NCBI RefSeq assembly: GCF_029263785.1
Contig: NZ_JAJUFE010000003.1
Location: 1-64,000, forward strand
From: Pusillimonas sp.
GTDB taxonomy: Bacteria > Pseudomonadota > Gammaproteobacteria > Burkholderiales > Burkholderiaceae_B
Length of the DNA stretch: 64,000 bases
Reading direction: 5' to 3'
Shown here piece by piece: positions 1 to 64,000 of this stretch (position 1 is the first letter of the stretch; the number at the start of each line of letters is the position of its first letter). The translations under genes were made by a program, and so were the position numbers. The notes beneath the pieces were generated by a model. It saw only the letters and a list, made by a program, of their open reading frames with translations, made no database searches and was not told where the DNA came from.

Positions 1-209
1 CGGTAAGCCAACTGGCAGCTCCAGTCGGGGTGAGGGCCGACCGGCCGCTCATGGACCCGCCCCATTTTCAGTTCGAATCGCCTGGCTGCTTCGAAGCATA
101 GCCGTTTTGCTTGCTCGACGGAGTGAGCATCAAAATACACATGCGAGTGGTATCCGGCGACAATGCGCTCGGACCAACTGGACGATTGAGCATCAAAATT
201 CGTTTCCAT
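1..209 (-). CDS. DOPA 4,5-dioxygenase family protein (3' end off the window)
   Basis: Reading leftward from an ATG at 207-209 gives an open frame to the window edge, about 69 codons. The product contains GYHSHVYFDAHS near residue 20 and KMGRVHERPVGPHPDW near residue 50. Both are typical of the small DOPA 4,5-dioxygenase family, whose fungal and plant members cleave the catechol ring of DOPA; bacterial members usually have unknown substrates. The histidines in HSHVYF and GPHP are probable metal ligands. The gene is divergent from benE, so the two may share a control region (about 210-296), and an aromatic-compound role would fit that neighbour. The C-terminus is missing. The ribosome binding site is poor (AAGG almost touching the ATG), so the exact start is uncertain. 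Confidence 0.72.
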   Translation of the reverse strand, partial: METNFDAQSSSWSERIVAGYHSHVYFDAHSVEQAKRLCFEAARRFELKMGRVHERPVGPHPDWSCQLAY

Positions 210-296
210 CCTTATACATTAGCATGGTTACAATGCAGCGAACCGGTGTCGCTCACCAGCACCGGAACAATAATGCAAATGAAAGGGGGGTGCCAG

Positions 297-1469
297 GTGT
301 TATTGAAGGACTGGTCTGTATCAGCGGTTGCAGCGGGTTTTCTGGCGGTACTGATCGCCTACGCCGGCCCGGCGGTGATTTTCTTCCAGGCGGCGGCCGT
401 TGCAGATATTTCTACCGAGATGCTGTCGTCGTGGATATGGGCCATATCGATCGGGCCGGCCATCACGGGCATTTATCTGAGCTGGAAATTCAAGACGCCA
501 ATTGTCACCGCTTGGTCAGCGCCGGGCACAGCGCTGCTCGTGACGTTGTTTCCGGCCATAACCGTAAACCAGGCTGTGGCTGCCTACATTACCTCGGCCG
601 TGATCCTCTTCATCATCGGCGTGTCCGGGTGGTTTGATCGCATCATACGGAGTATTCCACGGGGAATTGCGTCAGGCATGATGGCCGGAATTTTGTTTCA
701 GTTCGGTCTTGATGCCTTTCGTTCGGCCGCGACGGCTCCGGCGCTGGCATTTGGGATGATCGCTGCATATATCGTCTTTCGACGCTTCTGGCCGCGCTAT
801 TGCGTTGTGCTGGTACTGATCGCGGGGATTGCACTGGCGGTGCTGATGGGACAGACAAGCTTGTCCACGCTGGATCTTGAGCTTGCCACACCCGTGTTCA
901 TCATGCCCGAGTGGACCTGGGACAGTACGCTCAGCCTGGCGCTGCCTTTGGTTCTGGTCAGTCTTACCGGGCAATTCTTGCCAGGCATGGCTATCTTGAA
1001 AGTGTCGGGCTACGACATGCCCGCCCGACCCATCCTCGTTACAACCAGCGCGGCCTCGGTCGTGGTGGCACTGTTCGGTGGCATCAACGTGGTGATCGCT
1101 GCGATTACAGCCGCGCTGTGTACCGGAAAGGATGCACATGAAGATCCTTCACGCCGCTACGTGGCGGGCATCGCCAACGGTGTGTTCTATTTGATCGGCG
1201 GTCTGTTCGCAGGAACCATTGTGCTGCTCTATACCGCGTTGCCAAAAGAATTCATTGCGGTGCTCGCGGGTCTGGCGCTGGTAGGTGCCATTACCAGTAA
1301 TGTTGCGGGAACGATACAGGACGAAGAGAACCGTGAGGCCGCGATGATTACCTTCCTCGCGACGGCGTCCAATATGCAGTTTCTGGGCCTGGGTTCGGCG
1401 TTCTGGGGGGTCGTGATCGGCGGTTTTGCCTATGGAGTATTGCGCTTGCGTACGCGCCGGGCCGTGTAG
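297..1469 (+). CDS. benE: BenE family benzoate/H+ symporter
   Basis: Predicted inner-membrane transporter of about 390 residues, the usual BenE length, with roughly a dozen hydrophobic segments. The N-terminus LLKDWSVSAVAAGFLAVLI and the segment TAWSAPGTALL are characteristic of BenE, which imports benzoate with protons. The frame is open upstream to 111, but I prefer GTG at 297 because the purine-rich run AAAGGGGGG at 282-290 lies about 7 nt before it and the protein then begins where BenE proteins begin; ATG 273, ATG 279 and TTG 303 are alternatives. No benzoate dioxygenase genes are adjacent. The divergent partner is a DOPA-dioxygenase-like gene. Benzoate is the family substrate, not shown here. 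Confidence 0.85.
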   Translation: MLLKDWSVSAVAAGFLAVLIAYAGPAVIFFQAAAVADISTEMLSSWIWAISIGPAITGIYLSWKFKTPIVTAWSAPGTALLVTLFPAITVNQAVAAYITSAVILFIIGVSGWFDRIIRSIPRGIASGMMAGILFQFGLDAFRSAATAPALAFGMIAAYIVFRRFWPRYCVVLVLIAGIALAVLMGQTSLSTLDLELATPVFIMPEWTWDSTLSLALPLVLVSLTGQFLPGMAILKVSGYDMPARPILVTTSAASVVVALFGGINVVIAAITAALCTGKDAHEDPSRRYVAGIANGVFYLIGGLFAGTIVLLYTALPKEFIAVLAGLALVGAITSNVAGTIQDEENREAAMITFLATASNMQFLGLGSAFWGVVIGGFAYGVLRLRTRRAV

Positions 1470-1610
1470 CGGACAAGAGGGTTTATTAATAAATTGCTTG
1501 GGGTTGATCTCTTTTTATAACGTCAAGGCATAAACAAAGACCTCAAAATTTGTTCGTGAACCGCAACTAAAAAAGTACAGTTTCATATATGTCAACCAAT
1601 GTGTTTGGCG

Positions 1611-1625
1611 TGGGTTTAATACCCA
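1611..1625. promoter_or_regulatory. Inverted repeat upstream of ABC importer, possible operator
   Basis: TGGGT and ACCCA arms, five bases each, flank TTAAT. The element lies about 47 bases before the ABC ATPase start and just upstream of a TATAAG hexamer at 1632-1637. The 202-bp gap between benE and the ATPase gene holds nothing else I can identify. A regulatory role is inference; the repeat is short and could be chance. Confidence 0.2.
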
Positions 1626-1671
1626 TCCGGCTATAAGGCCGCATTTGAGCCAAACGCATCGAGAATCACTT

Positions 1672-2466
1672 ATGAAACTTGAATTCAAACACATCAAGAA
1701 GAGCTTTGGCGATCTGAATGTCGTCCAGGACTTCAGCCGCGAAATCGATTCCGGCGAGCTGGTCGCCCTTGTTGGACCTTCTGGATGCGGCAAATCCACA
1801 CTTTTACACATCGCGGCTGGTCTGGAGCACCCCACTGCGGGCTCCATGCTGGCTGGCGGAAAGGCGGTGCGAGGCCCAAACCCCGAACGTACACTCATGT
1901 TCCAGGAAAATGCTCTTTATCCCTGGATGACGCTTGTGCAAAACGTTGCATTGGCCCTGGAGTTCCAGAATATTGACAAGAAGCTGGCTGACAAACAGGC
2001 TCGTGAATGGCTCGAGAAAGTCAACCTGAAGAGCTTCGAAGATTATTACCCGCATCAGGTGTCGGGCGGGATGCGCCAGCGAGCCGCCTTGGCACGCGCG
2101 TTCATCACCCGGCCAAAGGCTTTGCTGCTTGACGAGCCCTTTGGTGCCCTTGATGCGCTTACACGCATGACTCTGCAGGACGCTCTGCGACAGTTGATTC
2201 GCGAGGCAGGTCCTACTGTGTTGCTGGTGACGCACGACGTCGATGAAGCGCTATTTTTGGCCGACCGGATTCTGGTGTTCAGCAAGCGCCCGGCAACCGT
2301 ATTGAAGGAATTCACCTTGTCCGAGCACGAGAAAACGCATGATCTGTCGCAGTTCGCGGATATGCGCCGCGAGATTCTGGGGCTTTTGGGCATTCATGCC
2401 GAGCATGATCAAAACCCCGGCGCAGAACCGCAAACACAGGATTCACTTGAAGGAGTTGCAGTATGA
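1672..2466 (+). CDS. ABC transporter ATP-binding protein, nitrate/sulfonate/taurine type
   Basis: ATPase of 264 residues, typical for SsuB/TauB-type importers. Visible motifs are Walker A GPSGCGKST (residues 35-43), the signature VSGGMRQR, Walker B LLLDEPFGALD and the switch histidine in TVLLVTHDVDEA. It should power import through the permease at 3569-4342 together with the binding protein that follows. The start is the ATG giving MKLEFKHIKKSFGD; an upstream in-frame ATG at 1645 has no better ribosome site. The stop overlaps the next start by 4 bp (ATGA), indicating translational coupling. The substrate cannot be read from this subunit. Confidence 0.9.
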   Translation: MKLEFKHIKKSFGDLNVVQDFSREIDSGELVALVGPSGCGKSTLLHIAAGLEHPTAGSMLAGGKAVRGPNPERTLMFQENALYPWMTLVQNVALALEFQNIDKKLADKQAREWLEKVNLKSFEDYYPHQVSGGMRQRAALARAFITRPKALLLDEPFGALDALTRMTLQDALRQLIREAGPTVLLVTHDVDEALFLADRILVFSKRPATVLKEFTLSEHEKTHDLSQFADMRREILGLLGIHAEHDQNPGAEPQTQDSLEGVAV

Positions 2467-3458
2467 AGTTCTTACGCATGTTGTTGCCGGCCTTGGCCGC
2501 ACTGGCGCTGTCCAGTCAGGCGATCGCGGCAGAAAAGTTCAAGATCGGCTATCTGCGCGTCATGGATGACGCTCAGGTCATGGCTGCCTACGAAGGCGGC
2601 TTTTATAAGAAACACGGCCTGGACGTCGAGCTGGTGGAGTTCAAATCGGGTACTGACCTGATCAAGGCTATTGTGGGCGGTCAGCTGGATACGGGTGTCC
2701 TTGGCTTTACGAACGCGGCTTCGTGGTCGTCGCGTGGCGCCGACCTTAAAGTGGTGGGCGGTGCCCAACACGGATATCACGCCATTGTTGTGCGCGATGA
2801 TGCCAACATCAAGACTGTTGCCGACCTTAAAGGGCGCACTCTTGCATCGCAAAAAGAAGGCAGCACCGCCGACACCGTGCTGCGCGGTGTGGTACTGAAG
2901 GACGCCGGTCTGGCGCCCACTGACCTGAATATCATGGGCGTCAGCCCGCAAGTTGCCGTTCAGTCTCTGGTAGGAAGCCGTGTGGACGCAGCATTCCTGT
3001 TCGAACCGCAGGCCAGCATCGCCAAGCTGGTGGCTCCCGTTACGGAAATCTACGAAATCGGCGAAGTATGGCCATTTCCCTGCATGGTCGTCATTACTTC
3101 CGGCGAGACGCTGCGCAAGAACAAGGAAGGGGTCTGGGCTTCCATGGATGCCCAGCGCGAGGCCATCGAGTTGCTTACCAATAATCCGGAAGAGGGCGCA
3201 AAGCTGATCGCCGGCTATTTCATTGCCGAACCCAAGCTCAAGACACTCGAGCATGGTGAGATTGCACGCGAAGACGTTATTCGCGACGCTATCGCAAGCC
3301 AGACTTTCAGCCCCATTCTTACGCCCCAGGAACTGGACCGCATGCAGGAGATTGCCGACATCATGCAGAGCCAGGGTTCGCTCAAGACACGTGACGGATC
3401 GCCATTTGATGTGAACACCATTGTCGATCTCAGCTGGCAGAAAGCTCGCCAATTGTAA
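2463..3458 (+). CDS. ABC transporter substrate-binding protein, NMT1/SsuA-like
   Basis: Periplasmic binding protein of 331 residues. It has a clear Sec signal peptide (positive MKFLR, hydrophobic LLPALAALAL, likely cleavage after AIA near residue 22). The mature start KFKIGYLRVMDDAQVMAAYEG resembles the NMT1/THI5-like and SsuA/TauA families, with the GGFYKKHGLDVE segment usual in that fold. It is translationally coupled to the ATPase by a 4-bp overlap. A strong terminator-like hairpin follows at 3525-3558, before the permease gene, which would favour extra production of this subunit. Ligands in this family include sulfonates, pyrimidines and aromatic acids; the BenE neighbour hints at an aromatic or organic anion but does not prove it. 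Confidence 0.85.
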   Translation: MKFLRMLLPALAALALSSQAIAAEKFKIGYLRVMDDAQVMAAYEGGFYKKHGLDVELVEFKSGTDLIKAIVGGQLDTGVLGFTNAASWSSRGADLKVVGGAQHGYHAIVVRDDANIKTVADLKGRTLASQKEGSTADTVLRGVVLKDAGLAPTDLNIMGVSPQVAVQSLVGSRVDAAFLFEPQASIAKLVAPVTEIYEIGEVWPFPCMVVITSGETLRKNKEGVWASMDAQREAIELLTNNPEEGAKLIAGYFIAEPKLKTLEHGEIAREDVIRDAIASQTFSPILTPQELDRMQEIADIMQSQGSLKTRDGSPFDVNTIVDLSWQKARQL

Positions 3459-3524
3459 TCCGCTCGATTCTTACCAACCCGGGCGTAGCGGCACACGGCA
3501 ACTGCCTTGTGTGGCTGCGCACTG

Positions 3525-3558
3525 AAGATGGCCGGTAACCTTCCGGCCATCTTGTTTT
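3525..3558 (+). terminator. Intra-operon terminator or attenuating hairpin
   Basis: Eleven-base perfect arms, AAGATGGCCGG (3525-3535) and CCGGCCATCTT (3543-3553), enclose a 7-nt loop and are followed by GTTTTA. It lies between the binding-protein gene and the permease gene of the same ABC system, so it probably lets only part of the transcripts reach the permease, or stabilises the upstream mRNA. Confidence 0.75.
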
Positions 3559-3568
3559 AAAGCCATTC

Positions 3569-4342
3569 ATGAGTTCACGTTCACAATTATCAAGGTTCCA
3601 GAAAGCCACTGCGATGACGGTGGCGATATTGTTCATTTTGCTGATCTGGCAGGCTGCGGCCTGGACACTGCCCGACTTCCTGATGCCTGGCGTACCGACA
3701 GTCATCATGCGTTTGTGGGAAGAAATCCAGACCGGCGAGTTTCGTCAGGTTCTATCTGGCAGCCTGGCACGGCTGGGGCTGGGCTATGGGTTTGCGCTGC
3801 TCTTCGGGATAGGCCTGGGTTTGCTGGGCGGTGTACTGTTTTTTTTCCGCGAGGTGCTCAAGTCGGTGATCATCATCTTGCAGTCGATCCCGTCTATCGC
3901 CTGGGTGCCGCTGTTCCTCATCTTGATGGGCTTTGGCAATGTGCCGATCATCGTTGTCATTGCACTGGCCGCATTTTTTCCGGCTGCCTTGTCGGTGATG
4001 AATGCGACCGAGAGCGTCCTGAAGGTGCATGTCTCGGCTGCGCGTGTCATGGGGGCTTCGCGTTGGGGAATGATCAAGCGCGTCTACCTGCCGGCAGTCA
4101 TGCCCGAACTGATTACGGGGGCGCAGCTTGCCTTTGGCAATGCATGGCGCGCCCTGATTTCTGCGGAAATGCTGATCGGCTTTGGGCAAGGCCTGGGCAG
4201 ATCTCTTGCCTATGCGGGTGAAACAGCGGACATGACCGGCGTGATGGCGAACATTCTCACGATTGCCATTCTCGCAACCTTGATCGATCAGGTTCTGCTG
4301 GAAAACCTCAAGCGCAAGTTGCTGCGGTATCAATACGTTTAA
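3569..4342 (+). CDS. ABC transporter permease, SsuC/TauC-like
   Basis: Integral membrane protein of 257 residues with about six hydrophobic segments. It carries the EAA-loop typical of binding-protein-dependent permeases (ARVMGASRWGMIKRVYLPAVMPELITG region), which docks on the ATPase. It completes the importer encoded by 1672-3458. The start is the ATG at 3569, 11 nt after the hairpin's T-run. The 110-bp gap with a hairpin makes expression relative to the first two genes interesting. Confidence 0.88.
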   Translation: MSSRSQLSRFQKATAMTVAILFILLIWQAAAWTLPDFLMPGVPTVIMRLWEEIQTGEFRQVLSGSLARLGLGYGFALLFGIGLGLLGGVLFFFREVLKSVIIILQSIPSIAWVPLFLILMGFGNVPIIVVIALAAFFPAALSVMNATESVLKVHVSAARVMGASRWGMIKRVYLPAVMPELITGAQLAFGNAWRALISAEMLIGFGQGLGRSLAYAGETADMTGVMANILTIAILATLIDQVLLENLKRKLLRYQYV

Positions 4343-4364
4343 GGACCGGCACGAGCGTGCCGGC

Positions 4365-5213
4365 ATGAGCATGTCGAATTATCTGTTGCGAACGGTCGTG
4401 TGTGTGTGGTTGGCAGGTTGTGGGCTTGGCGCCGTCGGCGCCCAGGCGTCGCCCGGCGCACCGACCCAACGCCCCGACGTGGCCAGTGAGAGTGACGGCG
4501 AAAGAGCCGGTGAACTTGTTGTCGGAGTGCGTCACGTCGTTCCGCCTTTCGTTGCCGGAAGCAAAGTCAGAACGCCGGAAAACATAGAAACACTGCTGGT
4601 GGACGAGGTAGCAAAAAGCATGCAACGCACGCCTCGATACATTGCTGCCGACGCAAGCAGTAGCTCGGTATCGCCCGAGACCTTTGATTTTGTCGTGGCG
4701 GATCTTCCCAAGGGCAGTCCCCCGGTCTTTCCGTCCATGACCGCCATCGCCACCGGTCAGGTGACACGGCCCATGGCCATCATGCGCACCGACACAGACA
4801 TCAAGTCGTGGACGCAGCTGAAGGGCAGGACAGTCTGTCTGGCTGAAGATGGGAAATACGTCGGGAAGATTGCACAGCAGTACGGAGCCATCGAGCAGGT
4901 TTATCGAGCTCCCGCCGACTCCTTGCTTGCCCTGCGCATCGGTGAGTGCGACGCTGCAGTGCATGACGACACGATGCTGAAGGCATTATTGCGCTTTCCG
5001 GAATGGAAGAAGTTCTCGGCAAGTCTGCCGCCCGGTAACGCCTCCGCGCAATATTTTCTGGTGCCTGCCCAGCGCAAGGAACTTGCAAATCGACTTCGCA
5101 AATTGGTGGCGGGATGGCAAAGTAAGGGGTATTACGGCAAACTGATTGCAGATATGACGCATGATATTGCGTTCGAAGTGTATCTGGATCAGACCGTCCC
5201 TGATTGCCATTAA
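4365..5213 (+). CDS. Periplasmic solute-binding protein, family 3-like, possible lipoprotein
   Basis: Protein of 282 residues. The N-terminus has a signal peptide with the lipobox-like LAGC (VCVWLAGCGLG), so it may be a lipoprotein anchored by Cys. The body resembles bacterial extracellular solute-binding family 3 proteins: VVGVRHVVPPFV near the mature start, the hinge-type segment LKGRTVCLAEDGKYVGKIAQQYG and GECDAAVHDDTMLK. It lies 22 bp after the permease gene, so it may be a second binding subunit or sensor for the same importer. Its fold class differs from that of the NMT1-type protein, which makes a shared permease uncertain. A GC-rich hairpin (4346-4363) ends one base before the ATG and may limit initiation; ATG 4371 is an alternative start. 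Confidence 0.7.
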   Translation: MSMSNYLLRTVVCVWLAGCGLGAVGAQASPGAPTQRPDVASESDGERAGELVVGVRHVVPPFVAGSKVRTPENIETLLVDEVAKSMQRTPRYIAADASSSSVSPETFDFVVADLPKGSPPVFPSMTAIATGQVTRPMAIMRTDTDIKSWTQLKGRTVCLAEDGKYVGKIAQQYGAIEQVYRAPADSLLALRIGECDAAVHDDTMLKALLRFPEWKKFSASLPPGNASAQYFLVPAQRKELANRLRKLVAGWQSKGYYGKLIADMTHDIAFEVYLDQTVPDCH

Positions 5214-5253
5214 TGTACATGGCAAGTTTGTTAATCAAGCATTTAGCCTGCTC

Positions 5254-5775
5254 ATGTCTTCAGATTCCGATCGAACCGGCCGCCTTTTTTTTGCCCTTTG
5301 GCCCGATGAACAGACAGCCGGCCTTCTGGCACAGAGGCAAGCCGTGCTCGAGGGCGCGCGGCACACCCACGCGCGTGACTTCCATCTTACCCTGGCGTTT
5401 CTGGGCGTTCAGCCGATGTCACAGCTGGCTGCTTTACAAGCCGTGGTTGAACAGATTGAATTCAGCGCGATTTCAATGACGTTGAACACATACGGCGAGT
5501 TCGCACGCCAAAAGGTCGTGTGGGCAGGCATGACAGACGTTCCGGAGTCGCTGCGGGAGCTGCGTGTTCGTCTATTGGCAATGCCAGCCTTGTCCGCAGT
5601 CTCATTTCGACGAGAAGCCGGGTTTGTACCCCATGTTACTTTGGCGCGAAAGGCGGCGTTGCCGCGTGCCGGGTTCGAACCAATACACTGGACAGCCCGA
5701 CGCATTGCACTGGCCACCTCGCAAGAAGCCGGTACGATGCCACGCTATCGCCTGTTGGCTTGTCGAGACGTTTAG
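5254..5775 (+). CDS. thpR: RNA 2',3'-cyclic phosphodiesterase (2H family)
   Basis: Protein of 173 residues with the two catalytic HxT motifs of 2H phosphoesterases, HLT (residues 44-46, in FHLTLAFLG) and HVT (127-129, in FVPHVTLARK). ThpR (formerly LigT) hydrolyses 2',3'-cyclic phosphate RNA ends. The start giving MSSDSDRTGRLFFALWP is preferred because it places the conserved RLFFALWP strand at the N-terminus; the frame is open 31 codons further upstream. The next gene, sixA, follows after 39 bp on the same strand. Confidence 0.85.
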   Translation: MSSDSDRTGRLFFALWPDEQTAGLLAQRQAVLEGARHTHARDFHLTLAFLGVQPMSQLAALQAVVEQIEFSAISMTLNTYGEFARQKVVWAGMTDVPESLRELRVRLLAMPALSAVSFRREAGFVPHVTLARKAALPRAGFEPIHWTARRIALATSQEAGTMPRYRLLACRDV

Positions 5776-5814
5776 GGTGGGTTACCTTTTAGCCTTTGTG
5801 CTTAAGGATCCTGG

Positions 5815-6342
5815 ATGTCCGGTTCGAATCGTCGCCTGTTTTTACTGCGCCACGCCGAGGCGGCGCGCCCACCCGCCATCCATGACCATGAGCGTCCCCT
5901 TAGTGCGGTGGGTCAGACCGATGCTGCGTCCATGGGAATTTATATGGCGCGAGCCGGTCTGGTCCCCGATTTCGCACTGGTATCGACGTCAGCGCGCACG
6001 CGCGAGACATGGGCTCTGGTCCAGAAATCCCTGCCAGAGGTGGTTCCCGCGGTATTTGAAAGTCGAATCTACGAATCTGGCCCGGACGATATCCTGACGG
6101 TGATCCGTTCTGCTCCCGCAATGGAAGAGAAGCTGATTGTTGTGGGACATAACCCCGGCATGCACCGGCTGGCGCTGTATCTCGTGGGCAGTGCCCAACG
6201 AAATGCATATGCCCGTTTGCATGCGGATTACCCGCCCGGTTCGCTGGCAGTCATTGATTTTGACGTTGATTCCTGGAGCGCCATCGGCGAGCAGCAGGGT
6301 GTGCTCGAACGATACGCCACGCCGGCCAGTCAATCAGAATAA
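5815..6342 (+). CDS. sixA: Histidine phosphatase family protein, SixA-like
   Basis: Protein of 175 residues. LLRHAEA (catalytic His13) near the N-terminus and VVGHNPGMHRL near residue 107 form the phosphohistidine phosphatase core. SixA removes phosphate from histidine on phosphotransfer proteins; in E. coli it acts on the nitrogen PTS. It is short, as SixA proteins are. It is probably co-transcribed with thpR. The exact target here is unknown; a PTS cluster sits at the far right of the window but is not linked. Confidence 0.8.
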   Translation: MSGSNRRLFLLRHAEAARPPAIHDHERPLSAVGQTDAASMGIYMARAGLVPDFALVSTSARTRETWALVQKSLPEVVPAVFESRIYESGPDDILTVIRSAPAMEEKLIVVGHNPGMHRLALYLVGSAQRNAYARLHADYPPGSLAVIDFDVDSWSAIGEQQGVLERYATPASQSE

Positions 6343-6408
6343 AGCGGATGCGGGGTGTGTTCGGTGCGCGGTCGAACGCCTGGCAAGACGTCGCCGGCAA
6401 GCAAAGTT

Positions 6409-6666
6409 TTAGTTGCGCCTGCGTGCGGGCGAGTAGGCAGGACGATTTGGCAGATGACGGAAGGTGATTCTTCCCTTGCTCAAATCGTAGGGTGACATTT
6501 CGAGGGTGACCTTATCACCAGCAAGGATGCGAATGTGGTGCTTGCGCATTTTTCCGCCAGTGTAGGCGATGACGGGATGCCCATTATCCAACGTGACGCG
6601 AAAACGCGAATCAGGCAGGACTTCGGTAACGGAGCCGCTCATTTCCAATAATTCTTCTTTAGCCAT
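6409..6666 (-). CDS. infA: Translation initiation factor IF-1, C-terminally extended
   Basis: An 85-residue IF-1: [33 protein letters not shown] and [18 protein letters not shown] cover the whole OB fold, which binds the ribosomal A site during initiation. E. coli IF-1 is 72 residues; this protein continues after ITFRHL with a basic, proline-rich tail ending ARRRN. Betaproteobacteria often carry two IF-1 genes, one in the ribosomal protein operon; this solitary copy is probably the second. It has a good ribosome site (AGGAG, 8 nt before ATG). It is convergent with sixA. Upstream (6667-7228) is a 562-bp stretch without genes. Confidence 0.93.
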
Positions 6667-6847
6667 ATGTGATTCTCCTGTAAAAAACAGTGCAGCAAAT
6701 CCACGCTGGTGGCGCGGTTTGCCAATGTTTCAGTGCGCGGGTAGCGCAGGTTGAGTAAAGCGACGGAACCTGGCGGTTCGTAAAGGGAAGGTCGCCGGCT
6801 GTAGTGGCAGGCGAATCGAGAAGGGCCCGTATGTAGGTCGGGGTCGA

Positions 6848-6868
6848 AAAAGCTGAATATCAGCTTTT
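6848..6868. promoter_or_regulatory. AT-rich hairpin between infA and sodC
   Basis: A 9-bp perfect stem (AAAAGCTGA / TCAGCTTTT) with a 3-nt loop. Read on the minus strand it is followed by TTTTT-like bases. It stands about 180 bp upstream of infA and could lie in its 5' untranslated region or be a cap for antisense transcription. Between here and 6960 the sequence is AT-rich (TATATAAC twice), the likely promoter area for the divergent infA and sodC genes. Confidence 0.35.
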
Positions 6869-7031
6869 GAACGTGCCCTTATATAACTTGCCGCTATATA
6901 ACTGGTTTGTCTTTTGAAAGACTTCTATTTAACTAAAAATAGTAACCGATACCGCGGCGTTGGTCAAGGTTCCGGATTCGCTTTATTTCGGGGGGTCACG
7001 GGGCTGGCAAAGGGAACGTAGTTTGCTGGCG

Positions 7032-7209
7032 CCATATGGCCATATGGTCCGGCGTTATAGGGTCCGTTGGCGCTATGGGGTCGCATGCGGGCATACGGTG
7101 GCATACGGTTCCAGCGGCCTTCGAGGCTGCATTATTGATCTGATCCCCAGGCATGTATCGACGCGCCGTGTATGTATCGACGCACCGTGCATGCATCGAC
7201 GCGCCGTGT
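7032..7209. repeat. Cluster of short tandem duplications upstream of sodC
   Basis: Four different tandem duplications lie in 180 bp. CCATATGG twice (7032-7047) forms a 16-bp perfect palindrome. An imperfect 18-bp unit beginning GGCGTTATAGGG occurs twice (7051-7086). GCATACGGT plus one base occurs twice (7091-7110). A 19-bp unit beginning ATGTATCGACGC occurs three times in tandem (7153-7209, one or two differences between copies), ending about 9 bp before the sodC ribosome site. No credible ORF explains them. Confidence 0.8.
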
Positions 7210-7228
7210 TTTTGAACAGGAGATTTCC

Positions 7229-7831
7229 ATGCACACACTTGCAACGTCTCGCATTAATTCCGCAGACAGACGATCAAATGCTTTACGCCGCCGTCGCTCG
7301 CGACAATCCTCAGGTGCGCTGATTGCAATATTGCTATCGGGCGGAGTATTTGCCACAGCGGCACACGCTGATGTCACCGTTACGATGCACAAGGTGTCCC
7401 AAGAAGGAATCACTGACGAGATTGGCAATATCAAGGTGTCCGAATCGGAATTCGGTTTGGTGTTTACGCCTGAGCTCAAAGGGCTGTCGCCCGGAGTGCA
7501 TGGATTCCACGTTCACCAGAACCCCAGTTGCGATCCGCTGGAAAAGGATGGAAAGGTCACACCGGCTGGTGCGGCGGGCGGTCACTACGATCCCGATAAT
7601 GCCAAGAAACACGCAAGCCCGTGGGGTGACGGACACCTGGGCGATCTGCCTGCCTTGTACGTTGACGCAGAGGGCAATGCACGGTTGCCGGTATTGGCTC
7701 CTCGACTCACAAAACTCGACCAGATCAAGGGACGCGCATTGATGGTGCACGAGGGAGGCGACAATTACTCTGACCACCCCATGCCGCTTGGCGGAGGGGG
7801 TGGGCGCATGGCCTGCGGGGTAATCCGGTAA
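7229..7831 (+). CDS. sodC: Periplasmic Cu/Zn superoxide dismutase
   Basis: Preprotein of 200 residues. It has a basic N-region rich in Arg, a hydrophobic core (LIAILLSGGVFATAA) and likely cleavage after AHA (residue 47), so it acts in the periplasm. Metal ligands can be placed: His94 and His96 (HGFHVHQN), bridging His119 (GGHYDP), His128, His136 and Asp139 (GHLGDLP), and His174 (MVHEGGDNY). Cys101 and Cys196 should form the structural disulfide. It detoxifies superoxide. The start has AGGAG 6 nt upstream; an upstream in-frame ATG at 7172 lies inside the tandem repeats and is not favoured. Three genes for diiron or redox proteins follow, but no operon is evident. Confidence 0.93.
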   Translation: MHTLATSRINSADRRSNALRRRRSRQSSGALIAILLSGGVFATAAHADVTVTMHKVSQEGITDEIGNIKVSESEFGLVFTPELKGLSPGVHGFHVHQNPSCDPLEKDGKVTPAGAAGGHYDPDNAKKHASPWGDGHLGDLPALYVDAEGNARLPVLAPRLTKLDQIKGRALMVHEGGDNYSDHPMPLGGGGGRMACGVIR

Positions 7832-7833
7832 GC

Positions 7834-8376
7834 TCAGTCGGGGTTGCGCCGATGGTGCATCGACTTGCCCATCTGGTCCAGGGCGCTGGTGGGCAAAAGC
7901 CGCTGCGCCATGGGCAAGAGCTCTTCATCTTCAGTTATCAGGTGCGCGGCATACTCCTGGATGAAGCGATCGACGTCGTCCAGGGGAAGCTCGGCTGCCG
8001 ATCCACTCTGGATTTGCAGCAGAACGGGACGCAGACGCTGCCACTGAGCTTCCAACTGGCGATGCTCGGCCGAGAGCCGCCCAAACAGTTCGCGCATACA
8101 CACGGCGTCGGAACCGGCTACGGCCTCCAGCAGCGCTGGGAACAGGTCCTGTTCTTCGTCCGCGTGATGAAACAGGGCCGGGCCGTCGAAGTAGCGCAGT
8201 ATGCTCTGGGCCGCGCTTCTGGCTTGCTCGTCGGCTCCATGAGCCGCAATATGCGCGGGCAGGCGCGACAAGGTATCGCAGCGGCTTCGAAGTTTGTCGT
8301 GGCATGCCGAAAGCAGCTGGATGGGTTCATCAAAACCTGCAGCGGGAGCGTTGAATCCGGGAATGGATTGAGTCAT
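7834..8376 (-). CDS. Hemerythrin domain-containing protein
   Basis: Protein of 180 residues, largely helical. It contains HDKL near residue 26, FHHADEEQDLFPAL in the middle, EHRQLE, and AAHLITEDEELLP near the C-terminus. This H...HxxxE...H...HxxxD/E arrangement is that of hemerythrin-like domains that bind a diiron centre and sense or handle oxygen, nitric oxide or iron. I chose the ATG at 8376 because AAGGACA lies just upstream; an in-frame ATG at 8427 would add 17 residues. It is convergent with sodC, ending 2 bp after it, and divergent from the ferritin-like gene. Confidence 0.8.
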   Translation of the reverse strand: MTQSIPGFNAPAAGFDEPIQLLSACHDKLRSRCDTLSRLPAHIAAHGADEQARSAAQSILRYFDGPALFHHADEEQDLFPALLEAVAGSDAVCMRELFGRLSAEHRQLEAQWQRLRPVLLQIQSGSAAELPLDDVDRFIQEYAAHLITEDEELLPMAQRLLPTSALDQMGKSMHHRRNPD

Positions 8377-8541
8377 GGCATGTCCTTGAATCGAGCGGGT
8401 GTAGCGGCTTGCCGAGCACGGGTGCAATGGTCGCCGGCCATTGTGTGCCAGGCGTTTTTATCGTCCAGATTTAAGCGTACACTAGCAATGATTCGAAAGT
8501 CACGCCATTCATAGCGCAACCAATTTACGCGGGAACAAGCG

Positions 8542-9372
8542 ATGCAAGAGTCCACCATTCAGGCTCCACGATGGGGGCTGGATAACATTCCTTTCGAGCA
8601 GATTGATGTTTCAAAAGCGCGCGAGAACGAAGACCTTTTCTATCTGGTAACCAGCGCATCTTTTATCGAGATTGCTTCAGATCTGTACACCAGCAATCTG
8701 ATCCAGCATTTTTCGGGCGATGACGACGTTGTGCGTTGGTTGGAAGATCATTGGCAGCACGAAGAGATGCGGCACGGGTATTCGCTGCGAGATTACGCAT
8801 TGAAAGTGTGGCCGGAATTCGACTGGCAAAGCGCATATGGATCGTTTTTTGAAGAGTACTCCAGCATGTGCACGATGGAGGAATTCGAACCTACACGAGG
8901 CCTCGAAATGGTGGCACGATGTGTGGTCGAGACCGGCACCGCCACGTTCTATACAGCGCTGAGCCAGCATTCCACCGAGCCGGTACTGACCGGAATCGCC
9001 GCCCGGATCCGGGCCGAAGAGGTGGGCCATTACAAGCATTTCTTTCAGTACTACAAGCACTATTGCCAGCACGAGTCGCCAAGCCGTTGGCGCGTCTTGG
9101 GTGCCATTCGTCGGCGCGTGGTCGAAGCGCGTAATTCTGATGCAGAAGTCGCTTTGTGGCATGTCTATGCACACCGCCATCCGGGTGCCGACCGAACCCG
9201 GGACAGGCAAGCCTTCAAAAAAATGATGTCAGGGCTGGGCAAGGCCGTCAAGCAACACTATCCGGTCAGCATGGCGGCCAAGATGGTGCTGCGGCCGTTG
9301 GGTCTGCCCGCACGCGTAAATCACGTCATCGAAGGGCCCTTGTCACGGGCAGCCAGCCTGTTGCTTCGCTAA
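8542..9372 (+). CDS. Ferritin-like diiron protein, acyl-ACP desaturase-related
   Basis: Helical protein of 276 residues with two ExxH signatures, HEEMRHGY near residue 75 and RAEEVGHYKHFF near 160, plus glutamates at FIEIASDLY and CVVETGTATFY. These match the four-helix carboxylate-bridged diiron fold of ferritin-like and type 2 acyl-ACP desaturase proteins. Many bacterial relatives are unassigned, so the reaction is not known. The divergent hemerythrin gene suggests iron or oxygen-linked control, but that is inference. The start ATG is supported by its fit to a compact N-terminus, not by a strong ribosome site. Confidence 0.7.
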   Translation: MQESTIQAPRWGLDNIPFEQIDVSKARENEDLFYLVTSASFIEIASDLYTSNLIQHFSGDDDVVRWLEDHWQHEEMRHGYSLRDYALKVWPEFDWQSAYGSFFEEYSSMCTMEEFEPTRGLEMVARCVVETGTATFYTALSQHSTEPVLTGIAARIRAEEVGHYKHFFQYYKHYCQHESPSRWRVLGAIRRRVVEARNSDAEVALWHVYAHRHPGADRTRDRQAFKKMMSGLGKAVKQHYPVSMAAKMVLRPLGLPARVNHVIEGPLSRAASLLLR

Positions 9373-9429
9373 ATACTTTCTACCGGCCGGCGAGTCGGCT
9401 TCAATGGCCCCCGGATCTGTTTATTGCGC

Positions 9430-10053
9430 TTACGCGCCGGGCCCCAACACACCCTGCAGCAGGAGATATTTCTGAATGCGCTCCAGGCGCGCCTGCGGAT
9501 CTCGCATATGAAGCAGGTGCTGACGCTGAAGGGCAGTCAATGGAAGCATTTCGGCCCAGCGGTCGGCTACCCAGCCGCACTCATCCAACCGGAACGGGGG
9601 GCAGATCGGCATGGCGTCCGCCGGCGTTCCCTCTTGCTGAAGACGCGCTATGACACGGCCCAAGGCGTCAGCACAAGCTTGCAGAGACGATGGGATCGCT
9701 ACGGGAGAGTCAGTTGCCAGAGGGGTGCTCCGGCCCATCCATAGACCAAACTTTTCCTGACGGCTGTCCTGCAGTTCGAACGGGGAGGTTCCAATGCACC
9801 GCAAGTGAATCAAGGCAGGAATGGGTGCATGCCAAGCATCAATACGCGCCATGGTTCCGGCATTGCTGAGTTTCTCTACCCCTTCGGGCGATCTGACCTC
9901 GCGACCTTCAAGCAGGCCGACTACCCCGAATTCCTTCCCCTCATCGATGCAGCGTCGAATCATGTTCAGGTATCGAACTTCGAATACGCGCAAGTGCAGG
10001 ACACCATCAGGAAAAAGTGCGCGGCCGAGAGGGAATAAAGGGATTTCTTCCAT
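9430..10053 (-). CDS. LON peptidase substrate-binding domain protein
   Basis: Protein of 207 residues that is only the N-terminal substrate-binding domain of Lon. It starts MEEIPLFPLGRALFPDGVLHLRVFEVRY, the conserved strand pair of that PUA-like fold, and has KEFGVVGLL further on. No ATPase or protease domain follows. Stand-alone members are widespread and of unknown role, perhaps binding unfolded proteins. A true lon gene lies 4 kb away. It is divergent from the feruloyl-CoA synthase gene. Confidence 0.82.
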   Translation of the reverse strand: MEEIPLFPLGRALFPDGVLHLRVFEVRYLNMIRRCIDEGKEFGVVGLLEGREVRSPEGVEKLSNAGTMARIDAWHAPIPALIHLRCIGTSPFELQDSRQEKFGLWMGRSTPLATDSPVAIPSSLQACADALGRVIARLQQEGTPADAMPICPPFRLDECGWVADRWAEMLPLTALQRQHLLHMRDPQARLERIQKYLLLQGVLGPGA

Positions 10054-10077
10054 GAAAAGATGCCTTCGAAAAGAAAC

Positions 10078-10106
10078 TTGAGAGCGGTCTAGGGGTTAAC
10101 TATAAA
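10078..10106 (+). promoter_or_regulatory. Sigma-70 promoter for the fcs-boxR operon
   Basis: TTGAGA (10078-10083) and TATAAA (10101-10106) are separated by 17 bp, close to consensus. The predicted start, about 10113, leaves a leader of roughly 100 nt before the synthase gene. A BoxR-like regulator encoded in the operon may act here, but I see no convincing repeated operator. Confidence 0.65.
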
Positions 10107-10214
10107 TTGTTAGGCGGCAGCGAGTTGCGTATAGTATTTGTATCCCGGCAGCAACCGACTGCCTGCGGCGCGATGGCTGGCGTCGCCATAAAATCAATGG
10201 AGACAATAGTGAAT

Positions 10215-12056
10215 ATGCCCGAAATTCAAGGCGCGCGCTTGTTCGCTGACCCCGCCGTAAAGGTCGAAACCCGGGCCGACGGCGTTCTGGTGCTTGATAA
10301 CCCTGTTTCGCTTGAGCCGTATGCCAGATGTGTGGGGCAATACCTTGAGCATTGGGCAAGAGTCGCTCCCGATCGCAAGTTCCTGCAGGAACGCGGGCCG
10401 ACCGGCGAGTGGACGGGGGTTACTTACAAAGTCGCTCTTGGGCAGGTGCGCCGTATTGCGGGCTGGCTTCTTGAGAATCATAAACGTCCTGACCATCCGG
10501 TATGCGTGCTTACGGACAACACCGTCGAACATGGCTTGCTCATGTTGGCATGCATGCACGTGGGCATTCCTTACGCGGCCCTGTCGCCCGCCTATTCACT
10601 GGTGTCCAGAGACTTCGCCAAACTCAAGAACCTGATACAGCGGCTGGACCCGGAGTTCATATATGTGGGTGGCGTCCAGCGCTTTGTACCTGCCCTGGAG
10701 GCCATCAAAGGCTTGCATCAGGCGAACCTGATTGTATCTGACGCCGATACGCCACCTGAATCTGCGCTGCGCTTCTCTGATTTGCTGACGGGGAGCGACG
10801 GACCGGCGGTCGAAGAGGCATTTCTTCGAGTCGGGCCCGATACCATCGGAAAAATTCTATTCACCTCCGGTTCAACCGGTTATCCCAAAGGGGTCATCAA
10901 CACCCAGCGCATGATGTGTGCGAGCCAGCAGGCAAAACGCCAGGTGTGGCCGCTATTGCTGGACAATCCCCCCATTTTGCTCGATTGGCTCCCGTGGAAT
11001 CACACCTTCGGTGGAAATCACAACTTCAATATGGTGCTGGCTAATGGGGGGACCCTGTACATTGACGGTGGCAAGCCGCTTCCGGGCCTGTTTGATCAGA
11101 CAGTACGAAACCTGCGCGACATTGCGCCTTCTTTATATCTGAACGTACCTCGCGCGTTCGATATGTTATTGCCTGTGCTTCGCGCCGACGCCGAACTGCG
11201 CCGCCATTTTTTCTCGAATTTGCAGGTGATCTTTTACGCTGCGGCTGCGTTGCCCCAGCACCTTTGGGACGGCCTGATCGAGCTTTCGCGGCAGGAGCTC
11301 GGGCATCCCGTTCCCATGGTTACGGCCTGGGGCTCGACGGAAACCTCTCCGTTGGCAACAGACTGCCACTACCAGGCCGATCGCTCGGGCGTAATCGGCT
11401 TGCCGGTGCCTGGCGTTTCCATCAAGCTCATTCCCAGTGGCGACAAGCTCGAAGTTCGTGTCAAGGGGCCGGTCATCACTCCAGGGTATTTCAAGCAGCC
11501 CGAAGAAACCGCCAAAGTATTTGATGACGAGGGCTACTATCGAATTGGTGACGCAGCCAGGTTCGCTGATCCCGAGAATCCCGCGGCGGGCCTGATGTTC
11601 GACGGCCGGGTCTCTGAAGATTTCAAGCTTACGACAGCAACCTGGGTCAGTGTTGGGGCGCTGCGGGTCAAGGGGATAGAAATGATGGCCCCCGCAGTTC
11701 AGGATATCGTCGTGACGGGTCACGATCGAGACTCTGTTGGTTTCTTGATCTTTCCCAATGCCGCAGTATGCCGCAAGCTTGCCAACCTGCCCGAGGACGC
11801 TTCATTGGAGCAAGTCGCTTCTCACCCTGCGGTGCTGGACCACATCACCAGGGGCATGAAGGCTTTGCGGGATGCAGGTACCGGCAGTTCAACCTTCGCC
11901 GACCGTGCCATGATACTTACGAGCCCGCCGGCCGTTGACCGCGGCGAGATCACCGACAAGGGCTATATCAATCAGGCGGCCGTGCTGAAGGCGCGTGCCG
12001 ATCTGGTGGACAGACTGTATAAAAGCGACCCCGATCCTCTTATCATCCGGTTGTAA
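10215..12056 (+). CDS. fcs: Feruloyl-CoA synthase
   Basis: AMP-forming acyl-CoA synthetase of about 613 residues, the size of feruloyl-CoA synthases, which activate ferulate and related hydroxycinnamates (or other aryl acids) with ATP and CoA. Visible are the P-loop LFTSGSTGYPKG, LLDWLPWNHTFGGNHNFN, AWGSTETSP and the hinge area YRIGDAARF. The segment around ANGGTLYIDGGKP is typical of the FCS subgroup rather than of benzoate-CoA ligase. The start is uncertain: GGAGA (10199-10203) could serve GTG 10209 or ATG 10215, and ATG 10197 is also in frame. The BoxR-like gene begins 2 bp after the stop. The enoyl-CoA hydratase/aldolase and vanillin dehydrogenase usual for ferulate breakdown are not adjacent. 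Confidence 0.82.
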   Translation: MPEIQGARLFADPAVKVETRADGVLVLDNPVSLEPYARCVGQYLEHWARVAPDRKFLQERGPTGEWTGVTYKVALGQVRRIAGWLLENHKRPDHPVCVLTDNTVEHGLLMLACMHVGIPYAALSPAYSLVSRDFAKLKNLIQRLDPEFIYVGGVQRFVPALEAIKGLHQANLIVSDADTPPESALRFSDLLTGSDGPAVEEAFLRVGPDTIGKILFTSGSTGYPKGVINTQRMMCASQQAKRQVWPLLLDNPPILLDWLPWNHTFGGNHNFNMVLANGGTLYIDGGKPLPGLFDQTVRNLRDIAPSLYLNVPRAFDMLLPVLRADAELRRHFFSNLQVIFYAAAALPQHLWDGLIELSRQELGHPVPMVTAWGSTETSPLATDCHYQADRSGVIGLPVPGVSIKLIPSGDKLEVRVKGPVITPGYFKQPEETAKVFDDEGYYRIGDAARFADPENPAAGLMFDGRVSEDFKLTTATWVSVGALRVKGIEMMAPAVQDIVVTGHDRDSVGFLIFPNAAVCRKLANLPEDASLEQVASHPAVLDHITRGMKALRDAGTGSSTFADRAMILTSPPAVDRGEITDKGYINQAAVLKARADLVDRLYKSDPDPLIIRL

Positions 12057-12058
12057 GC

Positions 12059-12970
12059 ATGGATTCGACAGCATCATTTTCCATCGAGGTTCCTGACCTC
12101 CAGCAACGTGTCGCGCAGCGGGTGCGGGCTGCGAGGGCGGCAAGAGCCATGTCCATGAAGCAACTGGCTCATGAGTCCGGTATTTCGTTGCCATATTTGT
12201 CCCGTGTTGAGCGCGGGGAAGGCAACATTTCGCTGGCTGTGCTTGCCAAACTGGCGGCGGCGCTGGGTTTGTCCGCTGACAGCATGTTGGCTGATGATGA
12301 GCGCTACGGCGCTGACTATGCCCTGATTGTCGAGCTGCTCAAGCGCCAGACTCCGGCTCGACTGCGCGAGCTTCGCAAAGCCCTGATGGACGGAGATCCC
12401 CCGCACAGGAAACCCAGACGCATTGCCCTGACAGGATTGCGTGGTGCCGGAAAGTCCACTCTTGGTCCCTTACTTGCTCATCGGCTCGGGCTGCCCTTTG
12501 TGGAACTCAATGGCGAAGTCGAAAAAGAAGCCGGCATCTCATTGGATCTGATCTTTTCCATTTACGGACAAGCAGGGTTCCGGCAGCTTGAAAAGCGATG
12601 TCTTGATCGTGTCATTGGCCAGTATCCCGAAGTTGTTCTGGCCACGGGCGGAGGCATAGTCGTCGAACCGGCTACATACGAATTGATCCTGCACACGTTT
12701 TTCTGTGTGTGGCTGCACGCCGAACCGTCCGAGCATTTCAGACGCGTGATGGCCCAGCACGATGCGCGAATTGCCACGCCCGAACTTCAGGAAGAAGCTT
12801 TGGCCAACATTACCGCCGCTGTTGAGGCTCGTCGCAAACTGTATGCCTTGGCTCACGCCAACGTCGATACAACCGGGCGCGATGTGGAAACCCTGGTCCA
12901 GGAGCTCGAGTCTTTGGTGTTGCAGCGACCCACTGCGGGTCACAGTCTTCAGCAGGCCTTGTGCGCCTGA
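12059..12970 (+). CDS. boxR: BoxR/BzdR-type regulator: HTH plus shikimate kinase-like domain
   Basis: Protein of 303 residues with two parts. Residues about 16-78 form an XRE-type helix-turn-helix (MKQLAHESGISLPYLSRVERGEGNIS). Residues about 118-290 resemble shikimate kinase, with Walker A GLRGAGKST (126-134) and ATGGGIV. In the BzdR/BoxR family the kinase-like part binds an aryl-CoA effector, classically benzoyl-CoA, and releases the repressor from DNA. Here the gene is fused in an operon with fcs (2-bp gap) and no box genes are nearby, so the effector may be a product of that synthase; this is inference. It is followed by a dehydrogenase gene after 27 bp. Confidence 0.85.
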   Translation: MDSTASFSIEVPDLQQRVAQRVRAARAARAMSMKQLAHESGISLPYLSRVERGEGNISLAVLAKLAAALGLSADSMLADDERYGADYALIVELLKRQTPARLRELRKALMDGDPPHRKPRRIALTGLRGAGKSTLGPLLAHRLGLPFVELNGEVEKEAGISLDLIFSIYGQAGFRQLEKRCLDRVIGQYPEVVLATGGGIVVEPATYELILHTFFCVWLHAEPSEHFRRVMAQHDARIATPELQEEALANITAAVEARRKLYALAHANVDTTGRDVETLVQELESLVLQRPTAGHSLQQALCA

Positions 12971-12997
12971 ACCCTTACAACCATCCGGAGTCAATCA

Positions 12998-13939
12998 ATG
13001 CGTCAGGAGATAAAACGGGTCGCCGTTATAGGTACAGGTGTTATCGGATCAAGTTGGGCGGCCTATTTTCTGGCGCGTGGCCTTGATGTGATCGCTACTG
13101 ACCCTATGCCGGATGCCGAAACACGCCTGCGGGAAACCGTAGCGCGACTGTGGCCCACCATGCAGGCGATCGGGGTAAGCGTCGGCGCGTCGCTGGATCG
13201 TCTGCGCTTCGAAACAGATATGCTCGAGGCCGTTAAAGACGCTGACTTCGTTCAGGAAAACGGTCCCGAAGAAGAAACGCTCAAAATTGACCTTTTCCAG
13301 CGCATGGATTCCGTTGCACCGGCCGACGTCGTGCTCGCCTCAAGTTCCTCCGGGCTGCTGATCAGCAAGGTGCAGTCGGCCTGCAAGCATCCGGAGCGTG
13401 TTGTTCTGGGGCATCCTTTCAACCCGCCACACCTCATTCCGCTGGTAGAGGTCATCGGTGGAGACCAGACGTCCCAAGCCGCGCTAAAGGCTACCATCGA
13501 TTTTTATAGTTCCATCGGCAAGAGCACGGTCAATCCTCGCAAGGAGGTGAAAGGCCATATTGCCAATCGCCTGCAGGCCGCTCTGTGGCGGGAAGCTTTT
13601 TACCTGGTAGAGCAGGGCGTCGCCACCGTACATGACATCGATGTAGCGATCTCTCATGGACCAGGCTTGCGCTGGTCGTTGCTGGGGCCATTCATGAACC
13701 TGCATTTGTCCGGTGGGCAGGGTGGTATCGAGCACATGCTGGAACACTTGGGCGGCCCGATACAGGACTGGTGGGACGATCTGGGATCGCCCACCATGAC
13801 GCCCGACCTCAAGCGGAAAGTCGCCACGCAGCTGCGGGAGGTTTTGGCCAGTACGGATGAATCCCGGTTTTTACCCGAGCGCGATCGCATCCTGCTGGAA
13901 CTGATAGCGGCAAAAAAAGCCTCGGGCAAGTTGCCTTGA
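12998..13939 (+). CDS. 3-hydroxyacyl-CoA dehydrogenase family protein, carnitine dehydrogenase-like
   Basis: NAD-dependent dehydrogenase of 313 residues. The N-terminal Rossmann motif is VAVIGTGVIGSSWAAYF. The middle has SSSSGLLIS and VVLGHPFNPPHLIPLVEVIGG, the catalytic-histidine region shared by 3-hydroxyacyl-CoA dehydrogenase, L-carnitine dehydrogenase and L-gulonate dehydrogenase (lambda-crystallin) proteins. VIGG and the length favour the carnitine/gulonate-like branch. It may be the third gene of the fcs-boxR operon and could oxidise a hydroxyacyl-CoA made from a hydroxycinnamoyl-CoA, but the substrate is open. It is convergent with lon. Confidence 0.78.
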   Translation: MRQEIKRVAVIGTGVIGSSWAAYFLARGLDVIATDPMPDAETRLRETVARLWPTMQAIGVSVGASLDRLRFETDMLEAVKDADFVQENGPEEETLKIDLFQRMDSVAPADVVLASSSSGLLISKVQSACKHPERVVLGHPFNPPHLIPLVEVIGGDQTSQAALKATIDFYSSIGKSTVNPRKEVKGHIANRLQAALWREAFYLVEQGVATVHDIDVAISHGPGLRWSLLGPFMNLHLSGGQGGIEHMLEHLGGPIQDWWDDLGSPTMTPDLKRKVATQLREVLASTDESRFLPERDRILLELIAAKKASGKLP

Positions 13940-13970
13940 GTTCTGCCCCGGGCCCCAAAGAAGCTTGGCC

Positions 13971-16382
13971 CTAGCTGACGCTTGCGGCCGCCTCTTCTAG
14001 CGCGACCGCCAGTGCCTGCTCGACGTTTTCAAGAAACACAAACTGCAATTGCTGCCGCGCCTCTTCCGGGATGTCTTCAAGGTCTTTTTCGTTGCGCGCC
14101 GGCAAAAGCACGGTGCGAATCCCTGCTTGTAGCGCTGCCAACACCTTTTCCTTGATTCCCCCGACAGGCAGGACTAAACCTCGCAAGCTGATTTCGCCTG
14201 TCATTGCAAGGTCATAACGGACCGGTCGCTCGGTCATGAGCGACGCCAGGGCCACAAACATTGCAGTTCCCGCGCTGGGTCCATCTTTAGGAATGGCACC
14301 CGCCGGGACGTGAACGTGAATATCCTGTTTCTCGAAGCTCTCCGGTTCTATTCCCAGGCTTTTTGCTTTTCCTTTCAACAAGGTCAGGGCAGCCTGGGCA
14401 CTTTCCTTCATCACGTCTCCGAGCTGACCGGTCAGTATCAGGCGCCCATTGCCGGGAGCCCGGCTTGCCTCGATAAACAAAATATCGCCGCCCACGGGGG
14501 TCCACGCAAGGCCCGTTGCCACCCCCGCCAAACTTGTGCGCATGGCAAGCTCACTTTCGTACTTGCGCGCCCCCAGGATTGAGTGCAAATCGCCTTCATC
14601 TACGGTGACGCGCTTGTCAGTGCCTTCGGCTATCCGCATGGCGGCATGGCGAAAGACACTGCCAATTTCTCGCTCGAGATTCCGAACCCCCGCCTCGCGC
14701 GTATAAAAATGAATGATTGCTCGCAGTGCAGCGTCGGTCAGTTCGCATTGTTCTGAAGTAAGTCCGTTCGCCTCGAGTTGCCGCTGAACCAAGTAACGGC
14801 GAGCGATCTCCATCTTTTCGGATTCGGTATAGCCAAGAAGCTGGATGACTTCCATGCGGTCTCGCAGCGGTCCGGGAATGGCATCCAGAACGTTTGCTGT
14901 CGTGATGAACATGACTTTCGACAGGTCAAACGGCACCGCCAGGTAGTTGTCCCGAAACGCTGAGTTCTGTTCCGGGTCAAGTACTTCAAGCAGCGCCGCT
15001 GCCGGGTCCCCGTGCACTCCGCCGCCGCCCAGCTTATCGACTTCATCGAGCATCAACACGCAATTGCGCGAGCCCGCCTTGTGAATGGCCTGAATGATGT
15101 TGCCGGGAAGTGCGCCAATGTATGTACGGCGATGTCCACGGATCTCTGCCTCGTCATGGACGCCGCCCAAACCCAGACGCGCGAACTTGCGCCCGGTTGC
15201 CTTTGCAATACTTTGGCCCAGGGATGTCTTGCCTACGCCAGGCGGGCCGACGAAACACAGTATTGGGCTGCGGCCTTCGGGGTTGAGCTTGCGTACAGCC
15301 AAATATTCCAGGATGCGCCGCTTGATTTTCTCGAGCCCGAAATGATCGGCGTCGAGCGTTTCACGCGCCTCTGAAATATCAATGCGCTCGTCGGTCGTGA
15401 TGTTCCACGGTAATTCTGTCAGCCAATCGAGGTAGGTTCGTAATGACGAGTATTCGGCTGATGCATCGGGCATATTGCTGAGGCGGCGCAATTCTTTACG
15501 CGCAATTTTTTCGACCTCCTCAGGCATCTGCGCCTTTTCGATATTGGCTTCAATCTCAGCGATTTCTGCCGCGTTGCTTTCAGTTTCGCCAAGCTCCTGC
15601 TGTATTGTCTTGAGTTGCTCGCGAAGCAATACTTCGCGTTGGCGATCCTCGAATCGTTCCTTGGTCTGCTTGTCGATATCCTGGCTGATACGCAGGACCT
15701 CGGCAAAATGCACCAGAAAGCCAAGAACCTTGTCCAGTCGCGGCAATAAATCAAAGGTTTCGAGTATGTCCTGCTTTTCGGCGGGCTTGATATCCATCAG
15801 GCCCGACACAAAGTCGGCCAGCACTGCGGGCGACGTGATACCCGCAGCTGTATTGGCCAGCTCCGGCGGAGCCTGTGGCAACATGCGCAAAATATCGGCT
15901 GTCCTGGTCTTGAGCTGCAACATCCGCGCTTCGATCTCGGGATCGGTTGTCTCGGGCTCTTCGTAAGTTTCCACCCGGGCGACCAGGAAAGGGTAGTCAG
16001 GCAGATATTCCTTGATGACGAAACGCTGTTCGCCCTGGCATATCAAATGGTGCTGGCCGTCCGGGGTTGTCACATATCGCAGGATGCTCGCAAGCGTTCC
16101 AACCCGGTGAAGGTCGACCCCCATGGGTTCATTGTTGTCGGCGTCTCGTTGCAGGACGATACCCACCTGGCGCCCCGAGCGAGCCGCATTCTGTGCCGCC
16201 TTTATCGAGCTTTCGCGTCCGATGCCAATTGGCGCAACCATCTGCGGGAACACGACCAGGTTGCGGACCGGAATGATGATCAGCGCGTCGTCGGGAATAT
16301 TGAGTTCTGTTTGATCTGCAGCGGCTGCCTGAGAGTCTTGCGCGTGGTCAGTCGAGATTGGATCGTTCGTCTTTGTGTCCAT
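13971..16382 (-). CDS. lon: ATP-dependent protease Lon
   Basis: Cytoplasmic AAA+ serine protease of 803 residues, the usual length. In order: N-terminal substrate domain ([20 protein letters not shown]), coiled helices, ATPase with Walker [10 protein letters not shown] and Walker B-type [11 protein letters not shown], and protease domain with catalytic serine in KDGPSAGTA and lysine in [11 protein letters not shown]. It degrades misfolded and regulatory proteins. The start [10 protein letters not shown] is chosen because AAGGGAAAG precedes it; an in-frame ATG at 16460 would lie inside hsp20. It is 47 bp downstream of hsp20, so the two probably form a heat-shock operon. Confidence 0.96.
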
Positions 16383-16429
16383 GGCTTTCCCTTGTAATTG
16401 CTGGATAAGCACCTTTGAAGAGGCAGGCC

Positions 16430-16831
16430 CTACAGTTTGCGCAAGGTAAGTACCAGGCAACCGTTGGCCAAGGAGGACTCTTGTATTTCGAATTGCCCGG
16501 AAGGCAGCTCGATACGACGTTCGAACCGGCCGTACGGAATCTCGATTCGGCGTATGTGTGTAGAAGCGGGTGCGGGCATCGGGCGCTCACCCACCACAAT
16601 CAGCGTGCCTCCGTCTATCAATACCTCGACCCGGTCAGGAGCGACCCCGGGCAGGGCCACCACGACGGACAGATGGGTAGCAGTCTCGAAAATGTCGGCG
16701 GGTGGTTCCCAGGTGGGACCGCGCGACGGATGTGGGCTGAGCTGGAAGAATTGCCGATGAAGCCGGTCGGCTTGCTCCAGCATTTGCACGGCTTGCGCCA
16801 GCATCAGGTTTGGCGATTTTCGATACGTCAT
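16430..16831 (-). CDS. Hsp20/alpha-crystallin small heat shock protein
   Basis: Protein of 133 residues. It carries an alpha-crystallin domain: PPADIFETATHLSVVVALPGV at the start, GTLIVVGERP in the middle and IPYGRFERRIELP at the end. These ATP-independent chaperones hold unfolding proteins. Placed directly upstream of lon on the same strand, it suggests holdase and protease co-expression. The C-terminal IxI motif is not obvious; the protein ends VLTLRKL. Confidence 0.85.
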   Translation of the reverse strand: MTYRKSPNLMLAQAVQMLEQADRLHRQFFQLSPHPSRGPTWEPPADIFETATHLSVVVALPGVAPDRVEVLIDGGTLIVVGERPMPAPASTHIRRIEIPYGRFERRIELPSGQFEIQESSLANGCLVLTLRKL

Positions 16832-16971
16832 GTTGGTGTCCCCAAAATCGGCATGTCGGCAGCTGTATGGTCAACTATAGAAGCAAACCGGGGACCTTCG
16901 CAATTGGACTCATGGCATGGGCGACGCGGTGAAACTGGGCAGACGCGGCATGGCTGGCACTTATGGTGAAA

Positions 16972-18681
16972 TCAGGCGGGGCAGGCGTACTCGATGATCA
17001 ACTGCGCCGAGACTGTTCCGTTCCAGACGTTTTGCTCCAGGCGGTATGCGACGTCCACGTGCTCGGGCAGGAGTTCCGCATGGTTGAACCAGATTGCATC
17101 AAAGCGTTGATGGCTGCGTTCCAGGCTAAGTTTCAAATGTTTGTCCTTGAGCAGGCGCTGATGCTGCACTCGGAAAACGTCGCGAAAGACGGGTGCTGGA
17201 AACCCGGCTCCCCAAACCTGTTCTGAAAGCATGCCGGCCACCTGTGCGTTGGCATAGCCGGTCTCAAGCGACCCGTCTGTTTCTATTACGGGTTCAAAGC
17301 TGCTTCGGCCTGTTAGGTGAACGACAGCATCGTCGAATCCTCGCAGGAACTGTTCGTAAGCGTCTTCGCGCAGGGTAAGCCCCGCTGCCATGGCATGACC
17401 CCCGAACTTGAGGATAATGCCGGGATGTTGTTTGGAGACCAGATCCAGCACATCGCGAAGATGCACGTCCGGAATGGAGCGCCCTGAGCCGCGCAGCTGT
17501 CCGGGCTCGGACCGGGCGAAAGCCAATGTGGGGCGCCAGTATGTCTCTTTCAGACGAGAAGCGACCAACCCAACCACACCCTGATGCCAATCGGGGTGAT
17601 AAACGCAGACGCTGGCGCCTGTAACGGGCTGGTTCTGTTCGACGGCCAGCAGAGCCTCCTCTCGCATGGTTCCCTCGATGCCGCGCCGCTGCTGATTCAT
17701 TTCGTCGAGTTCGCGAGCCAGTTTGAGAGCAAGGTTTTCGTCATCGGTAATCAGACAGTTGATACCCAGACTCATATCGGCAAGGCGCCCGGCAGCGTTG
17801 ATGCGAGGGCCCAGAGCAAAACCCAGGTCGAATCCGGAAGCCTGGCGCGGTTCGCGACCGGCCACGGCAAACAGGGCACGCAAGCCTGCTTGCATTCGCC
17901 CTGAACGCATCCTTTGCAGCCCCTGTGTCACCAGGAGGCGATTGTTGCTGTCCAGTTTGACTACATCGGCAACAGTGCCAAGCGCGACGAGATCAGACAG
18001 GGCATCCAGCCTTGGTCCGCCGTCGGCCGGGTACACGCCTCGCCGTCGCAGTTCTGCACGCAGTGCCAGCATGAGGTAAAAAATGACCCCTACGCCAGCC
18101 AGGTTTTTCGAGGGGAAGCCGCAGCCGGGCTGATTGGGGTTGACTATGGCCACGGCATCCGGAAGGACCGGTCCTGGCAGGTGGTGATCGGTAATCAATA
18201 CCTCGATTCCGGCCTGCCGCGCTGCTTCCACCCCATCAACGCTGGCAATCCCGTTGTCGACAGTAATGAGCATGTCGGGCTTGCCGGAAGGGTGCGATAC
18301 GGCAAGTTGAACCACCTCGGGAGACAATCCGTAACCGGTTTCGAAGCGATTGGGCACGAGAAAATCGACATCTGCGCCCATGGCTCGCAACGCGCGAATT
18401 CCCACAGCGCAGGCTGTGGCTCCATCACAATCGTAGTCGGCGATGATAAGCAGTTTCTTGCCAGCCCGGATCGCATCAGCCAGGATTCGTGCTGCCGTTT
18501 CAACGTGCGTGAGCCGCGACGGGGGGATCATTGCGCCCCATTTGAGCAAGGTCTCATCCGCGCTGCGCACGCCGCGCGCCGCCCACAGACGACAAAGAAG
18601 GGGATGTATTCCCGCCGCTTCGAGTGCCTTCAGGGCATCTTGGTCAGCTTGGCGGGTACTTAGTTTTGGGACAACCACCAT
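16972..18681 (-). CDS. recJ: Single-stranded-DNA-specific exonuclease RecJ
   Basis: Protein of 569 residues, standard RecJ length. DHH-phosphoesterase motifs are visible: IIADYDCDGATA (motif I), ITVDNGIA, VLITDHHLPGP (the DHH motif) and the DHHA1-type GGHAMAAGLTLRE near residue 425. RecJ degrades single-stranded DNA 5' to 3' in recombination and mismatch repair and binds Mn or Mg at the Asp and His residues. Its start overlaps the end of the RpfE-like gene upstream by 22 bp, showing tight coupling. Confidence 0.95.
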   Translation of the reverse strand: MVVVPKLSTRQADQDALKALEAAGIHPLLCRLWAARGVRSADETLLKWGAMIPPSRLTHVETAARILADAIRAGKKLLIIADYDCDGATACAVGIRALRAMGADVDFLVPNRFETGYGLSPEVVQLAVSHPSGKPDMLITVDNGIASVDGVEAARQAGIEVLITDHHLPGPVLPDAVAIVNPNQPGCGFPSKNLAGVGVIFYLMLALRAELRRRGVYPADGGPRLDALSDLVALGTVADVVKLDSNNRLLVTQGLQRMRSGRMQAGLRALFAVAGREPRQASGFDLGFALGPRINAAGRLADMSLGINCLITDDENLALKLARELDEMNQQRRGIEGTMREEALLAVEQNQPVTGASVCVYHPDWHQGVVGLVASRLKETYWRPTLAFARSEPGQLRGSGRSIPDVHLRDVLDLVSKQHPGIILKFGGHAMAAGLTLREDAYEQFLRGFDDAVVHLTGRSSFEPVIETDGSLETGYANAQVAGMLSEQVWGAGFPAPVFRDVFRVQHQRLLKDKHLKLSLERSHQRFDAIWFNHAELLPEHVDVAYRLEQNVWNGTVSAQLIIEYACPA

Positions 18682-19604
18682 TTACTCCACGAATTACGAC
18701 CTCGCCCCATCCATTTGCTCAGGCGAGCGAAGGGCCTGGGGGTTAGCGTAACAATACTGTTGCGGCCCGTCAGGACCAGCACCGGCGCTTGGCCATGCCT
18801 GGCCATCGGCTTGAATACTTGTGTCTCGAGTTGTGAAAGAGTTGCCAGCCAGGCACCCCAGTCCTGCGCCAGGAATGGGCCGAGCAAAGCGTCATGGCTG
18901 AGCGTATCATCGGTGGTCGGCGACATTCGTAACTGGCTCGGTCTGGCACCACCGAACAGCCACAGGCCGTTGATGGGGCGTTCGCCTTGTCGATGCCTGC
19001 TGACATTGACGGGCGAATCAAACCACAGCATTTGTATCTCGTTGAACAGGCGTCTCCAGGGTCGAATGGACGCATCTTGCGGCCACCAGTCGTTGACGGA
19101 TGCTGTGGAGACCAACGAGGGACTGCTGCTGTTGAATGTGAATCCTGGAGGAGGGATCACCCTCCAGCGGGCCACGCCATCCGGATGCAGTTGGAAACCA
19201 GTTCCTTCGAACAGGGAATGTGCGGAGTCGAACAACGCTACACTCTGTTCTCGTGTAATGTTCAAGTCGTCCGAAGTCAGTAAAGCTGCACTGCTTTGCG
19301 TGGGTGCCATATGAACGAGCTCGGCCAGCCAGACGGGTTCCTGAGGGTCGATTTTGTGATTTTCCGACCACAATGGACCCAGCCCCGCGCTAAGATTCTG
19401 ATTCGCGTCGGGCGTGAAGCCGGCTTTTTCCAGCTGCCACTGTTCAATCGCAGTGCAGCCCGATTTGGCAGGATCCACCGATTGCGTCCGGGCACTTCCG
19501 GCTGCAAGCCACCCTACAAAGGTGGGGGCGGTTTTTTCCAGGTGGGAAAGTAGGGCGCGCGCCGCGTCAGGACCAGGGAGCGCGCCAGGAAGTACGATGT
19601 GCAT
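18660..19604 (-). CDS. RpfE-type protein of unknown function, upstream of recJ
   Basis: Protein of 314 residues without a signal peptide or a motif I can assign catalytically. Its position immediately upstream of recJ, overlapping by 22 bp, is the arrangement seen for the gene called rpfE in Xanthomonas, and betaproteobacterial relatives are labelled RpfE-type or phosphoglycerate mutase-like. It is rich in Trp (for example NDWWPQD, RWRVIPPPGF, NGLWLFGGARPSQL). The LWLFGGARPS stretch resembles cofactor-independent mutase relatives. The function remains unassigned. Confidence 0.65.
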   Translation of the reverse strand: MHIVLPGALPGPDAARALLSHLEKTAPTFVGWLAAGSARTQSVDPAKSGCTAIEQWQLEKAGFTPDANQNLSAGLGPLWSENHKIDPQEPVWLAELVHMAPTQSSAALLTSDDLNITREQSVALFDSAHSLFEGTGFQLHPDGVARWRVIPPPGFTFNSSSPSLVSTASVNDWWPQDASIRPWRRLFNEIQMLWFDSPVNVSRHRQGERPINGLWLFGGARPSQLRMSPTTDDTLSHDALLGPFLAQDWGAWLATLSQLETQVFKPMARHGQAPVLVLTGRNSIVTLTPRPFARLSKWMGRGRNSWSKWWLSQN

Positions 19605-19682
19605 GCGTGAATTGTAGTGTCTGTGGAACAGGGCGCGAAATCCTCACAGGTACGGACGAGAACAAAAAGGTGGTTTCTAAGA

Positions 19683-20954
19683 ATGTCTTATGAATTTTGG
19701 ATAGGTTCACGCTATGCCGGCGTTTCGCGGGGCGCGCGGCGCGGCGGTCGCAGAGACCGCTTCGTGTCATTCATTGCCGGCACATCGATGGCTGGAATAG
19801 CGTTAGGCGTTGCAGCGCTTATCGTGGTGTTGTCCGTCATGAACGGCTTTCAGACCCAGGTTCGCGACCGGATGCTCTCCGTGCTGCCCCATATCGAAGT
19901 GTTCGTGCCGGGCGTCGAACCGGGACAGGTTCTGGATCGCTGGGAAGATTTGGCACAAGATGCCGCCCGAAATCCCGCGGTACGCGGAAAGGCTCCATTT
20001 GTTGCCGCCCAGGCCATGCTGGTTCGAGGCCAGTCGCTTAGCGGCGTGCAGCTGCGCGGCATTGATCCCGGGCGTGAAGCTGAGGTTTCCGATATTGCCG
20101 CCCAGATGACCGATGCCGACTTGGGCGTGCTTGAGCCCGGCTCATTTGCCATTGTCCTGGGAAGCCATCTGGCAGATGCGCTGGGAGTACGCGCTGGAGA
20201 CACGCTGCTGGTGTTGGCCCCGCAGGGGTCGGTATCACCCGCCGGCTTTACGCCTCGTATGCGCCAGTTCACGGTAAAGGGTATTTTTTCATCTGGCTAC
20301 TACGAGTACGATGCGTCAATGGCGTTCATCAACGTGCAAGATGCAGCTCGTGTATTTCGTGAGAGCGGTACCAGTGGCGTGCGCCTGAGCATTGATGACA
20401 TGCAGCGCGCCCCTCAGATTGCGCAAGCACTTCGGAGCGAGGTTCCCGGCTATGCGCGTGTACGCGACTGGACCGAGAACAATCGAACCTGGTTCGCAGC
20501 GGTGCAAACCGAAAAGCGCATGATGTTCCTGATTCTGGCGCTGATTGTCGCAGTGGCGGCTTTCAATCTCTTGTCCTCCCTCGTGATGGCCGTGAAGGAC
20601 AAGCAATCTGACATTGCCATATTGCGAACGCTGGGTGCCACGCCTCGCGAAATAGGTCGCATCTTTCTGGTGCAGGGAGCACTCATTGGCGTGATTGGCA
20701 CCCTTGTGGGCGTGGGCCTGGGAATGTTGCTGGCCTTCAATATTGATGTCATTGTCCCGTTCATCGAGCGCCTGTTCGGAATTGAATTTCTTCCTCAGCA
20801 AATTTACTTCATCAGTGAGCTGCCCTCGAACCCCCAGGCCAGTGACATCTTGATTGTCACCATCACTTCTTTAGTCCTGTCGCTGCTTGCCACCATTTAT
20901 CCAAGCTGGCGGGCATCGCGGCTCCAGCCTGCGCAGGTGCTTCGCCATGACTGA
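19683..20954 (+). CDS. lolC: Lipoprotein-releasing ABC transporter permease, LolC/E/F family
   Basis: Inner-membrane protein of 423 residues. It has an N-terminal helix ([13 protein letters not shown] then [30 protein letters not shown], the Lol signature), a large periplasmic domain (about 50-265) and three C-terminal membrane segments with [13 protein letters not shown]. It extracts lipoproteins for LolA. It overlaps lolD by 8 bp. No second permease gene is present, so the complex may be a homodimer of the LolF type rather than LolC plus LolE. The frame is open upstream to 19617, but MSYEFW matches family N-termini. Confidence 0.9.
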
Positions 20955-21684
20955 TACGAACACGCCACTGTCTGACCACGTTCTGGTCGCCCGGAACCTT
21001 GTCAAATACTATGAAGAAGGGGGGCAAAGAGTCGACGTGCTCCGTGACGTGAGCCTCCATGTGGCCCGAGGTGAAATGGTTGCGGTAGTCGGTGCGTCCG
21101 GCTCAGGAAAAAGCACCATGCTGCACCTGCTGGGCTTGCTGGATCAGCCTACCTCGGGTTCGGTGTGGGTCAATGGTGTGTCCACCGAGGGGCTTTCCGA
21201 GGCACGGCGCAGTCAACTGCGCAACCGCAGTCTGGGCTTTGTGTATCAGTTTCATCATTTATTGTCCGAGTTCTCAGCGCTCGATAATGTTGCCATGCCG
21301 CTGATCGTACGTCGCGAGCGTCGCAGCGACGCTCGCGAGCAAGCGGCCGTCATGCTTGAGCAAGTCGGGCTGGCACACAGGATGACGCATTATCCTGGAC
21401 AATTGTCCGGAGGCGAGAGACAGCGTGTCGCCTTGGCGCGTGCTCTGGTAAGCCGGCCTGCCTGTGTGTTGGCAGACGAGCCTACCGGTAACCTGGATCG
21501 CCACACGGCACACTCCATGTTCGAATTGCTGGTGCGGTTGAATCAGGAATCAGGTACAGCGTTTGCCATCGTGACCCATGATCCTTCGCTGGCTGCGCTG
21601 GCTCATCGGCAGCTCCACATGAATGATGGTTCGCTTGTTGATGCCGATCCGGCAGAAACTGCAGAAGCAGGGCGTGGTGGCTGA
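20947..21684 (+). CDS. lolD: Lipoprotein-releasing system ATPase LolD
   Basis: ABC ATPase of 245 residues. Walker A is [15 protein letters not shown], the signature [15 protein letters not shown], and Walker [12 protein letters not shown], all typical of the LolD/MacB group. LVRNL-like start [22 protein letters not shown]. It energises lipoprotein release with the preceding permease. Its ATG lies within the last codons of the permease gene (8-bp overlap), so translation is coupled. Confidence 0.94.
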
Positions 21685-21726
21685 CGTGTCGCCGCCTGGC
21701 CTACACGACAGAGCAAGGGTGGATTC

Positions 21727-22554
21727 ATGCTTATCGACACGCACTGCCATCTTGATGCAGGCGAATTTCAGAGCGATCGCGACGAGGTTCTGAAGCGGGC
21801 TCACGACGCACGGGTGCATGCGATTGTCATTCCGGCAATTGCCCGCAGTAATTTTGATCGGGTTCGCGAACTGGCTCACTCATTTGCTGGCGGTGTGTAT
21901 GCACTGGGCATTCACCCGATCTGCGTGCCGCAGGCGTCGATCGACGATCTTGCCGTACTGGAGTCCGAAATCCGGGCGTCGTTGTCAGATCCCAGGTTTG
22001 TCGGCATCGGTGAAATCGGTCTTGACTTCTTCTTGCCCGAACTCAAGACAGATGCCATGCGGCGACGTCAAGAGGAGTTCTATTCAGCGCAACTGGACTT
22101 GGCCGTTCAATTTGATTTGCCGGTAATCCTGCATGTACGCCGCTCTCACGACATTTTGCTCAAACACTTGCGTCGCCGTCCTCGCATAGGCGGTATTGGC
22201 CATGCCTTCAATGGAAGCTTTCAACAGGCAGAGCAGTTCATTGCGCAGGGGTTTGTGCTGGGAATGGGCGGGGCCATGACGTTCGACCGCGCCTTGCAGA
22301 TCAGACGATTGGCCCAACGCCTTCCGCTTGACGCCCTGGTTCTTGAAACTGACGCACCGGATATTCCGCCGGCATGGCTGGAGTCGGGCAGTAGAAACGA
22401 GCCCTCAAGCGTTGCGGGTGTGGCCAGGGTGCTGGCACAGATCCGTGGCACCACCCTGGACGAGGTCATCGTCCAGACCGGGGCAAATGCCCTTAGAGTA
22501 TTGCCCCGACTTGCGACAGTGCTGCCTCGGCAAGCGCCGTTTCAGGCTTGCTGA
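21727..22554 (+). CDS. tatD: TatD family hydrolase (metal-dependent DNase)
   Basis: Amidohydrolase-fold protein of 275 residues. Motifs: MLIDTHCHLDAGEF at the N-terminus (metal-binding HxH), GEIGLDFF, LPVILHVRRSHD, GIGHAFNGS and LETDAPDIPPAW. These match TatD/YjjV-type 3'-5' DNases. It is 42 bp after lolD on the same strand and ends 6 bp before the convergent monooxygenase. Confidence 0.9.
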   Translation: MLIDTHCHLDAGEFQSDRDEVLKRAHDARVHAIVIPAIARSNFDRVRELAHSFAGGVYALGIHPICVPQASIDDLAVLESEIRASLSDPRFVGIGEIGLDFFLPELKTDAMRRRQEEFYSAQLDLAVQFDLPVILHVRRSHDILLKHLRRRPRIGGIGHAFNGSFQQAEQFIAQGFVLGMGGAMTFDRALQIRRLAQRLPLDALVLETDAPDIPPAWLESGSRNEPSSVAGVARVLAQIRGTTLDEVIVQTGANALRVLPRLATVLPRQAPFQAC

Positions 22555-22560
22555 ACGTGT

Positions 22561-23820
22561 TCAGGCTTTGTTGGCCTTCAGTTTTGATGGATCAAAGCCG
22601 GCTGCACGCTTGTACCGCAATGACACCTCTTCCAGCACCTCTTGGGGGATGACGTCATTGATGTGCGCGAATCCGTCGGGAGCACGCTCGTGCGCCATCT
22701 GCATGACTTGTTCCGGGCCATTCAGGCGATTGCGCAAGATGATGCCCGTGGTGGCGGGCAGGCGTTCAGCCTCGTATTCTTTTAGTGCCGCCTCGACATT
22801 GCGATGGTGCTTTTGCACGGTTTCGAGCAGCCTGTCGGCCAGGCAGCGTGCGTCGAGAATGGCTTGTGCAGACCCGTTTGACCCGATGGGATATAAAGGG
22901 TGGGCTGCATCACCCATCAATGTCGCCTTGCCGTGAGTCCATCTGGGAAGCGGATCTTTATCAACAAGGGGAAATTCATAGATCGCCTCTGTTCCGTCAA
23001 TCAATGCCGGGATATCGATCCAGGGCCATTTCCAGCTTTGAAATTCGGAGGCGAATACCGACTTGTCGACAACCCGGTTCCAGTCGGTATACGAGACGCG
23101 GTCTTCGGGAACGCTGAGCTCGGCAATCCAGTTGATGGCAACGGTACCTGCCGGTGCCGCTTCGTCCACGATAGGATAGGCGACGAATTTCTGGTCCTGG
23201 TAGCCGGCCATGAACATCGTGCGGCCATCCAGGTAGGGCCGGGTATAGGTCACCGCGCGCCAGAGAATGCGTCCCGAAAAACGGAATTCGTCACGGTCTG
23301 GGTAGAAGCCTTTGCGCACCGCCGAATGGATACCATCGGCGCCAACAAGGACGTCACCCCGAAAGTCGACAGCAGCGCCATTGTTGGAGCGATCCCGGAA
23401 AAGAGCAGTGACGCCATCGGCGTCCTGTGTCAATGATTCGAAGGCCTTGCCGGTATGGAGCTTGTCGGCACCCAGGCGCTCGCGCACGGCCTCGGCGAGC
23501 AGAAGCTGCAGGCGGCCCCGATGTATGGAAAGCTGCGGCACTGCATAACCCGCAGCCAGACCTCGCGGCTCTTGCCAGATGCTTTGACCGAAGCGGTTGT
23601 AATAGTGCAGGGCGGAGGTCTCCACAGCGTTGGCTTGCAGCGTCTCCAGCATGCCCACATCTTTGAGTTCGGTCGCGGCATGCGGCAGCAGATTGATGCC
23701 GACGCCGAGGGGTTTGAGCTCGCGCACGCTTTCAAATACTTCGCATTCGATGCCGCGCTTGTGCAGCATAAGTGCCAGAGTCAGGCCACCTATTCCGGCG
23801 CCGACGATGATGACTTTCAA
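22561..23820 (-). CDS. FAD-dependent aromatic-ring monooxygenase-like protein
   Basis: Flavoprotein of 419 residues. FAD-binding GAGIGGLTLAL at residues 7-17, VLVGADGIHSAVRK (the DG motif) near 165 and LMGDAAHPLYPIGSNG (the GD motif) near 305 define the class A flavoprotein hydroxylase family that contains salicylate and hydroxybenzoate hydroxylases. The substrate is unknown; PIGSNGSAQAILDA differs from the usual GQGMNQ-type ending of this motif. The start is TTG at 23820 with AGGAGAAGATC directly upstream, an uncommon initiation codon. It stands alone, with 256 bp without genes upstream (23821-24076), where I see only AT-rich sequence. Confidence 0.8.
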   Translation of the reverse strand: MKVIIVGAGIGGLTLALMLHKRGIECEVFESVRELKPLGVGINLLPHAATELKDVGMLETLQANAVETSALHYYNRFGQSIWQEPRGLAAGYAVPQLSIHRGRLQLLLAEAVRERLGADKLHTGKAFESLTQDADGVTALFRDRSNNGAAVDFRGDVLVGADGIHSAVRKGFYPDRDEFRFSGRILWRAVTYTRPYLDGRTMFMAGYQDQKFVAYPIVDEAAPAGTVAINWIAELSVPEDRVSYTDWNRVVDKSVFASEFQSWKWPWIDIPALIDGTEAIYEFPLVDKDPLPRWTHGKATLMGDAAHPLYPIGSNGSAQAILDARCLADRLLETVQKHHRNVEAALKEYEAERLPATTGIILRNRLNGPEQVMQMAHERAPDGFAHINDVIPQEVLEEVSLRYKRAAGFDPSKLKANKA

Positions 23821-24076
23821 GATCTTCTCCTAAAACGTGGCGCAAATAATAACAAAACACTACGGGTGGTGTGGGAAGTTGCGGTCAACTGAGTGCAGCG
23901 GCTGGCAGCTGGGTTTCTCTGGTTACTTCGTGGAAACCTCGCTGGACGCAACCGTCACGTATGGGGACCCGGAATGATTTGACCGTCCTACCATGGGCAA
24001 GGGAATGTCGCCGGGCTCATCGTCGCATGGGGCTTCCCGGGTTCCCATTTATTTTTGAATGGATAAAGGGCATCGT

Positions 24077-26542
24077 ATGCTTGGGCGACTGAGTGTGTTG
24101 TCTGGCCTGACCGCCGCCGCTCTTGCGCATGGCCTGCCGCGTTCGCCCGATGCAGTCGAGTGGGCAGGTCTTTGGGGTGCCGTACTTGTCGCCGCCTTCG
24201 TCCTGCGTCGACGTCGACCCACCTGGATCATGCCGGCGGTTGCGTTTTTGTCCGGGTGGGCATGGGTGTCGGTGAACATCGATCATCGATCCGCGGAATT
24301 CCTTAGAGATTCCGACGAAGATAAAGTGTCGAGGGTGGTATTGCGTATCGAGACCCTCCCTCAAGTGTCTTCAGAAAGTCGACGCTTCGATGCGTATGTT
24401 CTTGAGTCATTGCCGGACGGCGTGCCGCGGCGTATACGGGTATCGTGGCATGCACCCGGCTATAGCGGTCCGTACGGAAGACGGCCAAACGCACAGAAGG
24501 CCTACAACGACGAGCCGGAATTTCCTTCGCTGGTTCCTGGGCAGGTGTGGCGCATGTCGCTGAACCTGCGTCGTCCTCACGGACTGTCCAACCCTCATGG
24601 CTTCGATTATGAGAAACACGTGTTCGCTGCTGGTGTGCGAGCAGTGGGCAGCGTACGTGGAACACCTCGCTATTTATACGACCAGCCCTGGTCCAGCCTG
24701 AGCGTTATTGCTGAACGTACACGTCACAGGGTGCGCGAGGCCATGGCACCGTATCTTGAGAACAAGCGATATGGGCCGGTATTGCTTGCGCTGGCCATTG
24801 GAGACCAGGCAGGTGTGCCGGCGGCTGATTGGCTGACCTTTAATCGAACTTCGATTACCCATCTGATATCAATCAGTGGAAGCCATATCACAATGATCGC
24901 GGCGCTGGGCGGAATGTTGACGCTTTGGCTGTGGCGACGCCTGAGCCTGGGCGGTGTATTCCTCGCTGAACGCGTTCCGGCGCAAGTGGCCGCCTGCGTG
25001 GCGGCGCTGCTTGTTGCCTGGCTATATTGTCTCTTGGCGGGCTGGGGAGTACCCGCGCGACGCACATTTCTGATGTTGTGCGTTCTGGCCTTTGCCCATG
25101 TTTCCCGACTTCCGCTCGGTCCCTGGCGCGTGCTGCTTCTGGCTGCCACTGCTGTCGTGATCCTTGATCCGTGGGCGCTGCTGGCCAGCGGCTTCTGGTT
25201 GTCCTTTGGAGCAGTGGCCGTACTGCTGACAAGTGGCCGCTGGATTGGTGAAGCTATTGATGGAGCGGAATCATGGCGTCACTGGCGCTGGTTGGTCACC
25301 GCGGCCAAGTTGCAGTTAACCGTCACGGCCGGGTTGATGCCGGTTCTGGCATTGATGTTCAACGAAGTTTCCGTCGTATCTCCTTTCGCCAATGCCTATG
25401 CGATTCCTGTGATCAGCCTGGTCGTGACACCATTGGCGCTAGTTCTGGCGGCTGTTGCGATGGTGCCAGGGTCGGGTCCGGCAGCAGGCGTCCTTGCTTG
25501 GCTGGCACATCTGCCCTTGAGCTGGATGATGGCTCCCACGCATTGGCTGGCCGGTTTGAAACTGGCCAGCATTGACGCCGCCGCAGCGCCCGGATGGGCG
25601 GTGGGGCTTGCATTGATCGGGCTGGCATGGGCGTTGATGCCTCAGGGATTGCCATGGCGAGGGATGGGGTGGCTATTGATGCTGCCGGCCTTGTTCTGGA
25701 AGCCCGAGCGTCCGCCTCGGGGCAGCTGGGATATGGTGGCTCTGGATGTCGGTCAGGGTTCAGCGGTGCTGTTTATGACGCAAAATCATACCCTGCTGTT
25801 CGACACCGGTATCAGGCATGGTCCGGAGACTGACGCCGCGGCCCGCAATATTGTTCCGTTTCTTCGCGCCAGGGGCATTGGCCGAATAGATGTTTTGGTA
25901 GTATCGCACGCCGACATCGATCATGCAGGTGGCTTGCGCAGCGTGCTTGAATCCAGGCTCGTAACGCAGTCATACAGCTCTTTTGATATGGTGGCTTATC
26001 TCAAGCGGGAGGCAAGGCTGTTGGGAGTTTCCCGTGATCTTCCGGTCTTGCCCGCGGTCATTTCGCGTTGCCACTACGGTGCGCGGTGGGTTGTGGACGG
26101 GGTGAAATTCGAATTTCTGTGGCCGCTTCCGACAGCGCCTCTTGTAGGAACGAATAGCGATACCAAGCTGCGTAATGCCCAAAGCTGCGTGCTACGGATA
26201 CAGGGCAGGCATCACTTCGCGTTGCTGACAGGCGATATCAGTGCTGCCCAGGAGACGGAACTGGTTGCGCGTGACATCGGACCGATTGACGTACTGGTGG
26301 CTGCACATCATGGTTCGCGAAGTTCGTCCGATCCGGAACTGGTTCGACACACCGGGCCCTCACATGTCATCGCGCAGGCAGGCCGCTGGAATCGATATGG
26401 GCATCCCCATGCGGTTGTTGAACGCCGGTGGCAGCGCAGCGGAGCCACATTCTGGAGGACCGACCAGGATGGAGCGATTATGGCCAGTTCACGCGATAGC
26501 GGCCTTCAGGTAAAAGCCAACAGGAGTGGGCGAAACCCATAG
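24077..26542 (+). CDS. comEC: DNA internalization competence protein ComEC/Rec2
   Basis: Membrane protein of about 821 residues. N-terminal domain with membrane helices and an OB-like region, then the competence domain with many helices (HLISISGSHITMIAALGG is the conserved ComEC segment), then a C-terminal metallo-beta-lactamase domain with LFDTGIRHG, VSHADIDHAGG, LLTGDI and AAHHGSRSSS. It forms the inner-membrane channel for single-stranded DNA in natural transformation, and the C-terminal domain may degrade the other strand. It appears intact. ATG 24077 is preferred over 24059 because AAGGG lies 6 nt before it. Confidence 0.92.
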   Translation: MLGRLSVLSGLTAAALAHGLPRSPDAVEWAGLWGAVLVAAFVLRRRRPTWIMPAVAFLSGWAWVSVNIDHRSAEFLRDSDEDKVSRVVLRIETLPQVSSESRRFDAYVLESLPDGVPRRIRVSWHAPGYSGPYGRRPNAQKAYNDEPEFPSLVPGQVWRMSLNLRRPHGLSNPHGFDYEKHVFAAGVRAVGSVRGTPRYLYDQPWSSLSVIAERTRHRVREAMAPYLENKRYGPVLLALAIGDQAGVPAADWLTFNRTSITHLISISGSHITMIAALGGMLTLWLWRRLSLGGVFLAERVPAQVAACVAALLVAWLYCLLAGWGVPARRTFLMLCVLAFAHVSRLPLGPWRVLLLAATAVVILDPWALLASGFWLSFGAVAVLLTSGRWIGEAIDGAESWRHWRWLVTAAKLQLTVTAGLMPVLALMFNEVSVVSPFANAYAIPVISLVVTPLALVLAAVAMVPGSGPAAGVLAWLAHLPLSWMMAPTHWLAGLKLASIDAAAAPGWAVGLALIGLAWALMPQGLPWRGMGWLLMLPALFWKPERPPRGSWDMVALDVGQGSAVLFMTQNHTLLFDTGIRHGPETDAAARNIVPFLRARGIGRIDVLVVSHADIDHAGGLRSVLESRLVTQSYSSFDMVAYLKREARLLGVSRDLPVLPAVISRCHYGARWVVDGVKFEFLWPLPTAPLVGTNSDTKLRNAQSCVLRIQGRHHFALLTGDISAAQETELVARDIGPIDVLVAAHHGSRSSSDPELVRHTGPSHVIAQAGRWNRYGHPHAVVERRWQRSGATFWRTDQDGAIMASSRDSGLQVKANRSGRNP

Positions 26543-26654
26543 GGTCAGAGATCGGTTACTATTTTTGAGCTCTGCCTTGGCTTGTTGCCAACGGCAGGCC
26601 TATCGCCCAGATTGGCATTCTTTGAGTTGTGCTTTATTTCGCATAGGTCCAACC

Positions 26655-27581
26655 ATGATCGAACCCCGTCTCAAGTTTGTTACCTGCGCCAGCCCTTCGG
26701 GTGTCCATCGTATGGCGTATTGGGAGTGGGGCGATTCCTCTAGCAGTAAAACCCTGATATGCGTACACGGCCTGACGCGCTGTGGCCGGGATTTTGACGA
26801 ATTGGCTCAAAAGCTGGTCCCGGAGTACCGTGTGGTGGCGCCGGATATCGTAGGCCGTGGACGTTCTGACTGGCTGGACGACCCCAGTGGTTATGCCGTA
26901 CCCCAATACGTTTCTGACATTCTGACCTTGATCGCCCGACTTGACGTGACCGAGGTCGATTGGCTGGGTACGTCCATGGGCGGGTTGATCGGCCTGGGGC
27001 TGGTGGGCGCGCTCGCGGCATCTGCAGCCGGTCGCATTCGACGTGAAGGGTTAGGGTTGCCCGTCGATAGCGCACTGAAATTACGTAAGATCGTACTGAA
27101 CGACATTGGCCCCGGACTCGAACGGCAGGGACTGGCGCGCATTGCGTCTTATGTTGGCACCGACGTTACCTTCAATACCTTTGACGAGGCGGTCGCCTAC
27201 GTTCAGTCAGTGTCATCAGGTTTTGGGCCGCACTCTCAAGCGCAGTGGAATCGCCTGACCCGGGACGTCTTTGTGCAGAAAGACGGGCGATGGATACGAC
27301 ACTACGATCTGCGCCTGGCCCAGCCAATGATGCAACAAGATGAAAGTGCTCTGGATGCAGCCGAAAAAATGCTCTGGTTCGCCTATGACAGCATCACTTC
27401 TCCCATTTTGGTGATTCGGGGCTCGGAGTCTGATGTACTGACCAGGGAGACGTTGAAAGACATGAGCCGCCGTAACCCACAAACCCGGTCTGTCGAGTTT
27501 GCAGGGGTCGGACATGCGCCAACGCTCATGATTGACGAGCAGATCCAGCCTGTCGTGGATTTCCTGCGCGGCTCTGTCTGA
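26655..27581 (+). CDS. Alpha/beta hydrolase
   Basis: Protein of 308 residues with the hydrolase fold. Oxyanion-hole strand LICVHGLTRCGRDF, nucleophile elbow LGTSMGGLIGL (Ser), an acid in the SPILVIRGSESDVL strand, and the catalytic His in FAGVGHAPTL. An insertion after the elbow (AASAAGRIRREGLGL) is common in the betaproteobacterial group. The substrate is unknown. The start ATG at 26655 fits the typical N-terminus; the frame is open 43 codons upstream, overlapping comEC. Confidence 0.85.
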   Translation: MIEPRLKFVTCASPSGVHRMAYWEWGDSSSSKTLICVHGLTRCGRDFDELAQKLVPEYRVVAPDIVGRGRSDWLDDPSGYAVPQYVSDILTLIARLDVTEVDWLGTSMGGLIGLGLVGALAASAAGRIRREGLGLPVDSALKLRKIVLNDIGPGLERQGLARIASYVGTDVTFNTFDEAVAYVQSVSSGFGPHSQAQWNRLTRDVFVQKDGRWIRHYDLRLAQPMMQQDESALDAAEKMLWFAYDSITSPILVIRGSESDVLTRETLKDMSRRNPQTRSVEFAGVGHAPTLMIDEQIQPVVDFLRGSV

Positions 27582-27636
27582 GACGATGGGTCCGGTTCTT
27601 GCCGGTAGGCGTGTCCAGACAAGTACAATGATTTCA

Positions 27637-28488
27637 ATGACTGGAACCAGACTATCCATCAATGCTGATCTGCATTGTCACTCGCGGGTATCAGATGGGG
27701 TGTTGACTCCGACTGCGCTGGCGCAGCGTGCCCGCGAAGGCGGGGTGCAATTATGGTCTCTTACCGACCACGACGAGCTTTCGGGCATCAGCGAAGCGCA
27801 AGAGGCATGCTCCCGGTTTGATCTGGCCTTCGTACCGGGTGTCGAAATATCCGCGACGTGGGCCAAGCGCACGGTGCACATCGTCGGTCTCAATATCGAT
27901 CCGTCGAATCTCGTTCTCCGGCAAGGGCTGGCGTCGGTCCGCGAAGGGCGTGTGGCCAGGGCTCGCCGTATTGCCGAACGACTCGAGAATATGGGTATCC
28001 AGGGAAGCTTTGAGGGCGCGCTCCGCTACGCGTCCAATCCTCAACTGCTCAGTCGCACCCACTTCGCCCGATACATACTCGAGCAGGGTTATTGCTCAAC
28101 CATGCAAGAGGTATTTGATCAATATCTGGGCGAAGGTCGGGCCGGGAACGTCCGTGTTGACTGGGCGAAGCTCGAAGACGCCGTGCAGTGGATAGTTGGA
28201 GCCGGCGGCAGGGCAGTTATTGCTCACCCCGGTCGTTATGCGTATGACGCGACCCAGGCAGATGCCTTTTTTGACATTTTCAAGCAGCTGGGCGGAGAAG
28301 GTATCGAGGTGGTAACCGGCAGCCACCGGCCAGAGCAATTCAAGAAGTACGCCGACGTCGCCCGTCAATATGGCTTTCTGGCATCACGCGGGTCGGATTT
28401 TCATGCACCCAGCGAAAGTCATATTGATCTGGGTTCATTACCCCAGCTGCCGGAGGGCTTGAAGCCGGTCTGGCACGACTGGGTCTGA
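27637..28488 (+). CDS. PHP domain phosphoesterase, RNase AM/TrpH-like
   Basis: Protein of about 283 residues of the polymerase-and-histidinol-phosphatase fold. DLHCHSRVSDG at the N-terminus, LWSLTDHDELSG, FVPGVEIS, AVIAHPGRY and SRGSDFHAP contain the expected metal-binding His and Asp residues. E. coli YciV/RNase AM trims RNA 5' ends and hydrolyses 3',5'-nucleoside bisphosphate. It sits next to trp genes in many bacteria, but not here. Start: ATG 27637 matches family N-termini; ATG 27628 is equally in frame. Confidence 0.88.
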   Translation: MTGTRLSINADLHCHSRVSDGVLTPTALAQRAREGGVQLWSLTDHDELSGISEAQEACSRFDLAFVPGVEISATWAKRTVHIVGLNIDPSNLVLRQGLASVREGRVARARRIAERLENMGIQGSFEGALRYASNPQLLSRTHFARYILEQGYCSTMQEVFDQYLGEGRAGNVRVDWAKLEDAVQWIVGAGGRAVIAHPGRYAYDATQADAFFDIFKQLGGEGIEVVTGSHRPEQFKKYADVARQYGFLASRGSDFHAPSESHIDLGSLPQLPEGLKPVWHDWV

Positions 28489-28491
28489 GCC

Positions 28492-29286
28492 TTACGTCTC
28501 TGAACCGGCAGCGTCGTAGGCGCGCTCGTAATTGACGCCAAAAACACTCATGTATGTGGGATAAAAACTGCAATATAGAATCGCCACTACCACGATATTG
28601 ACCGGCATCAAGACCAGCTGCACCACCCCTGCGGGCAGGCCCAGCGATGTCAACAGGCTTCCGCTGGTTTGCACAGCAACAAAAATTGCACCCCAACTGA
28701 CGCCATATAACAAGAACGGCCATTTGTTGCGCCAGCATGCGACCATGGAGTAAAAAAGCGCCTGCACCAGTCTGATTCCGTGCCAGCCTGTCAAGGCCGG
28801 CGCATGCCAGAACAAGGCCGAAATCAGTATATAAAGGATGGCGAAGGTAATCAGCGGAGGGAGCAGGGCGTCAAACAAGACCGCGGGATCAATGTTGCTG
28901 CCATCGCCGATAGCGGTCGACAGCTGACCCAAAAATGGCAAGGTCGAGATAAAGCCGGCAATCATGCAGCATCCCAGGTAAGCCAGACCCAAACGAAAAA
29001 GGCGGCGTCGTACCGCCTTATCGCGTAAAGGCTCAAGCCACATGCCAGGCATCATCTGGCGACCCTTCGAAATATTCCTGCAGGCGCAAAGTGTGATGAA
29101 AGTAAGGACTGGGGTCGCCGCAATCAGAACCATCTGGCCGATGATCGGGATCGCCGAAGATATGGTGATGAACAGGCTGGTCAGAAGACCCCAGAAGAAC
29201 ATTGCCAGAGGCTGTTGCCTGAATATCCGGCCGCCTTCCTGAATCCAGGACCAACCGGAACGAAAGGGAAGTTTTGCTGCTTGCAT
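28492..29286 (-). CDS. BPSS1780 family membrane protein
   Basis: Integral membrane protein of 264 residues with about six hydrophobic segments, including LAMFFWGLLTSLFITISSAIP and ILYILISALFWHAPAL. The N-terminal AKLPFRSGWSWIQEGGRIFRQQPL is the signature stretch of the BPSS1780 family, common in Burkholderiales and of unknown function. It ends 3 bp before the convergent PHP gene and lies 36 bp downstream of thrB, probably co-transcribed with it, an order also common in related genera. Confidence 0.8.
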   Translation of the reverse strand: MQAAKLPFRSGWSWIQEGGRIFRQQPLAMFFWGLLTSLFITISSAIPIIGQMVLIAATPVLTFITLCACRNISKGRQMMPGMWLEPLRDKAVRRRLFRLGLAYLGCCMIAGFISTLPFLGQLSTAIGDGSNIDPAVLFDALLPPLITFAILYILISALFWHAPALTGWHGIRLVQALFYSMVACWRNKWPFLLYGVSWGAIFVAVQTSGSLLTSLGLPAGVVQLVLMPVNIVVVAILYCSFYPTYMSVFGVNYERAYDAAGSET

Positions 29287-29322
29287 GAGATTTCCTGCTT
29301 GACGGTGCCCGTGGACTGCAGA

Positions 29323-30291
29323 TCAGGGCAGCGCCGGCGCGGGCGTTTCACGCCGTTTTCGCAAAATGCGCTCGAAATGTCTCGGATCATGTGGCTTGAG
29401 CGTTTGAGCGGGCCGAGGCAAAAAGAAGTCGAACAGTCTGGAAGTCCAGAAACGAAGGGCGGCTGCTTGCAACAGCAATGGCCAGGCTTCCCGCTCTTCA
29501 GCCGTGAACGGCCGGACTTCTGCGTAGGCCTTTAGCCAGGCATTGATCTTATCTTCGATGAATGCACCGCTATTGCGTTCGATACACCAGTCGTTGACGC
29601 TTACCGCAACGTCGAAAAGCCAGGTGTCGCATCCCGCGAAGTAAAAGTCGATAAAGCCACCCATGCGAGGGTTTTCGTATGTGCCATCGAACAAAACGTT
29701 GTCGCGAAACAGGTCGCAGTGTGCCGGGCCGAAGGGCAGCTTTGCATAAAGCTCAGACGCAGCAAATGAGATCTGCTCGTCAAGCACCGTGTTGATCAGG
29801 TCGGACTGATGCTCGTCGAGAAAGGGCACGACTTTCGGAATGGTGGATCGCCACCAGTCCAGGCCTCGCAGATTAGGTTGCTTCAGGGAAAAATCCTGCG
29901 CGGCAAGATGCGTCCGGGCAAGCGTTTGGCCTGCCAAGGCACAGTGCAAGGGGCCGGGGTCTGGTTCGTAGCCTCCTGAAAGGCGACTGACAATGGCGGC
30001 CGGCTTGCCATGCAGGACGCCCAGTCGCTCGCCGTTCTTACGGGTTTGAGGCTGGGGAACCGGAATTCCCCTGTTGGCCAGGTGATGCATCAGCTCGATG
30101 TAGAACGGCAATTGCTCGTATGTGAGCACCTCGAATAAGGTCAGTACATACTCGCCCTGGGTGGTTGTCAGGAAATAGTTGGTGTTCTCAATACCGGCGG
30201 TAATTCCCCGCAGAGTAACCAGCTCGCCCAGAGTGTAATGATGCAAAAGCTCGCGTGCGTCGTCGTCGCTGACAGGGGTGAATACGGCCAT
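29323..30291 (-). CDS. thrB: Homoserine kinase, ChoK-like type
   Basis: Kinase of 322 residues with the aminoglycoside/choline kinase fold used for homoserine in many proteobacteria, unlike the GHMP enzyme of E. coli. Conserved: GIENTNYFLTT (nucleotide loop), catalytic FGPAHCDLFRDNVLFDG, and the metal aspartate in GFIDFYFAGCDTWLFD. It makes O-phosphohomoserine for threonine. The length is normal. Confidence 0.92.
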   Translation of the reverse strand: MAVFTPVSDDDARELLHHYTLGELVTLRGITAGIENTNYFLTTTQGEYVLTLFEVLTYEQLPFYIELMHHLANRGIPVPQPQTRKNGERLGVLHGKPAAIVSRLSGGYEPDPGPLHCALAGQTLARTHLAAQDFSLKQPNLRGLDWWRSTIPKVVPFLDEHQSDLINTVLDEQISFAASELYAKLPFGPAHCDLFRDNVLFDGTYENPRMGGFIDFYFAGCDTWLFDVAVSVNDWCIERNSGAFIEDKINAWLKAYAEVRPFTAEEREAWPLLLQAAALRFWTSRLFDFFLPRPAQTLKPHDPRHFERILRKRRETPAPALP

Positions 30292-30439
30292 AAAGAAAAT
30301 AAGCAGTCAAGGATTTTGGGCACTGCCTGGAGCAGCAATGCCGGATTGTAAAGCAGTGGGTTCAAAGGGGGAAACGTGCCTCTATGGCTCCGAACGTTAA
30401 AATCGGCTCTGATCCCTAACTTATTCACTATACCGTATC

Positions 30440-31432
30440 GTGAAATCCACCTTGCCTGCCGCTTCAGGGTGGCGCTTGTGCGTTGCTCCCATGATCGACG
30501 TTACTGATCGTCATTGTCGCTTTTTTCATCGTCTCCTGGCACCCAGGGCACGACTCTATACCGAGATGATTACGACCGGCGCCCTTATGCACGGAGACGT
30601 CGCCAGACACCTGGATTTCAATGAATCCGAAACGCCGGTGGCACTTCAACTGGGGGGCAGTGATCCGGCGGCATTGGCAGAGTGTGCCAAGCTTGGCGAG
30701 CAATGGGGCTACGACGAGATCAATCTCAATTGCGGTTGCCCTTCGGATCGTGTTCAACGGGGAGCGTTTGGCGCCTGTCTGATGGCAGAGCCCCAACTGG
30801 TGGCCGATTGCATAAAGGCCATGCAAGATGCAGTCACTGTTCCGGTCACCGTCAAGCATCGGCTTGGCCTGGACTACGATGACTCGTACAGCTTTGTGAG
30901 AGATTTCGTGGGGCAGTTGCATCGGATTGGCTGCAGGGTATTTATCGTCCATGCCCGTAACGCGGTGCTCCAGGGATTGTCTCCCAAGGACAACCGCGAA
31001 ATCCCTCCATTGCGGTACGACGTCGCCCACCAGCTCAAAATTGATTTTCCGGACTCTGTCTTTGTGTTGAATGGCGGGCTGGCACAGCCTGATCAGGCTA
31101 TAGCCCAGTTGCAGCGTTTTGATGGCGTCATGCTGGGTCGAGCGGCATGGCACACTCCCGGGGTGCTTTCCGGGATTTCCCGAGACCTGTACCCGGAAGA
31201 ACCCCTGCTGGAGCCAGGCCAGGTCGTGCATGCAATGGTGGAGTATGCGCAGGCTCAGGTCGCGCGGGGCGTTCCCTTGCGCATGGTATTGAAACCCATG
31301 CTTGGCTGGATGTCGGGCAGGCCGGGGGCGCGATACTGGCGCCGCATGCTTTCTGATGCCTCGTTGTTGAACAGGAATGATCCCGGGATGCTCGAACAAG
31401 CGTGGCACGATCTTGTACGACGGGCCGAATAA
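30440..31432 (+). CDS. dusA: tRNA-dihydrouridine(20/20a) synthase DusA
   Basis: FMN enzyme of 330 residues that reduces uridine 20 in tRNA. Motifs: VAPMIDVTDRHCRFF (FMN loop), LNCGCPSDRVQRGAFGACLM with the catalytic Cys, VKHRLGLD and FVLNGGL. The start codon is GTG at 30440; no ATG precedes these conserved residues in frame. Divergent from thrB. Confidence 0.94.
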   Translation: MKSTLPAASGWRLCVAPMIDVTDRHCRFFHRLLAPRARLYTEMITTGALMHGDVARHLDFNESETPVALQLGGSDPAALAECAKLGEQWGYDEINLNCGCPSDRVQRGAFGACLMAEPQLVADCIKAMQDAVTVPVTVKHRLGLDYDDSYSFVRDFVGQLHRIGCRVFIVHARNAVLQGLSPKDNREIPPLRYDVAHQLKIDFPDSVFVLNGGLAQPDQAIAQLQRFDGVMLGRAAWHTPGVLSGISRDLYPEEPLLEPGQVVHAMVEYAQAQVARGVPLRMVLKPMLGWMSGRPGARYWRRMLSDASLLNRNDPGMLEQAWHDLVRRAE

Positions 31433-31457
31433 AAAATAATGGCGCCTTTGCGGCGCC
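31428..31457 (-). terminator. Terminator of the yihY-CBS operon
   Basis: On the minus strand GGCGCC (31457-31452), a 5-nt loop and GGCGCC (31446-31441) are followed by ATTATTTTTTATT. It overlaps the dusA stop codon, so it serves the leftward operon only; on the plus strand no T-run follows. Confidence 0.75.
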
Positions 31458-31480
31458 GGTTAATCAGGCCAGGGCTGCGA

Positions 31481-31951
31481 TCAATTTCCTTCTTCTGTCT
31501 GAAGGGCCTCGCCATCGCCCGGCCAATCGCGAATGTATGCTTTCAGCATGTTGTTCTCGAACTGCTGCGCCGCCACGATGGCCTGCGCCATATCGTAAAA
31601 CGATATGACGCCTTGCAGGACGGGCCCGTCCATGACAGGCATATACCGTGCGTGCTTATCCAGCATCAGGCGCTGGACCTCTTGTGCGCTGGTGTTGGGT
31701 GTGACACTGACGGGTGCATCGTCCATGATGCTGCGAATGGTGTAGTTGCCGGTGTTTCCGCCGTTGGCATGCAGATGCCGGATGATTTCGCGGAAGGTGA
31801 GCATGCCGACAAGTTCGCCGTGCTCCATGATGACCAGCGACCCGATGTCTTGTTCGCTCATGGTTTCGAGCGCTTTTGTAATGGGCATGTCAGGGGTGGC
31901 GGTATAAAGGGTGTGTCCCTTGACGCGCAATATCTCACTGACTTTCAACAT
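31481..31951 (-). CDS. CBS-domain pair protein
   Basis: Protein of 156 residues made of two CBS domains: SEILRVKGHTLYTATPDMPI...GSLVIMEHGELVGMLTFREI and SIMDDAPVSVTPNTSAQE...YMPVMDGPVLQGVISFYDM. Such stand-alone pairs bind adenine nucleotides or S-adenosyl ligands and often regulate partners. The start ATG 31951 has GGAGG upstream and lies 17 bp inside the end of yihY, so the two are coupled. Confidence 0.87.
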   Translation of the reverse strand: MLKVSEILRVKGHTLYTATPDMPITKALETMSEQDIGSLVIMEHGELVGMLTFREIIRHLHANGGNTGNYTIRSIMDDAPVSVTPNTSAQEVQRLMLDKHARYMPVMDGPVLQGVISFYDMAQAIVAAQQFENNMLKAYIRDWPGDGEALQTEEGN

Positions 31952-33332
31952 GGGGGGCCTCCTCCGTCTGCCTGATTTTATTTGTATTTTGCCTGAGATC
32001 CGCAATTTGGGGTAGAACACTTCCGGTTTGTGAACCATCGTTGCTGCGTGCTACAGGAGTTTGCTCCGGCAATCCGGAGTCGATCAGGTCGCCTAACGAC
32101 AGGTCGGGGTCGCTGGTAAGCACCGCTGCGATACCCGTCAAGAGGTAGGGCACGTTGTCCAGTCCTGACTGGTGACGATCAATCAATAACAAGTCGACCA
32201 GGCGTCCCAGCTTGGCCTGATTCAGATCACATGCAAGTACCCATTGATCGGAACCCTTGTCCTTGTCCTGGGTGGGGACCGCATAGCCCAGGCCATGCAG
32301 CGTCGCCAGTATGTGATTGAGTTCGTCGGGATGCAGCCTCAGGTGTGCACTGAGAAACCGCGAGCTGCGTCCAGGGGTGGGTGTTCCTTGTGCGCTTCGC
32401 AATAGACGCATGATATTGATGGCGTCCACAATGGCTGCGCCAGGCTGGCGCTGCTCGGCCCATCTTCTCATGCGCAATGCCGGCAACGTGGCTGCAACGG
32501 TGGCACCCAGCAAAATACCCAGCCAGGAAAGATAGATCCAGAGCAAGAAGATGGGTAGCGTTGCAAACGCCCCGTAAATGATCGTGTACGACGGGAAGTG
32601 CGAAATATAAAGTGCGAATCCCCACTTCATGATCGCCAGCACCACAGCGGTACCCATGCCGCCCACCAGTGCATCTCGCCAATAGACTTCCCGATTAGGG
32701 ACATAGACGAAGAGGGCGGCAAATCCCAGGCCAGTGAACAGAATCGGTGCCACCGACAACAGCAGATTCATGGCCGCTGACATTTCACCGACCAAGCCCA
32801 GCGACTGCTGTGTAAGAACAGTTGTGGTCCACAGGCTGGCGCCCGCCAATATCGGCCCCAGCGAAATAATCGCCCAGTAAACCAGAATGCGCTGACGCAG
32901 TGGTCGGCGATGTTCGACGCTCCAGATGTCGTTGAGCACCCCATCTATGGTCATGATCAGCATGATCGACACGATGACCAGGAAGGCCGTACCCACTGCG
33001 GTCAGCCCCGACGCCTTGGCGGCAAACTGATTCAGATACGCCATGACGTTGTCGGACACGGCAGGTGGCATCAGGCTGGTGGTGAGGAAGTTTTCAAGCG
33101 CCAGTTTGAATTCCGCAAAAAGCGGAAAGGCCGTGAACAGGGAAAGCACGACGGCAAGCAGCGGGACGATGGCCAGGACGGTTGTGTAAGTCAGGCTTGC
33201 GGCGATCTGTGGCAGCCTTTTTTCGCTGGCACGCTGCAGCGCGTATTGCACCGCCTTGCCCAAGCTGCTTAGTCGGTCGGCGCTTGCTGGCGGGATTTCG
33301 CGATTGGAGTCGGTACCGTCTTCATGTTGCAT
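31935..33332 (-). CDS. YihY/virulence factor BrkB family inner membrane protein
   Basis: Membrane protein of 465 residues. The N-terminal 300 residues carry six helices of the YihY/BrkB family: QIAASLTYTTVLAIVPLLAVVLSLF, NDIWSVEHRRPLRQRILVYW and YTIIYGAFATLPIFLLWIYLSW. Some members were once mislabelled ribonuclease BN; in Bordetella BrkB was linked to serum resistance. The C-terminal 150 residues are a soluble winged-helix-like extension. Start: ATG 33332; an in-frame ATG at 33440 would overlap the divergent gene. Confidence 0.85.
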   Translation of the reverse strand: MQHEDGTDSNREIPPASADRLSSLGKAVQYALQRASEKRLPQIAASLTYTTVLAIVPLLAVVLSLFTAFPLFAEFKLALENFLTTSLMPPAVSDNVMAYLNQFAAKASGLTAVGTAFLVIVSIMLIMTIDGVLNDIWSVEHRRPLRQRILVYWAIISLGPILAGASLWTTTVLTQQSLGLVGEMSAAMNLLLSVAPILFTGLGFAALFVYVPNREVYWRDALVGGMGTAVVLAIMKWGFALYISHFPSYTIIYGAFATLPIFLLWIYLSWLGILLGATVAATLPALRMRRWAEQRQPGAAIVDAINIMRLLRSAQGTPTPGRSSRFLSAHLRLHPDELNHILATLHGLGYAVPTQDKDKGSDQWVLACDLNQAKLGRLVDLLLIDRHQSGLDNVPYLLTGIAAVLTSDPDLSLGDLIDSGLPEQTPVARSNDGSQTGSVLPQIADLRQNTNKIRQTEEAPHVESQ

Positions 33333-33404
33333 GATGCATGCCGATTGCGGCCTGTATGCCACTGTGCTGGAAACTCGTTCGTCAATCCGGGTAATAATAC
33401 CAGT

Positions 33405-33800
33405 ATGACTACACCCCGACTCAATCCTGTACTGCGCCATGGCGCCTCGGTATCGCTGCTGGCGCTGATTGCGCTGTGCCTGTTGTGGGAGCTATGGCTC
33501 GCACCATTGCGCCCAGGGGGCTCCTGGCTGGTATTGAAGGTACTGCCGTTATTGCTGCCATTGCGGGGTGTACTCAAAGGCAATCTTTACACCATGCAAT
33601 GGGCGTCGATGCTCATATTGATCTATTTCATGGAAGGTGTGGTTCGCGCGTACTCCGACCCTGCGCCGGCGTCGGTGGCCATGGCAGGCCTCGAGATTGT
33701 CTTCAGCCTTGTCTTTTACCTTTGTTCCATTTTTTACCTGAGGCCCGCAAAGCGTGCAGCGAAACTCGCGGGGCGCACCTCGAACGGGGTGCGGTCATGA
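33405..33800 (+). CDS. DUF2069 family small membrane protein
   Basis: Protein of 131 residues with three or four hydrophobic segments: SLLALIALCLLWELWLAPL, VLKVLPLLLPLRGVLKGNLYT and IVFSLVFYLCSIFYLRP. The LPLRGVLKGNLYTMQWASML stretch is the DUF2069 hallmark. The function is unknown. The stop overlaps the selO start by 4 bp (ATGA), so the genes are coupled. Confidence 0.83.
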   Translation: MTTPRLNPVLRHGASVSLLALIALCLLWELWLAPLRPGGSWLVLKVLPLLLPLRGVLKGNLYTMQWASMLILIYFMEGVVRAYSDPAPASVAMAGLEIVFSLVFYLCSIFYLRPAKRAAKLAGRTSNGVRS

Positions 33801-35275
33801 GCGTTGACTCCATCGACGATCTGTCAACCGACAACTCATTTGCTCGCCTGCCTGGGCAGTTTTATACACGTTTGAACACCCAGCCCCTGGATCGTCCCCG
33901 TTTGCTGCATGCAAACGTGTCTGTTGCGCACATGCTTGGGTTATCTGACGAGGCTTTGACCCGTCCAGAGTTCCTGGATGTCGTTTCAGGCAATAGGGGT
34001 TTGCGCGGTGGTGACACTCTGGCGGCCGTCTACAGTGGACATCAATTCGGCGTATGGGCAGGCCAGTTAGGAGACGGCAGAGCACATTTACTGGGCGAAG
34101 TCCTTACGCCACAAGGCGGGCTCGAGCTTCAGCTGAAGGGCTCCGGTCTTACACCGTACTCCAGAATGGGAGACGGCCGGGCTGTAATTCGTTCATCGGT
34201 GCGTGAATACCTGGCTAGTGAAGCCATGGAGGGCCTGGGTATCGCAACCACGCGTGCACTGGCCGTGGTTACTGCCCAGGATCCCGTCTACCGCGAGACC
34301 GTAGAAAGGGCGGCTGTTGTCACCCGGGTGTCGCCTACCTTTGTCCGCTTCGGTTCGTTTGAACATTGGACTCAGCATCCAGAGCTGATGCAAGCGCTGC
34401 TCGATTACATCGTTGATCGCTTCTACCCCGAATGCCGCGTCGACTCCGCCGGTGACACTCGGGGCACGCATGCAACCATTCTTCGGTTTCTACGGGCCGT
34501 TATCAGGCGTTCTGCCAAGCTTGTCGCCGATTGGCAGACAGTGGGCTTTTGCCATGGCGTGATGAATACCGACAATATGTCGATCATTGGCGTGACCCTT
34601 GATTACGGTCCCTATGGCTTCATGGACGCCTTTCAGATCGGCCACATCTGCAACCACACTGACACCCAAGGTCGTTATGCCTGGAATGCGCAGCCGTCGG
34701 TCATGCATTGGAATCTGTACCGGCTAGCCAGTGCGCTGGCCGTTCTCGGGCCCGAGCCCGACGACCTGCGTGAGCAATTAAGCGGTTTTGAGCCTGATTT
34801 TCTCGACGCATATCATAGCAATCTCGTCCGAAAGTTCGGCTTGCGCGCCTGGCAGGACGCAGACGAGGCATGGGTCGACGATTGGTGGCGGCTGCTGCAC
34901 ACCCAACAAGCTGATTTCACCTTGAGTTTTCGTCGTCTCGCGACGGTGACGACCGATCCGGAATCTTTCCTGGGCCTATTTTCGGATCGTGAGGCAGCCA
35001 AGGCCTGGCTGGAAAACTATCATGCGCGAATCGAGCGTGACGCGCTTCCCGAGCAGGAGCGAATCGCGCAGATGAATCAGGCGAATCCCGTCTATGTGTT
35101 GCGGAATCATCTTGCCGAGTTGGCGATCCAGGCCGCCGAGAAGGACGATGCGACCGAAATCGATACGCTGCTGAAGTTGCTCAGAACGCCCTACGTCGAA
35201 CGGCCAGGGTACGAAGCTTATGCCGCGCCTGCTCCTGATTGGGCCAGGGATCTACATGTGAGTTGCTCATCGTGA
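33797..35275 (+). CDS. selO: Protein adenylyltransferase SelO (YdiU)
   Basis: Pseudokinase-fold enzyme of 492 residues that transfers AMP to Ser, Thr or Tyr of target proteins in oxidative stress. Seen: YSGHQFGVWAGQLGDGRA, LKGSGLTPYSRMGDGRAV (nucleotide loop), GFCHGVMNTDNMSIIGVTLDYGPYGF region with the catalytic and metal residues, and the C-terminal end HVSCSS matching the Cys near the end of bacterial SelO. It is translationally coupled to the DUF2069 gene. Confidence 0.93.
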   Translation: MSVDSIDDLSTDNSFARLPGQFYTRLNTQPLDRPRLLHANVSVAHMLGLSDEALTRPEFLDVVSGNRGLRGGDTLAAVYSGHQFGVWAGQLGDGRAHLLGEVLTPQGGLELQLKGSGLTPYSRMGDGRAVIRSSVREYLASEAMEGLGIATTRALAVVTAQDPVYRETVERAAVVTRVSPTFVRFGSFEHWTQHPELMQALLDYIVDRFYPECRVDSAGDTRGTHATILRFLRAVIRRSAKLVADWQTVGFCHGVMNTDNMSIIGVTLDYGPYGFMDAFQIGHICNHTDTQGRYAWNAQPSVMHWNLYRLASALAVLGPEPDDLREQLSGFEPDFLDAYHSNLVRKFGLRAWQDADEAWVDDWWRLLHTQQADFTLSFRRLATVTTDPESFLGLFSDREAAKAWLENYHARIERDALPEQERIAQMNQANPVYVLRNHLAELAIQAAEKDDATEIDTLLKLLRTPYVERPGYEAYAAPAPDWARDLHVSCSS

Positions 35276-35401
35276 TCCTGTCTCGTAAAGCATGAAGTCA
35301 CCCCGGCTCATATTATGATGTCGAAATCCCCGATACCTGGCGCTGCAAGGCGCAGCGTCTGAACAGTTTGCAGATCTTTCTCTACTATCCAAGTACCTAC
35401 T

Positions 35402-36454
35402 ATGTCCGGCAACACCCTAGGCAAGATTTTTTGTGTCACTAATTTTGGCGAGTCCCACGGTCCCGCAATCGGTGCCGTTGTTGATGGTTGCCCGGCCGGC
35501 ATGGCGCTGACAGCCGAAGACATACAGCTGGAACTTGACCGGCGGCGTCCCGGTACTTCCAGGCACGTTACGCAACGGCAAGAAGCCGACAAGGTCGAGA
35601 TTCTTTCGGGTGTCTATGAAGGCGTGACCACCGGGGCGCCTATCGGTTTGCTTATTCGTAATACCGACGCGCGAAGCAAGGATTACAGCGACATCGAAAA
35701 CACATTCCGCCCCGGCCACGCCGACTATACGTATTGGAACAAATACGGCGTGCGTGATCCGCGCGGAGGCGGTCGCTCTTCGGCACGCCTGACAGCGCCT
35801 ACCGTTGCAGCCGGAGCCATAGCCAAGAAATGGCTGGCACAACAGTACCAGGTTCGCATTCGAGGATACATGAGCCAGCTTGGTCCGATTGTCATTCCGT
35901 TTGAAAGCTGGGACGAAGTCTCGAATAATCCGTTTTATGCGCCCAATGCCGCCATCGTTGAAGAACTCGAAGCCTATATGGATCAGCTTCGACGTGACGG
36001 TGATTCGATTGGCGCGCGTATCGAGGTTGTCGCGGAAGGCGTGCCTGCAGGTTGGGGCGAACCGCTATACGACCGACTTGACGCCGATATTGCCCATGCG
36101 ATGATGGGACTTAATGCGGTTAAGGGCGTATCGATCGGTGCCGGTTTCGAAAGTATCGCCCAGCGCGGTTCGGAGCACGGCGACGAAATCACACCCGAAG
36201 GGTTCATCAGCAACAATGCGGGCGGTATATTGGGCGGCATATCTTCGAGTCAGCCCATCACCGTTTCCTTGGCCATCAAGCCCACATCCAGTATCCGGAT
36301 CGAACGGCGATCCGTCGACAAACAGGGTAATCCGGTGCAGGTCAAGACACTTGGGCGGCACGATCCTTGCGTCGGAATCCGGGCAACGCCCATTGCCGAA
36401 TCATTGTTGGCCATTGTGTTGATGGATCACGCCTTGCGTCAGCGCGCATCGTAA
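35402..36454 (+). CDS. aroC: Chorismate synthase
   Basis: Enzyme of 350 residues catalysing the last shikimate step, EPSP to chorismate, with reduced FMN. Motifs: [40 protein letters not shown] with RSSARLTA, and the C-terminal [15 protein letters not shown]. Full length. It supplies chorismate for aromatic amino acids; trpF lies 8 kb downstream. Confidence 0.97.
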
Positions 36455-36478
36455 ATACTTGCCGTCGCGGAGATGAAT

Positions 36479-37384
36479 ATGAAGACAGTTCAGGTTCTTA
36501 ACAAACATTTCCAGTCCGTAGCGTCGTATGTATGTGCGAAGTCACCAGCGGAACTGCACACAGCCCGGCTGCTGAGGCGTGCCTTGACCGTGCTGGGTTT
36601 GTCTGGTGCGGCACTGCTGGCCGGCTGCGCAGCGGTGCAGACGACCGGCTCCGGCGCGGTAGGCGTTGATCGCAAGCAGTACATGTCCAGCCTGGTCTCT
36701 GAACAAGCCCTTGTCCAAGAGGCCCAAAAGCAATACACCAGTATCGTGGCACAGGCGCGGGCACAAGGCGCACTTGATACAAACGCCGCCCAAACGAATC
36801 GCGTCCGGACCATCGCTCAGCGGCTCATTGGCCAGGTCGGGGTGTTCCGGCCGGATGCCGCTCACTGGAACTGGGAAGTCCATGTATTGAATTCAGACGA
36901 AGTGAATGCCTGGTGCATGCCCGGTGGAAAGATCGCTGTCTACAGCGGAATGATCAACAAGCTCAAGCTCACGGATGCAGAGCTTGCGGCAGTTATTGGC
37001 CACGAAATGGCACACGCCCTGCGCGAGCACTCGCGCGAGCAGGTGTCACAACAGGTTGCTGCCGATGTCGGACTGAGCGTGTTGTCTGCCTTGACAGGCA
37101 GTGCAGCCACCGCAGACCTCGGGGGCAAGCTTACAGAAGTCATGTTTACCTTGCCCAACAGCCGGACACACGAAACCGAAGCGGACCGCATGGGCGTCGA
37201 GCTGGCAGCCAGAGCGGGCTACGACCCTCGCGCAGCGGTAACCTTGTGGCAAAAAATGGGCTCCTTGAGCGCAGGCAATGCACCACCGGAGTTCCTGTCG
37301 ACCCATCCTTCGGCCGCTTCTCGAACTGCAGACCTTACCCGGATTGCAGAACAGGTCATGCCTTTGTATGAAGCGGCCAAATAA
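36479..37384 (+). CDS. M48 family metalloprotease lipoprotein
   Basis: Protein of about 301 residues. The lipobox LLAGC (GAALLAGCAAVQT, near residue 46) marks it as a lipoprotein, though the N-region before the hydrophobic stretch is unusually long (about 30 residues). The zinc site is HEMAH (IGHEMAHALREHSREQ), with a third ligand Glu in ETEADRMGVELAARAGY. It resembles BepA/LoiP-type outer-membrane quality-control proteases. ATG 36479 is preferred since GGAG ends 6 nt before it; ATG 36473 touches that site. Confidence 0.88.
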   Translation: MKTVQVLNKHFQSVASYVCAKSPAELHTARLLRRALTVLGLSGAALLAGCAAVQTTGSGAVGVDRKQYMSSLVSEQALVQEAQKQYTSIVAQARAQGALDTNAAQTNRVRTIAQRLIGQVGVFRPDAAHWNWEVHVLNSDEVNAWCMPGGKIAVYSGMINKLKLTDAELAAVIGHEMAHALREHSREQVSQQVAADVGLSVLSALTGSAATADLGGKLTEVMFTLPNSRTHETEADRMGVELAARAGYDPRAAVTLWQKMGSLSAGNAPPEFLSTHPSAASRTADLTRIAEQVMPLYEAAK

Positions 37385-37461
37385 TGTCGTGCATGTCCGG
37401 AACGATGCTTTGACCGGTGCGTACGTTTCAGTGCGCCTGCACCGGGGTTGAGTTATTTCGG

Positions 37462-37482
37462 GGGCCCAAATTGGGCCCTTTT
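37462..37482 (+). terminator. Terminator after the M48 protease gene
   Basis: GGGCCC (37462-37467), loop AAATT, GGGCCC (37473-37478) and TTTT. It separates the aroC/M48 side from the leuC promoter about 80 bp downstream. Confidence 0.65.
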
Positions 37483-37564
37483 GCCGGCTGGCGCACTCAT
37501 TATGGGATCGTAAGCACTTGATCCCACAAGGATATCACTATTAATACTAGTATAACTGCTGCAC

Positions 37565-37592
37565 TTGTACTAGGTTGAGAACTTGCGATAAT
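37565..37592 (+). promoter_or_regulatory. Candidate promoter for the leuCDB operon
   Basis: TTGTAC (37565-37570) and GATAAT (37587-37592) with 16-bp spacing, about 50 bp before leuC. The surroundings (37530-37575) are AT-rich with CTAGTATAAC-like repeats, which may hold an operator; no leucine leader peptide is visible. Confidence 0.5.
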
Positions 37593-37640
37593 AGTCATGA
37601 CTCTTTCGCAGTTAGAACGCACATCCTTATCGAGATCCCT

Positions 37641-39044
37641 ATGGCCCAGACCCTTTACGACAAATTGTGGGATGCCCACGTCGTTGATCAGGATGCCGAT
37701 GGCACCTGTCTTATTTATATCGATCGCCACCTGGTGCATGAGGTGACCAGCCCTCAGGCATTCGAGGGCCTGACTTTGGCGGGTCGTAAACCTTGGCGCG
37801 TCAACGCCAACCTGGCGGTGTCCGACCATAACGTACCGACCGCAGGACGGGATCAGGGTATCAAGGACCCGATCTCGCGCCTTCAGGTCGACACGCTGGA
37901 CGAAAACTGCGCGACGTTTGGCATAACGCAGTTTCGAATGAATGACATTCGGCAGGGCATTGTTCACGTTATTGGCCCGGAACAAGGGGCGACTCTTCCC
38001 GGCATGACTGTTGTCTGCGGCGATTCCCATACCAGTACGCACGGTGCGGTCGGAGCACTGGCCTTCGGAATCGGAACCTCTGAAGTCGAGCACGTTCTGG
38101 CGACGCAGACCTTGCTCATGAAAAAGAGCAAGAACATGTTGATCAAGGTCAACGGCAATCTGCCGTTCGGTTGCACGGCCAAAGATCTGGTCCTGTATGT
38201 GATTGGCCAGATCGGAACTGCCGGCGGCACCGGATACGCCATCGAATTCGGTGGGTCGGCGGTCCGCGAGCTGTCGATCGAAGGGCGAATGACTGTTTGC
38301 AATATGGCAATCGAGGCGGGCGCGCGATCCGGTATCGTAGCCGTCGATGACAAAACCATCGACTATTTCCGTGGCCGCCCGTATGCGCCCACCGGCGAAC
38401 TGTGGGATCAGGCAGTTGAATACTGGAAGACCCTGCACTCAGACGAGGGCAGCCATTTTGATCGTATCGTCGAACTGGATGCCGCCAATATTACGCCGCA
38501 GGTAAGCTGGGGTACGTCGCCCGAGATGGTTTTGTCGGTCAACGACCGGGTACCTGACCCAAGCCGGGAAACTGACGAGGTAAGGCGCTCCGGAATGGAG
38601 CGTGCACTGCAGTACATGGGGCTCGAGGCCAATACGCCGCTTACCGACATCAAGATCGACAAGGTGTTTATCGGTTCGTGTACCAACTCGCGAATCGAAG
38701 ACTTGAGGTCGGCCGCCGAAGTGGTGCGCGGCAAAAAAGTGGCTGAAAACGTCAAGCAGGCCATGATTGTTCCTGGTTCGGGCCTGGTCAAGAAGCAGGC
38801 CGAACAAGAAGGATTGGACAAGATCTTTCTTGAGGCCGGATTCGAATGGCGTGACCCTGGTTGTTCGATGTGTCTGGCCATGAATGCCGACCGCCTCGAG
38901 CCGGGCGAACGTTGCGCTTCAACATCGAACCGTAACTTTGAAGGTCGCCAGGGGCAGGGTGGGCGTACCCACCTGGTCAGCCCCGCGATGGCCGCCGCTG
39001 CAGCGATTGCCGGTCATTTTGTCGACGTCCGCACATTTGGATAG
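37641..39044 (+). CDS. leuC: 3-isopropylmalate dehydratase, large subunit
   Basis: Aconitase-family subunit of 467 residues. It binds the 4Fe-4S cluster through Cys in [11 protein letters not shown] and [11 protein letters not shown]. Other marks: [21 protein letters not shown] and the C-terminal [18 protein letters not shown]. With LeuD it isomerises 2- to 3-isopropylmalate in leucine synthesis. The start [15 protein letters not shown] is the family N-terminus; the frame is open 22 codons further upstream. leuD follows after 8 bp. Confidence 0.97.
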
Positions 39045-39052
39045 GATCCGCC

Positions 39053-39703
39053 ATGAAAGCATTTACCACGCATAAGGGCCTGGTGGCCCCTCTCGACCGC
39101 GAAAACGTCGACACCGACCTGATCATTCCCAAGCAATTTCTCAAGTCGATCAAGCGCACCGGCTTCGGTCCAAATCTTTTCGACGAACTGCGATACCTCG
39201 ACCACGGCGAACCGGGCATGGATAACTCCAAGCGTCCCCTGAACCCGGATTTTTCCTTGAATCAACCGCGTTACCAAGGCGCTTCGATCCTGCTGACGCG
39301 CAAGAATTTTGGCTGCGGCTCCAGCCGGGAGCATGCGCCCTGGGCTCTGGATCAATATGGCTTTCGCGCGATTATCGCGCCTTCATATGCAGACATCTTC
39401 TTCAACAACAGTTTCAAGAATGGTCTGTTGCCCATTGTGCTTCCGGAAGAAGAAGTGTCTCGTCTGTTCGAAGAGCTTTACGCAAACGAAGGCTACAGCC
39501 TCGAGATCGACTTGCCCCGCCAGGTGGTCATCACACCCGACGGACGCGAGCTGGCGTTCGAGATAGAACCATTCCGTAAGCACAGCCTGCTAAACGGGCT
39601 GGACGAGATCGCCACCACACTGCAAAAAGCCGACAAGATCCGTGCCTTTGAATCCGAGCGTCTGGCCCGCCACCCCTGGCTGGCTGTCGCACCTCGCGCC
39701 TGA
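39053..39703 (+). CDS. leuD: 3-isopropylmalate dehydratase, small subunit
   Basis: Subunit of 216 residues with [21 protein letters not shown] at the N-terminus and [21 protein letters not shown], the substrate loop. It pairs with LeuC. Operon order leuC-leuD-leuB with small gaps (8 and 45 bp). Confidence 0.97.
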
Positions 39704-39748
39704 TTGTCGCCTGAATCTGCTTATCGAAAACATAACGACACAAATACC

Positions 39749-40825
39749 ATGACTCATAAGATTGCTGTATTGCCCGGCGACGGCATAGGTCCCGAGATTA
39801 CCGAACAGGCTACCCGGGTCCTGCGTGCGCTTGACCTGGATCTTGATCTTCAGACAATGCCTGTCGGTGGTGCAGCGTATGACCAATTCGGTCATCCGCT
39901 GCCACCGCAAGTGCTGGAACTGGCAAAAAGTGCCGACGCCATCCTGTTTGGAGCCGTCGGCGACTGGAAATACGATTCGCTAGCCCGTGAGCTGCGTCCC
40001 GAGCAGGCCATCTTGGGGCTGCGCAAGGCACTGGGTTTATTCGCCAATTTGCGTCCCGCCATTTTGTATCCCCAACTGGCCAATGCGTCGTCACTGAAAC
40101 CTGAAGTCGTATCGGGGCTTGATATCCTGATCGTGCGTGAACTGACTGGAGACATTTACTTTGGCCAGCCGCGAGGCGTGCGCGAAGTGGAAGACGGACA
40201 ATTCAAGGGGGAACGTCAGGGTTTCGACACCATGCACTATGCCGAAACCGAGGTGCGTCGCATTGCCCACGTCGCGTTCCAGGCTGCCCAGAAGCGGAGC
40301 AAGAAGCTCTGCAGTGTCGATAAGTCCAACGTGCTCGAGACCTCGCAGTTCTGGCGCGAGATCGTCATTGATGTTGCCAAGGAATATCCCGACGTGGCGC
40401 TCTCCCACATGTACGTCGATAATGCCGCCATGCAGCTCGTTCGCGCACCCAAGGAGTTCGACGTCATCGTCACGGGCAACTTGTTTGGCGACATTCTTTC
40501 CGACGAAGCGGCCATGCTTACCGGTTCCATCGGCATGTTGCCGTCAGCGTCTCTCAACTCGGCCAACCAGGGCCTGTACGAACCCAGTCATGGGTCGGCT
40601 CCGGACATCGCCGGCAAAAACATGGCGAATCCGCTGGCCACCATCCTCTCTGCGGCGATGTTGCTTCGATACTCCTTGGGCAAGGCTGATCAGGCCCAGA
40701 AGATTGAGCAGGCAGTACAGGCGGTTCTCGAGCAAGGACTGCGTACCGCCGACATTTTCGAAGAGGGTCTTACCAAGGTGTCCACGTCCGAAATGGGCGA
40801 CGCCGTATTGAAGGCGTTAAAATAA
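39749..40825 (+). CDS. leuB: 3-isopropylmalate dehydrogenase
   Basis: Enzyme of 358 residues: [33 protein letters not shown] and [19 protein letters not shown] with the metal Asp residues, then [13 protein letters not shown]. It oxidatively decarboxylates 3-isopropylmalate using NAD. Start at the ATG preceding THKIAVLPG; the frame is open 15 codons further upstream. Confidence 0.97.
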
Positions 40826-40862
40826 CAGGAGTTTTCCTGATTACTAACACAAAGTGAGCCAT

Positions 40863-41993
40863 ATGACCCAGGCAGTAGGTTTGGTCGGCTGGCGTGGCAT
40901 GGTGGGTTCGGTCCTCATGCAGCGCATGCGCGACGAGAATGATTTTTCCTTGTTTCAACCGGTGTTCTTTTCCACCAGCAATGCGGGTGGAAAGGCACCA
41001 GCCTGGGCGGAAGGGGCCGATGCGCTGCAAGACGCCTACGACATTGAAACGCTCAAAAAGCTGCCTGTCATTGTGACCGCGCAGGGGGGTGACTACACCT
41101 CGGCGGTGTATCCCAAGTTGCGTGCAGCGGGCTGGGATGGCATCTGGATCGATGCCGCCAGTACCCTTCGCATGGCAGAGGACTCCATCATTGTCCTCGA
41201 CCCGGTCAACCGGTCGGTCATCGACGCAGCCCTTCAGCGTGGGGTCAAGAACTTCATCGGCGGCAACTGCACCGTCAGCTGCATGCTGATGGGCTTGGCC
41301 GGATTGTTCAACAACGATCTGGTCGAGTGGATGACCAGCATGACCTACCAGGCTGCTTCCGGAGGGGGTGCGCAGCACATGCGCGAGCTGCTAACCCAGT
41401 TTGGCTTGCTCAACCAGGCAGTTCGTCCTTTGCTGGACGACCCCGCTTCGGCAATTCTGGAAATCGATCGTGGCGTCCTGGCCAAGCAACAAGACGTTGA
41501 TCTGCCCCGCGATCAGTTCGGTGTTCCCCTGGCCGGCAGCCTCATTCCCTGGATCGACAAAGATCTGGGAAATGGCGTTTCGCGCGAAGAATGGAAAGCA
41601 GAGGCCGAAACCAACAAGATTCTTGGTCGAGGCGAAGCGTTTGGTACTGCGCCTACGCCTATCGATGGCCTGTGCGTCCGTATCGGAGCCATGCGTTGTC
41701 ATAGTCAGGCCCTTACCATCAAGCTAAAGCGCGATGTACCCCTGGACGAAATCACCGATCTTTTGCGCGAAGGGTCCAACTGGGCCAAAGTGGTGCCAAA
41801 CGAACGCGAGGCCACCATGCAGCAATTGACGCCGGTGGCGGTTACAGGTACTTTGGACATTCCAGTAGGTCGCTTGCGCAAGATGTCCATGGGTCCCGAG
41901 TACCTTAGCGCTTTCACCGTGGGCGACCAGTTGCTGTGGGGGGCGGCAGAGCCACTGCGCCGCATGTTGCGCATTACTTTGGGCGAACTATAA
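40863..41993 (+). CDS. asd: Aspartate-semialdehyde dehydrogenase
   Basis: Enzyme of 376 residues of the gammaproteobacterial-type Asd. NADP loop [13 protein letters not shown] at residues 6-18; catalytic Cys in [15 protein letters not shown]; substrate His and Arg in [18 protein letters not shown]. It reduces aspartyl phosphate for lysine, threonine and methionine synthesis. ATG 40863 is preferred to the in-frame GTG at 40854. It follows leuB by 37 bp. Confidence 0.96.
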
Positions 41994-41995
41994 AT

Positions 41996-43810
41996 ATGGG
42001 GAAATCTTGTTGTGCGGCCGCCGGCTCACCGGTAGTCCGATACACGCCAGTGGCTTTTGCCCTGGCCGCACTGCTGGCGATGGTGTCGCCGGCCGACGCA
42101 GCAAGCATAGGTCATTCGCGTCTGGTTTCCGCGCCGGGCCAGCCCTTGCGCATTGATGTCCCGATACGTGACCTTACCGAGTCCGAACAACAATCGTTGC
42201 GCGTGACCGCTGCTCCATTGTCGTCATGGCAGCAGGCCGGCCTCACTCCACCGGTCGAACTCAGCACCTTGCAAATCAGCGTCGAGCCCGGGTTCAGCGC
42301 TGATTCACGTCGGATTCAGGTGCGGTCAAGCCAGCCGTTTACGGGTGTCGTTGCCGATCTTCTGCTGCAGATATCCACGTCAGTTGGCAGCCAGCAGCAT
42401 CAGGTCAGCCTCTTGGCCGGAGCGTCTCAAGTCGCCTCAGACAGCGGTCAATCCGTCTCAAGTGTTTCGGGTCCATCCGGTGTTTCTGTGGGCGCGCAAT
42501 CGTCCCGCGGAACGATTACAGTGCGACGAGGCGATACGCTGTTTGCCCTGGCGCGAGCCAATGCCGTCGAAGGCGTCACCGTCTACCAGATGATGGTTGC
42601 CTTGCAAAAGGCCAATCCACAAGCCTTTATCGAAGGAAACATCAACCTTGTCAAAGCAGGGGCAACGCTGGCCATACCTGATACGGCCGCGCTGCGGGCG
42701 ATTTCCGACCGCGAAGCCCGGCGCATTTTCCAACAGCATACCCAGGCGTTTGCCGAATACCGGCAACGCATTGCTTCCCGGCAGGGTGGGGCTGTAGCAG
42801 GTGGGTCGACGCAAAGCGGCCCGGTTGTCGCAGGCGAATCTGAAGCGCCCTTGCAGGTGGCTCCGCCGGCGTCCGGTGACCAGGTAGTCCTATCCAGTGG
42901 ATCCGGTGCCGATCCAGACGCACAGGCCGACGAGCAACACGCAACACAACGCAACATCGAGGAATCCCAGGCCAGGGTATCGCAGCTTGAACGGAATGTG
43001 CAAAGCCTGAATCAGGCACTGCAGATGCAGGGCGAGGCCGCCAAGGATGCTGTGGTTGAAGGCGCTGCCGCGGTGGGACAAACGCTCTCAGAGGCAGCTG
43101 CCAGTATCGGGTTGTCGTCAGGCGAACCCGAATCCGCTTCAGTTCCGGGCCAGTCTGCTCAAGCCGTTGACGGCCAATCAGGCGTACAAGGTACAGTCCC
43201 CGCTGGCCAGGCAGGTACCAGCGGTGATCAGGCCGCGGGCCTGGCACCGCAAGACAATGGTCAGGCTCAAGCTGGAAGCACGGCGGGCACTGAAGGTGAT
43301 CCAGCCTCTTCGCCGACCTCCCAAGCGGGTTCCGACGCGGGCAACGAATCCGTGACCACGCCGCCGGCTTCGCCTGCAGAGGCATCCACCCGGGCAGATA
43401 CATCGCAACCCGATGCATCAACTTCCGATACGGTTTCGGCTCAATCTGGCGCACAGTCACAATCTGGCTCAGCTGCCAATGGTGGTGCAGGCGCAATGGC
43501 TCCAGATAGTGGTGTGGCCCTTTCAGTACCTGGCCCGTCTGGTGCCGCTCAAACCAACGAATCCAACCCATCCATTTCCAGCAAGGCAGAGCAACCCGTG
43601 TCCTGGATTCAGCAAAATCTTTTAGGCGTCATTACGGCGATATTGGCGCTGGTCGTACTGATTATTGCCTGGGTATTGCGCCGGGCAAGTGCTTCCCGCA
43701 GCGAAGGGCAGGGCGTCGTTACCGAGGCAATGGTCCAGGAGCGCCTCGAGCAGATCGATCTCGATCTTTCGAATCCGCCAAGCGACGAGCGCCCGCCCAA
43801 AGCCGGTTAA
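41996..43810 (+). CDS. fimV: FimV/HubP family protein
   Basis: Protein of 604 residues starting 2 bp after asd. It has a signal peptide (VAFALAALLAMVSPADA), the FimV N-terminal domain (SIGHSRLVSAPGQPLRIDVPI), a LysM peptidoglycan-binding domain (about 173-230, TVRRGDTLFALARANAVEG), a short coiled coil (about 315-345, RNIEESQARVSQLERNVQSL), a long Ser/Gln/Ala/Gly-rich low-complexity stretch (about 370-535), one membrane helix (about 539-560) and a short acidic cytoplasmic tail. Long FimV proteins have cytoplasmic TPR repeats that are absent here. FimV/HubP proteins organise cell poles and type IV pili. Confidence 0.88.
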   Translation: MGKSCCAAAGSPVVRYTPVAFALAALLAMVSPADAASIGHSRLVSAPGQPLRIDVPIRDLTESEQQSLRVTAAPLSSWQQAGLTPPVELSTLQISVEPGFSADSRRIQVRSSQPFTGVVADLLLQISTSVGSQQHQVSLLAGASQVASDSGQSVSSVSGPSGVSVGAQSSRGTITVRRGDTLFALARANAVEGVTVYQMMVALQKANPQAFIEGNINLVKAGATLAIPDTAALRAISDREARRIFQQHTQAFAEYRQRIASRQGGAVAGGSTQSGPVVAGESEAPLQVAPPASGDQVVLSSGSGADPDAQADEQHATQRNIEESQARVSQLERNVQSLNQALQMQGEAAKDAVVEGAAAVGQTLSEAAASIGLSSGEPESASVPGQSAQAVDGQSGVQGTVPAGQAGTSGDQAAGLAPQDNGQAQAGSTAGTEGDPASSPTSQAGSDAGNESVTTPPASPAEASTRADTSQPDASTSDTVSAQSGAQSQSGSAANGGAGAMAPDSGVALSVPGPSGAAQTNESNPSISSKAEQPVSWIQQNLLGVITAILALVVLIIAWVLRRASASRSEGQGVVTEAMVQERLEQIDLDLSNPPSDERPPKAG

Positions 43811-43816
43811 TCACGT

Positions 43817-44629
43817 ATGCCTCGTGTGGCGTTGGGCCTGGCATACGATGGTGAGCCCTGGCAAGGGTGGCAAACCCAACCCGGCGGGCTCACTGTTCAA
43901 GATGCCCTGGAAGCGGCGTTGGCACAATTTCTTGCCCACGCTACGCCGACTATCTGTGCCGGCCGTACCGACACTGGAGTTCACGCGCTTTGCCAGGTCG
44001 TCCACGTCGACACCGAGGCTCAGCGGTCTTCCGAGTCGTGGGTCCGGGGTCTTAACGCGCTTTTGCCCGATAGCATCGCTGTCCAATGGGCCAGGCAGGT
44101 CGACGACGACTTCCACGCGCGCTTTTCGGCTCTTTCGCGTACGTATGTGTACGTACTTCGACAGGCTCGCATACGATCTCCCTTTACTCATGGACGTGCC
44201 GGTTGGTCTTTTCGACCGCTCGAACTGCAACGCATGCGTCAGGCGGCCGAGCGCCTCATCGGGGAACATGATTTCAGTGCCTTTCGCTCGTCGCAATGTC
44301 AGGCAGCCAGTCCGGTGCGTACCCTGTACAGCCTGGATATAGAGCAAACCGACGGCAGCTTCATCTTTACATTCAGGGCTAATGCTTTTTTGCATCATAT
44401 GGTGCGCAATCTGATGGGTGCCCTGATATACATCGGTCAAGGCAAGCACGCGCCCGGCTGGATCGATGTTTTGCTAGAGCAAGGTGACCGTCGCCTGTCG
44501 GCGCCTACCTTTTCGCCGGCGGGCCTGTATTTGGCGAATGTTGAGTATCCGGAACGTTTCGGATTGCCAATCTTCGACTTGCAGGATCTGATGGCGACTC
44601 ACCATTTGCCGGTGGTTCGGAATTGCTGA
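43817..44629 (+). CDS. truA: tRNA pseudouridine(38-40) synthase TruA
   Basis: Enzyme of 270 residues. Conserved: [19 protein letters not shown], catalytic Asp in [40 protein letters not shown] and [17 protein letters not shown]. It converts uridines 38-40 of many tRNAs to pseudouridine. It lies 6 bp after fimV in the classic betaproteobacterial order fimV-truA-trpF. Confidence 0.96.
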
Positions 44630-44704
44630 CCTCGAGCCTGTCAGGTGGCCGGAAGGGCGAGGGTAAAATGCTTCTTTGGTCTTTTTGAATCCGGGTCTCA
44701 ATCG

Positions 44705-45358
44705 ATGCTTCGTCCTCGCGTAAAAATTTGCGGAATCACGCGTGCTTCTGATCTGGCTGCTGCGGCAGATGCCGGTGCCGATGCTGTCGGGCTTGTGTTT
44801 TATCCCAAGAGCTCACGACTGGTAACTGTAGAGCAGGCGCGAGAATTACGTCGTGCAGCTCCGGCCTTCGTTAGTGTCACCGCCTTGTTTGTCAACGCAG
44901 ACACGGCACTCGTACGCCAGGTACTCGCCGAGGTCCGGCCTGATCTACTTCAGTTTCATGGCGATGAAACACCCGACTACTGTGACAGTTTCGATCACCC
45001 CTACATGAAAGCATTTCGCGTGGGGGGGCCAGGTCTTGAGGATGCGACGCGTGTACGCAATGCCTGCAACCAATACTCGTCCGCTGCGGCATGGTTGTTC
45101 GACAGTTTCAGCCCCGGCTATGGTGGAAGCGGATTGACATTCGACACGACATTGCTCGAACAGGTTCGTGCCTGGGACAGTGCTCGGCCTTTGATCTTGG
45201 CCGGTGGGCTCAGACCGGACAACGTAGCGGCCGCGCTGCAGGAGGTTCGACCGTATGGGCTCGACGTTTCGAGTGGCGTGGAGGAGTCCGGGGGCATCAA
45301 GTCGCCCGAAAAAATCACCGCCTTCATGAAGGCGGTGTATCGTGCTTCCCTGGTGTAA
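44705..45358 (+). CDS. trpF: Phosphoribosylanthranilate isomerase
   Basis: TIM-barrel enzyme of 217 residues: RVKICGITRASDLAAAADAGADAVGLVFYPKS at the start, LLQFHGDE, LFDSFSPGYGGSGLTFD, LAGGLRPDNV and LDVSSGVEESGGIKS at the end. It acts in tryptophan synthesis after TrpD. Normally trpB and trpA follow in this group; here a convergent 5'-nucleotidase follows after 44 bp. Confidence 0.96.
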   Translation: MLRPRVKICGITRASDLAAAADAGADAVGLVFYPKSSRLVTVEQARELRRAAPAFVSVTALFVNADTALVRQVLAEVRPDLLQFHGDETPDYCDSFDHPYMKAFRVGGPGLEDATRVRNACNQYSSAAAWLFDSFSPGYGGSGLTFDTTLLEQVRAWDSARPLILAGGLRPDNVAAALQEVRPYGLDVSSGVEESGGIKSPEKITAFMKAVYRASLV

Positions 45359-45402
45359 ATCACGCCTGGCAATCAATGAAGCGTCCCTGACTTTGTATCG
45401 GT

Positions 45403-47328
45403 TCAGGGTGACTCCAGGAAACCCTGCGTGCTGTAAAGGCTGACTGGCAAGGGTTTTAACGAGCGACCGGAATCGGCGAGCTCGCGGGCATAGTCCAGAA
45501 ACAGCTGTGTCGCATCCAGGCCGACGTCGACCCGTTGCTGTTTTGTCAGGCCAGAGAACGGCGTGTAGTGATCTTTTCCATCGGCTATGAAGTCGATTGT
45601 CGCGACCGAATACACATGATCAGGGTCGAGCGGAGCGTATCGACCGCTAGCGTCCGCGACTTCAATTTGCGAAATACGGGCTTCGCCGGGTCTGGTTGCG
45701 TCCACAACCCACCGCATCCCTGCCGCATAGGGATAGGCACCGGTATTGCGGCCCGGCCCCAGCGCGGCTTGTACTGCGCTTTCAACTGCCGCGCGCAGTG
45801 TTGAACCGGGGATCTTCAGTTGTACCAGCGTGTTCTTGAACGGCAGCAACGTATGAACATCCTTGACAACAAGGGGGCCGGCTGACAGATCGATGCGTAC
45901 CCCCCCGGCATTGATCAGGGCAAGATCCGCGTCGAAGTACTTGGTGGCCTGTTCAAGAAATGCCTGTGCAACGATCTGCTGGGCGTCGCCACCATGCTCG
46001 AGACCGGGGCGATTCTTGCACTCCTGGTCATGGCCGGCCCCCGTATGCTGGCCAAGTCGTCCGGGAATCCGTCGCGCACACAAGGTTTGTGCGACCTGAG
46101 CGATGACGGTGGACCCAAACTCCACTTTTTGCTGCTGGTAGGGGGCTAGTACCTGCAGGGCAACGGGATCAGGCGTGGTGATGCGCAAAGAACGGGAATT
46201 CGCCACATCGTTCATCACAGCGTCCAGTTCGTCCGGATCCAGCGCATTGACCTGGCCGCGGTCGCGTGCAAAGTCGTTTCCTATCAAGATATGGGGGGTG
46301 CCGCTGCACTGGACGAGCCTCCCATCTTCGTCAAAGGACAGCTTGAGCTCGCCCACTACAAATGAGTAGTGTCCAGCCTGCGCCACACAGACCGGATTGC
46401 CATCGGCATCGGTGGTGCGGGTGGGGTAGGGACCTTTGGGAGACAGGCCGAACCTTTTGAGCCTGTCCGGACCCAGCAGGGTGTGGGAGTCACCCCCAAT
46501 AATGACATCCACTCCGCGAAGACGCTGTGCGAGCTCGAGATCGTTCTGATACCCATAGTGGGTCTGAAGCACGACGATATCGACCCCTTGGCGCGTCAGT
46601 GCATCAATTTGTTCTTGTGCAGCCGTGGCTTCGTCCAGAAATGTGGTTCCCGGGTCTGGGCGCGACGCATTTTGCGTCTTGTCGGCGACAGTTATCCCGA
46701 CAAGTCCGATGCGCCGGCCGTTACGTTCGAGCACCATCGAGGGCTTTACATATCCGGCCGATAACGATTCTCGCAATGGCGAATCCGGGCCGAAACTGAC
46801 ATTGGCGCTCAAGATCTGGGTCTGACAGTTGTCAGAACGAAGATGGTCTAGAAATGTCTTGAGGCCGGCGTCGCCATAGTCGAATTCATGATTGCCCAAA
46901 GTGAAGGTGTCGAAGCACACGGTATTCATCAGATCCGCGTCGGCCTGTCCATGGGTAAGAGAATAATAAAGATCGCCTGTAATGGCGTCGCCGGCATGAA
47001 TCTTGATCGTAGGGCCTGCGGTTTGATCGGACAGCGCGCGCATTGCCGAGGTCACACGGGCAAATCCTCCGGCCGTCACGAAGATCCGTTCGCGCCTGCC
47101 TCCGCCGGTGTCCATAGACAATGGAACTCTCGTCTCATCCAGGTGAGAGTGGTGGTCGTTGACGTGGAGCAGGGTGAGCTCGAAGCCGGCGTGCTTGTCG
47201 GAGTCGAGAACTGCGCGGGCTGTGATAGTGTCGGGATGAATACAGGAAGCAAGCGCAATAGCCAGCAGTGCTGCGCCTGCCGTGCTAAAAATTCGGCGTA
47301 ATAAATGGATCTTGAATGATAGATACAT
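45403..47328 (-). CDS. Bifunctional metallophosphatase/5'-nucleotidase lipoprotein
   Basis: Protein of 641 residues. The lipobox LASC (IALASCIHPD, near residue 29) indicates a lipoprotein. The N-terminal calcineurin-like phosphatase domain has LLHVNDHHSHLD, IHAGDAITGDLYY, TLGNHEFDYGD and VLQTHYGYQND; the C-terminal 5'-nucleotidase domain has LINAGGVRIDL and VHTLLPFKNTLVQL. Such periplasmic enzymes hydrolyse nucleotides or NAD, releasing nucleosides for uptake. A Cys-containing insertion (LCARRIPGRLGQHTGAGHD) recalls NadN/UshA variants. Confidence 0.88.
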   Translation of the reverse strand: MYLSFKIHLLRRIFSTAGAALLAIALASCIHPDTITARAVLDSDKHAGFELTLLHVNDHHSHLDETRVPLSMDTGGGRRERIFVTAGGFARVTSAMRALSDQTAGPTIKIHAGDAITGDLYYSLTHGQADADLMNTVCFDTFTLGNHEFDYGDAGLKTFLDHLRSDNCQTQILSANVSFGPDSPLRESLSAGYVKPSMVLERNGRRIGLVGITVADKTQNASRPDPGTTFLDEATAAQEQIDALTRQGVDIVVLQTHYGYQNDLELAQRLRGVDVIIGGDSHTLLGPDRLKRFGLSPKGPYPTRTTDADGNPVCVAQAGHYSFVVGELKLSFDEDGRLVQCSGTPHILIGNDFARDRGQVNALDPDELDAVMNDVANSRSLRITTPDPVALQVLAPYQQQKVEFGSTVIAQVAQTLCARRIPGRLGQHTGAGHDQECKNRPGLEHGGDAQQIVAQAFLEQATKYFDADLALINAGGVRIDLSAGPLVVKDVHTLLPFKNTLVQLKIPGSTLRAAVESAVQAALGPGRNTGAYPYAAGMRWVVDATRPGEARISQIEVADASGRYAPLDPDHVYSVATIDFIADGKDHYTPFSGLTKQQRVDVGLDATQLFLDYARELADSGRSLKPLPVSLYSTQGFLESP

Positions 47329-47471
47329 GGCAAAATTGGGAACACGAAGCGAGAGTTCTTGTAGCTCTGCTTCATCGTGATGAGGAACACCTGAGCGAAG
47401 CTGCCGTTATTCAAAGCAAATGCTACGAACAATTTCAGTAGAATATATGCAGGCCACAAAGGGTTATCAAG

Positions 47472-48089
47472 GTGTTCAAAAAAATTAGCTACAAATTAAA
47501 GCGGATATTGTTCAAGTTGTCTCCCAAACTGGCCGAGAAACTGAATATCTCGTTCCCGTTTCGTTCGCGTGACCGTGATTTTCTTGAAAATGAAGTCTTC
47601 GCCTACCTGAATACATATTTGGGCACGGCGGACAAGTCACGCAGACTGTTGTTTGTTGGACTGGACAAGCATAACTGGCACTACCATCGCCTGTTGAACC
47701 TGACATTCCACACGATCGACATCGACAGGCGAAGTGCCCGCTATGGCCAGGAGGGGTTGCATTGCACGGGTAGCGCAACAAGCCTTCAAGAGTATTACGA
47801 GCCAGAATATTTTGACGCTGTCGTGGCCAACGGCATGATCGGTTTTGGCATCAACACCTTAGAAGATTTTGATGCCATGCTCGCCGGAATTGCCCATATC
47901 AGCAAGCCTGGCGCCGTCGTGGTGCTAGGGTATAGCGATCTTCCGGAGCGCGTCCGGTTTGTACCGTCTGGCGCCGGCTCCCTCGGGCGATTCCGCGAGT
48001 TCACTCCGCCAATTCCCGCCATGGACTCCCCACAGCATCAAGTCTTAAATGAGTTCAGGCACAGATACTGGTTTTTGCAGCGCCTGTAA
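47472..48089 (+). CDS. Orphan methyltransferase-like protein
   Basis: Protein of 205 residues starting at GTG, with AAAGGG about 8 nt upstream. It looks like a class I SAM-dependent methyltransferase of reduced form: strand LLFVGLDKHN in place of motif I, HTIDIDRRSARYG with the acidic residue after strand 2, YFDAVVANGMIGFGINTLED and ISKPGAVVVLGYS resembling motifs II and III. The glycine-rich loop is atypical, so SAM binding is uncertain. The first 60 bases are AT-rich and Lys-rich, unlike the neighbours. It stands alone between the nucleotidase and the tRNA; it may be horizontally acquired. Confidence 0.55.
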   Translation: MFKKISYKLKRILFKLSPKLAEKLNISFPFRSRDRDFLENEVFAYLNTYLGTADKSRRLLFVGLDKHNWHYHRLLNLTFHTIDIDRRSARYGQEGLHCTGSATSLQEYYEPEYFDAVVANGMIGFGINTLEDFDAMLAGIAHISKPGAVVVLGYSDLPERVRFVPSGAGSLGRFREFTPPIPAMDSPQHQVLNEFRHRYWFLQRL

Positions 48090-48179
48090 TGCATACAATG
48101 CCGATGATTCATATTCGTGGGGTTCGCAACAGTATGCGAATGCCACATGCCAATGTTTCGTACCAACTTTAAATGTATC

Positions 48180-48208
48180 TTGCGCGAGATTAAAAAACAC
48201 GCTATAGT
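48180..48208 (+). promoter_or_regulatory. Promoter of tRNA-Val
   Basis: TTGCGC (48180-48185) and TATAGT (48203-48208) are separated by 17 bp. The -10 box ends 12 bp before the tRNA, as expected for a stable-RNA promoter. Confidence 0.7.
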
Positions 48209-48220
48209 TACGTTCTTTAC

Positions 48221-48297
48221 AGGCGGTTAGCTCAGTTGGTTAGAGCGCTACGTTGACATCGTAGAGGTCGCTGGTTCGAATCCAGTACTGCCTACCA
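48221..48297 (+). tRNA. tRNA-Val (GAC)
   Basis: Cloverleaf of 77 nt with encoded CCA. The acceptor arms AGGCGGT and ACTGCCT pair with one G-U; the D-arm contains TAGCTCAGTTGGTTAGAGC; the anticodon stem CTACG/CGTAG encloses TTGACAT, giving anticodon GAC at 48255-48257; the T-arm is CTGGTTCGAATCCAG; discriminator A. Directly downstream begins a stretch of insertion-sequence remnants. Confidence 0.96.
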
Positions 48298-48358
48298 TCC
48301 CCACCTCCCGCACCGGGCTTTCCCAGGCCCTTCCCAATAAACGGGTGAAGGGCACTCA

Positions 48359-48622
48359 TCAGACACGGTGCATCACGCCGTCCCAACCGCGTAGGGCCAG
48401 GACCCTTAGCCGGTAATTTTCAAAAATTCCTTAAGCCAAACGCCCTGCGCGAGATCATTTCCATCTTGGTATGGAAGCCCTCTGTGATGCCGTTGGACTT
48501 GGTGAAGCGCCACATTCGCACGATCAGTTCGAGCTACGCCCGAAGCGTTTGGGCCAACGGCCTGTAGCCTTGATCTGCAGCCCCACCCGGAGGCCACGCC
48601 CGGAGCGCTTGGGCCAACGTCT
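48359..48622 (-). pseudogene. ISL3-family transposase C-terminal fragment, decayed
   Basis: Reading leftward, the frame gives LIVRMWRFTKSNGITEGF, then HTKMEMISRRAFGLRNF, and after a one-base shift ENYRLRVLALRGWDGVMHRV and a stop at 48361-48359. This is the conserved C-terminus of ISL3-family transposases (ARMWRF...NGITEGFHTKME...FRNF.NYRLRV). The shift is explained by one extra T in a T5 run (48422-48426 on the other strand). A TAG stop (48536-48534) replaces the expected Trp. The upstream part is missing, apart from a duplicated piece at 48593-48619. The element is dead. Confidence 0.82.
48533..48619. repeat. 27-bp direct repeat, two copies 60 bp apart, inside the transposase remnant
   Basis: 48533-48559 and 48593-48619 differ at three of 27 positions. 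Both encode LAQTLRA/LAQALRA on the minus strand, a transposase segment. The spacing of exactly 60 bp keeps the frame. The right copy keeps the Trp codon that is TAG in the left copy. This suggests two different transposase copies were joined here, or a local duplication that then diverged. Confidence 0.7.
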
Positions 48623-48636
48623 GGCTATTCCCCGTT

Positions 48637-48712
48637 AAACGGGGATGCGCATTTCCGAGACACGGTTGATCACACAGTTTCAACCACACTGGGTTGGACC
48701 CTGCTAATTGTC
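48637..48712 (-). mobile_element. Second ISL3-type 3' end remnant
   Basis: Starting AAACGGGGATGCGC, this stretch matches the end of the first remnant (48339 onward, AAACGGGTGAAGGGC). On the minus strand it can be read as QCG-stop-NCVINRVSE, equivalent to the transposase terminus CGWDGVINRV with Trp changed to TGA, preceded by DN-stop-Q for DNYR. It is much diverged and is oriented like the first copy. Confidence 0.6.
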
Positions 48713-48715
48713 ATG

Positions 48716-48790
48716 AACCGGGGATGAGCAGTGGTTGCAGGCGGTGGTCGCACCCGTTCCAACCGCAGGGCGCCAGAGGCACATTCCATT
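48716..48790 (-). mobile_element. Third ISL3-type 3' end remnant
   Basis: Starting AACCGGGGATGAGCAG, it aligns with the two preceding ends and reads APCGWNGCDHRLQ on the minus strand, equivalent to the family's CGWDGVMHRV end. It is the most diverged of the three stacked copies and lies about 40 bp downstream of the prpB-like gene's stop. Together with 48298-48358 (terminal-repeat-like bases GGGCTTTCCC and CTTCCCAATAAACGGG) these fill the gene-free gap between tRNA-Val and 48829. Confidence 0.5.
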
Positions 48791-48828
48791 AGCGGGGAAT
48801 CCGCTCAGCCTATTGGCTTTTGATTGCA

Positions 48829-49740
48829 CTAGGTATTTTCAGCGCCCTTGCGAAAAAGTGAGTCCAGGTGCTGTTCAAATTCGTGGTATCCGATGCGCTC
48901 GTAGAGTTCTTCTCGAGTTTGCATCAAGTCGACCACATTTCGTTGATGCCCGTCTTTACGAATGGCCTCGTATACCGATTCTGCCGCTTTGTTCATCGCC
49001 CGGAAGGCCGATAGTGGATACAGAACCATGGCCACCCCGACGCTAGCCAGTTCCTCGACGGAAAACAGCGGGGTCTTGCCGAATTCGGTGATATTCGCCA
49101 ATACCGGGACTTGCAAGGTATCGGTAAAAGCGGCGTAAGTATCAAGATCGGTTACTGCCTCGGCAAAAATAGCGTCGGCACCTGCTTCAACACAGGCGCC
49201 GGCGCGATCAAGCGCTGCCCGAAGCCCTTCTGACGCCAGTGCATCTGTTCGGGCGATCAGGTAGAAATTGTCGTCCGTGCGTGCGTCGACCGCAGCCTTG
49301 ATCCGGTCGGCCATTTCCTGCGTGCTGACGATCTCTTTACCGGGTCGGTGGCCACATCGTTTCGCCCCGACCTGGTCTTCGATGTGGCAGGCGGCCGCAC
49401 CAAACTTGATCAGACTCTTGATGGTGCGCGCAATGTTGAATGCTGATGGGCCGAAGCCCGTATCGATGTCTACCACCAGAGGCACATCGCATACGTCGGT
49501 GATTCTTCTTACATCTATCAGGACGTCGTCGAGCGTATTGATTCCGAGATCCGGAAGGCCCAATGACCCGGCAGCAACGCCTCCGCCCGAAAGATAGATA
49601 GCCCGATAGCCGGCCCGCTTGGCCAGCAGTGCGTGATTGGCATTGATGGTGCCGATGATTTGCAGGGGAGACTCTGCAGCGAGGGCGGCGCGAAACTGTG
49701 CTCCGGGGCTTGGAAGGGGCGACGTCTTGTTCTGGGGCAT
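48829..49740 (-). CDS. prpB: Isocitrate lyase/PEP mutase family protein, PrpB-like
   Basis: TIM-barrel lyase of 303 residues. [40 protein letters not shown] (catalytic loop with Cys) and [10 protein letters not shown] match methylisocitrate lyase (PrpB), which splits 2-methylisocitrate into pyruvate and succinate. prpC and the methylaconitate genes are not nearby; instead it is last in a minus-strand set with a dioxygenase-like protein, a CoA ligase and an EthD protein. It may therefore act on another branched hydroxy-diacid, as dimethylmalate lyase does. The gene symbol is tentative. Confidence 0.78.
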
Positions 49741-49829
49741 GGGTGCAAGAAAAGGTTCATGCCGCAGGCGAGTTGGTCTGTATGCCTGCGGCCAGTAAGT
49801 ATGACTTTAGCCGATAGCCTGGGGTTGCG

Positions 49830-50450
49830 TCATGCCCGTTCAACATAGGGAGACATTTCCTGGCCAATTCGGGCTCGCCATTGCGAATAGGGCTCATAAC
49901 CCTCGCTTTCCTCACACATTTTGTGCGTGACTTCGTAAATCTGCTCGTCAGACTGAGTCAGGTCGAGGGGAATCAGGAAGGGCTGCTTTATGTACCAGTC
50001 GGTATCAACAAAAAACTCGAGGTTGTTTCCCTCGGGGTCGTGTGCGTAGATGCTCCAGGCAATGCCGTGATTTGCGGGGAAAATGCTTTCTCCGCCATAT
50101 TCGAGCAACTTGGCATGGACGTGGCGAAGGTCGTCAAGCGTGCCCAGCTTGAAGGAAATCTGATTGATGCTGGGCCCGAATTGGGGATTTGCTGTGTTGC
50201 CAGGAAGATTGTCCGGCCGCCCGGTGGCCAGCACGATCTGGTGATGGTCGAGCGGATCGCGTGAAAGAAATACCAAATTCATGCCGCCGGCATGACCGCG
50301 GTCGGTAACTGTGAATCCCAGTACGTTCGTGTAGAAATCCTCCATTGCCGACAGGTTCCTGACGCTGATGCCCATGTGGCTGAACTTGAGATTGACGGCA
50401 CGCTTTGTGGCTTGGGATGGCGAACGGACTTGTGCGGTAACGTCGTTCAT
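49830..50450 (-). CDS. VOC family extradiol dioxygenase-like protein
   Basis: Single-unit vicinal-oxygen-chelate protein of 206 residues. Possible 2-His-1-Glu metal site: His in LKFSHMGISVRNL near the N-terminus, His in DPLDHHQIVLATGR in the middle and Glu in AHDPEGNNLEFFVDT. These positions match type I extradiol catechol dioxygenases and relatives such as glyoxalase. It could cleave a catecholic ring; the substrate is unknown. The start ATG 50450 has AAGGAGACAAGGAC directly upstream; an earlier in-frame ATG at 50531 has not. It sits between the CoA ligase and the PrpB-like gene. Confidence 0.78.
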   Translation of the reverse strand: MNDVTAQVRSPSQATKRAVNLKFSHMGISVRNLSAMEDFYTNVLGFTVTDRGHAGGMNLVFLSRDPLDHHQIVLATGRPDNLPGNTANPQFGPSINQISFKLGTLDDLRHVHAKLLEYGGESIFPANHGIAWSIYAHDPEGNNLEFFVDTDWYIKQPFLIPLDLTQSDEQIYEVTHKMCEESEGYEPYSQWRARIGQEMSPYVERA

Positions 50451-50574
50451 GTCCTTGTCTCCTTTATGGATTGTAATGATCAGCGCCGGACTCAGACGCA
50501 ATTTGGTGCAGCTCCAATATCTTCCGGCCACGGCCTCTTGCTGTCAATGTGCAGTGGTTCAACAAGGGGCTTGT

Positions 50575-52137
50575 TTATGCCGGCTTTTTGGCCGGTTCCA
50601 GGATTGTTTGGGGAACCAGGCCGTATAGCTGACGTTTCAACACTTTGCCCGTCGCATTCTTGGGCATTTGATCGATGAAAACATAGTGTTTAGGACGTTT
50701 GAACCGGGCTATCTGGCTGAGGCAACGGGCCTCAAGCGCTTCGGCCGTAACCTGTGAGTCGTCCTGGCATACGACAAATGCAAGCACCGATTCGCCCCAT
50801 TCCGGGTCGGGAATTCCGATGACGGCTACCTCGGTTACACGCGGGTCCTGCATCAATGCTTCTTCGACTTCACGTGGATAGATGTTGGTTCCACCACTGA
50901 TTATGACGTCCTTTGAACGGTCCATCAGGTAAAGCAACCCACGCTCGTCGAGCATTCCCACATCGCCGGTATGCAGCTTTCCGTCGGCGAGCGTGTCTTC
51001 GGTGGCTTGAGGCTTATTCCAGTAACCCTGCATCACTGTGGGCCCGGCCACCAGGATTTCACCCGCCTGACCGATACCTAGTGGGTGCCCGGAGCCATCT
51101 GCGATGGAGATCTCGATGCTGGTCTGGGGATAGCCTACAGAAGAGAGAAAGTCGTCGTCGCCAAGTTCTACCGCGCGGGCTATCTGGCTTGCTGTTTGAG
51201 CGGTAATTGACATCGGGGATTCGCCCTGACCGTAGATCTGTGCAATGCGAGGGCCCAAGGCCTGTACGGCTCGCTTGATATCCTCGACATAGAATGGCGC
51301 GCCAGCCACGATTACTGTGCGCAGCCCCGGAAGCGCGATGGCGTGTTCCCTTACATATTTTACGAGCCGATTGACCATTGTCGGTGCTGCAAAGAGGCTG
51401 ACGTTATGGTGTTGCTGCAGCAGCCGGCTGGTTTCCGAGGCGTCGAATCCGCCGCTCGATGGCACCAGCTGGAGGGCTCCCTTGAGGAAAAACGGCACGC
51501 TGTACAAGCCACTGCCATGTGACATTGGCGCGGCATGCAGCAGCACATCCGATTCACTTACGGCCTGAACGTCGGCATAGAAGTTCAGTGCCATGTTGAC
51601 CAGGTTAGAGTGAGACAAGACCACCCCCTTGGGGCGCCCCGTCGTGCCACTGGTATAAAAAAGCCATGCCGGCAGTTCGCCATGTTTGCCAGGGTTCGAC
51701 ATATTTTCAAGGCAGGGCCCGGTTTTTGCTTCCTGGAAGCTGGTGGCGCCAACATCCATCACCTTCAGATCTTCAATGGACCGCGTCAGGGGAAGCAGAT
51801 TGTCGTACAGGCCACTGTCAGTCAGGCAAAGCCTGGATCGGGAGTCTTGCAAGATGAATTCGATCTCTTTGGCATGCAGCTTGTTATTGACCGGAACCAC
51901 ACACAATTGTGCGTGCCAGGCGGCCAGCATTGCCTGCGCATAATCGCTGCAGTTCCTCATGACCAGTGTCACCCGGTCGCCGGGATTCAATCCCAGGTCC
52001 CGCCGCAGCAGATACGCCAAGGCTCGAACGCTTCGGTCGAGCTGTGCATACGTGATAGGCGTTGAGGTGCCCGAGGCTAGTGCGGGCCTGTCGGCGTATA
52101 TTTGCACACTTCGCTGAAATAATCGGCCCAGATGCAT
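50575..52137 (-). CDS. AMP-dependent acyl-CoA ligase
   Basis: Acyl/aryl-CoA synthetase of 520 residues. P-loop LFYTSGTTGRPKGVVLSH, QIYGQGESPM in the adenylate area, LHTGDVGMLDERGLLYLMDR and C-terminal lysine region NATGKVLKRQL. It activates an unknown carboxylic acid with ATP and CoA. The start MHLGRLFQRSVQIY is chosen because AGGAG precedes it by 7 nt; an in-frame ATG at 52170 exists. It is 42 bp downstream of the EthD-like gene and in the same operon as the VOC protein. Confidence 0.88.
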   Translation of the reverse strand: MHLGRLFQRSVQIYADRPALASGTSTPITYAQLDRSVRALAYLLRRDLGLNPGDRVTLVMRNCSDYAQAMLAAWHAQLCVVPVNNKLHAKEIEFILQDSRSRLCLTDSGLYDNLLPLTRSIEDLKVMDVGATSFQEAKTGPCLENMSNPGKHGELPAWLFYTSGTTGRPKGVVLSHSNLVNMALNFYADVQAVSESDVLLHAAPMSHGSGLYSVPFFLKGALQLVPSSGGFDASETSRLLQQHHNVSLFAAPTMVNRLVKYVREHAIALPGLRTVIVAGAPFYVEDIKRAVQALGPRIAQIYGQGESPMSITAQTASQIARAVELGDDDFLSSVGYPQTSIEISIADGSGHPLGIGQAGEILVAGPTVMQGYWNKPQATEDTLADGKLHTGDVGMLDERGLLYLMDRSKDVIISGGTNIYPREVEEALMQDPRVTEVAVIGIPDPEWGESVLAFVVCQDDSQVTAEALEARCLSQIARFKRPKHYVFIDQMPKNATGKVLKRQLYGLVPQTILEPAKKPA

Positions 52138-52179
52138 CGCAGACTCCTGCTTGAGAGGGGAGGTCGACAAGACACCTGT

Positions 52180-52509
52180 TTACTTGAACTCAGTGCTTTC
52201 GTAATTGATGTGAGTCACCACACCATTGAAAAGCGGTTTCACACGTTCGGCGAACTGCGCCCGTAGTTCCTGACGCCTTGTGGTGGCCAACGCGGCGTCA
52301 ATGGCTTCTGAAGATTCGAAGCTGATCCGGACGGTTGCATATATATCAAGGTCGTCCGTTTCGAAGTAATAGGGTCGTTCGAGCTGGGCCGACACCACAC
52401 CCGGGAGGCCGGAAAAACCTGCAACGACTTCACCGAGTTCGTGCAAAAACTGTTCTGATTTTCCTTCAATCGGACGACCCAGGAAGTAGGCGTAGCGTGT
52501 TGCAGGCAT
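52180..52509 (-). CDS. EthD family small protein
   Basis: Protein of 109 residues with the ferredoxin-like dimeric alpha/beta barrel pattern: YAYFLGRPIEGKSEQFLHEL, then VSAQLERPYYFETDDLDIYATVRISFES, then an ending with AQFAERVKPLFNG. EthD-like proteins accompany ether or aromatic degradation systems; some are isomerases or cyclases, many are unknown. It is first in the minus-strand set 52509-48829. Confidence 0.65.
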   Translation of the reverse strand: MPATRYAYFLGRPIEGKSEQFLHELGEVVAGFSGLPGVVSAQLERPYYFETDDLDIYATVRISFESSEAIDAALATTRRQELRAQFAERVKPLFNGVVTHINYESTEFK

Positions 52510-52695
52510 GTTTTTGTCTCCTAAGCAGGTGATTGAACCACGAACCTTTTGACCGGCAAGTGTATGCGTAGCCAGCCGGTGGACAAAGTGTTTTCGTCAG
52601 TGAGCGGAAAATGCAACGCCGATCAGATCGTTCACCGGGATTGATTTTCGTATTGGCATAGTTTCGGACTGTGTGTACGATGAAGCGCGCATGAC

Positions 52696-52718
52696 AAGCG
52701 GACGTATCGCTTCCGCTT
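52696..52718. promoter_or_regulatory. Inverted repeat in the divergent control region, possible operator
   Basis: AAGCGG and CCGCTT, 11 bp apart, in the 248-bp gap between the EthD-like and FAH genes. TATACT (52718-52723), a good -10 hexamer for the FAH gene, overlaps its right end. No regulator gene is encoded in the neighbourhood. The rest of the gap (52510-52690) shows nothing else recognisable. Confidence 0.3.
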
Positions 52719-52757
52719 ATACTGCAAAGCATCGACGAATAACAATCAGGAGGAACG

Positions 52758-53594
52758 ATGAAACTACTGCGATTTGGCCCGGTTGGGCAAGAAAAGACGG
52801 GCGCACTTGATGCTCAGGGCGGCATCCGTGATCTATCAAGCCTGGTGCCCGACCTTACCCCCGAATGGCTGGCGCCAGACCGCCTCAAAGCCCTGCGGGC
52901 GGTCAATCTTGAAGCATTCCCCGTGGTCAGCAGTTCGGTCAGGCTAGGTACGCCCATCAGCGGAGTACGTCAGTTTCTTGCTATCGGGCTGAATTATCGC
53001 AAGCATGCTGAAGAAGCCGGAATGGACATTCCCAAAGAGCCAGTGGTGTTTACCAAGGCCATTACGTCGCTGTCTGGTCCCAATGACGACATTGTCCTGC
53101 CAGATGGATCCCAAGAATGTGACTGGGAAATAGAACTGGGTTTTGTCATGGGCACTACGGCGCGCAAAGTGCCGGTCGATCAGGCCCTTGATTATGTTGC
53201 CGGATATTGTCTCGCCAACGATGTCTCCGAGCGTCATTGGCAGATCAAGCGAGGCGGGCAGTGGACAAAAGGAAAAAGCTTTGACACGTTTGGCCCAATA
53301 GGCCCGTGGCTGGTCACCACCGACGAGATTCCAAATCCGCAAACGCTTGAAATGGAGCTCAAGGTCAATGGTGAAACGCGGCAAAAAAGCAATACGGCCG
53401 ATATGATTTTCACGGTGGCCGAAATCGTCTCCCATTTGAGCCAGTTCATGACCCTTCTTCCGGGTGATGTCGTCATCACGGGCACCCCCTCTGGCGTAGG
53501 CTTGGGAATGAAGCCGCCGCAATTCCTGAAGAAGGGCGATTTGGTCACCTTGAGTATCGAGCAACTGGGCACCCAGACGCAAAAAGTGGTCTAG
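52758..53594 (+). CDS. Fumarylacetoacetate hydrolase family protein
   Basis: Enzyme of 278 residues with the FAH fold: FLAIGLNYRKHAEEAGM, FTKAITSLSGPNDDIVLP, ECDWEIELGFVMG with metal-binding acids, TKGKSFDTFGPIGPWLV and VITGTPSGVGLGMKPP. The family contains hydrolases, decarboxylases and hydratases that act on ring-cleavage products and beta-diketo acids. It is divergent from the EthD-ligase-VOC set and probably works with it. AGGAGG lies 5 nt before the ATG. Confidence 0.88.
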   Translation: MKLLRFGPVGQEKTGALDAQGGIRDLSSLVPDLTPEWLAPDRLKALRAVNLEAFPVVSSSVRLGTPISGVRQFLAIGLNYRKHAEEAGMDIPKEPVVFTKAITSLSGPNDDIVLPDGSQECDWEIELGFVMGTTARKVPVDQALDYVAGYCLANDVSERHWQIKRGGQWTKGKSFDTFGPIGPWLVTTDEIPNPQTLEMELKVNGETRQKSNTADMIFTVAEIVSHLSQFMTLLPGDVVITGTPSGVGLGMKPPQFLKKGDLVTLSIEQLGTQTQKVV

Positions 53595-53640
53595 TCCTGG
53601 TCCGTTCTTTCCCATGTTGCCGTTACATCAAGGAGACCCT

Positions 53641-54267
53641 ATGGATGTGCTCGACGCAATAAAGACTCGCACCACCACCCAGTTTTTTGACAGGGAAAAA
53701 TCCTTGTCCGACGCCGAAATCAAAGAGTTGGCAGAGTTCGCTCTCGAGGCGCCTTCATCGTTTAACTTGCAGCAAACGCGGCTCATCGCTGTAACCGACC
53801 CGCAAGCCAAAGAGCGACTCAAGGCGGCGGCATGGAATCAGCCCAAAGTGGCTGACGCCGCAGCAACGTTTATTATCCTGGGCGATCTCGGGGCGCTTGA
53901 CAAGCATCCCGAGCTAATAGAGCGTGCCATGCGTCAAGGGGTGGTGCCCGAGCCAGTAGGGGCCAAAATGATCAAAGGGGCCCGGGATTATTACAGCGTC
54001 GGCCGGCAACGCATTCATGAAGAAGCCATACGTTCAGCATCGCTGGCGGCGATGAACCTCATGTTGGCAGCCCATGCCAAGGGATACGGTTGTGGGCCGA
54101 TGATCGGTTTTGAGGCCGACAAGGTTAAGGCGGAATTCAATATTCCTGACCGCTATGTGGTCGTGTTGCTGATAGCCGTTGGTTACGCGCTGCCGGGTAA
54201 CCCGGCCCGAAAACCCCGCCTGACCGTCGACGAGGCGCTATCGTTTAATACTTGTGGTTCGTTTTGA
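53641..54267 (+). CDS. Nitroreductase family protein
   Basis: FMN-type oxidoreductase of 208 residues. IKTRTTTQFFDREKSLSDAEI and LAEFALEAPSSFNLQQTRLIAV at the N-terminus and MLAAHAKGYGCGPMIGFEADKV later are typical of NAD(P)H nitroreductases. AAGGAG precedes the ATG. It is 46 bp after the FAH gene, likely co-transcribed. The substrate is unknown. Confidence 0.85.
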   Translation: MDVLDAIKTRTTTQFFDREKSLSDAEIKELAEFALEAPSSFNLQQTRLIAVTDPQAKERLKAAAWNQPKVADAAATFIILGDLGALDKHPELIERAMRQGVVPEPVGAKMIKGARDYYSVGRQRIHEEAIRSASLAAMNLMLAAHAKGYGCGPMIGFEADKVKAEFNIPDRYVVVLLIAVGYALPGNPARKPRLTVDEALSFNTCGSF

Positions 54268-54278
54268 CGCGTACGTGC

Positions 54279-55187
54279 TTATTTGCCGGCCCTGATTCGT
54301 TCTGACCTGCGGCGCAACAGTTCGAGTACCAGCAGCAGGCAGATCGACATCAGGATCAGCAAAGTTGCCACCGCTAAAATACTGGGATTGATCTGTTCGC
54401 GCAGGCCCGAGAACATGCGTCGGGGAATGGTGGTTTGTTCCGGGCCGGCAAGAAACAGTACCAATACGACCTCATCGAAAGAAGTCACGAACGCAAGCAG
54501 GGCGCCGGAAATCACTCCCGGCCGTATGACCGGCACCACAACGTCGATAAAGGCGCGTACCGGAGAGGCCCCCAGGTTCAGGCCTGCATGGTAAAGCGAG
54601 CGGTCAAAGCCGGATAAAGTGGCAGTGACTGTCAAGACAACAAAAGGGACTCCCAGCACAGCATGGGCAATGATCACCCCCGGAAAGGTGGCCACCAGAT
54701 TGAATCGGGTGAAAAAGAAGAACATGCCGGCAGCGACGATAATCAGGGGTACGATCATCGGTGCCAGCAATAGCGCCGTGATGGGGCGCCGCCAGGGCAT
54801 GTCGGGGCTGGATAACCCCAAGGCGGCCACTGTTCCCAAGACAGTGGCAATAGCTGTGGAACTCAGCCCGATTACAAGACTGTTTCGAATTGCCATGAGC
54901 CAGATGTTGCTCTCGAACACCGCGTTGTACCACTTTGTCGAATAAGCACCAGTTTCCAGGCGTAGCATTCCAGGCGTGAAGCTGAAAAATGGCTCCGCAT
55001 TGAAAGACAGGGGGATCACAACCAGGATGGGAACCATCAGGAACGCGAGCGCACCCCATGCGGCGATGCGAAGCGCCCACCGGCCAACCGCCTGGCTTGC
55101 AAGTTGGCCCGGCCCGGGCTGAAGCCTGAGATCGTTTCGCGGTATGGAGTGCCTGGTATCCTGGTTCGGACTCATCGACTTGCGCAT
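54279..55187 (-). CDS. ABC transporter permease, PotC-like
   Basis: Inner-membrane protein of 302 residues with about six helices and the EAA loop GLNLGASPVRAFIDVVVPVIRPGV. The N-terminus has a long polar lead before AAWGALAFLMVPILVVIPLSF. It is the second permease and last gene of the four-gene importer operon 58611-54279, and belongs to the polyamine/spermidine-putrescine/opine group. Confidence 0.88.
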   Translation of the reverse strand: MRKSMSPNQDTRHSIPRNDLRLQPGPGQLASQAVGRWALRIAAWGALAFLMVPILVVIPLSFNAEPFFSFTPGMLRLETGAYSTKWYNAVFESNIWLMAIRNSLVIGLSSTAIATVLGTVAALGLSSPDMPWRRPITALLLAPMIVPLIIVAAGMFFFFTRFNLVATFPGVIIAHAVLGVPFVVLTVTATLSGFDRSLYHAGLNLGASPVRAFIDVVVPVIRPGVISGALLAFVTSFDEVVLVLFLAGPEQTTIPRRMFSGLREQINPSILAVATLLILMSICLLLVLELLRRRSERIRAGK

Positions 55188-55202
55188 GATTCTCGATTTG
55201 AA

Positions 55203-56444
55203 TTACGTCAGCTTCAGCTTACTTGCGCCCACCAACTTGTCGTAGACCCAGTAAAGGATGACGATCACCACAAGCAGTAAAGAGCCCAACGCTGCAGCCA
55301 GGCCCCAGTTATTGGAGCGCTGCATATGAAACGCGATGATGTTGGAAATCATTTGCCCGTCGGTTCCTCCAACAAGCGCAGGAATGATGTAGTAGCCGAT
55401 CGAGATGATGAATACCAGCAGCGCGCCGGCACTAAGGCCGGGCATGCTTAGTGGCAAGAACACCCGCCAGAAGGCCGACCACGGTGTACTGCCCAGTGAT
55501 TGTGCGGCGCGCTGGTAGCTGGGGTCGATCCCGCGCATGACGCTATATAGCGGCAGCACCATGAACGGAAGCAAAATATGCGTCATGACGATGACTGTCG
55601 CGGTCCCTGTGTACAGAAGCTCAAGTGGCCGGCTAATGACGCCCAGCCACAGAAGCACCGAATTTATGATGCCGTGTGGTTGAAGCAGGGCAATCCACGC
55701 GGTGGTACGTGCCAGCAACGAAGTCCAGAACGGCAGTAGAACCATGGCCAGAAGCAAGCCGGCGACGCGCTTCGGTGCGCGGCACAAGTAATACGCCAGC
55801 GGATAGCCAAGTGCGATACATAGCAGGGTTATGGCCAACGCCATACCCAGAGTACGCGTATACAGCTGAACATAAATACGCGCGGACTCACGCTGGCCAA
55901 TTTCACCCTTGGAGTTGCGTTCAAGGTCCAGGGCCGTAAGATAGTGGCTGACGGTATAGACTTCGCCGGCACGCTTTACAGCCCGCCAGAGATCGGGTTG
56001 GTCCCACCGCGAATCGGCCTCCCGCAAGGCACCCGCGGCCAGAACGGGAGCCAGGTTATCTTCAAGGTTGCGCATGCGCCGGGCCGAGGCGTTGATCAGG
56101 CTCGATGCCCCCGGATAGGCCTGGTTTACCGATGCGGCAAGAACTCCTGCCTTGCGTTGTCCGGAAAGCAGTTTGAGCTCGGCTGCCATGGCGGCATACG
56201 CTTCGGTTGGGGGCAACGATCTGCCATCCCAGTCTGAAAGTTGTTCAAGCGTATTGGGAATCAGCTCGGCAAGCGTCGGGTTATAGATGCTGCGATACAG
56301 CATGCTGGCTATCGGGGTAAAGAAAGCAACCAGCACAAAGGCCAGCAACGGCGCCACCAGCAACAAGGCGGCGCGCCGGCGCCGCCGCAGCTCGGCGCGT
56401 TCCGCCCGAAGCTCTGACGAGCTGAGTGTTATTTCAGCAGCCAC
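55203..56444 (-). CDS. ABC transporter permease, PotB-like, with a large periplasmic insertion
   Basis: Permease of 413 residues, about 120 longer than PotB. After the first helix (ALLLVAPLLAFVLVAFFTPIASML) comes a polar helical segment of about 140 residues (roughly 60-195) that would lie in the periplasm, then the usual five helices with the EAA loop AAQSLGSTPWSAFWRVFLPLSMPGL. Its start overlaps the binding-protein gene by 16 bp. Confidence 0.87.
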   Translation of the reverse strand: MAAEITLSSSELRAERAELRRRRRAALLLVAPLLAFVLVAFFTPIASMLYRSIYNPTLAELIPNTLEQLSDWDGRSLPPTEAYAAMAAELKLLSGQRKAGVLAASVNQAYPGASSLINASARRMRNLEDNLAPVLAAGALREADSRWDQPDLWRAVKRAGEVYTVSHYLTALDLERNSKGEIGQRESARIYVQLYTRTLGMALAITLLCIALGYPLAYYLCRAPKRVAGLLLAMVLLPFWTSLLARTTAWIALLQPHGIINSVLLWLGVISRPLELLYTGTATVIVMTHILLPFMVLPLYSVMRGIDPSYQRAAQSLGSTPWSAFWRVFLPLSMPGLSAGALLVFIISIGYYIIPALVGGTDGQMISNIIAFHMQRSNNWGLAAALGSLLLVVIVILYWVYDKLVGASKLKLT

Positions 56445-57493
56445 TCGTTGAACTTCTCGGATAGAGTCTCGCCGTAATCAGCCCAGAATACGGGGTCGAC
56501 CTGGACGCCTTCATCCATGTGGGCGCTGGGCAGATGCTGCAGTACAGCCGGATCAACCAAGGCCAGCGATGATTTTCGGGGAGGGCCGTACGCAACGTCC
56601 TGAAAGCCTGCCAAGGCCTTGGTGCTGGTGGTGAAGCGGATGAAGTCCAGTGCCTGCTCAAGTTTTGGAGTTCCCTTGAGAACTGTCCAGGCGCCCAGGT
56701 CGTACATATTGCCATCCCACACAATGGTAAATGGCTTGTTCTCGTTGCGAATCGCGTCGAAGATTCGTCCGTTTGCCACCTGGATCATTACCACACCGCC
56801 GTCATTGAGCATCTGTGGCGCCTGGGACCAACTGTCGTACCAGATGACATCGTCCTTGATGGTATCGAGCTTGGCAAACGCGCGTGCCTGGCCCTCGGGT
56901 GTTGCCAGTACCTTGTAAATGTCCTCGTCGGGTACTCCGTCAGCCATCAGCGCCCATTCCATTACAAACTGGGGACGCTTGCGAAGCCCGCGCTTACCTG
57001 GAAATTTCCGGGTGTCGAAAAAATCCTCGACCGTGGTGGGCCGGTTGGCTCCGATCGTCTTGTCGTTATAGGCGTATATGGTGCTGTAAACGATTTCTGC
57101 CACGGCACATTCGCTTTCGAGAGCTTGCGGGATGAAGTCCTGTTCGGCAGGGGTGCCGTCGTCCCCGGGTAGCAAAATATCCCTGGGAATGAGTTCGAGC
57201 AGGCCTTCGGAGCAGGCGCGCTCCAGATCGATGGTTTCCATGTCCACCACATCCCACTGAATGTTGCCTGACTGCACCTGCGCCTTCATTTCAGCGATGC
57301 CTCCGCTGTAGGTCTCGAATATGACCCGTTTTCCCGTTTCGGCCACATAGGGGTCTATTTGGTGTTTTTTTTGGGTTGCCCCGTAGGCCCCCCCAAACGA
57401 TACGACGGTGAGTGCTTCCTGGGCCGTGACCGGGCTGGCTAGTGCCACGCCCAATACGGCGGTTCCCAGCAGCGATAGGGCGGTGTGCTTCAT
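56429..57493 (-). CDS. ABC transporter substrate-binding protein, PotD-like
   Basis: Periplasmic protein of 354 residues: signal peptide ALSLLGTAVLGVALASPVTAQ, then LTVVSFGGAYGATQKKH, typical of the polyamine/spermidine-type binding proteins, with IQWDVVDMETIDLERACSEGLLE and GNMYDLGAWTVLKGTP. The ligand is unknown; the polyamine label is a family resemblance, and the adjacent catabolic genes argue for another organic compound. Coupled to the ATPase gene by a 4-bp overlap. Confidence 0.87.
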   Translation of the reverse strand: MKHTALSLLGTAVLGVALASPVTAQEALTVVSFGGAYGATQKKHQIDPYVAETGKRVIFETYSGGIAEMKAQVQSGNIQWDVVDMETIDLERACSEGLLELIPRDILLPGDDGTPAEQDFIPQALESECAVAEIVYSTIYAYNDKTIGANRPTTVEDFFDTRKFPGKRGLRKRPQFVMEWALMADGVPDEDIYKVLATPEGQARAFAKLDTIKDDVIWYDSWSQAPQMLNDGGVVMIQVANGRIFDAIRNENKPFTIVWDGNMYDLGAWTVLKGTPKLEQALDFIRFTTSTKALAGFQDVAYGPPRKSSLALVDPAVLQHLPSAHMDEGVQVDPVFWADYGETLSEKFNEWLLK

Positions 57494-58611
57494 GCTTGGT
57501 CTCCTTGATTCGGTGCGTCAGATTGAAAAGCATAGCTGTCGCGCGCCATCCACCCCAGATTGGCGAACTGGCCTTCCTGAAGCTTGGGAGCACGAGCGTC
57601 GTTGAGAAGCTTCACCACAACTCGGCCGCCGCCAGCCAATTGAAAGTAGTAGCGAATGAAGTCGCCGACGTAATGTCTGGCCATGAAGCTTGCAGCAACC
57701 TGGTTATCAAACTGCCGGGATTCGCGAACAATGGCCAGCTTTTCAGGCCGTATCGACACAACGCATCGACGGCTTGTGGCACTACAATCACCGTTCCGTG
57801 CAACAAGCGGGGTTCCGTCTGGCAGGGTGGTGGTAACAGTGTCACGACCATCCAGAACAGGCCGGCCGGCAGTGATCAGGTTGTTCTCGCCAATGAAGCT
57901 GGCGACAAATGCGTTGGCAGGTTGCTCGTACAACGCGTCGGGGGTGGCGTACTGCTGGACCTTGCCCGAATTGAATACGGCGATACGGCTGGACATTGTC
58001 AGCGCTTCGGACTGATCGTGCGTGACGTAAATGACGGTAAAGCCCAAGCGACGATGCAGGCGCGTGATTTCGAACTGCATCTGTTCACGCAGTTTCTTAT
58101 CGAGTGCTCCGAGGGGTTCATCCATGAGCACCAGTGTTGGTTCGAAAATGAGGGCACGTGCCAACGCCACCCGCTGGCGCTGCCCGCCTGAAAGCTGGCC
58201 GGGATGACGGTTGGCAAACGGCTCGAGCTCGATCAGTCGCAGAAACTCGATTACCCGATGACGAATTTCAGGCTTTGGCAGACTCCGGACCTTCAGGGGG
58301 TAAGCCAGGTTTTCGGCCACTGTCATATGAGGAAACAAGGCATAGTTTTGGAAGACCATGCCGATGTTTCGCTTATGCGGGGGTATCTGCGTGATCGGGC
58401 TGCCATTAATGGTTATCTGGCCACCGGTGACATTTTCAAAGCCTGCCAGCATCATGAGCACGGTGGTCTTTCCCGATCCCGAGGGACCGAGCAAGGTAAT
58501 GAATTCGCCCTGATTTACAGTGAGGTTGAAGTCGTCGACCACCAGACTTTTTTGATCATAGGTTTTGCGGACATTGGAAAACTTGAGAAACGCGTTTTCG
58601 GTGTTTGGCAT
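57490..58611 (-). CDS. ABC transporter ATP-binding protein, PotA-like
   Basis: ATPase of 373 residues. Walker A GPSGSGKTT, Q-loop GMVFQNYALFPHMTVAENLAYP, signature [15 protein letters not shown], Walker B LVLMDEPLGALD, H-loop VIYVTHDQSEAL, and a C-terminal TOBE domain (VSIRPEKLAIV). It is the first gene of the importer operon. The start ATG 58611 has AGGACAACCG upstream; an in-frame ATG at 58692 is less likely. Upstream is the divergent thrS leader region. Confidence 0.9.
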   Translation of the reverse strand: MPNTENAFLKFSNVRKTYDQKSLVVDDFNLTVNQGEFITLLGPSGSGKTTVLMMLAGFENVTGGQITINGSPITQIPPHKRNIGMVFQNYALFPHMTVAENLAYPLKVRSLPKPEIRHRVIEFLRLIELEPFANRHPGQLSGGQRQRVALARALIFEPTLVLMDEPLGALDKKLREQMQFEITRLHRRLGFTVIYVTHDQSEALTMSSRIAVFNSGKVQQYATPDALYEQPANAFVASFIGENNLITAGRPVLDGRDTVTTTLPDGTPLVARNGDCSATSRRCVVSIRPEKLAIVRESRQFDNQVAASFMARHYVGDFIRYYFQLAGGGRVVVKLLNDARAPKLQEGQFANLGWMARDSYAFQSDAPNQGDQA

Positions 58612-58866
58612 CGGTTGTCCTGGTCGACGGTCGCTGCGGGTGTTCCTCCGAGAATAAGACCCTGCGCGTAATTGTGTTGCAGAGAATAACAATTAAGTCG
58701 GGGCGATGAAAGCGGGGTTTCCCCCGGTTGAGGGTGGGAAATAAACAACAAAACACTGCTCTTACACCGGATGATGACCTGAAGAAGCGCGTACCGCAGC
58801 ACCATTACCGGAAAATCGCCCTGTAGGTGTTACACTAGTTGCTTCATGAAAAGGGGTCGAAAATCC

Positions 58867-58908
58867 ATGCGCCTGCAGCTCGAACGAACTACGACAACGG
58901 CTTGTTAG
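58867..58908 (+). CDS. Threonine leader peptide of thrS
   Basis: A 13-codon ORF encoding MRLQLERTTTTAC with four consecutive threonine codons (ACT ACG ACA ACG, 58888-58899) and a TAG stop. AAAAGGGG lies about 10 nt before the ATG. An in-frame ATG at 58846 would give 20 residues. A TACACT hexamer (58831-58836) may be the -10 box. Four Thr codons in 13, placed 90 bp before threonyl-tRNA synthetase and before a terminator hairpin, are the hallmark of a ribosome-mediated attenuator. The ORF is too short for routine gene finders. Confidence 0.8.
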   Translation: MRLQLERTTTTAC

Positions 58909-58913
58909 TCGTC

Positions 58914-58988
58914 GCCGCGTATCGATCACCAACACCCTTCAGCAGTACTCTTCCATAAAACGCGGCAAAGGCCGCGTTTTTTGTTTTT
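58914..58988 (+). promoter_or_regulatory. thrS transcription attenuator: antiterminator and terminator
   Basis: The terminator has 10-bp perfect arms AAAACGCGGC (58957-58966) and GCCGCGTTTT (58971-58980), loop AAAG, then TTGTTTTT to 58988. The segment GCCGCGT (58914-58920), 6 nt after the leader stop, is identical to the terminator's right arm and so can pair with its left arm (58960-58966) to form an antiterminator. An earlier hairpin, ACGAC (58891-58895, in the Thr codons) with GTCGT (58908-58912), would abut and may mask that segment when the ribosome does not stall. thrS begins 11 bp after the T-run. The pairing is seen; the mechanism is inferred. Confidence 0.78.
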
Positions 58989-58998
58989 AGGATCATCT

Positions 58999-60936
58999 AT
59001 GCTTCAGATTACCCTGCCCGATGGTTCCCGCCGAGAGTTTCCCGGGCCGGTTACCGTCCACGAAGTTGCCAGTGCGATTGGCGCCGGGTTGGGGCGCGCC
59101 GCATTGGCGGGCCGCGTCACGCTCCCCGGCCAGGAACCCAAGCTCGTCGACACCAGCTTCGTTATCGGGCAGGACGCCGAATTGGCGATTATCACGGCCA
59201 AAGATCCCGAAGGTCTCGACCTTATCCGGCATTCCACTGCGCACTTGCTGGCCTACGCGGTCAAAGAGCTGTTTCCCGAGGCGCAGGTTACTATCGGCCC
59301 GGTCATCGAAAACGGGTTTTACTACGATTTTTCTTACAAGCGGCCGTTCACTCCCGAAGATCTGCAAGCTATCGAAACGAAGATGGCCGAGCTTGCTCGC
59401 AAGGACGAAGTCGTAACGCGCGAGGAGTGGGATCGTGACGAGGCGGTTGAGTTCTTCCGCAGCATCGGCGAACACTACAAGGCTGAAATCATTGCCTCAA
59501 TCCCCAGCAACGAGAAAATCAGCCTGTACCGCGAAGGTGACTTCATCGACTTGTGCCGGGGTCCTCACGTGCCTTCCACCGGCAAGCTCAAGGTCTTCAA
59601 GCTGACGAAGGTGGCTGGTGCCTATTGGCGCGGCGACAGCAAAAACGAGATGTTGCAGCGCATCTACGGTACTGCATGGGCAAGCAAGGAAGATCAGAAC
59701 GCTTACCTGACAATGCTCGAAGAGGCCGAAAAACGAGATCATCGCAAGCTGGGCCGGGAGCTAGGCCTTTTCCATTTTCAGGACGAGGCACCAGGCCTCA
59801 TTTTCTGGCACCCGAAGGGCTGGACTATCTGGCAACAGGTTGAACAGTACATGCGCGGCGTTTATCTTGAAAACGGCTATCAAGAGGTCAAGGCACCGCA
59901 GATTCTTGACCTTTCCTTATGGAAGAAGACCGGGCACTGGGACAACTACGCCGAAAATATCTTTACGACCGATTCCGAAAACCGTAGTTACGGCCTGAAG
60001 CCGATGAATTGCCCAGGGCATGTGCAGATATTCAACGCCGGTTTGCACTCATATCGCGAATTGCCCATCCGTTACGGTGAATTCGGCCAGTGCCACCGCA
60101 ACGAACCTTCGGGTTCGCTGCACGGCATGATGCGCGTGCGCGGTTTCACGCAGGACGACGGTCACATCTTCTGTACCGAAGATCAATTGCAGGATGAATG
60201 CGCGGCGTTTACTGCTCAGTTGCAAAAAGTGTATGCCGACTTTGGTTTTGACGAGATTCTGTACAAGGTCGCTACCCGACCCGAAAAACGCATCGGTTCG
60301 GACGAGGTCTGGGACAAGGCCGAACAGGCTCTTATCGATAGCCTGAATCGTACCGGATGCCAGTTTGAGATCTCCGAAGGCGAAGGCGCCTTCTATGGGC
60401 CAAAGATCGAGTACACGCTCAAGGATGCAATCGGCCGTCATTGGCAGTGTGGCACTATCCAGGTCGATTTCTCGATGCCCCAGCGGCTTGGCGCCGAGTA
60501 TGTCGATGCCAATGACCAGCGCAAGACGCCGGTCATGCTTCACCGCGCCATACTGGGTTCATTCGAACGGTTTATCGGCATTTTGCTCGAAAACCACGCC
60601 GGTGCATTGCCCCCGTGGCTGGCTCCACAACAGGCCGTCGTCTGCTGTATTTCAGAGAATTTCGCCGAATATGCCGCCGAAGTTGCCCGAACCCTGAAAA
60701 AACAAGGGTTTAGGGTTAGCGCAGATTTGCGCGGCGAAAAGATCACCCGTAAAATCAGGGAACACAGCATGCAGAAAGTTCCCTACATTTTGGTAGTGGG
60801 TGAAAAAGAACGCGACACTGCCACCGTCGCGGTCCGGGTCCGCTCTGGTGGCGATCTGGGCAGCATGCCTCTGGCACAGTTTTCGCAGCGTCTTGCAGAA
60901 GACGTTGCAACACGACGTAATGTCGGCGCGGCGTAA
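58999..60936 (+). CDS. thrS: Threonyl-tRNA synthetase
   Basis: Class II synthetase of 645 residues. N-terminal TGS domain (1-62, [17 protein letters not shown]), editing domain with [11 protein letters not shown] (His78, His82) and the distal CRGPHV, catalytic core with [12 protein letters not shown] (zinc Cys) and [13 protein letters not shown]-type motif 2 ([15 protein letters not shown]), motif 3 near [14 protein letters not shown], and a C-terminal anticodon-binding domain. Start ATG 58999 follows AGGATC; it sits right behind the attenuator, which should couple its transcription to charged tRNA-Thr. Confidence 0.97.
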
Positions 60937-60972
60937 CGCCGCCTTTCTTCATCAACTCTAGGAGTCGTAGAT

Positions 60973-61521
60973 ATCGCAACCGATAAAGCACATCGCATCA
61001 ATGGTGAAATTCGTATCCCCGAGGTGCGTCTTATAGGCCTGGACGGTGAACAGCTGGGCATCGTAAAAACACCCGAAGCTCTCCGTCTAGCAGAAGAAAA
61101 CGAAGTTGACCTGGTCGAGATTGCTCCCAATGCCTCGCCGCCTGTGTGCAGGCTCATGGATTACGGCAAGTTCAAGTACCAAGAGCAAAAGCGCCAGGCC
61201 GAGGCCCGGGCCAAGCAAAAAACCATTCAGGTCAAAGAGGTCAAGTTTCGTCCCGGCACGGATGAAGGCGACTACCAGGTCAAGTTGCGCAACCTGCGTC
61301 GATTCATCGAAGACGGCGATAAAGCCAAGGTCACACTGCGGTTCCGCGGTCGTGAAATGGCTCACCAGGAACTTGGCATGCGTGTGCTTGAGCGCGTACG
61401 CGACGATCTTGGCGAACTGATCCAGGTCGAGGCCATGCCCAAACTCGAGGGACGCCAGATGGTGATGGTGCTGGCGCCACGCAAGAAGGCCCCCGGCAAG
61501 CAAGGCGATTCCGCTTCCTGA
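60973..61521 (+). CDS. infC: Translation initiation factor IF-3, AUC start
   Basis: IF-3 of 182 residues: [27 protein letters not shown] at the N-terminus, [35 protein letters not shown] and [12 protein letters not shown]. No ATG, GTG or TTG precedes the conserved RINGEIR. The codon ATC at 60973, 8 nt after AGGAG (60960-60964), is the probable start, giving [15 protein letters not shown]. Rare AUU/AUC/AUA starts are the known device by which IF-3 represses its own translation; E. coli uses AUU and Myxococcus AUC. A start at GTG 61024 would remove 17 conserved residues. It follows thrS by 36 bp. Confidence 0.92.
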
Positions 61522-61532
61522 TTTTCACCACC

Positions 61533-61567
61533 AGGCACAGGCCGCCTATGCCCGGCGGCCTGTGCCT
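61533..61567. terminator. 14-bp perfect hairpin between infC and gshB
   Basis: Arms AGGCACAGGCCGCC (61533-61546) and GGCGGCCTGTGCCT (61554-61567) pair without mismatch around a 7-nt loop. On the plus strand TTTTT occurs 8 nt later (ACGTAGGG intervenes), so it may be a weak terminator or an mRNA-stabilising structure. It stands where rpmI would normally begin. Confidence 0.6.
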
Positions 61568-61582
61568 ACGTAGGGTTTTTCT

Positions 61583-62539
61583 ATGCACGTATTGTTCATT
61601 ATCGATCCCTTGCCTTCGTTAAAGGCATACAAAGATTCGTCTGTTGCAATGATGCGTGCTCTGGTTGCCAGAGGTCACTCGCTCAGTGTGGCCCTGCAGC
61701 AAGACCTGTACATTGACGAAGGTGTCGTCAAGGTGCAGAGCCTCGCAATCGAATTGCTCGAGGGTGCGGATCTGCACCAGGCAGCCTGGTGGCGCGAAGG
61801 GGCACGCTCCGACGTACCCCTCAATGCCTTTGATGCGGTACTGATGCGCAAGGACCCCCCGTTCGATATTGAGTACCTGTATTCGACGCATTTGCTTGAG
61901 TTCGCCGAGAAGCAGGGCGCGCGGGTCTTCAATTCGGGAGGCGCCATAAGGAATCATCCCGAAAAGCTGACGATCACCGAGTTTGCGCAGTTCACTTCTC
62001 CAACCCTGGTGACGCGCGATATGGATCGTTTGCGTGTGTTTCATGCCGAACACCAGGACGTGATTGTCAAGCCTCTGGACGGAATGGGTGGAACCGGCAT
62101 TTTCCGCTTGCAAAAAGCCGAGCCCAACCTGGGCGCCATCCTTGAAACCCTGACCGAGCATGGTACGCGTACCATCATGGCCCAGCGGTATATTCCCGAA
62201 ATTGTGGCCGGTGACAAACGCATCCTGCTTATTGACGGAGAGCCAATTCCATACGCTCTGGCGCGCATTCCGCTGGCGGGCGAGACGCGTGGCAATCTCG
62301 CGGCCGGCGGCCGCGGGGTGGCTCAACCCCTGACCGAAAGAGATTATGAAATCGCGCGTACCCTGGGGCCCATTTTGGCCCAGCGCGGTTTGCTGCTGGT
62401 TGGCCTGGATGTCATCGGCAATTATCTTACCGAGGTCAATGTCACCAGTCCCACCTGTTTTGTAGAAATTACCGAGCAGACGGATTGCGATGTCGCTCAA
62501 ACTTTCGCCATAGCACTCGAGCAAGCGGTGGGAGCTTGA
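61583..62539 (+). CDS. gshB: Glutathione synthetase
   Basis: ATP-grasp enzyme of 318 residues joining gamma-glutamylcysteine and glycine. LFIIDPLPSLKAYKDSSVAMMRAL at the N-terminus, DAVLMRKDPPFDIEYLYST, VIVKPLDGMGGTGIF (ATP loop) and EVNVTSPTCFVEI at the end. Full length. It precedes the PTS genes by 1 bp, the usual order in Burkholderiales. Confidence 0.96.
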   Translation: MHVLFIIDPLPSLKAYKDSSVAMMRALVARGHSLSVALQQDLYIDEGVVKVQSLAIELLEGADLHQAAWWREGARSDVPLNAFDAVLMRKDPPFDIEYLYSTHLLEFAEKQGARVFNSGGAIRNHPEKLTITEFAQFTSPTLVTRDMDRLRVFHAEHQDVIVKPLDGMGGTGIFRLQKAEPNLGAILETLTEHGTRTIMAQRYIPEIVAGDKRILLIDGEPIPYALARIPLAGETRGNLAAGGRGVAQPLTERDYEIARTLGPILAQRGLLLVGLDVIGNYLTEVNVTSPTCFVEITEQTDCDVAQTFAIALEQAVGA

Positions 62540-62540
62540 C

Positions 62541-62942
62541 ATGGTCCGTCTGGCCCTTGTGATGCACGCTCCGCTGGGTAACGCGTTTGCCCAGTGCGCT
62601 GCCCATATCCTGGGTCATGAACCGGAAATTCTTGTTTTCGATGTACAGGCAGACGACCCTCCCGAAGAGGCATCGCGTCGGCTGGAGCACCTCCTAAGCC
62701 CATATCAGAGCCAGGGCGCATTGATTCTTTGCGACATATACGGTGCGACTCCCTTTAACATTGCCAGTCGCACCGTTCGAAACCTTACGGATCGTGGTAT
62801 GGACGTGGCGCTGGTGACAGGCGCCAATCTGTGCATGGTGCTCAAGGCACTGACTGATAATCAGGACAATCCTGAAGCCCTGAGCGAGAAAGTGCGACAG
62901 GGCGCCTTGAAGGGCGTCGTGCGCGCCGACTGTTTTTCATGA
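62541..62942 (+). CDS. PTS EIIA component, mannose-type
   Basis: Protein of 133 residues of the EIIA-Man fold. Phosphorylatable His9 in LVMHAPLGNAFAQCA, then GALILCDIYGATPFNIASR and LVTGANLCMVLKAL. In betaproteobacteria this subunit with HPr and EI makes an incomplete PTS without sugar permeases and is thought to be regulatory. Coupled to gshB (1-bp gap). Confidence 0.9.
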   Translation: MVRLALVMHAPLGNAFAQCAAHILGHEPEILVFDVQADDPPEEASRRLEHLLSPYQSQGALILCDIYGATPFNIASRTVRNLTDRGMDVALVTGANLCMVLKALTDNQDNPEALSEKVRQGALKGVVRADCFS

Positions 62943-62996
62943 GCCGGCCGCTATCGTTTACCGGCCTTCAACGTACTCACCACATAAGAATAGAAC

Positions 62997-63269
62997 ATGC
63001 CCGCAGTAGATATCGTAATAAGCAATAAACTGGGGCTGCACGCCCGTGCTGCTGCCAAACTCACCCAGCTCGCGTCCAGCTTTACCAACTGCGAAATTCA
63101 CATTGCACGCAACGGCAAACGTGTCAACGCCAAAAGCATTATGGGTGTAATGATGCTGGCGGCCGGATTGGGAGTGACCGTCACCATTGACGCCGAAGGC
63201 CCGGATGCCGACCGCGCCCTTGCTGAAATTCAGAATCTGTTCGCCAATAAATTCGGCGAACACGAGTAA
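62997..63269 (+). CDS. ptsH: Phosphocarrier protein HPr
   Basis: Protein of 90 residues. Active-site His15 in NKLGLHARAAAK and the regulatory-serine region KSIMGVMML (Ser47) are both present, followed by VTIDAEGPDADRAL. It takes phosphate from EI and passes it to EIIA. Gap of 54 bp to EIIA and 22 bp to EI. Confidence 0.95.
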   Translation: MPAVDIVISNKLGLHARAAAKLTQLASSFTNCEIHIARNGKRVNAKSIMGVMMLAAGLGVTVTIDAEGPDADRALAEIQNLFANKFGEHE

Positions 63270-63291
63270 GTCGCAAGCCATTGAACCGCCC

Positions 63292-64000
63292 ATGAATTCG
63301 TCTGTCGAGTCAACTTCTACGACACTGAATGCCATGATCTGCATGCGCGGACAAGGCGTGGTCAAAGGGTATGCAATCGGGCGGGCTGCAGTCATGAGTG
63401 CAGCGGCCCTTGAAGTGGCTCACTATCGCATCCAGCCCGAAGATGTGGCCGGAGAATGCGAACGCCTGACGACGGCACTGGCGCACGCCAGAGATGATCT
63501 GCAGAACATGGTGCGCAACCTGCCGGCCGATGCGCCGCGCGAGATGGCGGCTTTACTTACAGTCCACAGTCTGCTGCTTGATGACCCGATGCTTGCGCAA
63601 CAGGCATGCGACCTGATTGCCGAACGGCACTATAACGCCGAGTGGGCGCTGACCACTCAGGGCCAGGTCCTGGCCGAGCAGTTTGCGGTGATGGACGACG
63701 AATACTTGCGCGAACGCGCAGCCGACATCCGCCAGGTCATAGAGCGTGTCCTGCGAGTGCTGTCGGGTAGTACGGCCTTGTTGCCCCAGCTGGAGGCTGG
63801 TCACGATGGAGAGCCCCTGATCGTTGTAGCCCGCGATATTTCCCCCGCGGACATGCTTCGTTTGCGAGGTGCCCGCTTTGCAGCATTTTTGACGGATTTG
63901 GGAGGTGCCACCTCCCACACCGCCATTGTGGCGCGAAGCATGAACGTACCCGCGATCGTCGGCATTGGCAATATCCGTGGCCTGGTTCGGGATGGCGACA
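63292..64000 (+). CDS. ptsI: PTS enzyme I (3' end off the window)
   Basis: An open frame from ATG 63292 to the edge (236 codons). MRGQGVVKGYAIGRA starts the domain, VHSLLLDDPML lies in the HPr-binding helices, and GGATSHTAIVARSMNVPAIVG contains the phosphorylated His209. Enzyme I takes phosphate from PEP. It is longer at the N-terminus than E. coli EI by about 15 residues; a later in-frame start at MICMRGQG is possible. Confidence 0.93.
   Translation, partial: MNSSVESTSTTLNAMICMRGQGVVKGYAIGRAAVMSAAALEVAHYRIQPEDVAGECERLTTALAHARDDLQNMVRNLPADAPREMAALLTVHSLLLDDPMLAQQACDLIAERHYNAEWALTTQGQVLAEQFAVMDDEYLRERAADIRQVIERVLRVLSGSTALLPQLEAGHDGEPLIVVARDISPADMLRLRGARFAAFLTDLGGATSHTAIVARSMNVPAIVGIGNIRGLVRDGD

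Follow-up and report, generated by a model that had tools for sequence, protein, structure and literature searches.

Described control systems of synthetase genes

The tRNA-mimicking operator of thrS, the gene for threonyl-tRNA synthetase (ThrRS), is a textbook case of gene control. T-boxes bind tRNA directly, without a ribosome, and the thr operon leader of E. coli and its relatives joins a Thr-codon peptide to a terminator and controls threonine biosynthesis. The E. coli thrS operator is described as tRNA-like and bound by ThrRS in the accessible part of one report (PMC9976931), and T-boxes before thrS in Firmicutes appear in excerpts of another (PMC2494555). The available portion of Naville and Gautheret presents E. 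coli ThrRS as self-regulating and mentions no thrS attenuator (PMC2965389). Attenuators of leuS and trpS are described for Streptomyces, and pheST is named for gammaproteobacteria, in the part of the source at hand (PMC1262725). For Streptomyces lividans TK24, the accessible text proposes a Thr-dependent leader, thrL, before thrS, the termination of which its authors call unclear (PMC8079986).

The locus analyzed here lies in a 64-kb stretch of DNA (the window) from a 2.7-Mb genome, assembled into 94 contigs and 98.75% complete. The attenuation of thrS proposed for it is a known mechanism, acting on a target for which we found one weak published precedent, that in S. lividans. Like the pheST, leuS and trpS attenuators, the locus has a leader rich in the cognate residue, an antiterminator set against a terminator, and a synthetase gene as its target; unlike them, it concerns another amino acid and lineage, and here the predicted antiterminator strand (strand 2) lies at a constant distance downstream of the stop codon in an arrangement that recurs across the order. 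With S. lividans thrL it shares a proposed Thr-dependent leader peptide upstream of thrS. As far as the available part of that report goes, thrL differs in its peptide (MKRVRPFLETTPGFVPAR, with two Thr), in being leaderless, in having no U-rich tract and in coming from a single genome (PMC8079986). The Firmicutes T-box is also a sensor of Thr-tRNA charging on thrS, and the E. coli operator controls the same gene, but through translational repression by the enzyme and a hairpin with a Thr-anticodon loop. The thr operon leader has a Thr-codon peptide and a terminator as here, whereas the present leader precedes thrS and hom has none.

A search of 58700-59050 against Rfam at E <=1 gave no T-box match, and the sole match, BSnc120, lay on the other strand and far below threshold. 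Both a T-box and the Rfam thr operon leader were therefore rejected, as no family matched the leader above threshold. We found no description of a thrS leader attenuator in Burkholderiales in the open-licence PubMed Central literature, and a search of the leader against plasmids returned no match.

A Thr-codon leader and terminator in front of thrS

The following features of the window are used throughout.

58828-58836, + strand: TGTTACACT, likely extended -10 promoter element with the hexamer TACACT at 58831-58836 (by eye and from recurrence)
58852-58856, + strand: AGGGG, likely Shine-Dalgarno sequence of the leader ORF (from sequence; kept in both other genus members, L003 and L004)
58867-58908, + strand: leader peptide ORF MRLQLERTTTTAC (direct reading; related Thr-rich leaders precede thrS in nearly all fetched family loci)
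58879-58912, + strand: strand 1 region, with a small hairpin overlapping the Thr codons; it can pair with the region of strand 2 (folds)
58888-58899, + strand: four successive Thr codons, ACT ACG ACA ACG, the putative sensor
58914-58920, + strand: strand 2, GCCGCGT, predicted antiterminator strand, whose distance to the first stop-codon base is 8 nt
58957-58966, + strand: strand 3, the left arm of the terminator and also the partner of strand 2 (terminator scan, folds)
58957-58988, + strand: predicted intrinsic terminator, stem and T-rich tail (sequence, terminator scan)
58999-60936, + strand: thrS, encoding ThrRS, the putative controlled gene (ORF; homology to Burkholderiales ThrRS-encoding stretches, up to 86% identical)

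The sequence-only reading had placed a Thr-codon ORF 48 bp before a terminator that ends 10 bp before the thrS ATG, and direct reading bears these positions out: 48 nt separate the leader stop from the terminator stem, and 10 nt lie between 58988 and the ATG at 58999. The Thr-codon frame ends with TAG at 58906-58908. An in-frame ATG at 58846 would give a possible 20-residue form, MKRGRKSMRLQLERTTTTAC, but the likely start is the ATG at 58867, for which AGGGG is a fitting Shine-Dalgarno sequence. The terminator stem (58957-58980) reads AAAACGCGGC-AAAG-GCCGCGTTTT and is followed by the T-rich tail, the stem-loop having a predicted energy of -15.1 kcal/mol. It was the one terminator-like site in a scan of 58600-59100, for which shuffled sequences averaged 0.6. 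Across both strands of the 64-kb window, no other short ORF combines four Thr codons in a row with a terminator downstream, and among 10,000 dinucleotide shuffles of the 200 nt preceding the terminator a short ORF with Thr-Thr-Thr-Thr arose in 0.18%. A chance origin of the leader and terminator was rejected on this figure and on the count in Burkholderiales given below.

A scan of 58600-59100 for the sigma-70 consensus matched no promoter. TGTTACACT also occurs 170-171 nt upstream of thrS in both other genus members, and the position of this likely element would place the transcription start near 58843. Both of these genomes keep RTTTTAC and an identical segment, GTCGTCGCCGCGT.

Predicted folding switch

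The pairing claimed earlier between GCCGCGT and the left arm of the terminator was confirmed: strand 2 is perfectly complementary to ACGCGGC, with a duplex energy of -9.9 kcal/mol, and the 7-nt complement on its own gave p ~0.02 for the window (row L251). The small hairpin that had been seen to overlap the Thr codons (ACGAC/GUCGU) likewise appears in minimum-energy folds that start upstream of these codons, and the pairing of strand 1 with strand 2 gave p = 0.059 in the window.

We then folded the RNA on the assumption that a ribosome reaches 12 or 15 nt downstream of the first base in its A site. When it occupied any one of the four Thr codons and transcription had just cleared strand 3, the best predicted fold contained the GCCGCGU-ACGCGGC duplex, whereas when it had reached the stop codon, strand 3 was predicted to be unpaired and no antiterminator formed. 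In folds with no ribosome, strand 2 was held by upstream sequence near the leader start and strand 3 was free for the terminator; when the first 27 nt were omitted, strand 2 was held by UCGAACG instead. Once strand 4 was included, the terminator was part of the best fold in every case. Because the terminator wins every full-length fold, the switch must be kinetic, as classical attenuators are also thought to be. The elements of an attenuator found here are a Thr-codon ORF, an intrinsic terminator, a competing antiterminator strand (in the window and in the family) and, in silico, a fold that depends on the position of the ribosome.

From the observed anatomy, its recurrence in front of thrS and the fold energies, we infer ribosome stalling, premature termination and its relief in the following form. 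When Thr-tRNA is plentiful, the leading ribosome would pass the four Thr codons, reach the stop codon and cover GCCGCGT. With this segment covered or, in an untranslated RNA, held by upstream sequence, the terminator would form and transcription would end before thrS. When Thr-tRNA is scarce, the ribosome would stall at the Thr codons, so that strand 1 could not hold strand 2; the freed GCCGCGT would pair with the terminator's left arm, and transcription would continue into thrS and probably infC. We thus consider thrS to be controlled by a ribosome-mediated transcription attenuator that senses threonyl-tRNA, with a probability of roughly 0.87 judged from sequence and modelled folds.

Conservation within the family

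To find related leaders in the family, we used a sequence-only model (R2) built from nine relatives. A covariance model was set aside: its RNAalifold helix was uninterpretable, the left arm having been misaligned by MAFFT in three of the nine rows. Matches at E <=0.01 were obtained in 39 of 61 family genomes, 31 of them below 1e-4, and the 30 best loci, from 30 genomes, were fetched; among the weaker matches, some were incomplete or lay on the opposite strand. Of the 30 loci, four to six are training sequences or near copies of them (G000, G002, G194 and G249; L250 and L253 resemble L015 and L018).

All 30 fetched loci have thrS directly downstream, and in 29 an ORF with at least three Thr in five codons is followed by a terminator. 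Apart from Thr and an Arg, the peptides have little in common, and both their lengths and their N-termini differ (MNATRTTTWLLS, MHLKTTRTTTTRLN, MYSSPMTTTRTTTRHF and others). Downstream of the leader, 25 of these 29 have a stretch of 6 nt or more that is perfectly complementary to the terminator arm, with a mean complement length of 6.6 vs 4.8 in shuffles and p <=0.05 in 15/29; the combined p of 7e-11 is too small, because the sequences are related. In 14 of the 25, the first base of the stop codon and the start of the complement are exactly 8 nt apart, regardless of which stop codon is used (TAG, TGA or TAA), as would be needed for a terminating ribosome to mask the complement.

The sequence-only reading had looked to close relatives for retained Thr codons and complement. 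This held for the genus members and for the family loci just described, and failed for Neopusillimonas maritima (L005), the nearest named relative, and for others without a leader. In L005, L013, L091, L116 and L158, a promoter-like element and a terminator are present without a Thr leader: a TGNTANANT-type string lies upstream of thrS, and the terminator follows within some tens of nucleotides. One further relative (L016) has a terminator after tRNA-Val and no leader, and in another (L063) ATA replaces ATG and the Thr codons are lost. These leaderless relatives, together with L063, indicate that the leader was lost more than once.

Distribution across Burkholderiales

We assembled 171 thrS upstreams from Burkholderiales, a set that is not random. 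It comprises the window, two genus members, the 80 named loci nearest to the query, the 29 best from an order search in 399 genomes, and 60 chosen manually to cover a range of families; L002, which duplicates the window, and L130, which has a short upstream, were dropped. Certain species are represented by two loci (L009 and L092, for instance). Order membership of the named loci was assigned by similarity, and the titles of L017 (Methylopumilus) and L053 (Chitinophaga) name other taxa, the latter being probably a misnamed bin. Among the named loci kept, the ThrRS nearest to that of the window is from N. maritima (86%), followed by Bordetella and Achromobacter (83-84%), and on this basis we regard the genome as one of the Alcaligenaceae.

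A terminator was found in 136 of the 171 upstreams, and in 73 it was preceded by a leader ORF with at least three Thr in five codons, compared to 3.4 in shuffles. By the same measure, the next residues were Val and Ser, with 15 each, and 98 of the 171 upstreams fell short of the Thr threshold. An earlier terminator finder, which missed stems running into the T tract, had given terminators in 125/170 or 126/171 and 68 Thr leaders vs 2.4 expected; with a looser Thr measure, it gave 87/126 vs 9.3 expected. The leaders come in several styles: ARTTTRNFRPMSR in Achromobacter and Bordetella, MTPRTTT in Massilia, Roseateles, Leptothrix and others, and MIQAPRTTT in Ralstonia soli.

The sequence of strand 2 follows that of the terminator arm. 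Where the arm contains ACGCGG, CCGCGT occurs after the Thr run in 7/34 and CCGCGC in 0/34, and where it contains GCGCGG, CCGCGC occurs in 6/29 and CCGCGT in 1/29. With GTGCGG arms, CCGCAC was found in 0/6. An order-wide duplex test, which is a weak one, gave p <=0.05 for strands 2 and 3 in 10/65, and the corresponding test for strands 1 and 2 did so in 18/91 leaders; the combined p values (1e-6 and 2e-11) are too small for related sequences such as these. The antiterminator is clear in the family of the window and only scattered elsewhere.

Comparison with other Gammaproteobacteria

For comparison, we used 68 thrS upstreams from other Gammaproteobacteria, one per family, drawn from the better-scoring part of 122 genomes with a match (28 loci, after L174 was dropped as Burkholderiales, and 40 further places). 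A single Thr leader was found among them (0.4 expected), in L179, where the ORF enters the 5' end of tRNA-Val. Within the 140 nt preceding thrS, 31 of the 68 carried a hairpin whose loop resembles the tRNA-Thr anticodon loop, vs 0.5 in shuffles, as did 2/171 Burkholderiales vs 0.95 by chance. The loops exist in CUCGUAU and GGU-type versions, with the triplets alternating between CGU, GGU and UGU (L175-L242). A tighter form of the pattern, used before it was loosened to allow a closing mismatch, had given 11/68 vs 4/171. The 31 hairpins suggest an apparently wide spread of the E. coli-type ThrRS operator. None of these 31 upstreams has a Thr leader, and the window has no Thr-anticodon-loop hairpin within 140 nt before thrS. 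The chance-level occurrence in the Burkholderiales examined supports the earlier claim that control here is distinct from that in E. coli.

In 75 of the 171 Burkholderiales and in 49 of the 68 others, the 450 nt upstream of thrS contain a tRNA-Val gene, often with a terminator directly after it, from which we infer that the attenuator may have grown out of the tRNA-Val terminator. A start-site table for Cupriavidus metallidurans lists thrS under the tRNA locus Rmet_R0015 in its available part (PMC9045368). We lean slightly towards a scenario in which Burkholderiales swapped control of thrS by a ThrRS operator for a leader-peptide attenuator, with a Thr-rich mini-ORF arising between an ancestral tRNA-Val gene and its terminator, so that many members would now have regulated readthrough from the tRNA promoter. 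As judged from sequence comparison, the mode of thrS control was probably exchanged lineage-wide. If true, one regulatory RNA device would have replaced another on the same gene, with a plausible ancestor in the tRNA-Val terminator, and the leaders would represent a regulatory RNA family without an Rfam match.

Codon use and alternative explanations

Threonine makes up 27% of the leader residues. In 79 distinct RTT leaders, the core CGAACUAC (58885-58892 in the window) is nearly invariant: 75 have CGA for Arg and 74 have ACT for the first Thr, while the second Thr codon is ACG in 41, ACC in 13, ACA in 13 and ACT in 12. The later Thr codons vary in the third base yet remain Thr, which speaks for decoding, whereas the nucleotide-level fixation of CGA and of the first ACT goes beyond what decoding alone explains. 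Pairing with the post-stop segment accounts for part of this conservation: 24 of 93 leaders have TAGTCG as their stop region, and full complements of the core occur in L050 and L057.

This fixation, third bases included, is what would favor reading the 5' region as a translational operator bound by ThrRS, as in E. coli, with the core acting as protein-bound RNA and not as regulatory codons. Since the later Thr codons shift their third base without ceasing to encode Thr, the core conservation is partly explained by pairing, and the anticodon-loop hairpin is absent from the window and at chance level in Burkholderiales, we regard such an operator as highly improbable. Sensing of a different or an additional residue, such as Arg, by a leader-peptide attenuator would account for the Arg that precedes the Thr run in the 79 RTT leaders; the share of Thr among the residues, the additional Thr codons on either side of Arg and the identity of the downstream gene, thrS, make it less probable still.

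It is also conceivable that the terminator is only what is left of a stop signal that once ended transcription of an upstream tRNA-Val gene, the Thr codons being incidental. The frequency of tRNA-Val genes with terminators ahead of thrS, and the terminators without a leader in some relatives, agree with this. However, no tRNA lies directly upstream of thrS in the window (the nearest is at 48221-48297), a promoter-like element precedes the leader there, Thr leaders far exceed their number in shuffles, and the position of the antiterminator strand is tied to that of the stop codon. A remnant of this kind is very unlikely, if a shade less so than the operator. The attenuator that senses threonyl-tRNA remains our preferred reading.

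Genomic surroundings of thrS

In the genome of the window, hom overlaps the end of an upstream ORF, an aminotransferase by reading, and a Thr leader before hom was rejected, as none was present at that locus. The sole tRNA gene found in the window, tRNA-Val (GAC) at 48221-48297, is situated 10.7 kb upstream of thrS; in many relatives, tRNA-Val lies immediately ahead of thrS. Downstream, thrS and infC are followed by genes read by eye as gshB and PTS genes (60937-63999). The usual gene cluster is infC-rpmI-rplT, and rplT was located on the same contig 8.7 kb further (C77:70192-70509), indicating that the cluster is split here. At the expected start of infC (60973-61024), there is no ATG, GTG or TTG. 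By eye, the frame suggests a start at the ATC at 60973, behind AGGAG; E. coli infC likewise starts with a rare codon.
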